In this document: in pieces, positions 1 to 64,000 of the stretch
How the letters are laid out: the number at the start of each line of letters is the position of its first letter
Numbering within the stretch: the first letter of the stretch is position 1
Assembly (NCBI GenBank): GCA_033297075.1
Contig: MU858205.1
Coordinates: 26,114 to 90,113, forward strand
Source: Rhypophila decipiens
Lineage: Eukaryota; Ascomycota; Sordariomycetes; Sordariales; Naviculisporaceae
DNA length: 64,000 bases
Reading direction: 5' to 3'
Made by a program: the position numbers and the translations under genes
The notes under the pieces: generated by a model
Databases searched by the model: none
What the model was told of the DNA's origin: nothing
The model's input: the letters and a program-made list of their open reading frames with translations, nothing else

Positions 1-10
1 GTCCGAGAAG

Positions 11-1038
11 ATGGCATCACGAACCTCAGCTCTCATAGAGACATTGGATTACTTGGGATCTCCTTGCTACCGCTCTCCTTACTCCGGATCTCCTTACTCC
101 GGATCTTTTTGCTTCGAATCATGCTTCGGATCTCTTTCCTTCGGATCTCTCTCGACACCAGTCACGGTGAACCCGGAAGATGAGACTGATAGTGAGGCTG
201 ATGATGAGATCGACACCCCTTACGTCATCGTAAACTTCGAGACAGAAATGTTTCTTGAGGACGTGTACGACATGTGTGATGGTATTTTCGGCTGTGGTCC
301 TTGCCATCCAATACCCTGCTGATTATTGTCCCTATCCTAGTCCCCGCTACCGCTGCTCCGAGTCCAGATGCCTCATCAGCAGGGCCAACAAGTCCTAGAT
401 TGGGTGCGGGAGCCCTGGATGGTACGAGTATCAGCCAGTCTGGCCCGCAGAATGCTCCTCTACCCGGCCCAGCAACCGTGATTCAGGCGCAGAATCCTCC
501 TCTACCCGCCCCAGCAACAGTGACCCAGGGGCAGCAACCAAGCTTGCCCCCATATCTTGTCGGCAACTGGAGGCAGCCTCGTCCCTCGCAAGCCCGCAAC
601 CCTATGCCGTACTCTATGCCGCACCACTACAACGCCGTGGTCCCTCCGCATCCGGTCCCACCTGCACCCCATCACGTCGCCCACCAAAACGTCCCAATAA
701 GGGGGCGGCCTCTGTACCCGCCACCAGTCTTCTCCGATATGAGCTATAGAGAGAGCTGGAACGCTCCAGCCAGACCGACCACTCACCCAACACACGCCCA
801 CGGGCCAAAATATACTCCACAACAGATTGAGGCATTCATTGCACACCAGAGGGATGTACACCAGAGGGACGCACAGGCCCAAGTAGAGGCATTTCACGCC
901 CGCATTCAACAGAGTCAGGGCGTGACCCAAATGCCCGGCGGACAAGGAGGCAGACCACCCCAGCAGCCCATGCAGCAGAATCCCTGTTCCGCCGTCCCAT
1001 TCGGGTTTGTGATGCCCCACGCAGCCCCGGCAGCCTGA
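11..1038 (+). CDS. Proline-rich hypothetical protein, one intron
   Basis: Exons 11-281 and 341-1038 are joined by a 59-bp intron (282-340: GTATTT donor, CTGAT branch point, CTATCCTAG acceptor). The two exons lie in different frames and the join restores one frame of 322 residues. The first exon encodes short Tyr/Ser/Gly/Pro repeats (SPYSGSPYSG) followed by an acidic patch (DETDSEADDEID). The second exon is rich in Pro, Ala and Gln, with several PLPxPATVxQ repeats and a Gln/Met-rich C-terminus, so most of the chain is probably disordered. No signal peptide, membrane segment or known domain is visible. The ATG at 11 is the first in the window, but the frame is open to the window edge, so the true start may lie outside. 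I do not recognise the family. Confidence 0.6.
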
Positions 1039-2387
1039 GTCGAGGACCGAACGGAGCTGTGGTGTTCATGACCCTGAACCTGTCCATCTTCAGAGGGAGC
1101 TGACTACCCTCCACTACCAACGTTTTCCCCGGACTCGAGATTACTGCTAGCTGGAGATGAGGATGTTCTGGTCTAGGTCCACAGCCCTTGATGAGCTTCC
1201 GGTGTTGATGAGATTGGATTTTTTTACTGAATTCTGCACATTCGCATTATCGCATTTCGCTGCGGTACCTTCCCCGGGCCTTTCTCCCCCCGCGAGGACC
1301 GATTCTGGCCTGGGCCCGGCAGAGTGAACCGGCGAAGAACACCGGACTGATCAGCCGGGCGCAAGTCTGGTCACAAGCGCTTCCCTTTCAACAATTTCAC
1401 GTGCTGTTTAACCCTCTTTTCAAAGAGCCTGTCTGTCGGGGCTGTTCTCCCCGGCGGGCTCGCTTTCTGTTTCACTTTGGGCTTTTGTGGGTTTCTGTTT
1501 TCTTTTTGCTGTTTCTGACATTGACGCCTGGTACACTGCAAGCTGAGGATGGGTTGGGTACCAGGCTGTTAATTTTCTCTCTGCGGGCATTTTGTTTCGG
1601 GGAATGGAATTTGGAGCTTTTGGATTTTGTGGCAATCTCACACTGAAAAAGGACGAGGAAAGAAAAATATGAACATATGAAAAACAAATTACAGAAAAGA
1701 ATTACAGAAAAAAAGACCAGAAAAAAGACCAGAAAAAAGACCAGAAAAGGAGAAAAAGGAAAAGAAAAAGAAAAAAAAACCCCCCAGAAAAAGAGAAAAA
1801 GAAAAGAAGAAAAGAAAACAGAAAAAGAATAAAAAGAAAAGAGGAAAAAAAGAGGAAAAAAAGGGGGGAGTGGCTTGTTTGTTTTTGCGTGCGGTGGATT
1901 TCGGCAAACTGTTTCCGGCGTCTGTCGTTCGGAGTTCGGGACTTGAGCGTCTGGCGTTTGGCATCTGGCGTCAACAGCATGGAGTTTGGAGTTTGGAGCT
2001 TTGAGTTGACTGTTGGTGAATTCCGGCGTATGGAGTCTTGTCTTGGGAGTCCGGTTGGACGCGTGGGTGTTGAGGCGTTGAGCCTCTGGCTTGGTTCTGG
2101 ATTTCAAGGCGTGGGATTTTGTGGCTCGCGGGCGTTTGTGGATAGGGATTTCGGGGTGTTGGCGTTGGGCGCTTGTTCCCGGTTCGATTTCGTTCTTCCA
2201 TTCTCACTGCCAACCATGCTCCTGTCATCGACGGAGTGACTGCTTCTAGGCGGCCGGCTGTTCGAAAGGGCGGAAGACGAGCAACATTCCCAACCTCCCC
2301 AAGTGGGATTGATGGTAATGGGGTTGCTCGCATGGTCGACGTGACGAAATGGAAGAGACGGGATGTGATGTTTTGCTCCTCCTTCCG
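1039..2387. other. Intergenic, low-complexity region
   Basis: There is no convincing gene here. Bases 1039-1400 are GC-rich and balanced. Bases 1636-1870 are a polypurine tract (listed separately). Bases 1890-2110 are G/T-rich with degenerate short repeats of the type TCTGGCGT and GAGTTTGGA. Open frames exist on both strands but their translations are compositionally biased and lack domains. Confidence 0.6.
1636..1870 (+). repeat. Polypurine tract with 12-bp repeats
   Basis: About 235 bp of almost pure A/G on the + strand. Within it a 12-bp unit, AAAAAAGACCAG, occurs about three times in a row near 1715-1750. The tract ends in a run of G at 1861-1868. Such asymmetric strands can adopt triplex structures; that is a general property, not something shown here. 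Confidence 0.8.
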
Positions 2388-2558
2388 TTACACCCGCACA
2401 CCATTGATGCTGAGAGCTGCGCAGGCCATCTCGACGCCGGACTCCCAATCCCTCCGCACGACCTCATGGAGCTGAGGCAGGATGTTGGCCGAGATTGCTT
2501 GTTGGGCTCTGGTGCCGATGGACGCTGTTGAAGTGGAAATACACGAGGAGGATTGCAT
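2388..2558 (-). CDS. Possible small protein or exon (56 aa)
   Basis: An ATG at 2558 opens a 56-residue frame ending in TAA at 2388-2390. The composition looks coding: an amphipathic stretch reading QQAISANILPQLHEVVRRDW is followed by GVEMACAALSINGVRV. The frame is also open upstream for some 40 codons into the polypyrimidine tract, but without an ATG. It could be a small gene, the last exon of a longer one or a remnant. No family is recognised and no good splice partner was found. Confidence 0.25.
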   Translation of the reverse strand: MQSSSCISTSTASIGTRAQQAISANILPQLHEVVRRDWESGVEMACAALSINGVRV

Positions 2559-2639
2559 CACATTCAAGAAACGACTGGCTTTGGGTGTGGTACTTGGGTA
2601 CGCGTGTTTCTGGACTTGTTGCGCGGCTGGCTTTATCTG

Positions 2640-2890
2640 GATTCTCTCTTCCTCTCCTATTTCTTTGTTTGTTTTCGTTGCTCTTTCCCTTTCCCCTTCC
2701 CCTTTCCCTCTTTCGACAAGCTCTTCTGCTATTACATCTGCACTCTTCTGTTTCTCCTCCTCAATGCTTCTGTTCTTGCCTTACTTGCCTTACTTGCCCT
2801 CCGTGTTACTTTGGTTCTATTCACACATCTATGCAATTCATCGACACCCCCCCCCCCCCCCTCTCCCCCCTTTTTTTCCCTTATATTCTT
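2640..2890 (+). repeat. Polypyrimidine tract
   Basis: About 250 bp strongly enriched in C/T on the + strand, including TTTCCCCTTCCCC blocks, a TTACTTGCC tandem (2778-2795) and a run of C at 2849-2860. It ends in a CAACAACAACAACA stretch (2909-2922). The end resembles a fungal 5' leader and lies just before the ATG at 2994. Confidence 0.7.
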
Positions 2891-2993
2891 CCCCGTCCTA
2901 GATTGAACACAACAACAACAACAACATCCTCAATCCTTACCCGTTTTTCATTATCCCTTGTTCTGTCTATTTATCCAGTCTGTTCTGTTTGTT

Positions 2994-3203
2994 ATGTCAC
3001 GGTATGTTGAGCCTGTGGATAAGATTGAATACTCCAGGCTCCATCCACTCATTCAGCACATTTTCTATGTCGATGGCCTCTCCTACCAGTTATCCAGAGA
3101 CTTTGCTCAAGTATACGCAGGGCTGGAATCTCGAAAACATACCGATATGACTTTTGATAACGATATAGGTCGTTACATTGGATCTGAGAATTCGGGGTAC
3201 TAG
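2994..3203 (+). CDS. Possible small protein (69 aa)
   Basis: An ATG at 2994 opens 69 codons ending in TAG. The product is polar, without signal peptide or membrane segment (MSRYVEPVDKIEYSRLHPLI at the start). It follows a pyrimidine- and CAA-rich leader like those in front of real fungal genes. A GTATGT donor-like site overlaps codons 3-5, so the ATG could instead be a short first exon, but no matching acceptor in frame was clear. Not recognised. Confidence 0.25.
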   Translation: MSRYVEPVDKIEYSRLHPLIQHIFYVDGLSYQLSRDFAQVYAGLESRKHTDMTFDNDIGRYIGSENSGY

Positions 3204-3471
3204 TCAGCTGTCATTAATATTTAATATATAATGTTTTTTTTTATACCTCTGGCACTCCACATACGCATATAAGAAGTCACCTTGTTACTAATTACCGATC
3301 GATGAAAAGAACAAATCACATTTAACCAAGCAGCATCACAGGGACTGATCAAATAGTAGACAAGAGAAGTAAATATGAAATCTAGCACCCAAACTGAAAA
3401 AGCCAAAATAACGCCGCCCCAATGATAATACAACACTTCCACCTATGTTCATACAATCCATGTCCTCATTA

Positions 3472-3527
3472 AAAAACCCTCTCCAGCTTTAGCTGTAGAG
3501 TAGGGGAAAAGAGTGACCTCCTGAGCC
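3472..3527 (-). other. 3' block shared with the paralogous unit B
   Basis: This block lies about 320 bp beyond the stop of the copy A reading frame. It matches 9279-9332 beyond copy B almost base for base, including the identical 16-mer CCAGCTTTAGCTGTAG (3483-3498). The 16-mer contains the perfect inverted repeat CAGCT-TT-AGCTG. On the minus strand the block reads CTACAG followed by CTAAAGCTGG, so it could be a splice acceptor of a 3'UTR intron or a 3'-end processing or mRNA-stability element. Confidence 0.6.
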
Positions 3528-3559
3528 GACATTCATACAACCAATCCACATCCAACCCA

Positions 3560-3780
3560 GCCGGGCATCCAAGATGGCGAATGCAAAAGAAAACCCAAGA
3601 TAAAACCTAACAAAATGAAACCCAAAATAGAACCGGAAATAAAACCCAAACAAGAACCAAAAGAAAGCCCAAACGAGAACCCAAAGAAATACCAAACGAG
3701 ATGCCAAATAAAATCCAAAGAAAACCCAAAGTGAGAACCCAAAGTAGAACCACAATTCGCAACCCTGAGCCGGAATCAAG
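3560..3780. repeat. Degenerate CCCAAA-rich repeat
   Basis: About 200 bp built from variants of AACCCAAA/AGAACC spaced roughly 10-14 bp (for example AAAACCCAAA, GAACCCAAAG). A weaker CCAAA-rich stretch occurs at 9060-9160 in the matching place beyond copy B. The minus-strand frame through it encodes only Phe/Trp/Leu-rich low-complexity sequence and is not a gene. Confidence 0.6.
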
Positions 3781-3845
3781 AAGAAATAACAGGGTGCTCG
3801 AAGGACTCGTGGACTGCGGCACTTCGCTGCGGAGCGCTGACTCGT

Positions 3846-5372
3846 TCACAGATCATAGAAAGAACTCTTGGAACGAGTGAGGCTGTGTCGGCGCCTGGGA
3901 ACCGGAGATGCAATGACGGCTGGAACGGAGATGACAGTCTTCTCCGGCTCCTCATCCGAGTCCATCTCTGCAATCTCATCCAGAGAAGCCAGACCATCGC
4001 AGGATACTAGCCAGGGGTGCTCCTTGTAGTGGGTGTTGTCTACAAGGTAGCCAGTGACACCCTCGGGTGAGGTCATCGTGAGCTCAGGAATGGGGAGGCC
4101 GCCCCTTCTGATTGCACGGCCGCTGTCGATAACGTTGCAGACGCTGGGGGTTTCTTGAACAGCCCAGGTGCATTTTGCCACCCGGTAGAAACCTCGGGCC
4201 TTCCAGTATTCTTGGTTTGCCATTTGGGTGAGATAGATGTGCTCATGGTAATCCACACCGCTGTGTAACTCCCAGCCTGGATACCAGTGTCCGGTCAAGG
4301 GGAGGGGATGAGGCTTCTTGGCTGGTCCTTCCTCCTCACTATCGTACTCGTCACTGTCCTCCGCGTACAGGGCTTCATCCTCAGAGTCCATGTCTTCGAG
4401 GTCGCTGTCGTCTTCCTCGGACTCTTCGGCAATTGTGTCCAGCTGGGTGGGCATTACCAGCTGGGTAGAGGTTTTCAATTGCGTGACTGGGGCCTCTTCT
4501 TGCGGAACCTCCTCTTGGGCGACCTCCTTTTGGGCGACCTCCACGTCTTCCTCTTCATCCGAGGACACAGTGACGTACTCGGCGTCGTAGTCTGGATGGA
4601 GCCAGACTGGCTCCGGCTGGGTGACTTGCCACCATTGATCCAGCCCGCTAACCTCCCCAGGAGAGACCGCTCGAATCTTGCGGTCCTTTCTCCAATACTG
4701 GCGACCATTGTTGGCAATTGCCAGGACGACATCGCCCCAGACTTCCCGCTCGAACTCGGCAATAATCTCCCATTGTGGAGAATACTCAACGATGGTGTCG
4801 GGCTGGTCGCAATCGTTGTCGAATATAGTGGTGAAGCCAGGCACGTAGTTGGCGGACCGGTCTTCAGTCGAGTTGGTGGATTGGTCTTCAGTCGTGGTGG
4901 GGTATTGGTCTTCAGATTTAACTGGGACAAGTGACGATTCACTTCCTTCATGCTCAGGGACTTCAGCGCTGAGAACTGACGATTCAGAAGCTGGATACAG
5001 AGTCAGTAGAGGAACAAGTACATTCTCGTCAGAAAGTGTCTTGCCCTCTGGGATCAACTCCTCAACATGCTCAGCGGAAGGGGAGTCAAGGCCGGTTTTA
5101 TAGTAGCAGTCATCGCCAAGGTGTGTGGAGTCAACGTCGAAAGTAGAGGGGCAAGGTGTAGTGCTGCCTGAATCATCAGATTCACTACAAGAAAAAGAGT
5201 CTGTTAGTCTTTTGGATGTCGGAAAGTTAGACAGGGAATCAAAGAGAGCTTACCTCTGGGAAGAGAGATCTGGGTTTGCAACATGGTTGGGTTGAGCATC
5301 ATCCGGCGTTACTTTCGTGGTTCCATTCTGGGGCTCATCATCCGAGAAGACAACCTGCTGGCCGCGCGACAG
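3846..5372 (-). CDS. Copy A, acidic repeat protein downstream of in-frame UAG
   Basis: The frame begins directly after the UAG at 5375-5373 and runs through exon 5372-5254, a 69-bp intron (5253-5185; GTAAGC donor, CTAAC branch, TTGTAG acceptor) and exon 5184-3846, about 485 codons in all. The splice keeps the frame of the upstream membrane peptide. A domain with PQWEIIAEFEREVW and NNGRQYWRKDRK lies around codons 180-210 after the UAG. It is followed by acidic and E/Q-rich linkers and one roughly 100-residue repeat (PLPLTGHWYPGW ... LPIPELTMTSPEG). The same domain and three copies of the repeat occur in copy B. The first in-frame AUG is at 4454, 283 codons after the UAG and downstream of the conserved domain. 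Not recognised; the coding nature is well supported by the paralog, the mode of translation is not. Confidence 0.75.
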
Positions 5373-5579
5373 CTAGTCGGCGACCTCACAGATCATCTCC
5401 AAGGATGAGAGGAGGGGGGAGCGGAACAGGAGACCACAGGTGAGGAAGTAACCGGAGAGCATAGTGAATGTCGAGAAATGGCCGAGAAGCCACAGAATAG
5501 CGACAAGAAGGAAGAGATTATAGCCGCACGAAGCGACGTGGGGATGCTGAGTAGCAGCGGGAAAGCTCTGGGAAGCCAT
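5373..5579 (-). CDS. Copy A, 68-residue membrane peptide ending in UAG
   Basis: The ATG at 5579 opens 68 codons ending in TAG at 5375-5373. The N-terminal 20 residues are polar. Two hydrophobic stretches follow (around residues 20-36 and 38-56), and the chain ends SSLEMICEVAD. It aligns without gaps over its last 48-49 residues with the 69-residue peptide of copy B, sharing a Trp, a GLLF and the CE-[VI]-A end right before the stop. The frame is also open upstream of the ATG for 100 codons, but that part reads as an untranslated leader and has no counterpart in B. The peptide is probably membrane-inserted. Immediately after UAG the frame continues into the long acidic protein. Confidence 0.75.
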   Translation of the reverse strand: MASQSFPAATQHPHVASCGYNLFLLVAILWLLGHFSTFTMLSGYFLTCGLLFRSPLLSSLEMICEVAD

Positions 5580-5854
5580 CGTGTCGTGGTGGTGATTGCT
5601 CGTTGGAGAGATGAGCAGTGCGCAGACAAGTGTGCAGAGAAGTGTGCAGACAAGTGCGTAAATAAGTATGTAAATAGATTGCAATGATGTAAAAGAGCAA
5701 GGAAGATAGTCAAGCAATGAAGTGCTGATGAAAATCGATGGATGCGGTGTCGATTTGCTAAAAAGCGTGTCGAAAGGAAGAGGAGAGGAAGGAAGGGAAT
5801 CGTGGACAGTTTGGGAACGGAGGGAACCCTTTATATGTGTCCGAAAAACCGGAG

Positions 5855-5922
5855 CAGGTCCGTGCACACGGCCTGGCAACCGGACAGCGGGGCGGGCAGG
5901 GTCGGATGGAACTGGTCACCCG
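5855..5922 (-). promoter_or_regulatory. Shared upstream element of copy A
   Basis: The 13-mer CAGGTCCGTGCAC (5855-5867, + strand) lies 276 bp upstream of the copy A ATG. The same 13-mer occurs 393 bp upstream of the copy B ATG. A GTCACCCG word follows it in both, at 5915-5922 here. The conservation within otherwise diverged promoters suggests a common regulator binding site; no known factor is identified. Confidence 0.5.
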
Positions 5923-6389
5923 AGTCGACGGCGTTGGAACAGCAACCTTCGGGGAGCTCCGGGCTCGTGGTGCACTGCAAACTAGCGGTCAACAAGTCCC
6001 TGACTCAGTGTGTGTCAACAATAGTGGGGTGGTCCTGTCTTTCTTGGAAAGGTCACCTGTCGAATGGTGATGGTGGGGGAACCAGGAGGGGTTTATCAGT
6101 TGGACGCAGAAACCTCGATGTATCCTTACCCACTATGACCATACCAGTAAGGTAAATTACTAGCTACATTTCAGGTTTTCAGTTCTAGACATCATAATCT
6201 CTCCGCTTCTTAACCATCACCAGAAGAGGTCTACAGTCGCTAATATGCATCTCATGAAGGTTACACCTAGCCTCGCTAGAAGGATGACGTTGATTATCGA
6301 GTCCCCACGTACGTATACTTGAGCAATCATTATTCGCGCAGATGACTCAAACTTCAACTTCAACGTCATCGCTGCCGCCTAACATCTAA

Positions 6390-6960
6390 CTTTACCTTGG
6401 CCATAATCTCGAATACCGAAACGGTTCATGGCTTGGCGGTCTCCCAGCCTCCCGCACCCTCTGTGACGACCTCCTGAAAACACACCATCTTCAACCACCC
6501 TGGCACACGGACATCATCCAAACCGACGATCTCGACACAAAAACGAACCTGAGATTTTCAAAGGCAGACTTGATTGATAACCGCCGCTCAATCGACGTCC
6601 TCATTGAGAGAGGGCTCTTGGCGGCATGCCCCACCTTGTGGAACCATTCAGCCTTGTAAGAGAAGTCCTATTCCTACTAACCGAATCACATGCGCGAAAC
6701 TAGCCACTACCACGTCGTCCACGTCAACGAGAGAGTTCAGTTATCATGTTCCTGGATGCGACGTGGTCAGTTGTATGGGACGCCTGCTCTTTCCATGTGA
6801 ACTTGATCCATGGTATAGCTATGAGGACATCCAGAAAACTTCTTACCGGCTTGCAGGCGCACGAGAGACAGAGGGGGAAAAGCCTGCGAGAGTGGCTCAC
6901 AGGACGCTCATCGAGTTACCTTGGAAGCTGGAGGATGGAACGACACGCCTGTGAATTGAA
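6390..6960 (+). pseudogene. Probable decayed coding fragments, plus strand
   Basis: A frame open from 6390 to the TAA at 6657-6659 (89 codons) has protein-like composition (for example RFSKADLIDNRRSIDVLIER) but no ATG and no usable upstream acceptor. Further protein-like pieces follow to about 6960 in different frames (DPWYSYEDIQKTSYRLAGAR; RSSSYLGSWRMERHACELNS). The pattern suggests a frameshifted relic of one gene. No family is recognised, and it could be chance open sequence. Confidence 0.3.
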
Positions 6961-7110
6961 TTCAAAACAATACGAGGGGCATCAGAGAGTAAGGAATGAG
7001 GTGTCGTCTTTCCGAGCCTTCATTTCTAGATGCAGTGTGCTATCCTAATACAAACTCCCAATCTTTTCCACCAGACCTCTTCCCAAAGTTCACCAGAGAC
7101 CCCCAGACCA

Positions 7111-8217
7111 TCAGTGATACTCAAGACAATCACCAGCCTTTTCACTCAGATTCATCTTCTTCGGCCCGTCAACACCGCACTTCTTCAAACAGAAGCTCTT
7201 CAACTGCGGCTGAAAAGCCTCATATACCTTCTTAATATCCTTGACGTCCTTCTTAAAGTGATTCTAATCTCCCACAGAAAACAAAGCGCCCATATTCATC
7301 CCACTCGAGCCGGCACAAGTCAAGAGGCTATTGATCCATCTGTTATTTGCCTTCTTCTGCGGCCTGTGCCTTTTATAAATGGCAACGCATGACTTGCGCG
7401 TGGGGTGAAAAGCACAGAAGGCTAGATCCATACAATTATCTCTGGGACAGGCTGCCCCGTAAGGGAGGATCAAGTTCGGGTCGACGGCGTGGCCGATTTG
7501 GTAGTCTGAGATGTCCTTTGCTGGCGTGAGGCCTACTGACTTGCCACGGCGAGCGGTGGATTGGATGTTGAGGGCTGTTCTCTTCTCGCTGAGTAAGCCT
7601 ATGGGAACCGCGGTGGAAGAGATACATGAGATGAGGTGTTTAACGTCCGGGAGGGAAGAGGGAGAAACGACGACCCGACTCCCCTTTAGGTAGGTTGCAT
7701 TAGAGTTAGTCATCAGACCGGAGGCGGCATCCTTGGGAGGTGAGGGGCCTTCTTGACTGATTTTGGGATAGTAATTTTGGACAAAATGACATGCGTCTCG
7801 TCCAGTTCTGTGTATCCGACACAGGAAGCCATGGGATCGCAGTTCGGGCGGGCGTTATGGTCGTATGCGAATGGTTTGTAGCCCATCGGACAGGCGCAGG
7901 ATCTGTAGTCGTACTGCTTGTTGTGAAAGTAAGGGGTTTGACTGTTGGAGTAACACTGTCTGCCGATTTGATGATGGTTATCCCGCTGGATAGGCCAAAC
8001 AGCTCGTTCTTGTTACATCCGATGGCCAGATAGCCCAGATTCGCGCACATCTCAACCTCGAGGACGAACAGGGATTGCACATGGGCAGGCAGAGCTTCTT
8101 GTTGCCCAGCTCGTTGACGTAAGGGCATTGGACTTTCGTCCCGCCACGGTGTTCTGTCTTACTCATAGCGAGCCTAGCAAAGGCTGGCAGGAGGAGAACT
8201 TTTGGCGACGGCTTCAT
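7111..8217 (-). pseudogene. Decayed cysteine-rich secreted protein gene
   Basis: An ATG at 8217 starts a signal-peptide-like sequence (MKPSPKVLLLPAFARLA) followed by a Cys-rich region (CPYVNELGNKKLCLPMCNPC). The protein-like sequence then jumps frame near 8075, again near 7960 and again near 7790, with no room for introns of normal size. The last segment meets an in-frame TAG at 7266-7264, yet coding-like sequence continues in the same frame (DVKDIKKVYEAFQPQLKSFC) to TGA at 7113-7111. Regularly spaced cysteines persist in every segment. The best reading is a secreted cysteine-rich protein gene, about 360 codons, now inactivated by at least three frameshifts and one stop. Sequencing indels are the alternative. 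It sits between the two UAG-split paralogs on the same strand. Confidence 0.55.
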
Positions 8218-9278
8218 CTTGGTGGGTTTTGTGTGTGGAAAGACAGGCTCTGATTTCAAGTGGGGCTTGGAGGAAATGGTAGCGTTATTATAATATCCAT
8301 GAGGAGTACTCGGAGCGGGATGCTGACGAGAGAAGGCGATTGTGTAACTTCCTTCCTGAGAATCCATCAAGGATTCAAGTCAGGGTAAGGCTTGACGCGG
8401 ATATTAGTTAAAGCTGAAAATGACGCCTCTCACTGGTCCTGATGTTCCCAAAACAGTCACTAAATCTCGACCTCGGACGTTTCACCCCGTGAATTGAAGC
8501 AATCTACTGAGGGTATAAAATACCTTAACCTGCAGGTCGTGGCTCTGGTACACGATGCAAGAGCCCAACTCATGCACCCGAGCAATCTCGCGTGAGCATA
8601 CCGAAAGACTCGAATACAAATGGAGGCGTGTATGCTTGCGAAAGGGGTAATCATCACGACAGAAAGTGATTAACAGCGAGTAAGATCTCGGTGGCCGCTT
8701 GCACGCAAAAGTCAAGAATCGCAGGTTCGCGTCTAGACAAGAAGTCAAGAACCTGAAGGGCTGGACCTGGCATATGGTTTGCAACGAGAAATGGGTAGAT
8801 AGAGTCAGATTAGCAGAATCGAGTCCATCAAAGCACGTCAAAACTACGATCGAGTCGCAACAAGCAAAGTTAAATGTCAAGGCAATCCAAGTCGAAGAGT
8901 TCACAAGCACAATGCAGGTCATCAGAGTCAGATCAGTTGGCGGCAAACAACTCAATTAAAGAAATCTGCCAAAGGTTTATATGTAGGCAAGGCGCATCTC
9001 AGACTGTACAAGCAAACCTCTAATCTCCATTTACTCGGAGATGATCTAATACCGTTTCCCAAAAGCCAAACCAAAACGCCATAAATGAAATCAAAATGCA
9101 AATACCCAGAAACTCCCAAAATGTCAAAACTCCAGAAGAAAATTCCCAATGCCCAACATGGCGTACCCAAACATGATGAATGATATACAATGTGTCAACA
9201 ACCCGATCCTTTCCCTTGCTCCTCCAGGCTCGACCATAATACAATCTCTATATAGCCCGCTCATCCCCGGCACTCGAG
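8218..9278. other. Intergenic between pseudogene and copy B 3' end
   Basis: No supported gene. Bases 9060-9160 are rich in CCAAA/CCCAA words, like the 3' flank of copy A. Open frames on both strands around 8480-8960 overlap each other antisense and show no domain. Confidence 0.5.
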
Positions 9279-9332
9279 AAAAAACCCCGCCAGCTTTAGC
9301 TGTAGCGTGGGAAAAAGAGGCCTCTTGAGCTT
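9279..9332 (-). other. 3' block shared with copy A
   Basis: This is the counterpart of 3472-3527. It holds the identical 16-mer CCAGCTTTAGCTGTAG at 9290-9305, flanked by a matching A/C run on one side and a GGGAAAAAGAG-CCTC-TGAGC stretch on the other. It lies about 105 bp beyond the copy B stop. A GTGAGT donor overlaps that stop codon, so an intron 9441-9300 ending at the CTACAG of this block is possible; it would place a TAA one codon after the junction. Confidence 0.6.
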
Positions 9333-9437
9333 TCTCCTCCAAACCCATTCAGGAAATCCCATCTTCATCCTCCACTCTTCCCCGTCTTTATCGTCCCCAA
9401 GATGTGTGTTGAGAATGATGACTGATCTGACTTGCAC

Positions 9438-11970
9438 TCACTCGTCATCATCGTCCATGTCCGCCCAGTTGGTCTGGCCTGGGTAATAAGCTGTATCATC
9501 CAGCCAGCAAGTCTCACCCTCTGGAGTTGTAAAGGTAAGTTCAGGCACTGGCAGCCCATTGGACAGCTTCACAGAACCAAAGACCCGTGAGAGCACCAAG
9601 TCTCGGCTCGGCAGAGACACCCATGTATTTGGGCGGTTTTGGCATTGAACCTCGCCGCCAGAGGCAAAATAGTCCTCCCACTGCCGCTTTCCGGTCAAGA
9701 AAATCTTTCCGTCTTCATCAACACAGCTGTGAAGAGCCCAGCCGGGGTTGAGGTGCCCAGTGAGGGGGAGAGGAGGGCAGTCTTCGGAGAAATTCTCCCC
9801 ATCTCCAAAGAGGCCGTCATCGTCATTGTCATTCTCATCGGACTCATACACCTGGACTTGTCCAAGGCCAGTCTCAGATGCAGCGAGGACCTCGGAGGAA
9901 ACGAGGTCGGTGCAGGAAGTGAGGTCCTGTTGCGACTCCTGGACTGGCTCCTCATCGCCATCATCATCCGCCCGGTTGGTCTGGTCAGGGTAGTAAGCCA
10001 GATCCTCGAGCCAGCCAATTTCACCTTCCGGTGTAGTGATGGTGAGCTCTGGCACGGTTTGGCCAGAGGGAAGGATTTGTTGCTTGCCGAAATTTAGCAA
10101 ATCCGAGGGACTCTCCATTACGACCCATGAGGTCTTTGTGCTGAGTCGGAGTCCGTTGGTTGAGTGGTACCAGTTTTGGTAGTCCCGAATGACATAGACC
10201 TGTCCGTGCACATCTATGCTGCTGTGGCCTTTCCAGGAAGGATTCTCGGCCCCTGTGAGCGGGAGAGGATTGAAAGTCTCGCCCTCGTCATCCTCGCTAT
10301 TTTCAAAGAGGGTCTCATCATCGGATCCATAGGCCGGCTTCCCAAGGCTCATGTGTGGGATGTCCTCGTCAGGGCTCTCCTGGATGGCGGTAACGTTGGA
10401 AGAGACGTCGTGATCGGTGTTCTCGGCTGCTTCTTCCTCCTCAGACTCCTCCTCAATTGTGTAGAGGTCCCTGGGGGCGCCGGGGATGGTGGCTGGACTT
10501 GGGAATACAGAGACTCCAGCAAGATCCCCCGTGGTAGCAAGGTCCTCTTGGGCCTCCTCGGCCAGCTCATCATCATCATCGTCCAAGTCGGCCCAGCTAA
10601 CCTGGCCTGGATAATATGCCAAGTCTTCAGGCCAGCTAACCTCTCCCTCTGGAGAAGTCACGATGGGTTCTGGCACTAGTTGGCCAGAGGGCAAGATTTG
10701 ACGTTTGCCCCTGTTAAGCAAGCTGGATGGAGAGTCCATGGTAGCCCAGGACGAAGCCTTCCTTTGGCACTTATATCCCTGGGCAATGAACCGCTCATCA
10801 TCGTAATCTCGGAGCAAGAGAATGTGGCCGTTCTCGTCGATCCAGCTGTGCTGGGCCCAGTCAGGATGATGAGCACCCGTGTGGATTAAAGGGTGCTGGC
10901 GAGCCTCGCCGGTATCGGGATCAAGACCGACGTTCCAGTATTCCTCAAAGGTGAAGAGGCCTGGTTTCATGTAGACAGGGGTCGCACCCGTCTGTGTCAC
11001 CCATTCAAGAAGATCCTCGATCTCGGCGTCTGTAAGGAGCTTGTACCGATTCTCTTTGCGCCAGTAGCGGCGCCCGGTGTTTGAGATAGCATAAGCTGCC
11101 TCAAATCCGTCGCGCTCGAACTCGACGACTATCTCCCAATCCTCGGAGAACTCCGCAATCTCTGTGTCTTGCTCGGGGCAGAGCTCATCGGTCTCACTGG
11201 TGGAATCTTCGGCTGGCTGATCTTCCTGTTGGTCCTCATCCTCTGGATCCGAGAGCAAGGCAGAGCTCTCATAATTGTCGCGGACATTATTGGCAATGGA
11301 GTTATATTCGTTATCAGGGAGTGGAATTTCCGCCAAAACGGTGGCCGTCAATTGTCGGACAACGTCGAAAGGCAGAGGACAGAAGTCTTCGTCGTCTGAC
11401 TCAGAGTCAGAGTCCGGAGGAGTGGGCGTATTGGAACGAGAATAAACAGAGGACCCATGACTGAAGATGGAACCTGGATCAGTGCAGTAATTGCTAATAC
11501 AAAATTCGTTAGCCTGTTATTCATCAAGAAAGAAAGGAGTTGAGAGAAAGATTGAAATACCTTGATCCTGAAGAACGCCGAGTTGAGAGCTCTGGTTCTG
11601 TTGAAGGTTCGACCTCGGGGTGTCCATCCTCATCAAAGGCAGAAAAGCTGTGAGAATAAGCTGTTAGTCTTGTGTTGTCATTGGAATCAAGTGAGGAAAC
11701 ATACCAGAAAGACCAGTCGATGCTGTTGTCAAAGAAGGATTCTTCTTCTTCTTCAAGTTCTTCTTCCTCGACGATTTTTGCAAGCTGGAGGTCGGGAAGG
11801 GCGAAACGTTGGAATGGATCAGGCCTTTCGACGGTGATGTTGGGCATGGCCTCGAGGAAGAGCAAATATGAATCGGCATCGAAAGAGGCTTCTTCAGTGG
11901 CGTCGGTTATGGTGGTGTTGTATTCATCTGCTCCTTCGTCGATGGAGGTTCCAACCGGAGATGCAGCCAA
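9438..11970 (-). CDS. Copy B, acidic three-repeat protein downstream of in-frame UAG
   Basis: The frame continues directly after the UAG at 11973-11971 through exon 11970-11705, intron 11704-11648 (57 bp, GTATGT, CTAAC), exon 11647-11561, intron 11560-11494 (67 bp, GTATTT, CTAAC) and exon 11493-9438, about 802 codons. It carries the domain seen in copy A (EDWEIVVEFERD, SNTGRRYWRKENR; near 11150-11050). Three roughly 100-residue repeats follow at about 10892-10583, 10265-9957 and 9773-9455. Each starts like PLPLTG..NPxW..HS.VD and ends like VPELTxTTPEGE..WL.D.AYYPxQ, with Asp/Glu-rich linkers between. The first in-frame AUG after the UAG is at 11847, 41 codons in. No membrane segment lies in this part. 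Family not recognised; copy A is a clear paralog with one repeat. Confidence 0.8.
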
Positions 11971-12180
11971 CTAGGCCGCAATCTCGCAGAGGACCTGCAA
12001 AGAAGCAAGGAGGAGAATCAGGAAGAGAAGACCGAAGACCAGGCAAGGACCAGTGAGGCGAAGGATGTTGACCGTGAGGGCAAGGAACCAGAAGAGGAAG
12101 GCGAAGAAGTCGAGAGAATTGCTGAGGGTAGGAGCACGTGGCTCAGTGGCGAGAACACGAACACTCTGTGTCGAAGACAT
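11971..12180 (-). CDS. Copy B, 69-residue membrane peptide ending in UAG
   Basis: The ATG at 12180 opens 69 codons ending in TAG (11973-11971). After about 23 polar residues come two strongly hydrophobic segments (around 24-40 and 43-62, the second LVFGLLFLILLLASL), then QVLCEIAA. Its gap-free match to the copy A peptide, right up to the codon before the stop, argues that this is translated protein and not intron or leader. The downstream acidic frame is in phase with it in the spliced mRNA. It may act alone as a small membrane peptide, or as the anchor of a longer readthrough product of about 870 residues. Confidence 0.75.
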   Translation of the reverse strand: MSSTQSVRVLATEPRAPTLSNSLDFFAFLFWFLALTVNILRLTGPCLVFGLLFLILLLASLQVLCEIAA

Positions 12181-12572
12181 GGTGAAGGTGTTGGATTGTT
12201 AAGACGAGAGTCGAATAGTGTGTCGAGACTCGAAAGGTATGTCGGAAGACAAGGGTGGATAGGCGACTGTTAAGATGTCGAGATAGTTGAATAGAGGTGA
12301 AGATCTAAGAAGATCGAGATGGTGGGGGATCAATAAGATCGTAAAGTTAAAGAGCTGCAGAGCTGCGAGGTAAGATGCAGATGCAGAGGAAGATGGTAAT
12401 TGGTAAAGATGGATGAAGGTAATTGCTTTGATGGCTTAAGATGATGAGGATCACTAAGGATCAAGCAAAAAGTTCGGATGCGTCTTGACGAGAATTCGTG
12501 AGAGCGATGCGGAATCAGGAAGGAAGGAGAGTTGGACTGGCGGGGGACCAATTCTTTTTTAGACGGTCGGGA

Positions 12573-12628
12573 CAGGTCCGTGCACCCCGAAAGTGGCTGC
12601 CTGTTGTCGGAGGGATGCGTCACCCGCA
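12573..12628 (-). promoter_or_regulatory. Shared upstream element of copy B
   Basis: This is the second occurrence of the 13-mer CAGGTCCGTGCAC (12573-12585, + strand), followed within 45 bp by GTCACCCG, as upstream of copy A. The surrounding sequence has diverged, so the words appear selectively kept or recently copied. Confidence 0.5.
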
Positions 12629-12689
12629 CCGGCCGATGACACTAACGACGGAAAAGAGTCACGGGTGGTCGGTGTGGGTCAGCTAGGGG

Positions 12690-12900
12690 CGGCTTCCGGT
12701 GGTGTCAGCCACGGGTGTGGCCCGTGTCTGCTCGGCTAGTGGTGGTCATCTGGATTTCCGGTGGCGTCCGCGGGGTGATTAGTCACAGGTCGGCCGGTTG
12801 TCGTTGGCATTCCGGTGGTGTCGGCCGGCTGTCGGTGGACATTCCCGTGCTGTCGGCGGGGTAATGAGTCACAGTCTCGGTCAGTTAGTAGTGGCCTGAG
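12690..12900. repeat. GC-rich degenerate minisatellite
   Basis: Four imperfect units begin with TTCCGGTGGTGTC or a close variant, near 12692, 12755, 12808 and 12840. Units are 32-63 bp and share words such as GTCGGCCGG and GAxTxAGTCACAG. The array lies upstream of copy B, beyond its shared 13-mer. Confidence 0.6.
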
Positions 12901-16414
<3,514 letters not shown>

Positions 16415-16878
16415 GGAGATGTAGAAGATCGGGTCTTTCTGTGAGTAGAGGAACGCAGATAGGGCAGTCGTTATGGGATTGGGAACAGGGGCTGGGATGG
16501 GGAGGTTTCCACCAGGGATATGTCACCATTCGTTCTTTGTCGCTTTCTTCTTCTTCTGTACATACAATATTCTTGGCTTAAAAAACAAAATTTCCCGTCT
16601 TTTGTATTTCAATGACATTCCTTCAAGGCAAACCCATAACACCATTAAACGTACGAAGTGATGCGCCGAAGCAAGCGAACTGATGCACTGAAATATGATG
16701 AAATAGGTGGTGAATATTTACTTGTCACGGCTTTATTCTGAGAGTACAAGGCATATTTGCAAGCCATTACACAGGTATTCACACACAATTACAGGCATTT
16801 ATTCATCAATCTCTAGGCCTAGTGTAAGATAACGCGCCTGTCTCTTCGGGCCTTCATTCAGACCCTTCGCCGAAAACC

Positions 16879-17053
16879 ATCACACGCCTATGAGCAAACA
16901 ACTAGACGTCCCCAAGCATATCTAACCACGCCTCTCTCTCGTCATATGTAGGCCTTGCCCAAGAACATTCCACGCCTATAATCCACAACTCGAACACTCC
17001 CAGCAACATTTACCACGCCTCTCTTCCATCACATGAACGACGCCTTGCAAAAC
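16879..17053. repeat. Tandem duplication of about 87 bp
   Basis: Two imperfect units lie head to tail: 16879-16965 and 16966-17053. Both contain CACGCCTAT followed about 45 bp later by TAACCACGCCTCTC or TTACCACGCCTCTC, and end in GGCCTTGC or CGCCTTGC. They lie just beyond the stop codon of the minus-strand acidic protein, probably in its 3'UTR. Confidence 0.6.
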
Positions 17054-17070
17054 CAGACAACATGTCCTGC

Positions 17071-18591
17071 TTACTGAGCATCAACAAACACAGAAACTTC
17101 CTCCTCCTCCATAACACGCTCAGCAGTCCCCAACGAAGCCTCCACACTGCAACTTCTCTTAGCCCGACGACGAATGAAATCATCACCACGACGGCGCTTC
17201 AAATCAGGGGCGTCGTCCATGCGGGCCAGGTTCCGAGCAAACCGAGCATCAAAGCTATCGTTAGAATCGTAGTCAACGGGGATTGCATCAGGCGCAGTGC
17301 CATGGATAGTGTCATCGTTTCCTTCTTTGCCATGGTTTGAGTCGTCATCGAGGCGATAGTCTTTGTCACCGTCGGTGGCATACTCTGAGAGGGATCGTTT
17401 CCGGCGACGACGATCCTCGCGATTCTCTTGGCGCTCAAGGATGAGCTGGGGCAGCTCGAGCAAGCCGCTCTCGTGGGACTCGTGCAGGATCCGGGTTATT
17501 CTTTGCGTCTCCATGCAGTCGGCTCTGGTGGTCTGGTTGCTGCCGGGGAGAGAGGCGCGGAGAAGAGACATGTCTCCCTTGTGTTGGGCGTAGAGGCGGA
17601 TGATCTCGTCACGCTCGGCCTCGGTGCTGGTATAGTCGGTGACACCGCCGGTGGCTGGGTCAAGTACGAGTTCCCAGTTGCGGGTGTCGTTGGTTGGCTC
17701 TTTCAGGTACTCTGGCCTAGCATTCTTGGCTGGGCTGTCGGGCATGTAGTAAAGGTCTTGGGCAATCTTGCTGGGCGAGACAATGGCGGGTCCGGCTTGG
17801 TTCCCAACGGTCTTCTTGAAGGGGCTGTCGGGCATGGCCAGCATGCTCTGGGTGATAGCTTGATTGGCCTCTGCGGCAGGTGATGAGGTGACAGGGCCGG
17901 CGGGATCACTCTTTTCATCGGTATTCTCTGACGAGTCATCCACAAGATCGATCTCCTCGTCTTCGACTTCCTCATCTTCGAACTTGAAGTGCTCGTCGTC
18001 AAGATGCTCATCCTCATCAAGCTCCTCGTCGAACTGCTGGCTCTCAACTTGAAAGTGTTGGTCGTCAAAGAGCTCATGGTCGACAGGCACATAGTACTCA
18101 TCACCGGGCTCATAGTAGTCGTCATGATCGTCGAATTGCGCTTCCTCGTCATCCTCTTCGTCACCAGACTCGATCGTGATCACCTCCACGTTGGGCGGGA
18201 CCTTGCTTCCACCACCAGGCGCTCGGGTGGTAATCCGAACTGAGCTGCCCGGCTCGTTGCGGACAGTCTCGGCCTTGGCAACCGCTGGGTAGCACGCTTC
18301 GGCAGCGGCAAGTTTGGCGTTCTCGTTGCTGTTAGGAACCGATGGCGACGAGTTGTTGTAAGAGGCACCGCCTCTGTGCAGACCTGGCTTGGCCTTGTAA
18401 AATTGCTCGGCTTCAATCTCGACGAGGCAGTCTTCATCATCCGAGTCCTGCTCGGAGAGAGGAGAAGCGCAGTCCTGGATGAATGGACTAGGGTGGCGGG
18501 CGGGCGACGCAGGCGTGTACGAATCACGCACAACGCCGGGGAACAACACCTCCTGGGCCATGGCGGCGACGGTGGACTCGGGAGCCGACAT
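17071..18591 (-). CDS. Acidic hypothetical protein (506 aa)
   Basis: The ATG at 18591 opens 506 codons without an intron in the coding part. Residues about 145-235 are very rich in Asp/Glu with Tyr and Phe (DDHDDYYEPGDEYYVPVDHE). Two MPDSPxK motifs (near 265 and 290) could be phosphorylation sites. A moderately ordered region (NWELVLDPATGGVTDYTSTE to QRITRILHESHESGLLELPQ) is followed by the basic stretch RRRRKRS and a second basic cluster KRRRGDDFIRRRAKRS near the C-terminus, both nuclear-localisation-like. A nuclear role such as chromatin association is a guess from composition. The family is not recognised. Confidence 0.75.
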   Translation of the reverse strand: MSAPESTVAAMAQEVLFPGVVRDSYTPASPARHPSPFIQDCASPLSEQDSDDEDCLVEIEAEQFYKAKPGLHRGGASYNNSSPSVPNSNENAKLAAAEACYPAVAKAETVRNEPGSSVRITTRAPGGGSKVPPNVEVITIESGDEEDDEEAQFDDHDDYYEPGDEYYVPVDHELFDDQHFQVESQQFDEELDEDEHLDDEHFKFEDEEVEDEEIDLVDDSSENTDEKSDPAGPVTSSPAAEANQAITQSMLAMPDSPFKKTVGNQAGPAIVSPSKIAQDLYYMPDSPAKNARPEYLKEPTNDTRNWELVLDPATGGVTDYTSTEAERDEIIRLYAQHKGDMSLLRASLPGSNQTTRADCMETQRITRILHESHESGLLELPQLILERQENREDRRRRKRSLSEYATDGDKDYRLDDDSNHGKEGNDDTIHGTAPDAIPVDYDSNDSFDARFARNLARMDDAPDLKRRRGDDFIRRRAKRSCSVEASLGTAERVMEEEEVSVFVDAQ

Positions 18592-18621
18592 TCTCAACGT
18601 GAGATAATGAGATTCGGTAAT

Positions 18622-18727
18622 CTGCGATTGTCAGTTCTCGATGCTTCGCTGGAAAGATGTTTGTGATGTCCGTTCGCAATTGAGAATGAACTTGAAGTAA
18701 AGACAGAAAGCAAAAGAGCAAACTTAC
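18622..18727 (-). other. Probable 5'UTR intron of the acidic protein gene
   Basis: On the minus strand a GTAAGT donor at 18727 pairs with a CTGAC branch point and a TCGCAG acceptor ending at 18622, 30 bases before the ATG. Length 106 bp. Confidence 0.55.
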
Positions 18728-20346
18728 AAGATCTGGTCTTTGTGTAGGTCGATGAATGAGCGGGTGAAGGGCAAGGTGTCAAAGCAGATGTAGAGCGGTG
18801 GTGAGAAATTTGGTCAAGTTGTGTGTTGCAGGTTGCAAGTTGCGAAAGTGGAAGCTTTTAAGTAATGAATCGGAGAAGGGAAGGGAAGAAAATCGACGGG
18901 TCACTGGCTGGTGGCCAATGCTAAATAATGGGATGATCCTGACGACGAGCCCGGCCAGCTGCCCTACTATTGTTGGCTGAAAATGCCTCTCTTGACAATT
19001 GGATCGGCAGTTTGGGTCACAATAGTAAATATCAGATGAAAAGATGCTGGCTTGGAAAGTGGTTGGGATTGTTAAACGCTGTGATAATTTGTCTATAGTA
19101 AGGCTTGGACGAAAAGACAGCTGCCTATGTAATACTTGTCAAAAGAGTTGATGTTGTCCTTACTGAACCGTCGGATCTGCTCTGAGAATACGTAAAGGGG
19201 AACTCAAGTGGGTCAGGATTGTTCGTTTCTCCTCATCTTTGACTCGCTGCTGTCAACATGGGACGAAACCTGTTGTGATAAAACGAGAAAGTCTTCGGCC
19301 CTCGGTTCCTCTGGCAAACATGTTTGGTACGCTTCAACCACATGCATCCAAAGTTGGATCTTGGCGACGAATTCCTTGATCTTGATCGTGTTGCTTACCT
19401 CCTTGTGTTATTCACCGTCATGTTTTTACTTTTTCATCATCACCGCCTAGAGGTCCTCTCATAAAGCTAGTAGGCTACCTCCCTCTGACAAGCATAGGAT
19501 CTATTTCATGATATCCGTACGGCGGGTGATTCTCAGCCCTTTATCAGCCCGATTTATGATTTGACTACGCGTGGACATACTTTACGGGAAGGCACAACCT
19601 CACCTCCACCTGCCCTTTATGAGCTTCAGGTGGGTCTGCACAATTGCTGCTCTTCTCCCCTGACCTTGGTCATGATTTCACTCTCCTGCCCATCGACCTG
19701 CCTTCCCTGTATACTTAATACGACCATTCCAGCAGTGGTAATTTCCATTCCCAAAAGTCGTTCTCTCCATTCTTAATAATTAAATATTTGTGTCTTCTCT
19801 TCACTGTTTCGATTACTCTCATTTTGGATGTGGAAATGACCTTGTCTTGCCTGTTCATTGGGGCCCCATAGGGCCACGGGTACCCGTGTCTCTAAGATTT
19901 CACGGGTACCCGTGCGCATTATGTAAGCCCGCTACCCACCTCACCTCGAAATGCCGCTAAAAATGTCAAAACCTCCATTCTCAATCTGTGCAATGTGCAT
20001 TCCGGCCCTGTACAGACAAATACTCGGTGCACCTCGGAAGCATTGATCGGACCAATAAGAACTACTATCATTCAACACCAAAGCTATTCATGCAGCTTCA
20101 TGGCAGACCCAACACCCAGACTTGGTGGGCTGGGCCATTCTCAATGGTTGATCGTGCATATTGAGGCTTGCTCGGCCACAGGCCTCCGCGACCACCTGCA
20201 TCAGGAACTCGAACCACCCGGACCACACTTCCCCGCTCGAAATCGCATCCAAACACCTCCAAACATTGACTCTGACGTTTGCAGGATTTCCCTTTCCGCT
20301 GGATGCGACCAAACGAAGTGAAGAATCTGGGGATGCCGAACCCAGC
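18728..20346. other. Divergent intergenic region
   Basis: This separates the minus-strand acidic gene from the plus-strand STAND-like gene and should hold both promoters. Apart from the paired palindromes at 19875-19914 nothing specific stands out. A CCAAT box lies near 20051. Confidence 0.5.
19875..19914. repeat. Two identical 14-bp perfect palindromes
   Basis: CACGGGTACCCGTG occurs at 19875-19888 and again at 19901-19914, separated by 12 bp. Each copy is its own reverse complement. GGGCCCC lies just upstream. The layout fits a pair of binding sites for a dimeric regulator, or a footprint of a mobile element. Confidence 0.75.
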
Positions 20347-23300
20347 ATGGACCCATTATCGATTGCCGCTGCCGCCGCCGGGTTCCTTGCTACCCTCGAA
20401 TCGATAACGAAGAAGCTACGCGACGTTTCCCGCAAGCTGCGCGACTCGACCACGGTCAAAGCGACACTTGAGCTAGGGCAACAACTGATACAGTTGGAGT
20501 TTGTCACTCGATCGCTGCTTGACCGCGAGATCCCCACTCTCGGGGGATCCTCAAACGCGTCAGCAATCAACGTCGTCCAACAAATCGAGTTGAATATCCA
20601 GAGCTGTCGGGCAGATCTAGATGAGGTTTCCGAACTGTTGGACCAACTCGACAACAGCCTAAAAGAGAAAGCGAGATGGGTCTTCAAAAACCACGGAAAG
20701 GTCATGGACCTTTGTGAAAGTCTCAACCGCCACTACAACAGCTTAGATCTCTCGCTGAGCACTATTCTCATCCTCACGACCCATCAAACACGCCTTGTTA
20801 CCGATCGGACGCTTCAAGAAACGGACTGCATCAAAGATCAAGTTCATATTACTCGAGAAGTTACCCAAGATATCAAAGGCGACACTACACGTCTCAAACG
20901 AAGTGTCGATTATGTTGGTCAGAGCGTCGAACAGATGGGTTTCGATGTCTCGGAGATGTTAACCCTCCTCCGTAAATTTGACCAGCACAAGTCCTGGCCT
21001 TTTAGGGGACATGGTGGATTTATTACAAATGATCTGTGCTTCACTCTGGAGAGATATTTTTGCGACCAGTCGGGCATTGATACCGAGGAACTGCGCAGCC
21101 AGTTCTCGGGATTCCAAACAGAAGACGACCTTGCATCATTACATTCGGGGTGGACCTGGGGCGGGAGCAAACAAGGTGTACCCGACAACCTGTCGACATC
21201 ACGGTCGCGATATGGGAGGAGCCAACCCCATGATTCTGGACCTGGTTCCAATCCTCCCCCAAGGCAGTCTGCAGGTGAAAGCTCTTCCCGAGTGCACTCG
21301 TCACAGGCCCACATCCCCTCCCAGAACCTCCGTGGTGTCGAGACAGGCATGGCCGAATCCTCCAATGACGAATCTGCCTTCGAAAATATCTACGGCGCAA
21401 CGGCTGATGGTAGCTTTCAGCTGGATCGGCATCGTCTGTCCATGCGTATCGACCAGGCCGACGACGACCTGCCACCGGGGATGGGGGACCCTGATGTACC
21501 CGAGCGGGAGCCAAGTGACAGTGATGCAGACTTGAACGAGGGATCCGTCAGCACACGTTCGGTACTCGATTCCCAATCTCAGATTACAACTCCCTCGATC
21601 CCTGAACTCCCGATGAAATTAATTCCTTACCACCCAGGTCCCACAGTTCAGGCCCAAGGAAAAGTAACAAGGAATGACACTCCAGCGTTTGTCAAACTCA
21701 GGGAATCTCTTCAGGCTCTCTGGGATGAGCTGGCAACAGATGAAACCTTTAACTTGATCCAACCCCTTCGATCTGAACTTTCTATACAACAGGCCGAAAA
21801 CGCCCGAAAGAAGCTTCCGTCCCGTCTTGCCCAGAGGAGACTTTACCAGGAATTACATCAAGCTAGTGGAACAAGCCAACCATCCCTTGAGCAAATCAAG
21901 GGATTGCTGGAGGATGGCGCCAGCCCAAATCTACCACCAGGACAAGTTGCAAGGTTCCGTCAGTTTCATAATACCCGCACGGCTTATGCACCTCCTCTGT
22001 TTCTGGCGATCAAGAATAGAAATATCCCCGCTCTCCGATGTCTGCTTCAGCATGGTGCTGAACCAGACTGTCATCTGGTTGAAGAAACGCCCCTAGAAAA
22101 GCTCATGGCAGAAGCGCATTCAGATCCATCAGGTTTCGAAACCATTGCAACCATGGCACTAATACTGGCAAGCAATGGTGCCAAAATCAACCCTTTTATT
22201 CTTTCCCGGGCCATAAGTCTGGATGGCGTCGTAGAAAACTCTACCTTCCTCGTCATCAAGCTACTCCTAGAATCGGGCCCAAATGCACTTCGGCAACTCG
22301 ACCTCCAAGCAGATCTGCTTGCCAAACCCGAGGCATCGCGGGTTGACGAGCTCTTGGTTGAGGCTGTACTACAGCCGGGTTTACAGCCGAGTTGCGCCAA
22401 TATCTGCTCAGCAGTCAAACTTGGCAGTCCAAAAATCCTTAGTCTTCTCTTGGACAATCTTTCGCACCCTGTCTCGCTACCACCCATGTGCATGGAGATG
22501 GCCGTGGCTTGCCAGGATGAAATGGCCATAGGCCTACTCATTACGCGGGGATTTCAGCCGAACTGCTCCAACATCTGCTTGGCAATTTCACTCAGCAACC
22601 CAAAGATTGTTCGTATCCTCATGGATAGTATTCCGCCGCCTAACTCACTCCCAGTCTGTATGGAAAAGGCCTTGAGTTGTTGGAATGAAATGGCCATTGA
22701 ATTGCTGATGGAACGAGGAACCCCGCCACCACTGGAGGCAATCTATCGGGCCATTGAGCTCCGAAAACCTGAGCTATTCGCTAAATTCGTGGATCTCTAT
22801 TGCAATGAAGGTTCACGGCCACTTAACCTGCAGCGGTGTCTTTCCAAAGCGATTTCATACTGGAATGACCACGACCGTACCATTGTCCAGCGTATCATCT
22901 CAAGGGGCGCAAAGCCAACGGAGGAACAGATGACGACAATTATCGAGCATAACGATTTCGAAACGATTGATATACTCCTAGCACTTGGCACAGATATATC
23001 AGACTTCCGCTTCTCTTGTGCAAGCGCCGATCTGGCATGCAAAATATTGCGATCTGCCGCGAAGAGCAAGATCAGGGTCGAAACAAAGCATGAGAAACTA
23101 CTCGTTGCGTTAAGTGCGATTCTCTGCCCCTCGGAGATTACCAAGCAGGATGCAAGCCAGCCGGAGTCCTTGACGAGTGAGGACAGTGACGCAGTCCACT
23201 CCATTAGCCGGCCGGAAAGCCACTGGTCGAGGCAGTCCACCCTCGTTCTTATTAGGCTTTTGATGCGGGAGAAAGTTTGCCCAGATGGCGAGATTTTAGT

Positions 23301-26070
23301 CAACGTATTTACCAGCCAGTCTCTGGATACAGAGCTTGCCTTGGTTGTTCTTTCCGAAATAGGAAAGATCAGTCACGATGCGTGTTTGGATATTGTCCAA
23401 CACGGTGAAACCGACTGTGTTGAGTTTCTTCTTCTCAACACTGGAGTCGCGGTCGTGGACGTTTCTTTTCTCCTGGAAGCGGCGCTGGAGACATCTTCAT
23501 ATTGGCAGGGGAAGCACCCATCCTTTCAATACAAGCACATTCCATCCCTGGATGGTGCCTCGATGTCCTTACCTTATGAGGAAGCGAACATTGAAATCAG
23601 GGAGAAAATGAAGGAACGGAGCGAGGCGATGAGTCTCCTAATATTCAACTACTGGCTCAGGGCCTCTCCCACGCCATTACGACAACGAGGGCTGGAGTTT
23701 CTGGTGGAGAGGATGCCAGGTGAAACCCAGCGGCAGGTCATCAGTCGATGCAAGCACCACCCGACACTCTCTACAATACAGCTTTTGCTACAGTACTCTG
23801 CTGTAGCAGACAGTCCTCTGCTTTTATGCCAGGCACTCACTGCATGCATGGGTGTTCTAGATAACGAAGCCTTGAGAGAAGGAGGATTGGCTTCCTGGTC
23901 GAAACTGTTGGTTATTTGCCTTGGTCTCAAGTTCTCTGCTGCGTCATCTGAAGCCATTGAACTCAAGTACCAGTGCCTCGAACTCATCTTGTGCCATATG
24001 GAAGAGAAGGAGTTTGATATAAACGACTTCTTTGCTGTGGACCTGCGGTCACCTTTCAATATCATTTTCACACATTGTCCCCCCGAAGAACTTCCAAGAG
24101 CCATAGAGCTTTTCTGCAAATCTGGTGCCGACGCAAATCGGCCGCCAGTGGACGAGCGCTCCGATCTTCCCTTGATAGTTGCTGCTGAAAAATCACATGG
24201 CAAGGCAATCCCGATCATGGTTGAGTTTGGAGGTGACTTGTTAAAAGCGCTCCACTTTGCAATGGCGGATAAAAATATTCGTGCAATGAGAGGCGGCCTC
24301 ATAGAGGAGTCCATCAACATGGGAATCCTCTCCAAAAACGCCGAATCTTTCCGCACCACATCGAGCAGGCTTGAGGCTGATGTCAACGTTATGGACTTGT
24401 TCGGGATGGCCATTGATGCCAACAACGTGGAGATCCTGGATACTCTTTTTGATTCAGGTCTCCAGTACAGCATCGACCGCGATCTTGACTTTCTTGGTTC
24501 CGTTGCAAAGTTCTACTCCCGGAATAACTCTACCATTCCGGAATGGGCCCAACCATCGTATGACCTCGACAACTTTTGTACGTGGTGGGCAGGTCCAGCA
24601 CCCGCGGGTCATCTTAGTCCTAATCGCCAACTGCCACCATCAGTGTACTTGAATAGATCGCTGATTTTGAAAATGATCAATCAAAATTTGATCAGAGAAA
24701 GCGGAGCGATTCTTTTATGTCTGTTGAAGAGAGGGTCTCATGGAATGGCCAAACCGCACCCCAGCACAGAGTATCTGTTGTTCCGAGCGCACGAACATCG
24801 GAATATTTTTCTGCGACTCATTGAGCTCAAGATACCTTTGAGGACCCGGAGCTGGAATACCCTAAAGCCTGCCTACAAGAGGGCAATGTGGGAGGATGAT
24901 CGATGGGCATTGATGGACTCGGCTCTTGCGGATGAGCGCCTCCATGACTATATAAGCACCAGTGGAGACCGCGAACCTGAAAGCTCGGACATTTTGGCCT
25001 TGTTCCTTGAAAATACGACTCGTGCCGAACACGGTCTCATTTATTTGTCCTTCCTGGACAAGGTTTTCGATGACTATCCAGCTGCTGAGGACCGAATCAA
25101 AATCCTTGCCTCTCTCTTTGACGCAATATGGAAACTACACCCAAAGGCACTGTATGGATATGTGTTTTGCGCACTCGCCTACTCGAATGAATACGCCTTT
25201 CCACACCTGGCCCTTCATCCGGGACCACAGGTTGTTGAAGCCACTTCCTACTTGAACGCTAGGACCGAGACGTATTACCCTACCCTGCTCTATGCAGCTG
25301 AATCGCAGGACTGGAACCTGGTTAGACATACACTGACAAAGACAAAGGATGAACTCCTATTCCATACTTCTTTCAGAGATGTCAGTCCGCCTGCCCGTAA
25401 AGGCTTTTGTGGGGATTTTAGAAGACGTAACTATTTCTGTCAGTGCACCCAGATGGTAAAATGCAATGGAGACATGGAGGCTATCGAATCAGGGTATCGC
25501 GGTCAGCCTGTGCTCTTTCATGCCATCCAGGATGGCGTTGTGGATATTGTGCAGATGGCTATTCGGGAAGGAGTTGATTTCAGCTTGAACTCCTATTACT
25601 ATGGCGACAATTCGCTAACCCCGGCTCATATCGATTTGATACAGGACCTTCCTTCATCTGCTAGTGGCCCGGGACATGCTTATCTGGTCGAAGATGATCA
25701 GTTACCCCGCGGCAGCACCGTCACCCTCCTCCACCTTGCTGTATTCTGCTGCGTGGACGGACCCGTCAGGGAGGACCGCTTGGAGATTCTGAGACTTTTG
25801 ATGCACAACGGAGCGGACTCACAACTCAATGTCAAGGCCCTAGTGCCTAGTCGGTTTCTACGGAGATCTTCTAGATCAGTAGTGCCCTTTGTCATTGCTG
25901 AGTCTGCCGAGCGGAAAGACAGTGACACTGCCTGCCTAAATGTTGAGGAGTTTGCTAAGGCAATGTATATCCCTGGCGAGCGTCAGGATAAGGGGCTAGT
26001 GGCATGGCGGAGGAAGAGCAAAGGATTAAGAGAGACGATCCTCGAGATACTAAAAGGAGGACAGACTTGA
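20347..26070 (+). CDS. STAND-N-type protein with ankyrin-like repeats (1907 aa)
   Basis: The ATG at 20347 starts MDPLSIAAAAAGFLATLESI, the hallmark opening of the fungal N-terminal domain found on STAND/NLR-like proteins. That domain and its helical continuation span about residues 1-230. A polar, Ser/Asp-rich linker follows (about 230-460). The rest (about 520-1900) is a long helical-repeat region with degenerate ankyrin-like units such as PPLFLAIKNRNIPALRCLLQ, VLFHAIQDGVVDIVQMAIRE and LEILRLLMHNGAD. No Walker A motif (GxxxxGK[ST]) is visible, so there seems to be no NACHT or NB-ARC ATPase. Proteins with this N-domain often act in fungal self/non-self recognition or regulated cell death; that is family knowledge, not shown here. 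The frame extends 62 codons further upstream, but this ATG fits the domain start. The 5.7-kb coding region has no intron. Confidence 0.85.
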   Translation: MDPLSIAAAAAGFLATLESITKKLRDVSRKLRDSTTVKATLELGQQLIQLEFVTRSLLDREIPTLGGSSNASAINVVQQIELNIQSCRADLDEVSELLDQLDNSLKEKARWVFKNHGKVMDLCESLNRHYNSLDLSLSTILILTTHQTRLVTDRTLQETDCIKDQVHITREVTQDIKGDTTRLKRSVDYVGQSVEQMGFDVSEMLTLLRKFDQHKSWPFRGHGGFITNDLCFTLERYFCDQSGIDTEELRSQFSGFQTEDDLASLHSGWTWGGSKQGVPDNLSTSRSRYGRSQPHDSGPGSNPPPRQSAGESSSRVHSSQAHIPSQNLRGVETGMAESSNDESAFENIYGATADGSFQLDRHRLSMRIDQADDDLPPGMGDPDVPEREPSDSDADLNEGSVSTRSVLDSQSQITTPSIPELPMKLIPYHPGPTVQAQGKVTRNDTPAFVKLRESLQALWDELATDETFNLIQPLRSELSIQQAENARKKLPSRLAQRRLYQELHQASGTSQPSLEQIKGLLEDGASPNLPPGQVARFRQFHNTRTAYAPPLFLAIKNRNIPALRCLLQHGAEPDCHLVEETPLEKLMAEAHSDPSGFETIATMALILASNGAKINPFILSRAISLDGVVENSTFLVIKLLLESGPNALRQLDLQADLLAKPEASRVDELLVEAVLQPGLQPSCANICSAVKLGSPKILSLLLDNLSHPVSLPPMCMEMAVACQDEMAIGLLITRGFQPNCSNICLAISLSNPKIVRILMDSIPPPNSLPVCMEKALSCWNEMAIELLMERGTPPPLEAIYRAIELRKPELFAKFVDLYCNEGSRPLNLQRCLSKAISYWNDHDRTIVQRIISRGAKPTEEQMTTIIEHNDFETIDILLALGTDISDFRFSCASADLACKILRSAAKSKIRVETKHEKLLVALSAILCPSEITKQDASQPESLTSEDSDAVHSISRPESHWSRQSTLVLIRLLMREKVCPDGEILVNVFTSQSLDTELALVVLSEIGKISHDACLDIVQHGETDCVEFLLLNTGVAVVDVSFLLEAALETSSYWQGKHPSFQYKHIPSLDGASMSLPYEEANIEIREKMKERSEAMSLLIFNYWLRASPTPLRQRGLEFLVERMPGETQRQVISRCKHHPTLSTIQLLLQYSAVADSPLLLCQALTACMGVLDNEALREGGLASWSKLLVICLGLKFSAASSEAIELKYQCLELILCHMEEKEFDINDFFAVDLRSPFNIIFTHCPPEELPRAIELFCKSGADANRPPVDERSDLPLIVAAEKSHGKAIPIMVEFGGDLLKALHFAMADKNIRAMRGGLIEESINMGILSKNAESFRTTSSRLEADVNVMDLFGMAIDANNVEILDTLFDSGLQYSIDRDLDFLGSVAKFYSRNNSTIPEWAQPSYDLDNFCTWWAGPAPAGHLSPNRQLPPSVYLNRSLILKMINQNLIRESGAILLCLLKRGSHGMAKPHPSTEYLLFRAHEHRNIFLRLIELKIPLRTRSWNTLKPAYKRAMWEDDRWALMDSALADERLHDYISTSGDREPESSDILALFLENTTRAEHGLIYLSFLDKVFDDYPAAEDRIKILASLFDAIWKLHPKALYGYVFCALAYSNEYAFPHLALHPGPQVVEATSYLNARTETYYPTLLYAAESQDWNLVRHTLTKTKDELLFHTSFRDVSPPARKGFCGDFRRRNYFCQCTQMVKCNGDMEAIESGYRGQPVLFHAIQDGVVDIVQMAIREGVDFSLNSYYYGDNSLTPAHIDLIQDLPSSASGPGHAYLVEDDQLPRGSTVTLLHLAVFCCVDGPVREDRLEILRLLMHNGADSQLNVKALVPSRFLRRSSRSVVPFVIAESAERKDSDTACLNVEEFAKAMYIPGERQDKGLVAWRRKSKGLRETILEILKGGQT

Positions 26071-26100
26071 AGGTGTCGCCGTGTCACAGATCTACCTGAG

Positions 26101-26228
26101 GTGAGTAATTTGTTTTGCGGCTCTCGGTTGCTACCTACTTCAGGTTGGGGGCCGAAATGCCATCCTTGCCCTCCACTCGACGCTTCCTCCTATCGACCTA
26201 GTTAACTAACTCACCCTTCTCATTACAG
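26101..26228 (+). other. Probable 3'UTR intron of the STAND-N gene
   Basis: A GTGAGT donor directly after CTGAG, a CTAACTAAC branch region and a TTCTCATTACAG acceptor form a textbook 128-bp intron starting 30 bases after the stop codon. It is close enough to the stop that nonsense-mediated decay would not be expected. Confidence 0.55.
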
Positions 26229-26416
26229 CAAAGAGCTATGGCCGACGGGACCCAATCCAACTATCATCCTTCAGCTTCTGGTTATCCATGGCAGGGCTGT
26301 CCTGTCCTCCTCACTCATGTGTTTTCTCCCCTTTCTTAGCCTGGAGTCTCTCCTTTTAAGGGTTCGACTCGAACGGAAAAGAGGATGAACGTGGTAATCT
26401 CCTTAACTATGTCGCC

Positions 26417-26641
26417 TCATGTGCACTTCTTATGATCTCGGAGGTATATGAGCGCCAGATCGTGGGTCTCGTTCCAGTGGGCGTTCTCGATGTATCTGAG
26501 GTTTTTGAAGAATATGCCCGCGACTCTGTTGCGCTCATTGCTCCGTCGGGATTCCTCTGGGAAAGCCTCATCTTGTTCCTCTTCTATCTTTGAGTCTGGG
26601 GCTGTGGTTTTGTTGCTTTGGGTGTTGTCCTCGGCCGCCAT
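26417..26641 (-). pseudogene. Truncated SANT/Myb-like paralog (74 aa)
   Basis: The ATG at 26641 opens 74 codons. After an acidic start the segment RVAGIFFKNLRYIENAHWNE ... LALIYLRDHK aligns with the first half of the SANT/Myb-like domain of the genes at 27955-28970 and 30353-31312 (TIKYAHE ... WTEEADLSILYLR; ATFYAEP ... WTEEDDFLLYYLK). It then hits a TGA before the second half of the domain, and the conserved tryptophan context is shortened by several residues. It is either a decayed third copy or a minimal protein with half a domain. Confidence 0.5.
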
Positions 26642-27954
26642 GTTGGTGTGGTATGAGTGAGTTCACTGAAGTAGGTGTACGTGAGGCTATTAGAGCTGGA
26701 GCCAGAAAGGCAGTTTAGAGCTCTCGGGTGCAAAGGTTTCATTGCGGGGCTAAGACGGCAAGATGTGTACATGTATACCGTGGAAAACATGCGTGGGAAA
26801 ATTTTATGTTTGTTTGGGATATGGAAGGACACATTCGAGAGGATACGAACTGTTTTATACCCATACTTTTACATCGCCAGTGTGGGCTGGTCTCAAGAAG
26901 TAGATTCATGGTTAAGTCGTCCCTCGAGGGTGAATCAGTATGCAGTTGATGCGAACCAGCAAGGTCCCAAGGCTGCATGTGTGTGTCAATAACCGGTGCT
27001 TGCCCATGACCTTCTGGATCAATATGCCTTAGTAGCGCTTGAGCCCGTCCTATTCGGTGAGTAAATGGGAATTATCAACACCTAAAAGCACTGCTGGATC
27101 ATTGTACTCAAGAACGTTGTTTTGACGGTGGCCTCTGGTGTGTGTGTACAAGTACGTGCAGCATGATTACCAACCTAGTTTTACAGAATATAGTACACGT
27201 ATGAGGTTAATTATGAACATAGCTATTATCGCATTGATCTCGGTGTTCGTCAGGTATCACGCGAATAGAGCTCAGTAAGAAAAAATGATCATAGATTGAG
27301 TGCTGAAGAAGTAAAAGAACACAAGAGAATGTGGTGAGCGAAGTGCTCGGTATTTATCTACATGATGGCAACCAAATCCAGGGAAGCTTATGCCAAGAGC
27401 TTGGCACTAAGCGTTACATCAGGCGTGACACAGGAGGAGAACAGGCCCGGAAACGACCAAGGAAGAAGATAAGTAAATACCAGACTTTAAAAGTTGACCA
27501 ATAGCAAAATCCCGGCATCTCAAATCCTAGACGATCAGAGTCAAACTTAACCATACAGACTACATTTTCCATCTAGGTTCTTGGTTGGTCTTTGCTAAGG
27601 AAAAGAACAGTGGGAATCCCGTATCGTAAACACCAGCTAGACTCAGACTCCGCTGAGAATATGCATAAAGGTATCATTTTCATTATGCAACACGTAATCT
27701 ATAGACAGCTTCCAGAAACTAGCGGTATATAATGCCCAGTTAATTATCGCCTAGCTTGAACCAGTGCCCCTTCATTTTATCCACCGTCTTTAACCTGCCT
27801 GCTATGCGATAAAGCCCTTTGGTGCGCGGACCTACAAGCTTGATCTTCCCGTTGACGCGCTCGGTGAATCGGGTGTTGAGCAGAGAGGAAGAGCTCTTTT
27901 CGTCTTTGTATTCCTCACTTTACAACCTTGGATGCCGTTCCCCGATGTCAGCCC
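26642..27954. other. Intergenic, no gene seen
   Basis: About 1.3 kb, AT-rich between 27080 and 27780. No frame has recognisable domains. Frames around 26675-26990 are antisense to the leader of the truncated SANT copy. Confidence 0.5.
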
Positions 27955-28970
27955 CTAATCCTGTGAGCTGGAGGGTCCGTCAAAAGGGTCAGGAGGGCTC
28001 GAGGAGCCGGGTTCAGTCAGGGTCGAATCGGAGTCATCGTCTTGGGTAAGGTCGACTGGGGCAAATGTAGTCGCGGCAGAGCCAGAGTCCCCAGCATTCT
28101 GATCTTGCGATGCCCCCGAAGTTCCGTCTTGAGCTGGTGGTGGCGCTGGCGGCTCTGCCGGTGCAGCCGGGATGCCATTTGGGAATTGCTCTCTCTCGAC
28201 CCTACTCATTTCTTCCTCAAACTTGACCTTTTCCTCCCGGCTCAAATCGGCATTGAGCGTCTTGAGCCTTTGCCATCGCTGCTGGCATGCAGTTCGCGTG
28301 TGGCCCGTCACGTGGACGATGAATTGGTTGGCAATGCGCCGGAAAGTGACCCCTTTTCTGCGGAGGTAGAGAATCGAAAGATCGGCCTCCTCTGTCCATG
28401 GGGTTCCGCGCATGAGCTTTCTCGTCTCGTGAGCATACTTGATTGTTTTGAGGATACGCCCGGGGAAGAGGTCGCGGTTTCCGTTGAGACTAGCGTTTGT
28501 TGCCGACTGGGAGGAATCTGGGGAGGAGGTGGCGTTGGTGTTTTGCGTCGATGTAGAGGGAGCGGCGCCAGTGGCAGTGTCACGGTCACGGTGACGAAGT
28601 TGTCTCGGGAGCTCGGGCACCAACATTCGCGGCCGATCCGGTCGGGGAACCAGGTTTCTGCCTCTAATACGGTCTGCATAAGGGCCAGCGTCTGGGTTTG
28701 TGTCTTCCTCGGAGTCGTCTTCGGCGTCACTGCTGTTGGGATCAGGACTATATCCAGCCGTTAGTTACCCCCGACCACTGTACTCTGGGGGCTTAGGTTG
28801 CTGGGAATGGGCGGATCTTACTTCTTAGAGTCCTCTGGCTCCGACTCGTCGTCTTCCACCTTCACTCCGTGACGTGCGGGGGTGAGTTTACCGAGAGACT
28901 TGGCCAGTTTGCGAGCCCCGAGCAAAGGGCCGTCCGCGGGGTAGGTGTCCACAAACTTGATGCGTGCCAT
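27955..28970 (-). CDS. SANT/Myb-like DNA-binding domain protein (313 aa)
   Basis: Exon 28970-28822 and exon 28747-27955 are separated by a 74-bp intron (GTAAGA donor, TAACTAAC branch, ATATAG acceptor). The N-terminus MARIKFVDTYPADGPLLGAR closely matches the start of the gene at 31312 (MVRIKFVEDYPEDGPLQGGR), showing common descent. Acidic and Arg/Pro-rich linkers lead to a single SANT/Myb-like domain (RGTPWTEEADLSILYLRRKG to HTRTACQQRWQRLKTL, around residues 170-215), then an EEK-rich helix and a Pro/Ser-rich acidic tail. Single-repeat proteins of this kind usually bind DNA or chromatin; no target can be inferred. Confidence 0.75.
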
Positions 28971-30352
28971 TGTGCCGAGAGTTTGTCGTAGATGTATATA
29001 AGGGCGGGTAAGTTGCTTGACAAAGCGAGACTGTTTCGGTTTGGAAGTCGAGGGGAAGGTCTGGGCTGTGTAATTGGTCGCAAAGATTTGAAGGGGCAGG
29101 GGATTCAGCTCTCCAGTTCTATAAATAGTAGAGTATAAAAGGGGGTAGAGATTGCACAGGAAGAAAGTGAATGCAATGAAGAATTGGTGCGCCCTGATTG
29201 TTCCTCAAATGTTCAAGTTGATGAGCTTTAGGAGTTGAAAGAAGTGGAAGAACCCGAAATCGACAATATTTATATTCATCCCTGACCGGTGGTCAAGTGG
29301 TCCAAGCGGTGGATCACTTCTGGTCCTCGTCTGAACTACCGCCTTCATCTGGCCTCTTCATCTGAGATATCTACACCTGTTTTAAGCTTCATGGGCTATC
29401 ATTATCAACCCTGTGATCCATCGTAGCATGGCTCCTCGCAAACCCTCATCGTTAGATTGCTATTCTAGCCGCAAATAGCTCCAGAAAAAGCTGAGATGAC
29501 AGGGAAAAAGGTCTCCTCTGCAAACATTGTGGTCATATTCGGTGCAGCTATCATGTTTGATGCGTCACGGAGTCACGATGTTCTACCCACAGATAGAAGA
29601 GAGGAGAATCATTGATAAGGCCAAAGACATTTCTTCGGTGCTAAAAACCTGGTATGATATCTTTGCAGCTTATAGGAAAAGGACGGAATGTGACTTTGAC
29701 ATTTAAACGCATCATTCTCGTCTTGGCATGGCCCGCTGACCGCTGCTCAACCAACAATTAGCACAAACCCCCATGATTCATCTGGAGATTTTTTACTTGT
29801 TATCTTTCTTGCTTCTGTTTCAAATCAGTCTCGTTCCAGGCCGACCTCTTGCTTTGATATCTGCCCGAGACTTGACGTGGGGCGGTTTCCATCGCTCTTC
29901 GTGAGATTCCTTCCCTCCATTTGGCCCAGCACTGCAAAGCTGACCATGTATCCTGATACTATTGGCAACCGGATATCTTTAGTAAATAGTTCTAGGCTTC
30001 TAGCACAGGCCACGATGAAGGGGTAGTCTTCAAAGTTAATTCCAAGTGCTCGGCGATAGTTCCTAGGCTCGCGAAATGATGAACTCATGTCCGCAATGAG
30101 ATTTACTATTAGTTGAGGAACGAGGCAAAGTCAATCATGGACTTCACAGCTAACAGGGAAGTATATGATCAAAATCTCTCTGGTTGCTGTTTTGCTATTT
30201 ATATAATGCACACAATCCGTTGCTACGGCTTCTCGGGCCACAGCGCCCGAACTCTATTTTTTGTCTGACCGCGCTCCAAAATTGCCTTATCATTCCTGCT
30301 GTTCTGCCATGTGTTTCCCAGCCAACGCTATCTAAGCAGCCCCGTCATTTCC
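28971..30352. other. Intergenic between two SANT paralogs
   Basis: About 1.4 kb. It should hold the promoter of the 28970 gene and the 3' end of the 31312 gene. TATAAA words at 29120 and 29134 are on the + strand, opposite to both genes. A weak 87-codon frame at 29825-30088 (minus) has no domain. Confidence 0.5.
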
Positions 30353-31312
30353 TCACTCCTCCTCTTCCCCATCCTCTTCGTCTTCGTCCTCCTCATTCTG
30401 CTTTCCCTGGACCTTCCCCTTCCCCTTTGCATCAGCAGCTCCCTTCCCGCTAGCACCCTTCGCCCGCATGGAGGTGGCGTTACCAGCGGCAACCCGTCTA
30501 GCCTCGGCTTCCTCAAAAAGCGGAATACGATAATCGAAATCTCCCTCCTCGAACTTGGCGCCAATCCGCTCTTTCTCGCGATGAGCAGCTACCTTCTCCT
30601 CGCCCTCCAGCGCATCAAACTGGGCCCGCATCTTTTGGAAGCGATTCTGACAAGCACCCTGGCTGTGTGGATGCAGATAGCGAGTCAGCATCGTAAAGGT
30701 CATCTGGGCCTTGGTCTTGAGGTAGTAGAGGAGAAAGTCGTCCTCTTCTGTCCAGACTTGACCTCTCATGAGCGAGGCGTTGGGCTCGGCGTAAAAGGTT
30801 GCCTTGAGGAAGGTGCCCGCGTGTCCTCGCTGGTTACCATTGCCCCTTGTGACATTTGTGCGGTCGGCAGATCTGGGCAGTGAACCCCCGCGGCCTTTGC
30901 TGGTACCCTGGCGACCCGAGGATTGAGGACGAAGGATGGGCAGGGCAGAAGCTGCCTGCTGCTTTGATGTCGAGGGTTTGGTACCGGAACTTGTCTTGTC
31001 AGGGGTGCTCGACTCTTTGTGCTTTTTGGCCTTTGCTGCGGCCTTCTCTGGCGACACGACGACTTCCGCGCTGGCTACACGTTTATGAGCGACGGGCGGC
31101 ACACCGGCCTGGCCGCTCCGAGTCGGACGGGAGGGTCTCATCGCGACTTCGGCGCCCCCAGAAAATACCGGTGCGTTGGGGACGGGGTCTGGTGTCCCGT
31201 TCCCAGTTGCTTCCTCCTTCTCCTTTTTGGCTCTCAGTCGTCTTGCCAATGCTCTTCCCCCCTGGAGGGGTCCATCTTCGGGGTAATCCTCCACGAACTT
31301 GATTCGGACCAT
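30353..31312 (-). CDS. SANT/Myb-like DNA-binding domain protein (319 aa)
   Basis: An intronless frame starting at the ATG at 31312. The conserved N-terminal box MVRIKFVEDYPEDGPLQGGR is shared with the paralog at 28970. A Lys/Ala/Ser-rich linker leads to one SANT/Myb-like domain (RGQVWTEEDDFLLYYLKTKA to GACQNRFQKMRAQFDALEGE, about residues 185-235). The C-terminus is Lys/Gly-rich and ends in an acidic run (DEDEEDGEEEE). The paralog has an intron after codon 49 and this copy has none, so either an intron was lost or one was gained. Probably a nuclear DNA- or chromatin-binding protein. Confidence 0.75.
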   Translation of the reverse strand: MVRIKFVEDYPEDGPLQGGRALARRLRAKKEKEEATGNGTPDPVPNAPVFSGGAEVAMRPSRPTRSGQAGVPPVAHKRVASAEVVVSPEKAAAKAKKHKESSTPDKTSSGTKPSTSKQQAASALPILRPQSSGRQGTSKGRGGSLPRSADRTNVTRGNGNQRGHAGTFLKATFYAEPNASLMRGQVWTEEDDFLLYYLKTKAQMTFTMLTRYLHPHSQGACQNRFQKMRAQFDALEGEEKVAAHREKERIGAKFEEGDFDYRIPLFEEAEARRVAAGNATSMRAKGASGKGAADAKGKGKVQGKQNEEDEDEEDGEEEE

Positions 31313-32871
31313 TCTACTAGAATGAAGGCGTGAGATTTATATACAGATGATGACTGCACACACATAATCTCAATATCTTGACCAGTCATGATGATATTTG
31401 GCGTAAAAGCGTGGTGGATAATGTGAGATTTGAAGTGCAGAGTGAGGAACGAGATGTTCGGCTCACTACCCAACGGTCACGAACTGAAGAGTCGCAAGCT
31501 TACGGTGTGAAGGACAAACAATTGATCTTGTTTGTTTTGATAGGAGTCGATGATGGATCCTGGGTGTCTGGTGAACAACAGGAATAGCTCCGGATGAGCT
31601 GAACGGTTTTTAAGTGACGAGAATGGCGAATGATTGTCGAGTTGTTCGTTAAAAGCTTCAAATAGAAAGGGGTATGGACGGTTCAAATATGAACAAGAGT
31701 GAATTCCTAGCAGTCAAGGCGTAGCTGGTCGAAAAGGGTGAAGACGCTATGCGATTGGTAAGGACTTGCTTGTCGTAAGTTGAATCATGATGAGGAACAA
31801 GAGAAGAAAACGCGAAAGGGAGGAGTATTTATAGTCGGCTCTAGCAGCAGTCAGCGACCCTAATGCTGGAGGACTGGTCTCGCAGCTTTCTTTCGTCCCA
31901 TCTCCTGGTATTGTGGGCAGGGGCTGATGTGTGATCAGACGGTGAATTGTGCGGCGCCCAATTGTCTCGTATTCCAGTGTTTTATCTGATCAAGCACTGA
32001 AATTGTCATTCAAACGGCCGAAACAGGAGTTCCGAGTCACTGCCATTGTGGCTACTCGTCAGGTAGTGTAGTAAAGTCAGGATGACATTGAAAAAAGAGG
32101 CCGAAGCATATGAGAGATGAACAAGGGATAGTGGGGGGATATAATTCCATACCCCTCATAATGGCATCCTATTGACAAGATCGTCAGGCTACCTGGTGGC
32201 GCAGTGACCATTCATAGACCGGCTCCGAGCCGCCAATACCGTAAAATGTGTCATTGACTGCTCGCAGTTTTAGTCCCAAGGGCAACATGATGTGAATACG
32301 GATACCTTGCATTATGCGCCACATTACTTCGTGACAGGCACTTTGCTTCTACTTTGAACGTTAAAAATGATAGACAACGCCGATCATCAAGACATAACAA
32401 TGCCGCCTTACCCGTTCATAATCTCTACCGGCGCTTTTCTTTAAACCCAGCCTCGCATCTTGAGGGAGGTTAAACTTGGCTGCTATTGGCTGCAACTCTT
32501 TAAGCAATGTGAGACTTGATCCCAGAACGCACTCGCCCTGCGCCAAGGCTTGGCTGAAAGAGTTGGCCAATCATCATGTCGTCAATGAAAAAGAGCTGAG
32601 CGATTGTGAAGGTCAACAGGCCAATCATATCAGAGATGTTGTGTCTCCGGGAGTCCGTGCTCCACCTTGGTCCACACCCCGCAAAATTGTGCAACCCTTC
32701 GCTGCCATCGGACCATCGGGGATTGAATGTGGAGCCCGCTCCAGAATTCGCGGTCCGGGGGCAAATGAGGGGCATCATCGTCTTGAATTTGCCAAATTCA
32801 ACTTCATGTCAAGACGAAATCTCGACAGTGACACCCTTATCGGATAACGGCACCTGCTTCACCAAACTCCA
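31313..32871. other. Divergent intergenic region
   Basis: This carries the leader of the SANT gene (left) and the promoter of the zinc-finger factor (right). No gene is supported. Frames across 32470-32850 are interrupted or antisense to one another. Confidence 0.5.
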
Positions 32872-35360
32872 ATGTCGTCATCAGCCAGCAACCCCGTCCT
32901 CCACCGCTGCTCAGTTTGTTTCAAGACTTACAAGCGCCGGGAGCACTTGCAGCGTCATCGGACATCTCACACTTCGGAGCGACCTCATCGCTGCGTTCTC
33001 TGCAACGCGTCCTTCCAACGAACCGATGTGCTCAAACGGCATCTCCAGACTTGCGACGGAACACCTGCCTCGACTGCAGGACGCCGTCGTGCCTGTGATC
33101 GCTGCGTGCGATCCAAAAAAGCATGCAGTTCGTCTCATCCATGTGAAAACTGTGCGAGACGTGGTCTCGAATGCCAGTATTCAAACATCACGCCACCAAC
33201 TTCGAACACGCAGATCGAAGCCAATCCCAGTATACCAACGACTGAACAACATCAGATGGTCCAAGCATTTCATGCTCCTCCAGCAATTATCGAGCACCAT
33301 GAGGACTTTAACGACCCAATCAGAGCTCATTTCGGGGCAGATTTCGATGCCTTGATTCAAGAGGCCGTGTCAGAATTCCCGCTGTTTGCCGAGCACGACG
33401 CTGAGATGCATGGCCTCTCCCATGACTGGCTGGGCACGCATTTCTCGGACAGCACAGCTTTGGATGAGACATCCAGGCCAGATCCTAGCTGCTCGTCCTT
33501 GTCCGATTATCACGGTTACTCGTTCAATTTCCTTTACGATTTCACCAGCCGCACGGGTCTTGTCTCCTCGTTTGACTGCGGCACTCTCTCACAAAGGCTA
33601 CAGGTCCTTCAATCCTTTCATTATCCATACCAGACTGCCCACAATGACGGGCTGTCCGACCCCAGCTTTAATCCTTTCGAAAATGTTCATGGAATCAGCA
33701 TTCTGGACGATAACTTGCACATTCATCATGACATCACTGCCTCATTAGGGTGGGACCCCGATCCAGCTGCGGCCCAAATGGACGAAATTATCATGTTGGT
33801 CAAAGAAGTGGTGACAGTCAAGCCAAGCAATAGTACAGTAACGCATACGTGGTCCCCGGCTCTGGAAGACCAATGTCGTCGGTTCTTCTCGCCGCCCCGT
33901 TTTGCTCGGTTTATCGAGTTCTACTGGGCAATTTGGCATCCCAATGTCAACATCATACACCGACCCAGTTTCGATGTTTTGCAGGCCAAGCCCATCTTGC
34001 TGGCTGGCATGGCACTAATAGGTAGGATGTCTTTCATCTTGAAATGTGAAAATGTCTGACATCATGGATAGGGGCTTGCGTATCGCCGGACCCGATTGAC
34101 AACGAGGATGCAAAAATGTGGTTCAACTGTGTTGAGGAGATGGTGTTCACCGACATCGATTTCTGTAGCGATTCAGAGCCCAACTCACCGATCGATGACA
34201 GATCTCCAGCCCCAGATGTGCTCGCTAGTAAGGCTAAGATACAGGCACTCCAGGCATCCTATCTTGTCTGTCTCTTTCAGAATTGGGAGGGCAACGACAG
34301 AAGCAAACGAAGGATTCGCCGAAACCGTTTCAGCACAGTTGTATCTGTGAGTCTACAGGAAGAGCTTGAGTGGTCGCCTAGACTATCACTAACTGTTCAC
34401 AGGTTGCAAGAGACATGGGAATCGCCATCGCGCGACATCCAGACTACACTCATCAAGGGATGAATGAATTCGTATGGGCAGAGTTTGTAGCCAGAGAGGA
34501 GGCGATTCGGTAGGTCAACCCAAATTTCCTCGCTCGCAGTAGCTTCTAACCAAACACATTCGCACAGCACATTCCTATGGATCTTCCTCCTCGACGCAGC
34601 CTTTGTCATTTTCAACAACACACCACATCGCATCGTCATCAAAGAGATGGGAACACACCTGGCAAGCCCCGAGGCCTGTTTCCAGGCATTGTCTGCACAA
34701 GAATGTCTTGACGAGATTCACCGGTGGATGCCACAATCGAGTCCGTTCGCCGACTTGCTGCTCCGTGAGGTTATCGAAACCGTTTGCTGCGACCATCTGG
34801 AGCCTGCAATGCAGCAGAACTTTGCACAGCTGGGTCCGCTCAATTTGTTTGTCGTTGTGTCTGGTGAGCTTTCCATTACTATCTCTTTCGCTTCTCCATG
34901 TGCTGACTCTCCTGATTCAGTCCTTCACTACATCATCTTCCAACACCAAAACCTCTTTGGCGTAGAAGGCCAGCTGGTTCCGATTCGCAACGGGCTTCGC
35001 AACTGGATTGCCATGTGGGAGCTGTACTTTGATACGTGGTCGTTCTTGCCACCTCATGGCATGGTGCAGGAAGATGCGCTCACGCCAGATACGATGTGGA
35101 AGAGAGTTGGATTCGTCCGCCACACACCGGAGTATTGGCTGTTGGGGAGCCTTCTGACCGACCGGATTGCCTCCAACACATCAGGGGCTCAGGAAGAAAG
35201 GGGCTCGCAGAACGATCTGGATCATGGCTCCAGCAGCGCATCAAGTGGGAAAGTAGCCAAGACCATCACACGAACCCCCATCCTGGACAAATATGATCAG
35301 ACGAGCATGCGTCAGGTCAACGAGCTCATAACAGACTTTCAGAGAGTTCAAATGGAATGA
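32872..35360 (+). CDS. C2H2 plus Zn2Cys6 transcription factor (755 aa)
   Basis: Five exons: 32872-34021, 34072-34346, 34403-34509, 34568-34863 and 34921-35360. All four introns (50, 56, 58, 57 bp) have GT-AG ends, and the last one would be frame-neutral if retained. Residues 12-60 hold two zinc fingers: one C2H2 (CSVC-x12-H-x3-H) and one ending in Cys (CVLC-x12-H-x3-C). A Zn2Cys6 cluster with perfect C-x2-C-x6-C-x5-C-x2-C-x6-C spacing follows (around 74-101). From about residue 340 comes the fungal-specific transcription factor middle region (FIEFYWAIWHPNVNIIHRPS, RRNRFSTVVSVARDMG, FLLDAAFVIFNNTPHRI). It is a nuclear sequence-specific regulator. The P450 and ADH genes downstream on the same strand are possible targets, by position only. 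Confidence 0.9.
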
Positions 35361-36103
35361 AGGGACCAAGTCGTCCCCATCGAGGGCCGCCCCGCCTCGT
35401 CGGCTGCCAGCCAGTGCCGACACCAGTGATATTGTGCGAGCATCATGAAGTTTCGGTAAATGCGAGATGATTGGAGGTGGGAATAACCGAGAGGTCCAGG
35501 GTCCGTCCGAACACGGACAGGAGGTGGCAGGGTGTTGCTTTGAAACCAGCTGGATTTGTATCGCTCGTGTGAGGGAAAACTGGATCAGCTGCCATGTGCC
35601 CTCCAGACGCCACTTCATATTCCCACATCCACTCCGCGAGCAAATGTCCACAGCATATGAAATTGGCCAAGCTTGGCCCTACCCCGCAAAATAATTGGAT
35701 TCGATTCAGTTCCTCGGGCACTTCTCCAGATGTTAGCCCCATCCCACCTCCGCGTCCGTTGGGCAAGTAGTGGACCGCCCGCAAGCCCCGACTGGACCAT
35801 CCCTGCAGCGCCCGGCCGGTCCCCTGTCGACATCCCACAACGCCTCCGATCGCCAAGTCGGTCCTTGGGGAAGCCGGCTTCTGCATCGTGTGCCCAGCCA
35901 AAAGACAAGGACAAATGCCGGCAAGCCCATGGCAGATGAGACGGCCGGATTGCCTACTTGAAGGGCAGGTTCGTCCCATCGTTCTGCATCTTTTTTCCGC
36001 AAGACTCTCATCTTCAGCAACATCATACGACAAGTCATTCGACAATCCTGCTTCTCATCATCGCTTGGTCACCGGCCTCTGAATCGAGCAGGAATAACCA
36101 ATC
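35361..36103 (+). other. Promoter region of the P450 gene
   Basis: A 743-bp gap between the factor and the P450. Overlapping frames on both strands (for example 35443-36045 minus) have no domain and run antisense to leader sequence. A C/T-rich stretch before 36104 looks like a 5' leader. Confidence 0.5.
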
Positions 36104-37862
36104 ATGGCCGTCCTTGTCACTACCGTGCTGCCCATTGTGGCGGCCGTTGCCATCATCATCCGGCTGCTCATGACGGGCCGTCGGCCAAAGGGTTATCCCC
36201 CAGGGCCGCCAACACTTCCCATCATTGGAAATCTCCACCAGGTATGTGGCTGATGGACTCGTCTCCTCCCAGCCACGACATGGACTAACATGCAAGCTTC
36301 TAGATGCCTACCAAAGATGCTCATCTTCAGTTCGAGAAGTGGGCGCGTGAATATGGCCCGGTCTACAGCTTGATCCTCGGCACCAAGGTCATGGTTGTCC
36401 TCTCCAGCGACAAGGCCGTCAAGGACCTCCTCGACAAGAAGTCTGGCCTGTACTCTCACAGACAGGAGATGTACATTGGACAGGAGCTCTGCTCTGGTGA
36501 TCTCCGCATTCTGATGATGGTAAGGGCCCCTTTCATGCAGACAGCTGCCAGCCAAGACAAGCTTAATGCTAACAAACCTCGTAGGGATACACTCCCAGGT
36601 GGCGCATGTGCCGCAAGATGGTCCACACGCTCCTGAACGTCTCCGCCGCCAAGTCCTACGTCCCCTACCAGATCCTTGAGAACCAGCAGATGCTCCGCGA
36701 CCTGGTCGTCGACTCGGACAACTTCCTCCACCACATTCGCCGCTACTCCAATGCGCTCACCACAACCATGATCTTTGGCTGGCGATCCCCCACTCACGAT
36801 GACCCCAAGATGAAGCAGCTCTTTGACGGTTTCTCTGAGTTCGCCGAGCTTAACCAGACCGGTCTCGCCGCCATTGTCGACTTCTTCCCCATTCTCCGCT
36901 ACCTGCCCGACTTCCTCCTGCCCGTCCGCCGCAAGGCTCAGGCTCTCCACAAGGCCGAGAAGGAACTGTACCTATCCCACTGGCTCAAGGCTAAGGAATC
37001 CACCCTCAATGGAACCATCAAGCGCTGCTTCTCCGAGGAGCTTGTCACGGCCCAAAAGGCCGAGGGCTTCTCCGATGACCAGGCCGCCTACATCTCGGGC
37101 ACCCTCCTCGAGGCCGGCTCCGACACCACCTCGTCCACACTCTATGCCTTTGTCCAAGCCATGCTCCTCTACCCTGACATCCAGCGCAAGGCCCAAGCTG
37201 AGATCGACCGCGTCGTCGGTGAGGACCGCCTGCCCAACATGGAGGACGAGCACGACCTCCAGTATGTGCGCGCCATTGTCAAGGAGACGCTCCGCTGGAT
37301 GCCCACCACCATCATGGGCGCTGTCCCCCACGCCGTGACCCAGGATGACTACTATGAGGGCTATCTCATCCCCAAGAACGCCGGTGTTGTCAACAACGTC
37401 TGGTCGATCCACATGGACCCCGCCCGCCACCCTGAGCCCCGCCGTTTCAACCCTGACCGCTACAAGGATGACCGCCAGTCCCTGGCTGATGCCGCTGCCA
37501 ACCCTGACTACTCCAAGCGCGATCAATTCACCTTTGGTGCTGGCCGCCGTATCTGCCCTGGTATCCACGTCGCCGAGCGCAGCTTATTCCTTGGTGTCTC
37601 CCGTATCCTGTGGGGATTCAACATTGAGCCCAAGATCGACGCCAAGACTGGCAAGCCCATCCTTCCTGACCAGGAGAAGCTCACTCAGGGATTCGTCTGC
37701 ATGCCTGAGGAGTACGAGGCCAAGATCACTCCCCGCAACGATGCCCGCCGCCAGAGGATCATGGACGAGTGGAAGATTGCCGAGGAGACCTGCCTCGACC
37801 CCGAGACCAAGCAGTGGAGACAGGTTCCTCTCACCATCGCCCCCAGGTCCACCAAGGCTTAA
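36104..37862 (+). CDS. Cytochrome P450 monooxygenase (543 aa)
   Basis: Exons 36104-36241, 36304-36519 and 36585-37862, with introns of 62 and 65 bp, both between codons. An N-terminal membrane anchor (residues 3-24) is followed by the Pro-rich hinge YPPGPPTLPIIGN. The I-helix motif EAGSDTTS (about 294-301), the KETLRW ExxR motif (Glu352, Arg355) and the heme loop FTFGAGRRICPG with Cys442 as thiolate ligand are all intact. It should be an ER-bound class II enzyme using NADPH-P450 reductase. The sequence resembles the fungal group that includes O-methylsterigmatocystin oxidoreductase-like enzymes, but the substrate is unknown. Codon use is strongly C-ending, which suggests good expression. Confidence 0.93.
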
Positions 37863-39950
37863 AGGGGAAGTGGCCACTATTCTGATGACTTTCACGTTTC
37901 TCAACATAATATGGGCTTGGTTTACAAAATACTACAAACTTTGGGTTGGTGTTTTTGGAAAGGATTTTGAATTGGTACGACCATGGAGTTTGACATGATC
38001 CTGGCAACAGTACGATTCTCTTCCGTGTATAAATATTTTGGCTTTTTGATATACCTCTAGGAGTACAGTGAGGTCCATAGGTAGCGATGGATAGCGGCGG
38101 TGTATGGGATTTCTGGCAAATGAATAAATAATATCTAAATCATTTCGATTGTTTGAGCTTTTCTTGCACTGGACGTGGCAATGAGATGGTTTCCTTCCAC
38201 TGGATTCTCCACTGATCTTTTTTTCCTTGCATTTCACATCCAAAGTTTCTCCTTGGCATGATTTCCAATTTTCTATGACCGCATCAACTGATCACCCACA
38301 TAATCACTTACATAGGGCTTAGACAGTCCAGCATCATGGCACGAGGGAACGTCGATGTCAGAAGAAGCGTCTTACACCAAACCAGGCTCCACAGGCTTGG
38401 CTTCAGTCAAGCTTAAGGCTAATGCATGCTCCCGGAGTCCCGGGATAGCTTCATCTTTCCGCTCCGCTTAACTGGAGAAGAAAATCCATCCCACGGCCTC
38501 GGTTCATCGGCGTCTCGGAGTCCTTCTAGACACTAGGATCATCCTTGCTTGCTCGAGGACACTAACGGACCGAATATCTCTGCCGTTTGAGCCCCGTTCT
38601 GTTGTGGACTCCCCGCAAAATACCACGGTTGCAATTTTGCACCGAAGCTGTGCGCTAGCCTCCACGAGTTAAGAGGCACACGTTGCGAGGCGAGCAAGTA
38701 GTTTCCTGGTTGCCGGTAATAGTGTAGCATTGGCATCTCGGACACTACAAACGTTTCAAAGCACTACAAAGGCCAAGGCCGATATTTGTTTATGACACCG
38801 GACGAACGGCATTGCAGTTGTGGAAGTTGCTCGTATGCCGTGGCTCATACGTAATGTTGTTTTTTCTTCTTCTAATCCAACAAGCCCACAGCTCAATAAC
38901 GAGGAGGCTGGATCATACGCACCTTGATGGCCGAGATCTGGTGGATATGCTGGAGGTGAGGGATATAACAACCAGCTTACCAGCCATCCTGGCTTACCTA
39001 TTATTCAATCGATGCTTCTTCTCTCTGCTCCCATCTCTTTCTGCGATCCAAAAGACTGGTCGTCGTGCCTACGGAGTCTGTTTTACGTTGGGAAAGCCTA
39101 TGGACATGTCCGGCTTATTTCCATTCAACAACACCCCCTTTCATCATTCACCTTTTCTTCATGCTCCTCACTGCTTTTCTCTTGGTTTACCAATGCATTC
39201 AGGGGAGTAATGAGACAAACTGGGATAAGTCTTGATATTCGGGCAAGTGTGGGATGGACCCGTGACCCGTCACCAGTCAGGTCCCTGAGAGGACAGGACC
39301 CCTGCGTCGCGTGCCTCTCCCACTTAAACTTACACGGCCCCGGATCCCTGCAAGTTCCATCCCACCACCACTCCGAAAATACCAAGATCTAATAGCCGCG
39401 CTCGGATGGGGTATATATTCACGGGAGTGTGGATGTTTCTTTATATCTCCACTTAATTTCGGCCGGCATCATTACCTAACGATGCTCACCGAATCCTTGA
39501 ATTTGGACAGCAGAGTGATTATGAGGTCTCTGATTGGTCAATGCTGTTCGTATCCTATCGAGCTGTAGAGCTTCGAAGCAACGAACAGCTCATCATGGAC
39601 TTTCTGCAGCCGACCAGATGAGCCGATCGTCATATTGACGTAGTTTCTCGTATCCTACCCCAATTTACCCCAGACTCCAACTTGACAGTCTCCTTGTTCC
39701 CGTGCTTTCCCCGCTGTTGATCTTGCGCTTTTCTGTTCCCTACCAGGCCTTCTACGCTCCTTCGATCTACGTACCACGTCGTTATCATCTCCGTGTCACG
39801 CCATACTGGCACGATCTGTCTCGTAACCTTGCAAAAAGAGCTAGTCCGACAGCTCATCGTATCTGAACAACTCCCCTCGGTCACGACCGAGCCCTGCCCA
39901 CATATCGTATCAGCTCGAGAAAAGAACGTAGAGAACAAGGACCCAACAAA
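37863..39950. other. Intergenic, no gene seen
   Basis: About 2.1 kb between P450 and ADH. Frames are short and domain-free. GTATATATT at 39411-39419 is about 530 bp before the ADH ATG, too far for a simple TATA box unless the leader is long. Confidence 0.5.
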
Positions 39951-41455
39951 ATGTCCCGGACAACCACAGCCCTCGTCGTGCCTGAGCTCAACGGCAAGTT
40001 TGAGCTCAAGCAGATTTACCTCGACGAGATCCAGCCCGACGAGGTGCTGGTCGAGATCCATGCCTCGGGCATCTGCCATACCGACTTGTCGTGCGCGAAC
40101 GGCACGCTGCCGTGTGCGCCGAATGCCGTATTGGGTCATGAGGGTATGTCTTACTTACCGTCTCTCAACCCATCTCTCCTACAATCCTATTCTCTTCCTC
40201 GTTCGCTATCCTTCATGATGGTTAGGACATTGTCTCTCAGACTTACCAACCCTTCGCCCATTTCAACCTCACCCCCGAAGACCCAATGTAACTAACCACC
40301 CCCCTTCGTGTATCAACAGGCGCCGGCGTAGTCCTCAAAACCGGCTCAGCCGTCTCAACAGTCTCCCCAGGCGACAAGGTCCTCCTCTCCTTCTCCCACT
40401 GCGAATCCTGCAGCTCGTGCACCTCATCCCACCCATCCTACTGCCAAACCTTCAACGACCGCAACTTTGGCGGCTCCCGCCCACCATGCCCTTCCACAGG
40501 CCAAACCCCCCGGTCTTCTCCGAGCGCTATGCTCACCGGCCCCAACGGCTCCCCCATCCATTCCTCTTTCTTCGGTCAGTCCTCATTCGCCAAACATACC
40601 CTCGTCCACCGGTCCAGCGTCGTCAAGGTTCCCTCAGACACAGATCTCGCCCTCTACGCGCCAATGGGATGCGGCATGCAAACGGGCGCGGGCGCTGTGC
40701 TGAATTCTCTCAGGGTTACCCCGGGGAGCTCAATCGCAGTCTTTGGAGTCGGCTCCGTGGGCATGGCATCCGTCATGGCGGCGGCATTCTCCAAATGCAA
40801 GACCATAATCGCGGTAGACCTGCAACCTTCGCGGCTGGAACTGGCCAAGAAGCTGGGGGCTACGCACGGTGTGATTGGGAGTGACAAGGACGTCGTGGAA
40901 CAGATTCGCAGGATTGCCGGGACGAATGGAGTCAACTATGCGGTTGATTGCACTGGTGTGCCGGCTGTTGTGAGGATCATGATTGATTCGCTTGGGACAC
41001 TTGGACGGGCGGCGACGGTTGGTGCGCCCGGGCCGGGAAAGACTGTTGCTGTTGACATCATGGAGCAGTTGACTTTTGGGAAGGAGTATGTCGGGTGCTG
41101 TGAGGGTGATAGTTTGCCTTCGGAGGTTAGTTCTTTCCCTTTTTTTCTCTTCTCTTTGTCTTGGGTTGGTTGGTTGTTCCTTCCTATTGGGACCGTTGGG
41201 GGTAGTGTATGAAGGAGCAAAAGAGAGAGCGTGGGAGAAGGGAACAAGCATACAAGGGTCGAGTTTTGAGCGAACAAAGCTAACAGATGTCAAAAACAGT
41301 TCATCCCGTTCCTTATCGAAAAGCACGCCAAGGGCGAGTTCCCCATGGAGGAGTTTATCCAGTTTTATGACGTCAAGGAGTACGAGCAGGCCATCGAGGA
41401 CTCAAAGTCGGGCAAGGTCATCAAGGCGGTCCTGAAGTGGGATTCCATTCAGTAG
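39951..41455 (+). CDS. Zinc-dependent alcohol dehydrogenase (384 aa)
   Basis: Exons 39951-40143, 40320-41125 and 41300-41455. Both introns are unusually long for this window (176 and 174 bp). The protein is a medium-chain zinc dehydrogenase. The catalytic-zinc ligand is Cys42 in GICHTD, His63-Glu64 in LGHE follow, and the structural-zinc cluster CESCSSC-x7-C is present. A Rossmann fold with GVGSVG lies near residue 200, followed by an acidic residue at the end of beta-2 (VDLQ), which favours NAD(H). The sequence is closest to the aryl-alcohol/benzyl-alcohol dehydrogenase type, by recollection of the family. No signal peptide is present, so it is cytosolic. It may act on alcohols or aldehydes made by the neighbouring P450, but this is only suggested by position. 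Confidence 0.92.
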
Positions 41456-41928
41456 AAAAAGTCATCTGAGAGAACAGGAAAGCCTCCAAGTTTTGGTTGG
41501 ATAATTGTGAATTTGGATATTCTGAAAGACGGCTTGAGCGGAGTTCCGGCTTGTGAATACCCAGGTATAGAAATACAGAAAAGGATTAAAGTGAATGAGA
41601 TGACTACCCGAAGAAGGTACACTTGTTCCAGATGTGAGCAGCGGTGACAGGGAGAGAGACTCGAGGGAGTGAATAGATGCATGACCGCATATTTGGAGGT
41701 TTGGTTGTGCAGTGTCTCGAGCAGGGCACCAGAAGGTGCCTTTGAGGACGAGCAGAAAAACAGGAGAAACAATAAGACAGACAAGTAGCCAGAGAGCGTG
41801 ACAGAATAAGTCAGAAACATTGAAGGACCGGGCGTATGAAAACGGTCAAGACAATGACAGAAAAGTATAAAAGAAGGAATACAAAAAATAAGAAAAAAAA
41901 GAAATCATGAAGCCGCCATCGGGAATTG

Positions 41929-42040
41929 AGCCCGACGTGGGGGTCGAACCCACAACCTTGAGATAGTCTTTTTCTACCCTGAAAGTTTCCTTTCTAGCAG
42001 GAGTAAGAGTCTCACGCTCTACCGATTGAGCTAGCCGGGC
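41929..42040 (-). tRNA. tRNA-Lys (anticodon CTT) with 39-nt intron
   Basis: On the minus strand 42040-42004 gives the acceptor 5' strand, D-arm, anticodon stem and loop to position 37. Bases 42003-41965 are a 39-nt intron at the canonical 37/38 position. Bases 41964-41929 give the rest, with the T-arm GTGGG-TTCGACC-CCCAC. The seven-pair acceptor stem has one G-T wobble. Removing the intron gives a 73-nt cloverleaf with a TGAGA/TCTCA anticodon stem and loop CTCTTAA, that is anticodon CTT. CCA is not encoded, as expected. Confidence 0.93.
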
Positions 42041-42822
42041 GGGTTCTTGCTGTTTGATGTTGGGCGTGGCAGACATTTGTCTTTTTATTAGACATGACTC
42101 AAGCCACACGCTGGTTAGGTTTTGCTGCCCTCGTCAAACTTTGTTCCCTAGGTGGAGTAAAAGAAAAAAATCTTTCCATCGTGGCGACGAGAAGGGGCAT
42201 TGCATTGGGTGTGGATACCGTGGCTAGGTCAGTATCGTTGCTGTGACAGCTCGAAGCGAATAGGGGCTGGCATACAAAGTAAATAGAGGCTGCATCTCTA
42301 TCATTAGATAATACAACGGAAACCCCGGAGAAAATACTCGGGGAAAGAATTAGTTGGCGAGACCTGCCGATTCCTGTGAGGATGTCCCATGACATAGGTG
42401 TCAGCTATATATCGTTGCTTGGCTGGTCAGCCATCGTGGGATTTTCTGCCCTGCCTGCAGTACCGGCGCGTGAAATATGGGGTGCAGCGGTGATATTACC
42501 CCGGAATGTGGCGGACACTTCTGACTGGTCTGGGTAAATAGCATTTAGTATACTTTGAGAGCAAGTATGGGCCCAGATGTCAACAAGGCCAGCTTGGTCC
42601 CGAGCTTTTGATTGAACTGTCATATTGTGATAGTATTCTGGAGACTTCTTTACTTGGCTCGGCATATGCCTTCCTTTTGTGCGTGTGATGTCGTGATGGG
42701 ATATAAATCCATCATATGGCTCCCGCCAGGCAGCGAGAACCAGTGTGACTTTGTTTCCTGGTACAAGCAAATCTGCCAATTCAACGAGGGCACTGGGACT
42801 CTTTGACTGAAAATCCGCCAAA
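42041..42822. other. Intergenic, promoter of the LPMO gene
   Basis: A 782-bp gap. Frames on the minus strand that cross it also run antisense through the LPMO gene and are shadows of it. Confidence 0.5.
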
Positions 42823-43705
42823 ATGAAGCTCCTCGCTCCCCTAATGCTGTTGGCTTCCACTGCTGAAGCACACTGTATGCGGACACCTCTCCAAGCCCAA
42901 GATAACAAGCCACTAACCATGACGGGTAGACCGCTTCTCGCGCATCGTCGTCAACGGCGTCGCCGAGGCCAAGGAATGGACCGCCGTCCGCCAGACCAAG
43001 AACTACCAGGGCAACCAGGGCGTGACCGACGTCAATAGCAATGACATGCGTTGCTTCCAAATGCGAACTGGCACCTCGACGGCGACCATCAACGCCGGCG
43101 GGACTCTGGGATTCATTGCCAACTCCCAGATTACCCATTTCGGACCCGTCTCGTTCTACATGGCCCGCGTGCCCGATAATGCCAACATTAACACATGGGA
43201 GCCGGCGGGCAATGTCTGGTTCAAGGTTGCAGTCATCGACGCGGTCCGCAAGGGCAACGATTGGGACTGGCCTGCATATAGTATGTTCATGTCCCTCACA
43301 CTTCTGGGTCGGCATACTGACATGGGTCAAACAAATAAACAGACAAGGTCCAGGTCGACTTTACCGTCCCAAAGAGCGTCCCAAGCGGTAAGTATCTCGT
43401 CCGCGTGGAGAGCATCGCTCTTCATCAAGCTCAGTCTGTTGGTGGTGCTCAGGTATGCAACAGACCTTTCTCACATTCAAGGCTTTTCATGTTTTGGATC
43501 AAGTAATCCTAACCACATCCCGGGAAATCAGATCTACCTCTCTTGCGCCCAAGTCGAGGTGACCGATGGCGGAAACGGCACACCCGGACCGTTAGTCTCC
43601 TTCCCTGGCGCATACCGATCCAACGACCAGGGACTTCTCTGGTCATACTACCCCGTCAAGACGAGCTACACCGCTCCCGGCCCCAAGGTCTGGACTGGCA
43701 ACTAA
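42823..43705 (+). CDS. AA9 lytic polysaccharide monooxygenase (228 aa), secreted
   Basis: Four exons: 42823-42874, 42930-43280, 43343-43452 and 43532-43705 (introns 55, 62, 79 bp with CTAAC or CTGAC branch points). The signal peptide is residues 1-16 (MKLLAPLMLLASTAEA), and cleavage exposes His17 as the N-terminal copper ligand of the histidine brace (HYRFSRIV). The second brace histidine is His87 in ITHFGPVSFYM. The QIYLSCAQVEV motif carries the conserved Gln and axial Tyr. LVRVESIALH and the C-terminal YTAPGPKVW are also family features. It has a single domain with no cellulose-binding module. The enzyme oxidatively cleaves cellulose or hemicellulose outside the cell and would work together with the xylanase at 15.7 kb. 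Confidence 0.93.
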
Positions 43706-44099
43706 GTCCCTGTGGAAGCATCTGGCTGTCTGAGGCTTATCTGCCACATCAGCACTTGGATCTGTCGAAATGTAACTGTCTCCTGGGAATCGTGTAACGT
43801 TTAGAAGGATGAAGGGTTAAGAATCACAAGTCTCGACTTGAAGTTGGCGTCACTCTCAGTGCCTGGTGATTGTGTGTCAGATAAGCTGACGAGTTTGGGG
43901 AATATTCATGTGGATTCATGCCCGAGACCCAAGCCACCATGTCTGAGAACACGTAATTACCGATTAATTGACGGAGTCGTTGTTACAAAAAAACAATCGG
44001 AACAAGTTGTATAGGTAGACTTTGCCAGCCGGGTCCCAGTGTAGTATACAATTGGAACCTTCCCTGATGCTTCCCAGCAAAAGCATCCCGGTCAGTTTC

Positions 44100-44612
44100 T
44101 TATTTCTTCGGAATGCCCCTCTTAAAGAGTCGGTCAAGCACATCATCCTTGATATAATCCGCCCTGACATCCTCCTCCGCCTCAGTCGGCTTCGGCGCCA
44201 AGTCTCCCGCCGGCATCGGGATGGTATGGTGCTTCTCAGCCGGGAGCGGATCATCGTCGTTCCGATCAGCAGCAACGTCGGCCTCGCTCTCGGTAGGGTT
44301 TCCCTTGACTTCGCCTTTATAAGGGACGAATATGGCTCCCTGCAGTTTGGCGGTGAAGATGTTCACTGCTTGAGACAGACGAGACGCTCGCTCTTCGATG
44401 CCCAGGTCGGGGAGGTGCCACGAGGCGGTTGCCATCGCCCAGCTCGTGGGAGTACTGTGCCGCTTGTTGCCATACTCTGCGGCGGCGGCGGCGATGGTAT
44501 TTTTGGATGGGTTTTGGAGGAAGGTGTATGGGAGCTGGGTTGCAAACCCCCGGATCGCGTGGGAGTTTGTCTTGGGGAGGGTGTACAGAAACGCCCTTGA
44601 TAGGATGCGCAT
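44100..44612 (-). CDS. Hypothetical protein, probably mitochondrial (170 aa)
   Basis: A single exon from the ATG at 44612. The N-terminus (MRILSRAFLYTLPKTNSHAI) lacks acidic residues, is amphipathic with Arg/Lys and Ser, and resembles a mitochondrial presequence. A small ordered region follows (SWAMATASWHLPDLGIEERA, SRLSQAVNIFTAKLQ), then a Pro/Asp/Glu-rich stretch with repeated EADVAAD and EEDVRAD motifs, and the end IKDDVLDRLFKRGIPKK. No domain is recognised. The lack of strong bias and the presequence favour a real gene. Confidence 0.6.
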   Translation of the reverse strand: MRILSRAFLYTLPKTNSHAIRGFATQLPYTFLQNPSKNTIAAAAAEYGNKRHSTPTSWAMATASWHLPDLGIEERASRLSQAVNIFTAKLQGAIFVPYKGEVKGNPTESEADVAADRNDDDPLPAEKHHTIPMPAGDLAPKPTEAEEDVRADYIKDDVLDRLFKRGIPKK

Positions 44613-46276
44613 TGTCGAGGAGATTTGAGGTACCTGCCGAAGTGAGCAAGAGGGAACGTATCACAAAATTGAGGCGGTTATTCGAAGACTGACAGCGAGT
44701 ACAGGGAACAAAAATCCTTTTATTCGGGGAAAATTAAGGTGAATCGAGGTTCATTGGTGGCCCGTAGGACGGCGTTGGAGAAAAATGATCATGATGATAT
44801 TACGATGGGTGCATCAAGCAAATTGCACTTTCCGTCAAAGTCACGTCACCTTGTCCGTTCGCTCGTCCTTTGGTGATGCCCACTCGCGCGGGTCCGTCCG
44901 TCCGTTTTATAACCTCGGTTGTGTGCGTACAGTGAGGCTTGGAGTGCACTTGCCTTGCCTATACCGGAGTGGATGTCGCGATGTGCACCTTCCTTTGTCC
45001 CGCGGTTGCCGATGAAGCGGATCCGGAGTTCCAGACCATTCTGCGCGTTTTTTTGCGAGTCTGTCAGGAAAGCAAAGCCCCCAACAATTGAGGCTCCCTG
45101 AACCCCCACGTCAAGGACTGCTGGCAGACGTTTGTCACTATGTCGCCAAGCTCAATTAAAGAATGACCCCATCACCAGAATACACACGACCACAGTCATC
45201 AACCGCCATATCTCTCAGCAATGTCGCACTCCGTTGCACTCGGCGTGCCTGCATGTTTTAACGGCCTGAATGTAACTCGAATCAATCTCGTCAAGAAACA
45301 CAAACTCAATTGTTTCTGATCCAGCGCGCTTGAGGGGGTCACAACAAGGTGCTTACTACAATGCGCCTCACACCGACACCGACCCCGATCGAGAACGACA
45401 CGACGACGCGCGCCTTCTTTTGTCGACCGAAAACCCCAATCTGGAGGTGGCACAAGAATATCTAGATGCTCAAGACGTGTCTGGGGTGAAGCAAGGGGTC
45501 TGATACCGAAGCACTGCACTGCAGACGGTCCTCCCGCCCCCTTTTTTGCGGTTGGTGAGCTTGACGCAACCACATACCAATCGTGACTCGCGCAAAGCAC
45601 CGCCCTAGCTCGGCAGCAGGCGAAAAAGTCGAAACATCGACAAGACCCTTCTTCCACGTGCGCGGACGAGTAGAAGGACAGAAAAAGTCAAGTTGATCCA
45701 TTTTACCGCCCGCCCGTCAATCTGCTGCCGACTTGGACACTGAGCCCGATTTTCAGGGGTAATTCCAATGCGGGGACGGATTGTGGATGCACAAATGTCA
45801 AGTACCAAAGCCGATCGGCAGCAGTGCCAGCAGAAGGGATCGCCCTCTATGGGTACTCACTGGACGATCTTGTCCCGGGAATAGGGTTGTAACTGGCAAA
45901 ATGGCAAGACAGCGGCACACCAAAAACACCAAGAATGCAAGCCGTTTGGTGGGAGTGACGATTCTGAAACGAGGTGCGTTTCTGCACCCCGGAACCTGAA
46001 CGTCATTTTGTTCTTGGGCTTGGTGCTTCATGTGGGTAGGACAAATCGGTAACATGTACGACTTGGGCAGCGATCGTCCATTTCTTTTTGTCTGCGGATG
46101 TCGTACCGCCATGTAAGGGGAAAGAAAGGGGGCGCGGGAACGACGATATAACTGTTGGCCATGTCCCAACTTTTATCTCCACGTCAGCTTTGTTCCGACC
46201 TCAATGATTGACTTACAATTCGAGAAGCAAAACAAGCTTGGGAAAGGATTGACAGGATATACAAACCGAGGGCAGC
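44613..46276. other. Divergent intergenic region
   Basis: About 1.7 kb without a supported gene. A Cys/Arg-rich minus frame at 45199-45657 has no signal peptide or domain and was not called. Confidence 0.5.
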
Positions 46277-47582
46277 ATGGCGACCCCCACTACTATCACC
46301 GGCCAGGCGCCGATATATCTCGGTCCCCTAACGACTACATTTACTCCGCCTCCGGCATGTACCGCTGCTATTGGCGAGTTCAGCAGCGGATTTCTTGGCC
46401 TCGTTAAGAATCCGAAGCCCTTTGCCACCCGCGGGATGTCATGCTCAAAGGGTAAACCAGCCGACGCAACGAGTTGCTGGCCGCCGATTGCGAGCGGTGC
46501 CCCAATACCCCAGGGACGCTTGCAGGGAATCTACTCACCTGGCGTGGAGTGCCCGGTCGGATATGCCACAGCATGCTCGGCTACCGCGGGAGGACCAAAA
46601 CCAACGAACTGGGACATGCAGTTCCAACTCGCCGCTGGAGAGACAGCCGTTGGATGTTGTCCAGGGTAAGCTGCACATCCGTCTCGGTCCATCCCTCGAC
46701 TTTATGGCAACTGACTCCTCTTATAGTGGCTACTCATGTGCCAATATAGGTGGCCAAACATGTCAGAGTACCACTTCGTTGGGGCCGGTGGTTGTGGCAA
46801 CATGCGATCGCGAAGAGATCGACAGGAAGCCCATCACCATTGACGATTTGAAGGAAATGTTCACCTTCTATGCCCCCATGATCCAGATCAATTGGCAGAG
46901 CAGCGACAGACCCGACGAGCAGACAACAGCAACAACCACAGATGACAGGACCAAGCCATCGATTCCAACCTTGACGCCCGCGGTGCCGACGGACGAGACC
47001 AACCCGCCAAAGTCTGATCCCACCCAGATTGTCATTGACACGGGTGCTGCACCCACGGCCACAGGAGACACACCTATCGTGGCTCCCACTCCCACTGATG
47101 CATCCAACACCAGCTCGCCGCCCTCGCAACAAGGACAAGAAGAAACCCCAAGCCCGCAGCCACAACTCTCTCAGTCTACCAAAATCGGTATTGGTGTAGC
47201 TGGCGGCGCCGTCGCAGCAGTCGGCATTATCCTCGCCGTCTTTTACTTCTGGCGAAGACGGAACTCACGGAATGAAGACGCCGAACTTGACCGGCTCTAT
47301 GGCATGAAGCACATCAACACCGGATCCAGCAGCGACTTGACGGCCCATCATGCTCATGGCGGACATGATGATATTCCGGGGTGGTACCGGGGGGCTAGGC
47401 CCTTCTCGCCGTTGACGCCCACTGTGAGGCTTGCGAGTCCCGCCGGCGGGTTAAGTTCCAATGGATATCAGGGAATTGGTAGCGGCGCTCCAATGGGAAG
47501 TCTCAATAGAGGCCCGTCGGGAAGGGGTTTGATGCCGCCTACTTTGCCTTACTATAGGCCTTATCGGCCGAACATGTCATGA
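46277..47582 (+). CDS. Single-pass membrane protein, Cys-rich ectodomain (414 aa)
   Basis: Exons 46277-46665 and 46727-47582 (intron 61 bp, GTAAGC, CTGAC branch, TTATAG). The first 170 residues contain spaced cysteines (CTAAI, MSCSKG, SCWPP, ECPVGYATAC, VGCCPGGYSC, GQTC), like extracellular domains of fungal surface proteins. A long Thr/Pro/Ser-rich, probably O-glycosylated stalk follows. One membrane segment lies around residues 300-323 (IGIGVAGGAVAAVGIILAVF), then the stop-transfer WRRRNS and a Gly/Pro/Ser-rich tail of about 90 residues. No classical N-terminal signal peptide is seen, so insertion must use the internal segment, or the true start lies on an upstream exon. The layout is that of wall-stress sensors or receptor-like proteins, without a recognised domain. 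Confidence 0.75.
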
Positions 47583-48447
47583 TGATCTTGCTTTTACTTT
47601 TACTTTCTTCTCTTTCTTTGAACGCGGGATAGCGACCTGCTCGGGTAATGTGTTGATACTTGAACGCACCATGACGGATGTTGTGTCAACTGCACAAATA
47701 AATCGTCCTTGGAATCTGTATTTTTTCTCTTGTTTTTCTTTTGTCAATCATTCAATACTGACATGGTTAATTGGCTGTTCGGAATCGGATGACTGCAGGA
47801 AAGCAGCATCAAGGACACTCATTTAGACTTATACCCCAACTAACTGCGCCATGGCAGCATCATCTAGCGAGCATAAAGCATCTTGGGCTTTTTCTGTATT
47901 CATGTAATTTTAGTTTCTATTTTTTCCCGATTCTTAGTCGGTGGGAGACCTGGGGATGCATACCTGTCATATCAGCCTCCGCCGAACGCTGTGAGGCGGG
48001 TTCATCGTATTGCCATAGCTGAATGAGATTCTGGAAACAATTTCTGTGTTGGTTCTCTGCCCGTGGAGCAATAAACTTGTGACTGTGCTGATCACGATGG
48101 GCTCTTGCTCGTGTTGTTGTTCCCGACACGGGCCGGTTTCAAGCCGGGACGAAAGAGGTGAAGACTCGCCTCGGCGCTTGGCAGCGGATCTGCAACCCTA
48201 ACCCACAGCAGAAGCCACCTGCTGCACTGGCCACTGACAGCTCCAATGGCGCATGTTCTGTGCGCCGCGGGGCCCTGTAAGCTTCCGTCCAAAACTGAAG
48301 CTCCCCGGAGGCTGAGATGTGACAATCGCATCGGTAATACTTGCTGTTCCGTATCAATGTTGCAATTGCAGGCCGGCGACTAAACAGGATCGTGTCTCTA
48401 TTGTTCCAATTGCCTGCTGTATCCGACATGCCACCGTCATCAACAAG
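47583..48447. other. Intergenic
   Basis: An 865-bp gap holding the 3' end of the membrane protein gene and the promoter of the next gene. Nothing else was seen. Confidence 0.5.
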
Positions 48448-50330
48448 ATGTCGACGGAATCCTCCACGCGTCCCTTGCTGCTCCCCCAGAACCGCAAGCT
48501 TCGACATCTGCGCGGCATCTATCTGAGGAATCTAACCTTCACACGGCCCCGCGGCCACACTATCGACGATACGTCGCTCAACAAGAGCCCCGCTAAACTC
48601 GAGACACTTCGAGAGACGGCCCAACTGCACCATGCAGCTTCGTCCGAGGAATTGAAGTTGCGGCCCTCGGCCGGGCGACGCCGCAGCACCAACCTGGCTC
48701 ACGCGAGCCCTTCGACACGGCAAAAGAAGCTCGAGGAGACATTCGACGCCAGGCTTGCTGACTGCTTCTTTTCTCTGCATGTCGATGGCGAGGAAGAGCC
48801 GGTCTATATCAGCGAAGTCTCGGAGCGGGCAGCGGTACAATTTACTCTGGTCGTCTTAGGTTCGCGCCCTGACTGACGCGCCACTAGAACTTCAACTTCC
48901 GCCCCTTCGACTTATCCGAGCTCGAAAACGCAGTCACGCGATCACCACAAGTGACGATAAAAGTATGGACGAAACGAACAGGTGGATGGAGTTTGTTATT
49001 GGAAGACCAGGTCGACCTACGAGCTCTCAACTGGCTCGGCGATTTGCGAGGTGTCCGCTTCCCACCAAACAGCTTGGTCTTCCACATGATAGACGGCATC
49101 TACTCGATAGATTTGTCAGGCAAACAACCACCGCCGTCCAAACGAACTGCCCCGTTGCCTACCTCGACCTATAATGTGCTCATGCGGCTCGCGACGCTCG
49201 ACAACTCGATCCAAGACGCCATCGCAACGCGAGACAACTTGACCAAACAAATCAACGAGCTCCTCGAGACCGAACCTAAAAACGAGCTCCCAGAGGCAGA
49301 AGATAAACTCGTCCTAGCAACGAAATACCTCACGCAACAACAACGTCTCGTCCTCGCTGCCAAGAACAAAACCGCCGACCTCCGCGCCTCCATCGCAGCC
49401 CGAAGACAAGCCATTCAAGAAGGACAAGCCCTCCAACAGCGGGCCGAAAAGGACGTCGCCAACGCAACCGAGCAACTCGTCCAGTCTAAAGAATTGGTTG
49501 CCAAAACCCGCGAGCAAATACACGGCCAACGCCGTCGAATATGCGAAGACCTCGCACGAATATACAACATCAACCCAGTCCCGTCAGGACCGCCATTATC
49601 GTTTCAAATATGCGGGATCCCTCTACCCAACACAGTCTACGATTCTACAGCCCTGCGATCGACAGGCGAGGATAGTCTATCTGCTGCGCTGGGACACGTA
49701 GCGCTATTGACACACTCGCTACAATTTTACCTGGCTGTGCCATTGCCGTATCCCATCAAGCCGTTTGGGTCGCGGAGCAGTATACGAGATGACATCAGTC
49801 AGTTAGCGGATCCTCAGCGGGAGTTTCCACTTTATGTACCGCGCGGGGGATCGAGTGCCCAGTTCCGGTTCGATTACGGCTGGTTCTTGCTGAACAAGGA
49901 TATCGAGTGTCTGTGTGCTAGTCAGGGGCTGAAGGTTGTGGATATACGGGATACGCTGCCGAATTTGAAGTACTTGCTTTATGTGTGTAGTGCCGGCACG
50001 GAGGAGGTGCCGGAGCGGAAGAGAGGTGGAGTAAGGGGACTTTGGGCGGGACGGTTGAAGTCATTGGGTGTACCTCGGTCTGTAGACGGGGCAGGTGAGG
50101 CTGGTGATGGGGAAGGGAGTAGTAGGAGGGGCAGCGATGCCAGTGACGTTTTGGGGAGGCAGAGGGAGGAGTTGCAGCGTGCGCTTGCTACAGGGAAGGG
50201 CCCCGATCGTGGAAGCGGGAACGGAAGGACTGGGTCACCTACGCCGTCTTCGTTGTTGCCGTTTGATGAGGGCATCACGGGCAAGTTGACGCTTAGGACC
50301 AAGGGGCTAAGGGAAAATGCTGCTAGATGA
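48448..50330 (+). CDS. vps38: UVRAG/Vps38-like subunit of PI3-kinase complex II (609 aa)
   Basis: Exons 48448-48834 and 48888-50330 (53-bp intron, CTGAC branch). The N-terminus has a C2-like start (RKLRHLRGIYLRNLTF) and continues after the splice with NFNFRPFDLSELENAV. A coiled coil spans about residues 245-340 (DNLTKQINELLETE, RQAIQEGQALQQRAEKDVAN). A conserved C-terminal lipid-binding-type domain follows (LYVPRGGSSAQFRFDYGWFL, LNKDIECLCASQGLKVVDIR). The last 110 residues are Gly/Arg/Ser-rich. This order matches Vps38/UVRAG; the CxxC start typical of Atg14 is absent. The protein would join Vps34, Vps15 and Vps30/Atg6 at endosomes to make PI3P. The ATG at 48448 was preferred to an open upstream extension because it begins the conserved region. 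Confidence 0.8.
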
Positions 50331-51313
50331 ATGAACGAGGAGGATGGCGTTAGTAATCAGCTGGTAAGAATTGAGATGAAATGTCATGTGACCGGATACC
50401 TGTCTTGGATAACGAGTTTCCGCCGTACGAGTAATGACGGTTCTGCGGGAAGTTTGGACCGGTTGTATCTCGGAGCGGATACACGTTTTAGCATGGCGGT
50501 GGGTTTGTGGGCGGCGCCGAAGAGGAGCATTGTCAGGCCGGAAGTCACGATCATCAGCAAGACCCATATCATCAAATTTGATGAACTCAATCAGCATTGT
50601 TATCTGTGGCAAACCCTTGGTCTGTGAGGTTTCGAGCAAGAAAGAGAAAAAGACACACCTTTGTCAGTCAGGTACATGACCCACAGATTGAACTTACCCA
50701 ACGCACACCGTAGACTCTGAAGCGGATGGATGCGGCCTTGGTGCTGCCTTCGGCTATTTGAGCTTGGAAAAGGGCAATTCGGGAGCGTATTCGAGGCCAC
50801 AAATCCACTTTGAGCAGGCAGAAGGTTCTGTGCTGAGAAAAGTCTAGCATTTTCACGTGGCCGTATTTGACTTCAGGCTTGAAAAGTCCGCCCTCAAGAA
50901 ATTAACTGTACGTCACTGGAGACTGGGAGGCCGAAGATCACGTCTGCCTCCTAGCGAACAAGCTCTCGACCTGATGATATGACCAGACAGCGTTGGGGGG
51001 GGAGGAACCCCTTTCCAAGCCAAGGCAGCAGAAAGAAAAGGAAGCCTGTAAGAACCTAAAGTTCAAATGCACCGAAGTTGGAACCCGAATTGACTTTCTC
51101 CCAGATATTAAGTTTCACTTCTGCCGAGAAAGTAAGGTTCATCGAGAAAGCCGAGGGGTATATAAGGAGCAGTGGGAGACGTGTTTCTCTCGTGTCCTTT
51201 GTTCTTTCCACATGCACTCTGTTCACAGCAACACAGCAGAGACTGCAATCCGCCAACCACCGCTTCTGAACCTCAATCCACTCGATCTTGCCCAACCAAC
51301 TAAACAATACAAC
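50331..51313 (+). other. Intergenic with TATA box
   Basis: A 983-bp gap. TATATAAGG at 51159-51167 lies 155 bp before the next ATG and fits a TATA box. The open frame that reaches back to 50993 through this promoter was not accepted as coding. Confidence 0.5.
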
Positions 51314-52597
51314 ATGGGATCCAACAACCCCAAAAGAAGCGTACCCTTTGGTTTCAACACTCCCGCACCTCAGAGTTCAGACGACAATATGACAGACATC
51401 TCGAACCGCATCAGATATCTCGAAGAGTCTCTTCGTTCCGCGGAAATTGCGGTCCAAAAGCAGCAATACGAGGTGTACAGGGCTCTGGCTCGATCCGGTT
51501 TGTTTGGGCCCGGTCCACACTCGCAGGCCCTGTCATCCAAGCTAGAACTCGAGAGAAGCCACTTGAAATCCTTGGAGCTTGTCGTGTCCGATTTCAAGAC
51601 CAAGATTGAGTATCTGAGCTGGGTCAAGCTAAATCAACACGAACGTGACAAAATGGAGGTCCGCAGACTTCATACCAGCAGCGTTGAAGACAACACCAGC
51701 GACGACGGCATCGACGGCATGGACATTTTGTCCACCACAACAGGGACGGCGGACTGGGACGATGAGATCGGTTCCAGGTCATCAGAACAAGGAGAGACAG
51801 CATCGGCGGACCTGAAAGATTCCGAAGAAGAAGGAGAGACGAAACCGGCGGACTGTGATTCTGCCATCAGTCCGCGGGAGGAGGGCCCGGGGAAAGCCGA
51901 AGCCGAAGCCCCAACAATGCAACGGTTGTGGATGTACGGCCCGGTTGCGGTAGCAGAAGCTAGACCACCAAAGGACCAACAACCGGCGATCCTTCCTGAA
52001 CCGAGGTGTTTCAGAGCAGTAAAAACACACATCGGCGGGTCTCACGCTGAGCCGATCGTCAAGAAAGGGGACATCTTCATGGTCTGCGGAGTCCTTTCTC
52101 AGGCGCCGGAGGTGCTGATTGGGTATAACCCCCATAATCTGACTGTTGGGGAACTGCCTGCTTCGTCGCTCGAGACTGTACCGGCGGATGATCTTGACCT
52201 GTATTCCCCGTATGATCAGGTTCTGCCGTCGAGATACAAGAGTTCTATCTGGATGGCGCGGGAGGATTTTGCCGCGGATCAGGGTGGGGACGATGAGAGT
52301 GATTCTGCGTCGTCGTCATCGGACGACGACGACGAGGAGGACGATGATGATAACTATAAGCCATACAGCGGCACACTGACGTGGCAGGAGGGTGATTATG
52401 TAAGGATGTATCATGACTTTGAGAAATTCATTCCCCGGGCGCCGACGGGAGAAGATGGCTCGGTCAAGAAGCCCAAGGTTGCGCGACCGTGGGATGACTG
52501 CGAGATGCGGGTGGGGTTCAACTTGAGAACAAAGCAATTTGGGTACTTTGCTGGGTGGTCCGAGGATGGTTGGCGGTTTGTTGATGACGATATCTGA
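51314..52597 (+). CDS. Acidic coiled-coil hypothetical protein (427 aa)
   Basis: An intronless frame. Residues about 25-115 form heptad-like helices (DISNRIRYLEESLRSAEIAV, QALSSKLELERSHLKSLELV). An acidic Ser/Glu/Asp-rich region follows (about 120-210). A middle ordered domain has RCFRAVKTHIGGSHAEPIVK, GDIFMVCGVLSQAPEVLIGY and the Asp run SSSSDDDDEEDDDD. The C-terminus is aromatic (CEMRVGFNLRTKQFGYFAGW-SEDGWRFVDDD). Start chosen at 51314 because of the TATA box 155 bp upstream and the non-coding look of the earlier extension. The family is not recognised. Confidence 0.75.
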   Translation: MGSNNPKRSVPFGFNTPAPQSSDDNMTDISNRIRYLEESLRSAEIAVQKQQYEVYRALARSGLFGPGPHSQALSSKLELERSHLKSLELVVSDFKTKIEYLSWVKLNQHERDKMEVRRLHTSSVEDNTSDDGIDGMDILSTTTGTADWDDEIGSRSSEQGETASADLKDSEEEGETKPADCDSAISPREEGPGKAEAEAPTMQRLWMYGPVAVAEARPPKDQQPAILPEPRCFRAVKTHIGGSHAEPIVKKGDIFMVCGVLSQAPEVLIGYNPHNLTVGELPASSLETVPADDLDLYSPYDQVLPSRYKSSIWMAREDFAADQGGDDESDSASSSSDDDDEEDDDDNYKPYSGTLTWQEGDYVRMYHDFEKFIPRAPTGEDGSVKKPKVARPWDDCEMRVGFNLRTKQFGYFAGWSEDGWRFVDDDI

Positions 52598-53931
52598 GCG
52601 TCGCGGTAGAGACTACTACGTGAGCTGCGGTTTTGCTATTGTTTAGCGATGGAAATGGGTATACAGGAGGGAGCCTTTTTGTTATCGATTTCGGGTTGCT
52701 GGCCTTTATGGGAGAGCAACCTGGTAAGCTGTTATATCAGGTATCCAGTTGTTTCGTAGCTCATACCTCTTGATGGCAATCCCAAGAATACCCGAGCAGA
52801 ATATTCAATAACTGCTATTATATTCTGTCATTCTATTCGTGAGTGTCAGATCCACCCAGGATGACCTGCAACTTTGAATGTCCTGATGAGCCTGAGAGAC
52901 ACCTTGTCATGGGTTTAGGAAACACATTATGGACTATTAGCTAGTCACCACCCAATCTTGGGAACCGCGGAAAGCTTTGCACCAACCCTCTGTGCAATGA
53001 ACGTGGATCATCTGGGGTAGGTTATATAATAGACCAAAATTTTGCTTTCCGCTTACCATCGTGCCCCGTTGTCAGACTTCTTAGCCCACAATACCGCCTG
53101 AATTATCAATATGTCCACATCTGCTCTTTGCAGAACCTTTCACGTAGATATTCGTTGGATTAGGTACCCATAGGTCGCGCAACTGATAACCCGAAAGGGT
53201 CTAATAAACAAGACGACCACCCCGAAAATGGCAACCGCACTATCGAAAGGGCTTCCTCCTCCATAGATGGTGGTGGAGGTACTGCGGGAGGTGGACACTT
53301 GTCTTCTGACACATCTTCAGGTAATGTCAAGAAGTAATCATCCATACCTGGAAGGGTGAATAGTAACGATTAGTTTCAGATATCACGCTGTTTATTACTC
53401 CTGGTTGAATAGCATCATATGTTCGACTTTCTGGCTGTCTATTTGGATTCTCAGATATATGAGGTAATGTTGATTCAAGAGTTGGCTTTCCTCTCGAGAC
53501 AGTGTTCTGTCAGGTTATCAGTACACTTCCTTTACCAAACCGTAACCAATTCCCTGTTTAGTAATAACGCCTGAAAGAATCTCCAGAGTGTCTTGTATTG
53601 CAAGCTGCACGTGAAATCCTATCACTTAGCAACACGGAGTAAACCTCCGGGAATCTACCCTAGTTGGCATGGTAGGGCCGGTGGTCTGATCTTTCGGTAA
53701 ATTCAGCTCAACTCAGCCGCAGACATCAAGTATCCATCCTAAAACAGACATTGTTACTAATGGGAACACTGCAGCTAGCTCCAAAGCGTGTGGAAGGTAC
53801 CACGAGGAGATGGTCGAGATAAATATCCTAAAGTGACTCTTCCCGTCCCCTTGCGTAGGACATACAAGTTCTTCGTACAACGTGCCAGGCGCTTTTTACA
53901 TTAGTTATAAACCATTAATTCCCGTTTCTTA
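52598..53931. other. Intergenic with a weak coding-like patch
   Basis: About 1.3 kb. Around 53160-53345 both strands are open and look somewhat protein-like (minus: MDDYFLTLPEDVSEDKCPPP; plus: a Gly/Ser-rich frame ending VKK). Neither has a clear gene structure, and this may be a relic exon. Confidence 0.4.
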
Positions 53932-56037
53932 ATGGAAACGTCTCACGAAGATCAAGGCACAGTGTGGTATTCTGACCCATGCGGCGGAGAATACCCTCAA
54001 TATGACGAGCATCAGACCAACGACGAGAGCATACCAGATCAAAGAATAAAGGCTACGAGGTGGTGGCGACAGTTCCGAACGCTGCAGCTCTTTTTCTGTT
54101 GTATCCTGGCTGTCGGCGGTGCTGTTGGACATCACCTGCTTTATACGTATCTGAATGGAAGGAAGGCCGAAAACCAAAAGGTGAGTCCTGCGACACCCGA
54201 TAAGTCAATGTGATGATATTGCAAGATGAAAAGACATGTCGCTGACATCTTCTGGAATCAGTGGGTTGTGGGAGGCGGTACGGCGCTTGCCTTTGCTGTC
54301 AGGGTGTTGTTTTCCGCATCGGTCAGCGTGGGCTACACCCAATGCGTCTGGCGAAAGCTGAAAACAAGGGCCTACTCGCTCGATGCCGTCGATTCCCTAT
54401 TCACTTTGCGCGACAATCCCCTGGGCTTCTTCAGCATCGAGGTTCTCTGGCAGGCAAGCGGACCCGCCATCATAGCGGTCCTGTCGTGGTCCTTGGCCTT
54501 GATCCCGATCTTGGCCCCGGCGAGCATCTCCATCTGGGCGGCATCGCACACACAATACATCGAATCGCTACCCATCCAGACGCTCAACTTCACCAAGGAT
54601 ATCGAAGAGACTCAATACCGGGGCGACATGCCCATCACGCCCATCCAGCTGGCGGAGGTCCCGGGAGTGGGTGCAGGTTGGGAGGACTATCAGACGAGTA
54701 CGGCCGCGGCGATTGGGCATATTTACAACACCCTCTACAGGAAGGGCATCGCCAACATCCAGTCTCCGTGCGGTGCCAACTGCTCATTTGAGCAAAGGTT
54801 CCACGGTCCTGCCCACAAGTGCAGCGAGATTGACTTTGCCAACATCAAGGCCGAGAATGGTGAGGACGCGCAAAACCCTTTTTGTGCCTGGCCATCGGCG
54901 AGCGACTTTGGTCCGTGTGGAGCAATTTTCGTCAATTCCAGGTTGGGGAAGACTGTAGACGGGATAAATTGGTATAAAGCGTCCAATTCCAGTATCGGGA
55001 GCGGTACCCAACCGATGAAGCCCTGGCAGGACGGCAAGATATGGGTTGCTCACCAATACATGCTTCCGGAATACCGACGGCTTGTCGACAACCAAGGCCA
55101 CACAAAGGACCCCACGACGGATATCCTTCCTGATATGTTCGAGCGGCATATGTTTGTCTGCGAGAGCTACAATGCCACGTTCAAACTGCAAAGATCGTAC
55201 CGTGACTTTCAGCAAACCGTCAGTGGAAATGTCGAGTAAGACGCCGTTCCCATTGTCACGCAATTTACTTGCCTGTTTCCTCAATATCTTTGCGCTAAAG
55301 CAACAATCGTTATGCATAGGTACCTGAACCCAACAAACTTCACGGTCCTCCAGGAAACTGGTAGCATGGAGACCGACAATTACGCGGCATACTCGATCCA
55401 TGAGACACTGTACTCGCTCCTGAGTGGGGAGATAGCACCGAACGGAAGGGGTGTTCCGACCGACAGCACGCACCTGGCCATGTCGGCGCTGGTCGAAGAG
55501 ATGCCGTTCCCCTTGCTGTCCACCTCTGAGTACCATGGCAGCTCAGCACAGAAGCCGGTCGCCGAACTCCGTCCGTTGTTTGAGCAGCTCCACTTCAACA
55601 TCACGGTCGGCCTGCTAAGCTTGGGACCGTCCCTTCTGTACGCCGAGAATGGGACAAGTGTCGGCCCTGCGGAGGTGAGGCGTGTCGAGGATGTCTGGGT
55701 GTATGACCCTCTGGTCCTGCTCGCCGTTTATGGGCTCGCTGCTCTAGGCGACTTGCTTGTCATCATTGTGGGAGTGGTCATCATGGCGAGACGGAACAGA
55801 GGCGTGCTGGGGTTCGAGTTCGCGCGTGTTTTGGCAGCGACCAAGGCAAGTCAAGAATTGGTGGACAGCGTCGCCGTGGAATGGAAGGACCTTCTGGATC
55901 CGATGCCGCGCGCGACGGGCAGGAAAAGGATCAGATGGCATGACGGCTTGGTAACAGGTGAGGATGGTGTTGCAGACTCTAACGACATGATGCTTCGACG
56001 GCAGGTAGTTGGGTTCAAGTTGGATGGGGAAGGTTGA
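53932..56037 (+). CDS. Multi-pass membrane glycoprotein, fungal hypothetical (646 aa)
   Basis: Exons 53932-54180, 54262-55235 and 55320-56037 (introns 81 and 84 bp). The N-terminal cytosolic part is acidic. Membrane segments lie at about residues 50-72, 84-108, 147-174 and 548-576. Between the third and fourth is a large loop of about 370 residues with paired cysteines (SPCGANCSF, KCSEIDF, FCAWPS, GPCGAIF) and N-glycosylation sites (NFT, NCS, NSS, NAT, NIT, NGT), so it should face outside. The C-terminal cytosolic tail has about 70 residues. This architecture is common among uncharacterised Pezizomycotina membrane proteins. No transporter or enzyme motif is seen. Confidence 0.8.
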
Positions 56038-58697
56038 ACTCGGGCTGGCCCTCAAGGCAGGTGCAGGTGCAGGTGAGTGGCAGCGGGCACCGATGGATCT
56101 TGCTGCGTGTTATTACAGTTTCTGAGTCAATGAAGCTTTTTTTTTCTTCAAGCGCGTTCGCAGGCTGTGTTGCGGCAGTCGCGACTCGGAGCAATCCGGA
56201 TGGGGGAGGCATCAGTTCCTTCCCTGTTCGGGTCTGGGGAAGTGGGAACACTATTCCTTCCGCCGGTAATCCTTGTACTTTTGCAGATTGAGACTCTGCG
56301 TAAAACTCGCACAAGATCCCTTCTTTTTCTGAACGCCCATTTCTGATTTCTGCGAACTCGCAGACTTTATGCATGTGATGATGATTTCATGCTCACGATG
56401 GGTCTTGCTCCCGGTCTTGGCAGATATTGCCTGTGCAATTTAATCACGTAATTTCCACCAGCCAAGCTTTCGGCTAAGATCTGGCAGCTTCAAGGTGGGG
56501 CGTTCGCCCGCTGCGGCGCCGTTGCTGGACCCTTCTGTCCTTGACATTTAGTGCGCGCAGCACAGGCCTCATCTCGCTCTCGCACTGCCCTGGGACCTGA
56601 CGTTGAAAGTGGATAACCGAAGCGGGCACTGTCTCACCGGACATGAGGATTCCCACCTTCCGCCCCCGAAACCGCCGGCGTGGATCGCTACCTGTCTTGG
56701 GATTTTCAGGATTTTGCTCACGACCAGAACGGCCGCATGTCCACAGCATCTGACCGTTAATGACCATGGCTGGTGCCGCTCAGACGATCATATCATCGTG
56801 GCATTCACTCTAATTTCCTGATCCACCTGTCTATCAGCCTTCGGATTTGTTCTTCAAGCAATTTGAAGAACCTCAACCACGTGTGTTGGGAATCCAACAG
56901 TCCTGGCCAGCCAAACAGGGAGAACATGCCGGATCTGAACAAGCTGAACCCGGCCGGCAAATATCATCGTCCCGGACCCCGTTACGGTCAACACCCCAAG
57001 AGTCAGGTCCCAGCCAGGCCAGCCTGCACGATTCCAAACCCTGCCCAGGGAAAAAATTGAACGGGAAGAGAGAAAAAAAAACTTCAATATCCGAAACCAC
57101 ACGTCTACCAGGTCTGGTTGAGGCCATTCAACTCTCCACTAGAATAGACCAACTCATCTGCTGGTACTGTGCAGTCGCATCACACTAAATATTGGAACTT
57201 TGCACCTCACCGTGGCCGCCCGCCATAGCACACCCTTGCTCCCCAGTGTCACATCAAGACCCCGCCTTGAGACTTCTTAACTTTACAAGGCAGTTCAAGC
57301 GGGCTCCAGTTGACAGCCGTTTCCCCCATCCTGCGGTACCTGTCAGTGCGCTTGCAGGGGGCTTGCAGGACGCACGACCCCCTAAGGTGACTTCGCCGCC
57401 GATTCATCCAACCATCTCTCCGAGAGAGATCTACAGCACCTGTGATTCGCCCGAACATGCCGGCACCGCTCAAGGCCTTCCACCACCCAAACCGCAGCAT
57501 CCCCATCTGTTCCTTGACAGATCAATCACTTTCGGTCGGTTGATGCTCCGGATGCCGTCGATCTGCTTTATTGTCAAGGACTGGATTACACGTGTGCATT
57601 AGAAAGAAGCATCAGATCATTCATTTCCTTCCTTCTTTCCCTTGTTCTTTGCAAGATCTTCAGATGAATGAATATCTGGGAGTAACACGTACCAGTTGGC
57701 CCCGTTCATCATCAGGTGACCTGGCCAGTCTTCTCGTTCACTTTCACCTTTACAGATTTAAGATTACCCGCATGAAGCAATTCCCAACGACAGGTTCGAG
57801 TCATATCAATGCACTTACCGCCATCTCGGTTGCTTCCGCGTCGGTTCGTCGCGTTCCTTGCTAACCGGCATCTTGAAACCCCCTAGACTCGGGAAGGGCT
57901 GGGACCAACAATCCTGACCAACCTTGCAAAGAACGGGGGCTAATTATCATGAACTTTCCAAAATTTCTTCATCATGCTGGCACGCCACCAACCCGGACAG
58001 CACAGCAGCTGGGTGTCTGTGTGTCGGTGTGCTGTGTCCCGTACTTGACCTGTCAATAAATGCTTGGTAAATCTGACTGCCGACAGCCCTCGGTCAGGGC
58101 TGACGTCGACCGAGTCCAGCCACTCCACGTCCTCAATATGGGATGTGCTCCCCCAGACCGTTACATTGGATCCCGTCTGTTGAGCAAAAACGAGATAATT
58201 GCCAAGACAGGCGGGCGGGGGTCGAGGCACATAACCCGTACAATCTGGGAAACTTGACTGGGCCGGGAACGGGAACCAAAGCAATAAAAATCCTCGTTGG
58301 ATCTTTTTAGTGGAAAAAAAGGTAGGCAATATGCGGCCTGTCGAGATGAAGTCACATCTGTCAGCCCTCGACTTGGATTAGCGTGCTGGATTATGACAGC
58401 TGCTTATAACCTCGGGGGTACCCTTCCACTCTTTTTTTACCCTACCCTCCTCCCGGGGTTCCCACTGAAGTTGCATTCCCACCGACTCTGTGCATTGTTA
58501 GATGTTCGTGATCAGAGGCTTGGTGGTTCGTGGTATAACCTGACTATTCTTTGTTATTATCTTGCAGTACAGTACAGTACAGCATACAGCACCAAGAGCA
58601 AGCCAAGAATGCTTACTACCCGTCTGGCCAGCTATCCAAGTTGAAGCGGAGCAGCTTGTCGACTGGCGCCGGCCACAGGCCAGAATACACGAGTACC
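56038..58697. other. Intergenic, no gene seen
   Basis: About 2.7 kb. Frames such as 56847-57188 (+) and 57192-57602 (+) are Pro-rich and domain-free. TACAGTACAGTACAG at 58567-58581 is a short tandem repeat in the leader of the next gene. Confidence 0.5.
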
Positions 58698-60708
58698 ATG
58701 AGCAACGATGTAACGCCGACAACGACGCCGGCGGCTCCCGCTGCTCCCACCGTGACGACCGCTCCACTGCCGTCCGCACCGGCGCCGATGAACACTCTTT
58801 CTCACGACACCCGCCAGGCCAACATCATCATATGCGGAGCCTTTTGTTTCGGCATCGCCGCCCTCTTTGTTGCTTTGAGGTTTTATACCAGGACCTACAT
58901 CATAAGGGCACTAGGTCCCACGGACTGGAGTATCTTGGTTGCGTTGGTAGGCCGGTGTCTCCCTCGTTTGCGGTCGTCGACATCATCAGCTGACCAGCTA
59001 TCGACTTTTCTTTGTAGGCGTTTTCGGCTGCGACCACTGCTGGTATTATAGAACGTTTGTCAACCCACTCCGACTTGTTCTCTGTCTCTCACTAATGTAT
59101 CCCACAGAGGCTGTCCTCGGATCGGGCCGGCATGTTTGGGACCTGGACCCAACCGATATCAGCTCTGGGAAGAGATGGGGCAGGGTATGCTTGTTCACGT
59201 CCTCTTCTCATTGATACACTCACTAACGAACACATCATGATCCCGCAGAGTGCATGGATGGGCGTTCTCTTCTACCTCCTCACCTTGTGCTTCTCCAAGG
59301 TGTCCATTTTGCTGCTATACATCCACATCTTCGCGTTCAAGTGGGCGCGCACGGCAGGGCAGATCCTCTTGGGCATCGTGATTGTCAGCCACATCTACAT
59401 GCTCATCATAACCTGCACTATGTGTATACCCTTGCAGTCGTATTGGGACTGGGATGTCGAGAAGAAGTACTGCCATGGGCAGAGAATCTGGTGGGGCAAT
59501 ACCGGGATGCATATGGGTGGGTTCCATTTCTCGATCCCCTACTGTAACGGCCGTCGAACGCAAGACTAACTTGAAAACGGATGAAAATAGTCACCGACTT
59601 TTTGATATTCCTCATACCAATGCCCGTGGTATGGTCCATCATGCTTCCCCGGAAACAGAAAATCATGCTCTTTGGAGTGTTTGGCCTGGGATTCATGTAA
59701 GTTCCCCTTCCTGTTCGACCTGACCGTTGTCATCTGCCCCAAAAACACTCTTCAATACCAACTAGTAGTCCGCAACTCACCACTAACCACGTCCTGTTAT
59801 GACCTGTTAAAAGTGTATGCTTCATCTCGATCCTCCGGCTCCTACAACTCCTCCAAGTCGAGAACGAAACACCCGATCCAGATTTCACCTGGGCAGCGGT
59901 AGAACTGTCTTACCTCACCGCGGTGGAGGTCAACGGCGCCATAGTTGTCGCCTGCGTGATGACGCTCAAACCGTTCTTGGTTCGCCACTTCCCGTCTCTT
60001 CTCAACTCGGGAAGAGGCTCGAGTTCAAGTAGCTCTTCGAACTCGGCTGGGTCTCCGACCCGAGGTGGACCAGGTGGTGGTGGTGGGAGGAGAGGAAGCG
60101 AGAATATCATGGGTCGACCACCTACCATCGGCTCGAGGCCCTCTAAAATGCCCATGAGCCCGGTGGATAGCGATCTGATGGTTAGTAAGAGCCGGGCGAG
60201 TATTCAGCTCGTTGCTGAGGCTGCTCAGCAGATTTGGAGGAGTAACCATGGAGATAACAACCGGGATGCTGGAACCCACAGGGGGAATAGGAATAGCACG
60301 GGCTATCTGGAGCTGGATGATGACTCTTGGGTTGTGGATGTTGAGATGGCGGAGGGTATTGGGAAAAGGAGTAACAACAGGGCTGGTGGTGGTGACGAAA
60401 GTGACGGCACTGTCGTGGCGAGAGAAACTGGGAGCGAGTCGGACAGACCAGCAGAGTCGTCAACCACTGCGCTGGGTATCGGCATGAAGTTGGGGGTCGA
60501 GAAAAAGAATTCGACGAGGAGTAATGACAGCGACGGGATGACGTTACGGCCGACGGATACGGACACTGATACCGATGGGAAGACTGACGGGCTCGGATCG
60601 GTGTCGAAACGAGTCCCTGGACCTGGACCTGGACCTGGATCTAAGGATATGGCCATGATGAACACGGATCATCATCGCCCGCCGACGGTTTCTGAGAAGG
60701 GTTCCTAA
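58698..60708 (+). CDS. Rhodopsin-like 7-TM protein of the PTH11 type (543 aa)
   Basis: Six exons: 58698-58946, 59018-59054, 59108-59184, 59249-59516, 59591-59696 and 59814-60708; the introns (71, 53, 64, 74, 117 bp) restore one frame throughout. The protein starts with a Thr/Pro/Ala-rich 35-residue ectodomain without a CFEM domain. The fungal rhodopsin-domain transmembrane bundle follows: FCFGIAALFVALRFYTRTYI, the GPTDW motif, GSGRHVWDLDP, CFSKVSILLLYIHIF, CIPLQSYWDWD, VTDFLIFLIPMPVVW and EVNGAIVVACVMTLKPFLVR. The last 230 residues are a cytosolic tail rich in Ser/Gly/Asp with DTDTDTD and PGPGPGPG repeats. This is a plasma-membrane protein of the group with the Magnaporthe PTH11 receptor; ligand and signalling partner are unknown. 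The tail is long for the family. Confidence 0.88.
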
Positions 60709-61408
60709 TTAGGTCCTCGTTCCGGGTGTCTGCCTCTGTCCTCGTTTCATTTCTAGCAGGGCGTGTAAAAGTGTACTGGGAATGCTTCAATGATATGGTC
60801 ATTTGTTGAAACGGATTTCATTTGGGTATTGGTTGGATATTTCATCAGGGCTCTTAATTCTGGGAAAATGGTTGGACAATTGCATGCAAGCGGCTCACGG
60901 ATGGATGGACATGTCTAGCGGCATTCACAGGTACGGGAAATCGGATTGGGTCTATTGTACAGAGTAGCCTGCGTTCTTGGATTGTGCGTTATACTTTGTC
61001 ATTTGGTTCGACTTATTAGTTCCTTTAATTACCTACTTATAATATTGCGTCTCGGAACTCTGTACGGGCTTACCTGATTTCGTGGGATTCGCAGGACAAG
61101 AGGACGTATGATCAAAGGAACCTTGCCTGACTTTGCACTTCCGCGTTCACTAGCATAAAACCTTGAACCCTACCTTTGCCGGCTGGAGGATGACTCGTAG
61201 CTGTGAGTTTCTGTTTCTTCAAATTGCAACAAGGTATAGGGGTATGTTGAATACCTTTGACCTACCTAGGTGAATGTGTTTACATACAAACGAGCGCGTA
61301 ATTAACAGCAAACCTAAAGGTTCGTGGTCTCAATATCTCTTACCATTCAACGCCCCGGCTGGCACCTCCGCCTGTTCCTCTCCCAATCCAACAGCTCCAT
61401 CTTTCGGT
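60709..61408. other. Intergenic between convergent genes
   Basis: A 700-bp gap containing both 3' ends. Nothing specific was seen. Confidence 0.5.
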
Positions 61409-61768
61409 TTAGCAAGTAATACGGATACTATGCCCCGGGGTGGGGTTATTGATGCAGTGCCCATTCGCAAGACCCGAGGAGAGGGCTGTGCCCGAACTAT
61501 CAGTCGAGTTGTACGAGGTAGCGGTGCAGGTGGTCAGGAGAGCGCTAGCAATGGGCCGGTAGCTGTTGATGTCGCCGGCCGTGGTGGTGTAGCAGAGGCC
61601 GGGGGACAGGATGCCGGTTGAGGTGAGGACCGGAGTCCCGCCGCAGTTTGTGCCTGAGCAGCCGGTGATGATTTTCACGAGCTGGTGGGACTCGATGGTA
61701 TCGGCTGGGGCGCCGGTTACGAGCTGGTTGCCGAGGGCGGCGAGGATGATGGTGATTGTGGAGAGCAT
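61409..61768 (-). CDS. Small secreted cysteine-containing protein (119 aa)
   Basis: The ATG at 61768 starts a clear signal peptide (MLSTITIILAALGNQLVTGA, cut near residue 20). The mature chain of about 99 residues has six cysteines (GCSGTNCGG, LCYTT, TTCTATS, GHCINN, ITC end), enough for three disulfides, and is Thr/Ser/Gly-rich. An upstream in-frame start at 61819 would hide the signal peptide inside the chain, so it was not used. Size and cysteine content fit a fungal secreted effector-like or surface protein. No domain is recognised. Confidence 0.75.
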   Translation of the reverse strand: MLSTITIILAALGNQLVTGAPADTIESHQLVKIITGCSGTNCGGTPVLTSTGILSPGLCYTTTAGDINSYRPIASALLTTCTATSYNSTDSSGTALSSGLANGHCINNPTPGHSIRITC

Positions 61769-64000
61769 TTTGGTATGTTTAGTCTGGATTTTGTCGTCAT
61801 AGTTTTGATCACCGACCATGAAGAGTGTGCAGGATCAAAGACAAATAGAACGGAATTCTTACACTGGGTTTTGATGGGTTTCTGAAGGATGAAGATGAGA
61901 AGCCTGTTGTTGATGTTGACACTTTGATCGACAATAAGAAGGAGGGAAGGGGCATTTTATAGACAGACAACGACCACTCAGTGTACGTTGGATGTCACGA
62001 ATCAGGCCAAAGAATACCCAAGAAGCGAACCGCTCGCGATTATTATTCCATCAACTTCCATCATCACCAGTCTCACGCACCAGGCCAGATGGTTGCGAGG
62101 ATCGCAGAACGCCTAGAGGACCAAGAATCTTTTTGACAAGATATCTTATACAAATGTCTCTTGACATGCACCTTCAAAAGTCTTCTGCAGTGTCCGTATC
62201 GGCTCTGAGTACCAATTAAGCCGACGTAAGTCACCACTTTAGACGCAAGCTCACCAGCTGAGATAGTGAAGCGACGAGGCGGCTGACACGCAGCTGAGTG
62301 GCCGTCATTGATCGATGATTCGACCTATCTGAGACGAAAGACGCCGGTCATGGCAGAAAGACCTGTGCATCAAGTCTGCTGACCAGGCTTCAAATATTTC
62401 TTTTTCCAAACAGCTTTCCGGATTCTTGCTTTCGAGTTGTCTGTTCCAGGTTTAGTAATAGTTACTGGATGGGTGTCATATGACTTCTTGAATTCCTCCG
62501 ACGGGCAAGGAGGTGTTTTAAACCAGGCCCTCATACCGATTTAGTGACAATATCGAGCGTAATGGAATATTATCATCATATCCTGCATACGAATATTGCA
62601 TGGCGCTGTTTTGACTATTTGACGTGCGAGAAATGTCATGAGTCGGTGGAGGTTGCCCCACGCTCTCCCTTCTTTTCAACAGGATGAACGACGAAGACGA
62701 AGAGAGTACAGAAACGTCAACGCCTTTAGGCACACCGAAGTCATTCAAACCAGCCAGTGAGCAGAGATTAAAATAGTGAAGGTTTCTTCTCGTCTTGTTA
62801 ACCGTGGTATGAGCAGTATGGGCATAGTCCTTCTCAAGTGAGACCACCTCCCTCAGGCGGTCAAGGCATCTAACAAGTTTTACTAGCTTGCTTGCTGAAA
62901 TCGACAACGACCTCGTTCAATGTCGACAAACTTGCGAGCTCTCTCATGACATGCCTAATATGTGGTTCCAGAATATATGGGAAGTCATGATAGCCTCACA
63001 GTGTCACGTCGTACGAGAACCTTGAAGTGCAATATGCGTTTTCAATTTGGGAGTTCTACCAACGACTTGGGCAGTTGGCCTCTGTTGATAACTTCGGGAT
63101 GCTGTTACACAAGACGCATCAATGAGAGCACTAAACCGTAGAAGTAGTCAATCATAGCATAGCGGCGGCAAATCGAAAAAGAACACAATATCGGTTCCAC
63201 AAGCAATGGTATGTGCCAATGTGGTCCATACACTGGCCAGAACGAAGAGAAAACTATTGAGTAAGTACACATCTCTGAACTGAATGTATAATTGCAAGTT
63301 ATGCTCTACTATGAGAAGACGCCAATCCAATAGAGCATAAGATGAAGAATACAGACCTTTAAAGACTCGGAGGAGCTCGAGTAGGCTGGCTGGGTGCCTC
63401 AACCCTGTGAACCCAACAACTCGACCCTCAAAATCTCTGAATTAAACTTTTGAGCCAGCATCATTGGGTGCTTACTCCAACCAGCGCCAGCGGGAAGCCA
63501 GCGTTTGAGTACAGAATACCCAACGGAAAAAGAAAATTACATTTCAAGACTGAACGGCGTTTGCAAACTTGCCGGCGCTGGTCAGCCGATATCACGGCAT
63601 TACCGATATGAGGCGTTCTATCCGGATCCGCCGGAGACCCGCACACTCAAGACAATCGCCATCTGCAACTGAATAACATCCAGCCACCGACGGCAGGAGG
63701 CAGATACATCCGCATACGGTATTTGTATTTGGTACTTTGTACCCCGCCCCGCTGTATTTCATTTCTTTTTCTTGGACCTTCTTCGCCAACATTACAGGCC
63801 GGGGCGGGTTATAAAACATGGGTTAAAAACAGCATTACTAGGCTAAAACAGTATGTTCAATTTGAGTTAATAGTGCGATCCTGTGAGCTAGAAAATAATA
63901 TTATAATGTCATGACCCAGGTCGCAGTTTACCCCACACAAGGCCGCCAACCAATCAAAGAGGCCTGAGGGTGCTGAAGGGGCGCGACCAATCATGACGTG
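61769..64000. other. Intergenic to window end, no gene seen
   Basis: About 2.2 kb. Bases 61769-61990 should hold the promoter of the secreted protein gene. Frames at 62518-62907 and 63148-63402 (minus) have no domain, no signal peptide and no splice structure that could be supported. Confidence 0.5.

Follow-up and report, generated by a model that had tools for sequence, protein, structure and literature searches.

The window analysed here, a stretch of 64,000 nucleotides from Rhypophila decipiens, contains two paralogous genes, copies A and B, in each of which a short reading frame for a hydrophobic peptide ends in UAG and the same frame continues into a long acidic protein. Their features are as follows.

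5579-3846, minus strand: copy A, whole gene, paralog of copy B
5376..5579, minus strand: copy A peptide of 68 amino acids with two hydrophobic segments (ATG at 5579); the relative found is copy B alone
5375-5373, minus strand: copy A in-frame UAG, codon 69, context GCC-GAC-UAG-CUG; predicted edited A at 5374
5254..5372, minus strand: copy A exon 1 on the 3' side of the UAG, with codon statistics that are coding-like in that frame
5253-5185, minus strand: copy A intron (GTAAGC ... CTAAC ... TAG), also present in the public model
3846..5184, minus strand: copy A exon 2 with its stop codon, encoding the acidic protein with the WEI..YWRK domain and a single PLPLTGH..PGW domain
12180-9438, minus strand: copy B, whole gene, paralog of copy A
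11974..12180, minus strand: copy B peptide of 69 amino acids with two hydrophobic segments (ATG at 12180); the relative found is copy A alone
11973-11971, minus strand: copy B in-frame UAG, codon 70, context GCG-GCC-UAG-UUG; predicted edited A at 11972
11705..11970, minus strand: copy B exon 1 on the 3' side of the UAG, coding-like by codon statistics, containing Met residue 112, where public model P0004 starts
11704-11648, minus strand: copy B intron 1, also present in the public model
11561..11647, minus strand: copy B exon 2
11560-11494, minus strand: copy B intron 2, also present in the public model
9438..11493, minus strand: copy B exon 3 with its stop codon, encoding the acidic protein with the WEI..YWRK domain and a threefold PL..TG..PxW repeat

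With the introns removed, each gene has a single internal stop within 554 (A) or 872 (B) codons, counting the UAG, and the remaining frame is free of stops for 485 and 802 codons. An earlier note on this DNA had described the membrane peptide of 68/69 residues with its frame running on into the acidic protein, had placed the stop at the homologous position and had given the contexts GAC-UAG-CUG and GCC-UAG-UUG; the sequence bears out all of this, including the ungapped alignment of the two peptides up to the stop. It was also right that the first Met of copy A after the UAG is far away: this is residue 353, with 283 codons between, beyond WEI (247) and YWRK (272), and the copy A body has no start codon of its own ahead of its first domain. 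Copy B reaches its first Met much sooner, at residue 112, 42 codons past the stop, which the note did not mention.

Both sides of the UAG show signs of coding. The two peptides are homologous (31% identity, E-values of 0.004 and 0.007), and among the candidates scored from the 45.7 Mb genome each matches only itself and the other. Their codons are most conserved at the second position (33, 41 and 28 of 68 at positions 1, 2 and 3). Downstream, read in the frame of the UAG, the stretch that follows it has a per-codon score of 0.156 in A and 0.186 in B. The median for coding sequence is 0.118, and open non-coding stretches have their 95th percentile at 0.116. The two other sense frames have negative scores and stops. 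We scanned 290 kb for hydrophobic ORFs of 45-120 codons whose stop is followed by a coding-like continuation of at least 30 codons, and found 3 among 105 ORFs ending in TAG, 1 among 92 in TAA and 2 among 212 in TGA; the three TAG cases include copies A and B.

Stops with 40 coding-like codons on each side number 18 of 4649 TAG, 4 of 4637 TAA and 17 of 10275 TGA. We inspected 10 of the 18 TAG cases and set the excess aside as evidence because antisense frames of genes contribute to it.

Public gene models avoid the stop in both copies. P0001 corresponds to copy A without 5389-5270, a 120-nt ‘intron’ (donor GTGAGG, within a Cys codon) that removes the UAG, and P0003, from another species, apparently leaves at the same codon for another acceptor, judging by its protein sequence. 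Altogether, copy A models from three genomes (P0001-P0003) step over the UAG by three different skips, one of them 27 nt long, and the P0002 skip could be a true 27-nt deletion. For copy B, the models from two genomes (P0004, P0005) begin at the next Met, P0004 being copy B from residue 112. According to one study, annotators invent introns at edited stops (PMC4817773), and the annotation errors at CHE1 consist of a start at the first Met past the stop or an added small intron (PMC11169179); P0001-P0003 and P0004-P0005 look like these documented errors. From the way the models of the other genomes avoid the site, we infer that the UAG is conserved there. An isoform skipping the UAG, which the earlier note had named as counting against its reading, thus occurs in public models of copy A, yet three genomes have three skips, as has been described for mis-annotated edited stops. 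The 120-nt intron of P0001 (5270..5389) is judged to be either an annotation artefact or an alternative splice; JGI used stranded RNA-seq for these genomes (PMC12734299), so the skip could be real.

In both copies the UAG is predicted to lie at the tip of an RNA hairpin.

5344..5404 (segment folded), minus strand: copy A predicted hairpin, UAG inside the 5-nt tip loop UAGCU
11942..12002 (segment folded), minus strand: copy B predicted hairpin, UAG inside the 5-nt tip loop UAGUU

The 61-nt segments have minimum free energies (MFE) of -34.6 kcal/mol for copy A (z -5.34) and -28.6 kcal/mol for copy B (z -4.00), which none of 200 shuffles equalled in either case; for 41-nt pieces (-22.3 and -20.0), one shuffle in 200 was as good for each copy. 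Among 4645 UAGs sampled from 290 kb of the genome, the A fell in a hairpin loop in 1455, and at the second place of a 5-nt loop in 23. Copies A and B have the lowest and second lowest MFE among these 23, and rank 2nd and 8th among all 4645. Synonymous recodings that preserve the protein were seldom as stable: 1 (A) and 14 (B) of 5000 with 10 flanking codons recoded, 6 and 7 of 5000 with 7 codons, and 4 and 31 of 5000 with 5 codons. The A was nevertheless in a hairpin loop in 2632 (A) and 2746 (B) of the 5000 recodings with 10 codons, and the unusual feature is the stability of the hairpin, not the loop placement of the A. Both copies retain the four base pairs adjoining the loop, and at two of these pairs both partners have changed. 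An Rfam search of 3800-12300 gave no match at the gathering score.

On the basis of the DNA sequence and the predicted hairpins, we consider it probable that A-to-I mRNA editing corrects the stop codon in both copies. A deaminase of the Tad2-Tad3-Ame1 type, acting mainly in the sexual stage, would convert the A at 5374 or 11972 into inosine; the codon would then be read as UGG (Trp), and the ribosome would continue. Unedited mRNA would give a free membrane peptide of 68/69 amino acids with two hydrophobic segments, and edited mRNA an acidic protein of 554/872 amino acids anchored in the membrane by that peptide, so that editing would decide both the existence of the acidic body and its hold on the membrane. 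The stage of editing is probably the sexual one. The predicted Trp-containing junctions are ..CEVADWLSR.. in copy A and ..CEIAAWLAASPVG.. in copy B. The earlier note had proposed a recoding that yields the free peptide as well as a long, anchored form; this core of its reading is supported by the coding statistics on both sides, by the homologous position and, indirectly, by the public models of three genomes. Its wording of ‘some other recoding’ covers A-to-I editing, though it did not name it.

Rhypophila decipiens belongs to the Sordariales (PMC12734299), and A-to-I mRNA editing has been described as common in Sordariomycetes (PMC11087585); a text search of 5.39 million papers for Rhypophila together with RNA editing found none. 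In published work, editing prefers hairpin loops and a U at -1 and converts UAG to UGG (PMC11156358, PMC4817773), and A or G at +3 is favoured in Fusarium graminearum as a preference rather than a requirement (PMC11156358). The predicted edited A has G at +1, as in every UAG, and U at +3 in both copies, which departs from that preference. Species are reported to have few stop-editing sites in common, protoperithecia of Sordaria macrospora showing editing in 9 of 240 orthologous genes (PMC5381528), and by that account a site common to two old paralogs would be uncommon. The DUF726 (Ame1) domain has domain-level matches on three contigs (C158, C10 and C7). As a positive control, a conserved edited stop, we searched for a PUK1 orthologue with an in-frame UAG. 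The kinase domain search scored 122 of 232 candidates and gave at least 135 matches; in the three loci read among the 135 matches listed no such orthologue was found, the stops at C85 and C80 being apparently intronic and C128 having a single stop, at its edge only, with none a convincing PUK1.

Four other explanations were weighed against editing. Programmed ribosomal readthrough of the UAG, the mechanism favoured by the earlier note, would account for the coding-like in-frame continuation in both copies, and a structure of this stability around the stop could make ribosomes pause. Known efficient readthrough contexts are CARYYA after UAG and, in fungi, UGA-CUA, and known structural signals for readthrough lie downstream of the stop. 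Here the contexts are UAG-CUG and UAG-UUG, which are not among these, and the stop sits within the hairpin tip, which a ribosome decoding the UAG would already have opened; for these two reasons we hold readthrough to be very unlikely, and the placement of the UAG, which in A and B alike forms part of a strong hairpin's tip, is instead that of a fungal A-to-I editing substrate. With alternative splicing in copy A, the chief rival to editing, the UAG would lie in a retained intron, and the 5389-5270 splice would fuse the peptide in frame to the acidic protein while retention gave the short peptide. P0001 has exactly this splice, P0003 apparently shares its exit codon, and FgBUD14 shows both UAG editing and splicing of a UAG-bearing intron according to PMC11156358. 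We regard splicing as unlikely, given that the post-UAG part of the skip has coding-like codon statistics, that by eye the skip lacks the CTAAC branch site which the three remaining A and B introns have, and that the skips differ in all three genomes, one of them being 27 nt. Copy B, moreover, has no comparable donor by eye and its models start downstream, and splicing leaves the UAG-centred hairpins unexplained.

Two separate products, an independent peptide and an acidic protein made by reinitiation or from a second promoter, would fit the start of P0004 and P0005 at Met 112, a Met thus common to two species. We give this very little credence: in copy A 283 codons pass before a Met, which lies beyond the first domain, the stretch of copy B between UAG and Met is coding-like in frame, and the in-frame continuation in both copies would have to be a coincidence. 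Decay of both copies into pseudogenes with a chance stop is just as improbable. A paralog on the same contig (D) is indeed interrupted by an insertion and carries an in-frame TAG, but in A and B the remaining frames are open, the identical codon would have been hit twice, copy B has a relative in another species that is 84% identical over the query region, and strong hairpins surround the stop. We also considered, and rejected, that each UAG might mark where an intron finishes (both end in TAG): by eye, no usual fungal donor lies upstream in either peptide except the GTGAGG of copy A, which is too near the stop, and the peptide is conserved at the protein level.

The acidic body gave no Pfam match above cut-off, and a PDB sequence search with one 184-residue stretch of copy B found no match. 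The AlphaFold model of a relative (P0006) has a mean pLDDT of 38, 51 of its 454 residues, near WEI..YWRK, lying at 70-90, and a Foldseek search for the function of the acidic body returned no match at E-values up to 0.001. The fast-changing gene cluster was found only in Naviculisporaceae in the searches made here. If the editing reading is true, the five public models P0001-P0005 are wrong. Whether editable stops are selected is a live question for restorative editing (PMC12754623); divergent paralogs that keep the stop and build the hairpin with different bases argue that selection can favour an editable stop. A wider picture, tentative and rather doubtful, is that the contig carries a small class of genes with the layout membrane peptide, editable UAG and body, in which A and B would share the layout by descent and a third, nearby gene, E (C161:6515-7078), has the same layout without detectable sequence similarity. 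Editing would create and tether the body and keep the long form out of vegetative cells, and the cluster may serve conflict in the sexual stage, like the edited Neurospora spore-killer gene.

Several known systems resemble copies A and B in part. In fungal translational readthrough genes for peroxisomal isoforms a stop likewise separates short and long forms, with UGA-CUA used and no base change. The spore-killer gene rfk-1 of Neurospora, which undergoes RNA editing, is like A and B a Sordariales gene, and its edited base reportedly lies in a UAG and lengthens the protein. The CHE1 and zao genes with their OLD deaminases (premature-stop-correction editing in hyphae, and the OLD-ZAO antiviral module) resemble A and B in the change from UAG to UGG, which is predicted for A and B, in the hairpin loop, in having duplicated targets whose stops are similarly placed and in the annotation errors (PMC11169179, PMC12754623). 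Their targets, unlike A and B, are zinc-finger factors adjoining an OTT_1508-like deaminase; Pfam found no zinc finger in A, B or their relatives, and the five PF14441 (OTT_1508-like deaminase) matches found in the genome all lie outside contig C161 (90 kb), on which ground an OLD-ZAO module was rejected. The PUK1-like premature-stop-correction genes of Sordariomycetes (PUK1, AMD1, FgAMA1, FgRID and FgBUD14) are alike (PMC4817773, PMC11156358) in their Sordariomycete host, a reading frame open but for its UAG, U at -1, a hairpin loop and automated models that dodge the stop. In contrast to these, in A and B the stop lies between an entire membrane peptide and the soluble body, two neighbouring yet divergent paralogs both retain it, and the editing is predicted from DNA alone, for two stop codons in Rhypophila with the exact bases given. 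Editing would here act as a switch by which a protein is joined to its membrane anchor, a use not described in the available portions of the editing literature compared.

The window, C161:26114-90113, belongs to a fungal assembly of 45.7 Mb, and copy A DNA reproduces the public Rhypophila decipiens protein QBC37DRAFT_404331; the species is described as dung-inhabiting and belongs to the family Naviculisporaceae in the Sordariales (PMC12734299). Two paralogs carry the arrangement under study:

5579-3846, minus strand, copy A, UAG at 5375-5373
12180-9438, minus strand, copy B, UAG at 11973-11971

Each begins with a peptide of 68 (A) or 69 (B) residues that has two hydrophobic segments and ends at the UAG, past which the frame stays open for 485 and 802 codons, respectively, once one (A) or two (B) ordinary introns are removed. 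The acidic bodies (D+E 21% in A and 22% in B; K+R 6% and 5%) share a WEI..EFER/YWRK domain and a PL..TG..PxW..HS..D domain, the latter present as one repeat in A and three in B. The earlier note had described an in-frame UAG between peptide and acidic protein in both paralogs, and this observation is correct and not a product of chance. Genome searches with either peptide returned, among the candidates scored, no gene besides A and B with the membrane peptide. About 3 kb beyond copy B, an open frame encodes a GH11 xylanase domain (Pfam E 4.4e-84; 15479-16411, plus strand).

Coding signal past the stop was scored with a codon model trained on 66 long ORFs from 290 kb of the same genome. Among these ORFs are the long downstream ones of A and B, but not the shorter open segments in which the tested stretches sit. 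The UAG frame scores 0.156 per codon between the stop and the first donor in copy A, and 0.186 between the stop and the first Met that follows in copy B. For reference, true coding 40-codon stretches have a median of 0.118, and 5% of open non-coding stretches exceed 0.116 in a background that includes unannotated exons. The remaining two sense frames have negative scores and stops in both copies.

The same point is avoided by five public models, drawn from three genomes; the A models do so in three different ways and the B models in a single one. For copy A, the DNA without 5389-5270 gives P0001 (R. decipiens) exactly; a 27-nt skip of 5384-5358 reproduces P0002 (V8F06, in a record named R. decipiens) through LSSQ; and P0003 (Rhypophila sp. 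PSN 637), judging from its protein, uses the same exit codon and re-enters elsewhere. The copy B models, P0004 (R. decipiens) and P0005 (PSN 637), take as their start the first Met downstream of the UAG. Because all five avoid this point, we infer a stop there in each of the genomes behind them. A more distant relative, P0006 (Naviculisporaceae sp. PSN 640; 39% over the query region), is modeled without the membrane peptide. Three protein searches were run, two of which scored only the approximately 8000 candidates sharing most words, and further relatives may exist.

In both copies, the UAG is predicted to lie inside the 5-nt tip loop of a hairpin, with its A at loop position 2. The surrounding 61 nt fold at -34.6 kcal/mol in A (shuffle mean -19.1, z -5.34) and -28.6 kcal/mol in B (shuffle mean -17.1, z -4.00), with 0 of 200 shuffles as good in either case, while 41-nt pieces give -22.3 (z -3.14) and -20.0 (z -4.07), with 1/200 shuffles each. 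We surveyed the folding of 4645 UAGs on both strands of 200 kb of contig C1 and 90 kb of C161, the contig of the window. The A falls in a hairpin loop in 1455, in a loop of up to 7 nt in 801, and at position 2 of a 5-nt loop in 23; copy A ranks second lowest in energy and copy B eighth among all, and they are lowest and next among the 23. With the protein fixed and codons drawn by genome usage (5000 draws; 10, 7 or 5 flanking codons), recodings as stable number 1, 6 and 4 for A, and 14, 7 and 31 for B. Stability, not loop position alone, is rare under this null: with 10 codons, the A lies in some hairpin loop in 2632/5000 (A) and 2746/5000 (B). The four pairs beside the loop (C-G, A-U, G-C, C-G in A; C-G, C-G, G-C, G-U in B) are all maintained, two of them via changes on both sides, a comparison of two rows that cannot prove covariation; otherwise, the two copies match at just 32/63 DNA positions around the stop.

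Locus L008, on C161 outside the window, holds further genes of interest:

L008:1097-2998, minus strand, paralog C, 633 codons, sharing the two domains of A and B
L008:4218-5543, plus strand, paralog D, in-frame TAG at 4629
L008:6515-7078, plus strand, gene E, 71-aa hydrophobic peptide, UAG at 6728, 115 more open codons

Paralog C has no internal stop, and no membrane peptide was seen in it. The frame of paralog D is broken by an insertion of ~380 bp (L008:4864-5240) with 49-nt inverted ends that are 94% complementary, perhaps a small transposable element, and its TAG hairpin was not unusual in stability in the recoding test. Gene E has the same layout as A and B, with a basic, proline-rich tail after the UAG; the A of this UAG lies in a 7-nt loop in shorter folds, with stability no better than chance. 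BLASTP found no alignment between its peptide and that of B, and genome searches with the A or B peptide did not return the gene. On contig C1, the stop UAG of a GCN5-like acetyltransferase (bromodomain plus GNAT; C1:149591, L036:9591, plus strand) sits in a -29.7 kcal/mol hairpin, with 131 coding-like codons following it in frame. Recodings as stable number 10, 317 and 117 of 5000 with 10, 7 and 5 codons, and this stop is a candidate stop-loss editing site.

The earlier note had proposed programmed readthrough or other recoding at the UAG; recoding is retained, with A-to-I editing as its form and readthrough as the less likely one. Since the features of editing that can be tested in DNA are found in both copies, except for the preference for A/G at +3 (U in each), A-to-I editing is quite probably the mechanism at both UAGs, with A 5374 and A 11972 as candidate edited bases. 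Unedited mRNA would yield a free membrane peptide, and edited mRNA an acidic protein that is tethered and carries Trp as residue 69 in A and residue 70 in B. Against editing, edited stops are reported to be rarely common to different species (9/240 genes; PMC5381528), and no PUK1 orthologue was identified as a same-species control among three kinase loci examined. Copy A transcripts may, in part or whole, be spliced across the UAG, given the fair donor (GTGAGG) of the P0001 splice, the RNA-seq that existed at JGI for such genomes (PMC12734299), and FgBUD14, where one UAG is reported to be subject to both editing and splicing (PMC11156358). The coding-like stretch after the UAG speaks against the public models: in that of A it is mostly intron, and in that of B it is untranslated.

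For A-to-I editing, both stage and enzyme are ones we infer. A second editing system, OLD-ZAO, is reported to be active in virus-infected Neurospora (PMC12754623), and OTT_1508-like deaminase domains, possible OLD-type editors, were matched at C29:255400, C119:93925, C344:8468, C107:95655 and C72:26262. We favor the sexual-stage system for A and B because none of these five matches from the genome search is on C161. A-to-I mRNA editing is reported to be common among Sordariomycetes, to favor hairpin loops and a U at -1, and to turn UAG into UGG (PMC11156358, PMC4817773, PMC11087585). Sexual-stage editing is reported in Sordaria macrospora, another Sordariales fungus (PMC5381528). In Fusarium graminearum, 62.4% of editing sites are reported in hairpin loops, with a higher share among strongly edited sites and more editing in stable loops, and automated annotation inserted introns to dodge edited stops in at least 69 genes besides PUK1 (PMC4817773). 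Three annotation errors are described for CHE1: the stop taken as final, a next-Met start and a small intron (PMC11169179). The architecture of membrane peptide, UAG and body is not described in the editing literature examined, and A and B most likely represent a known, if unusual, process at a new location.
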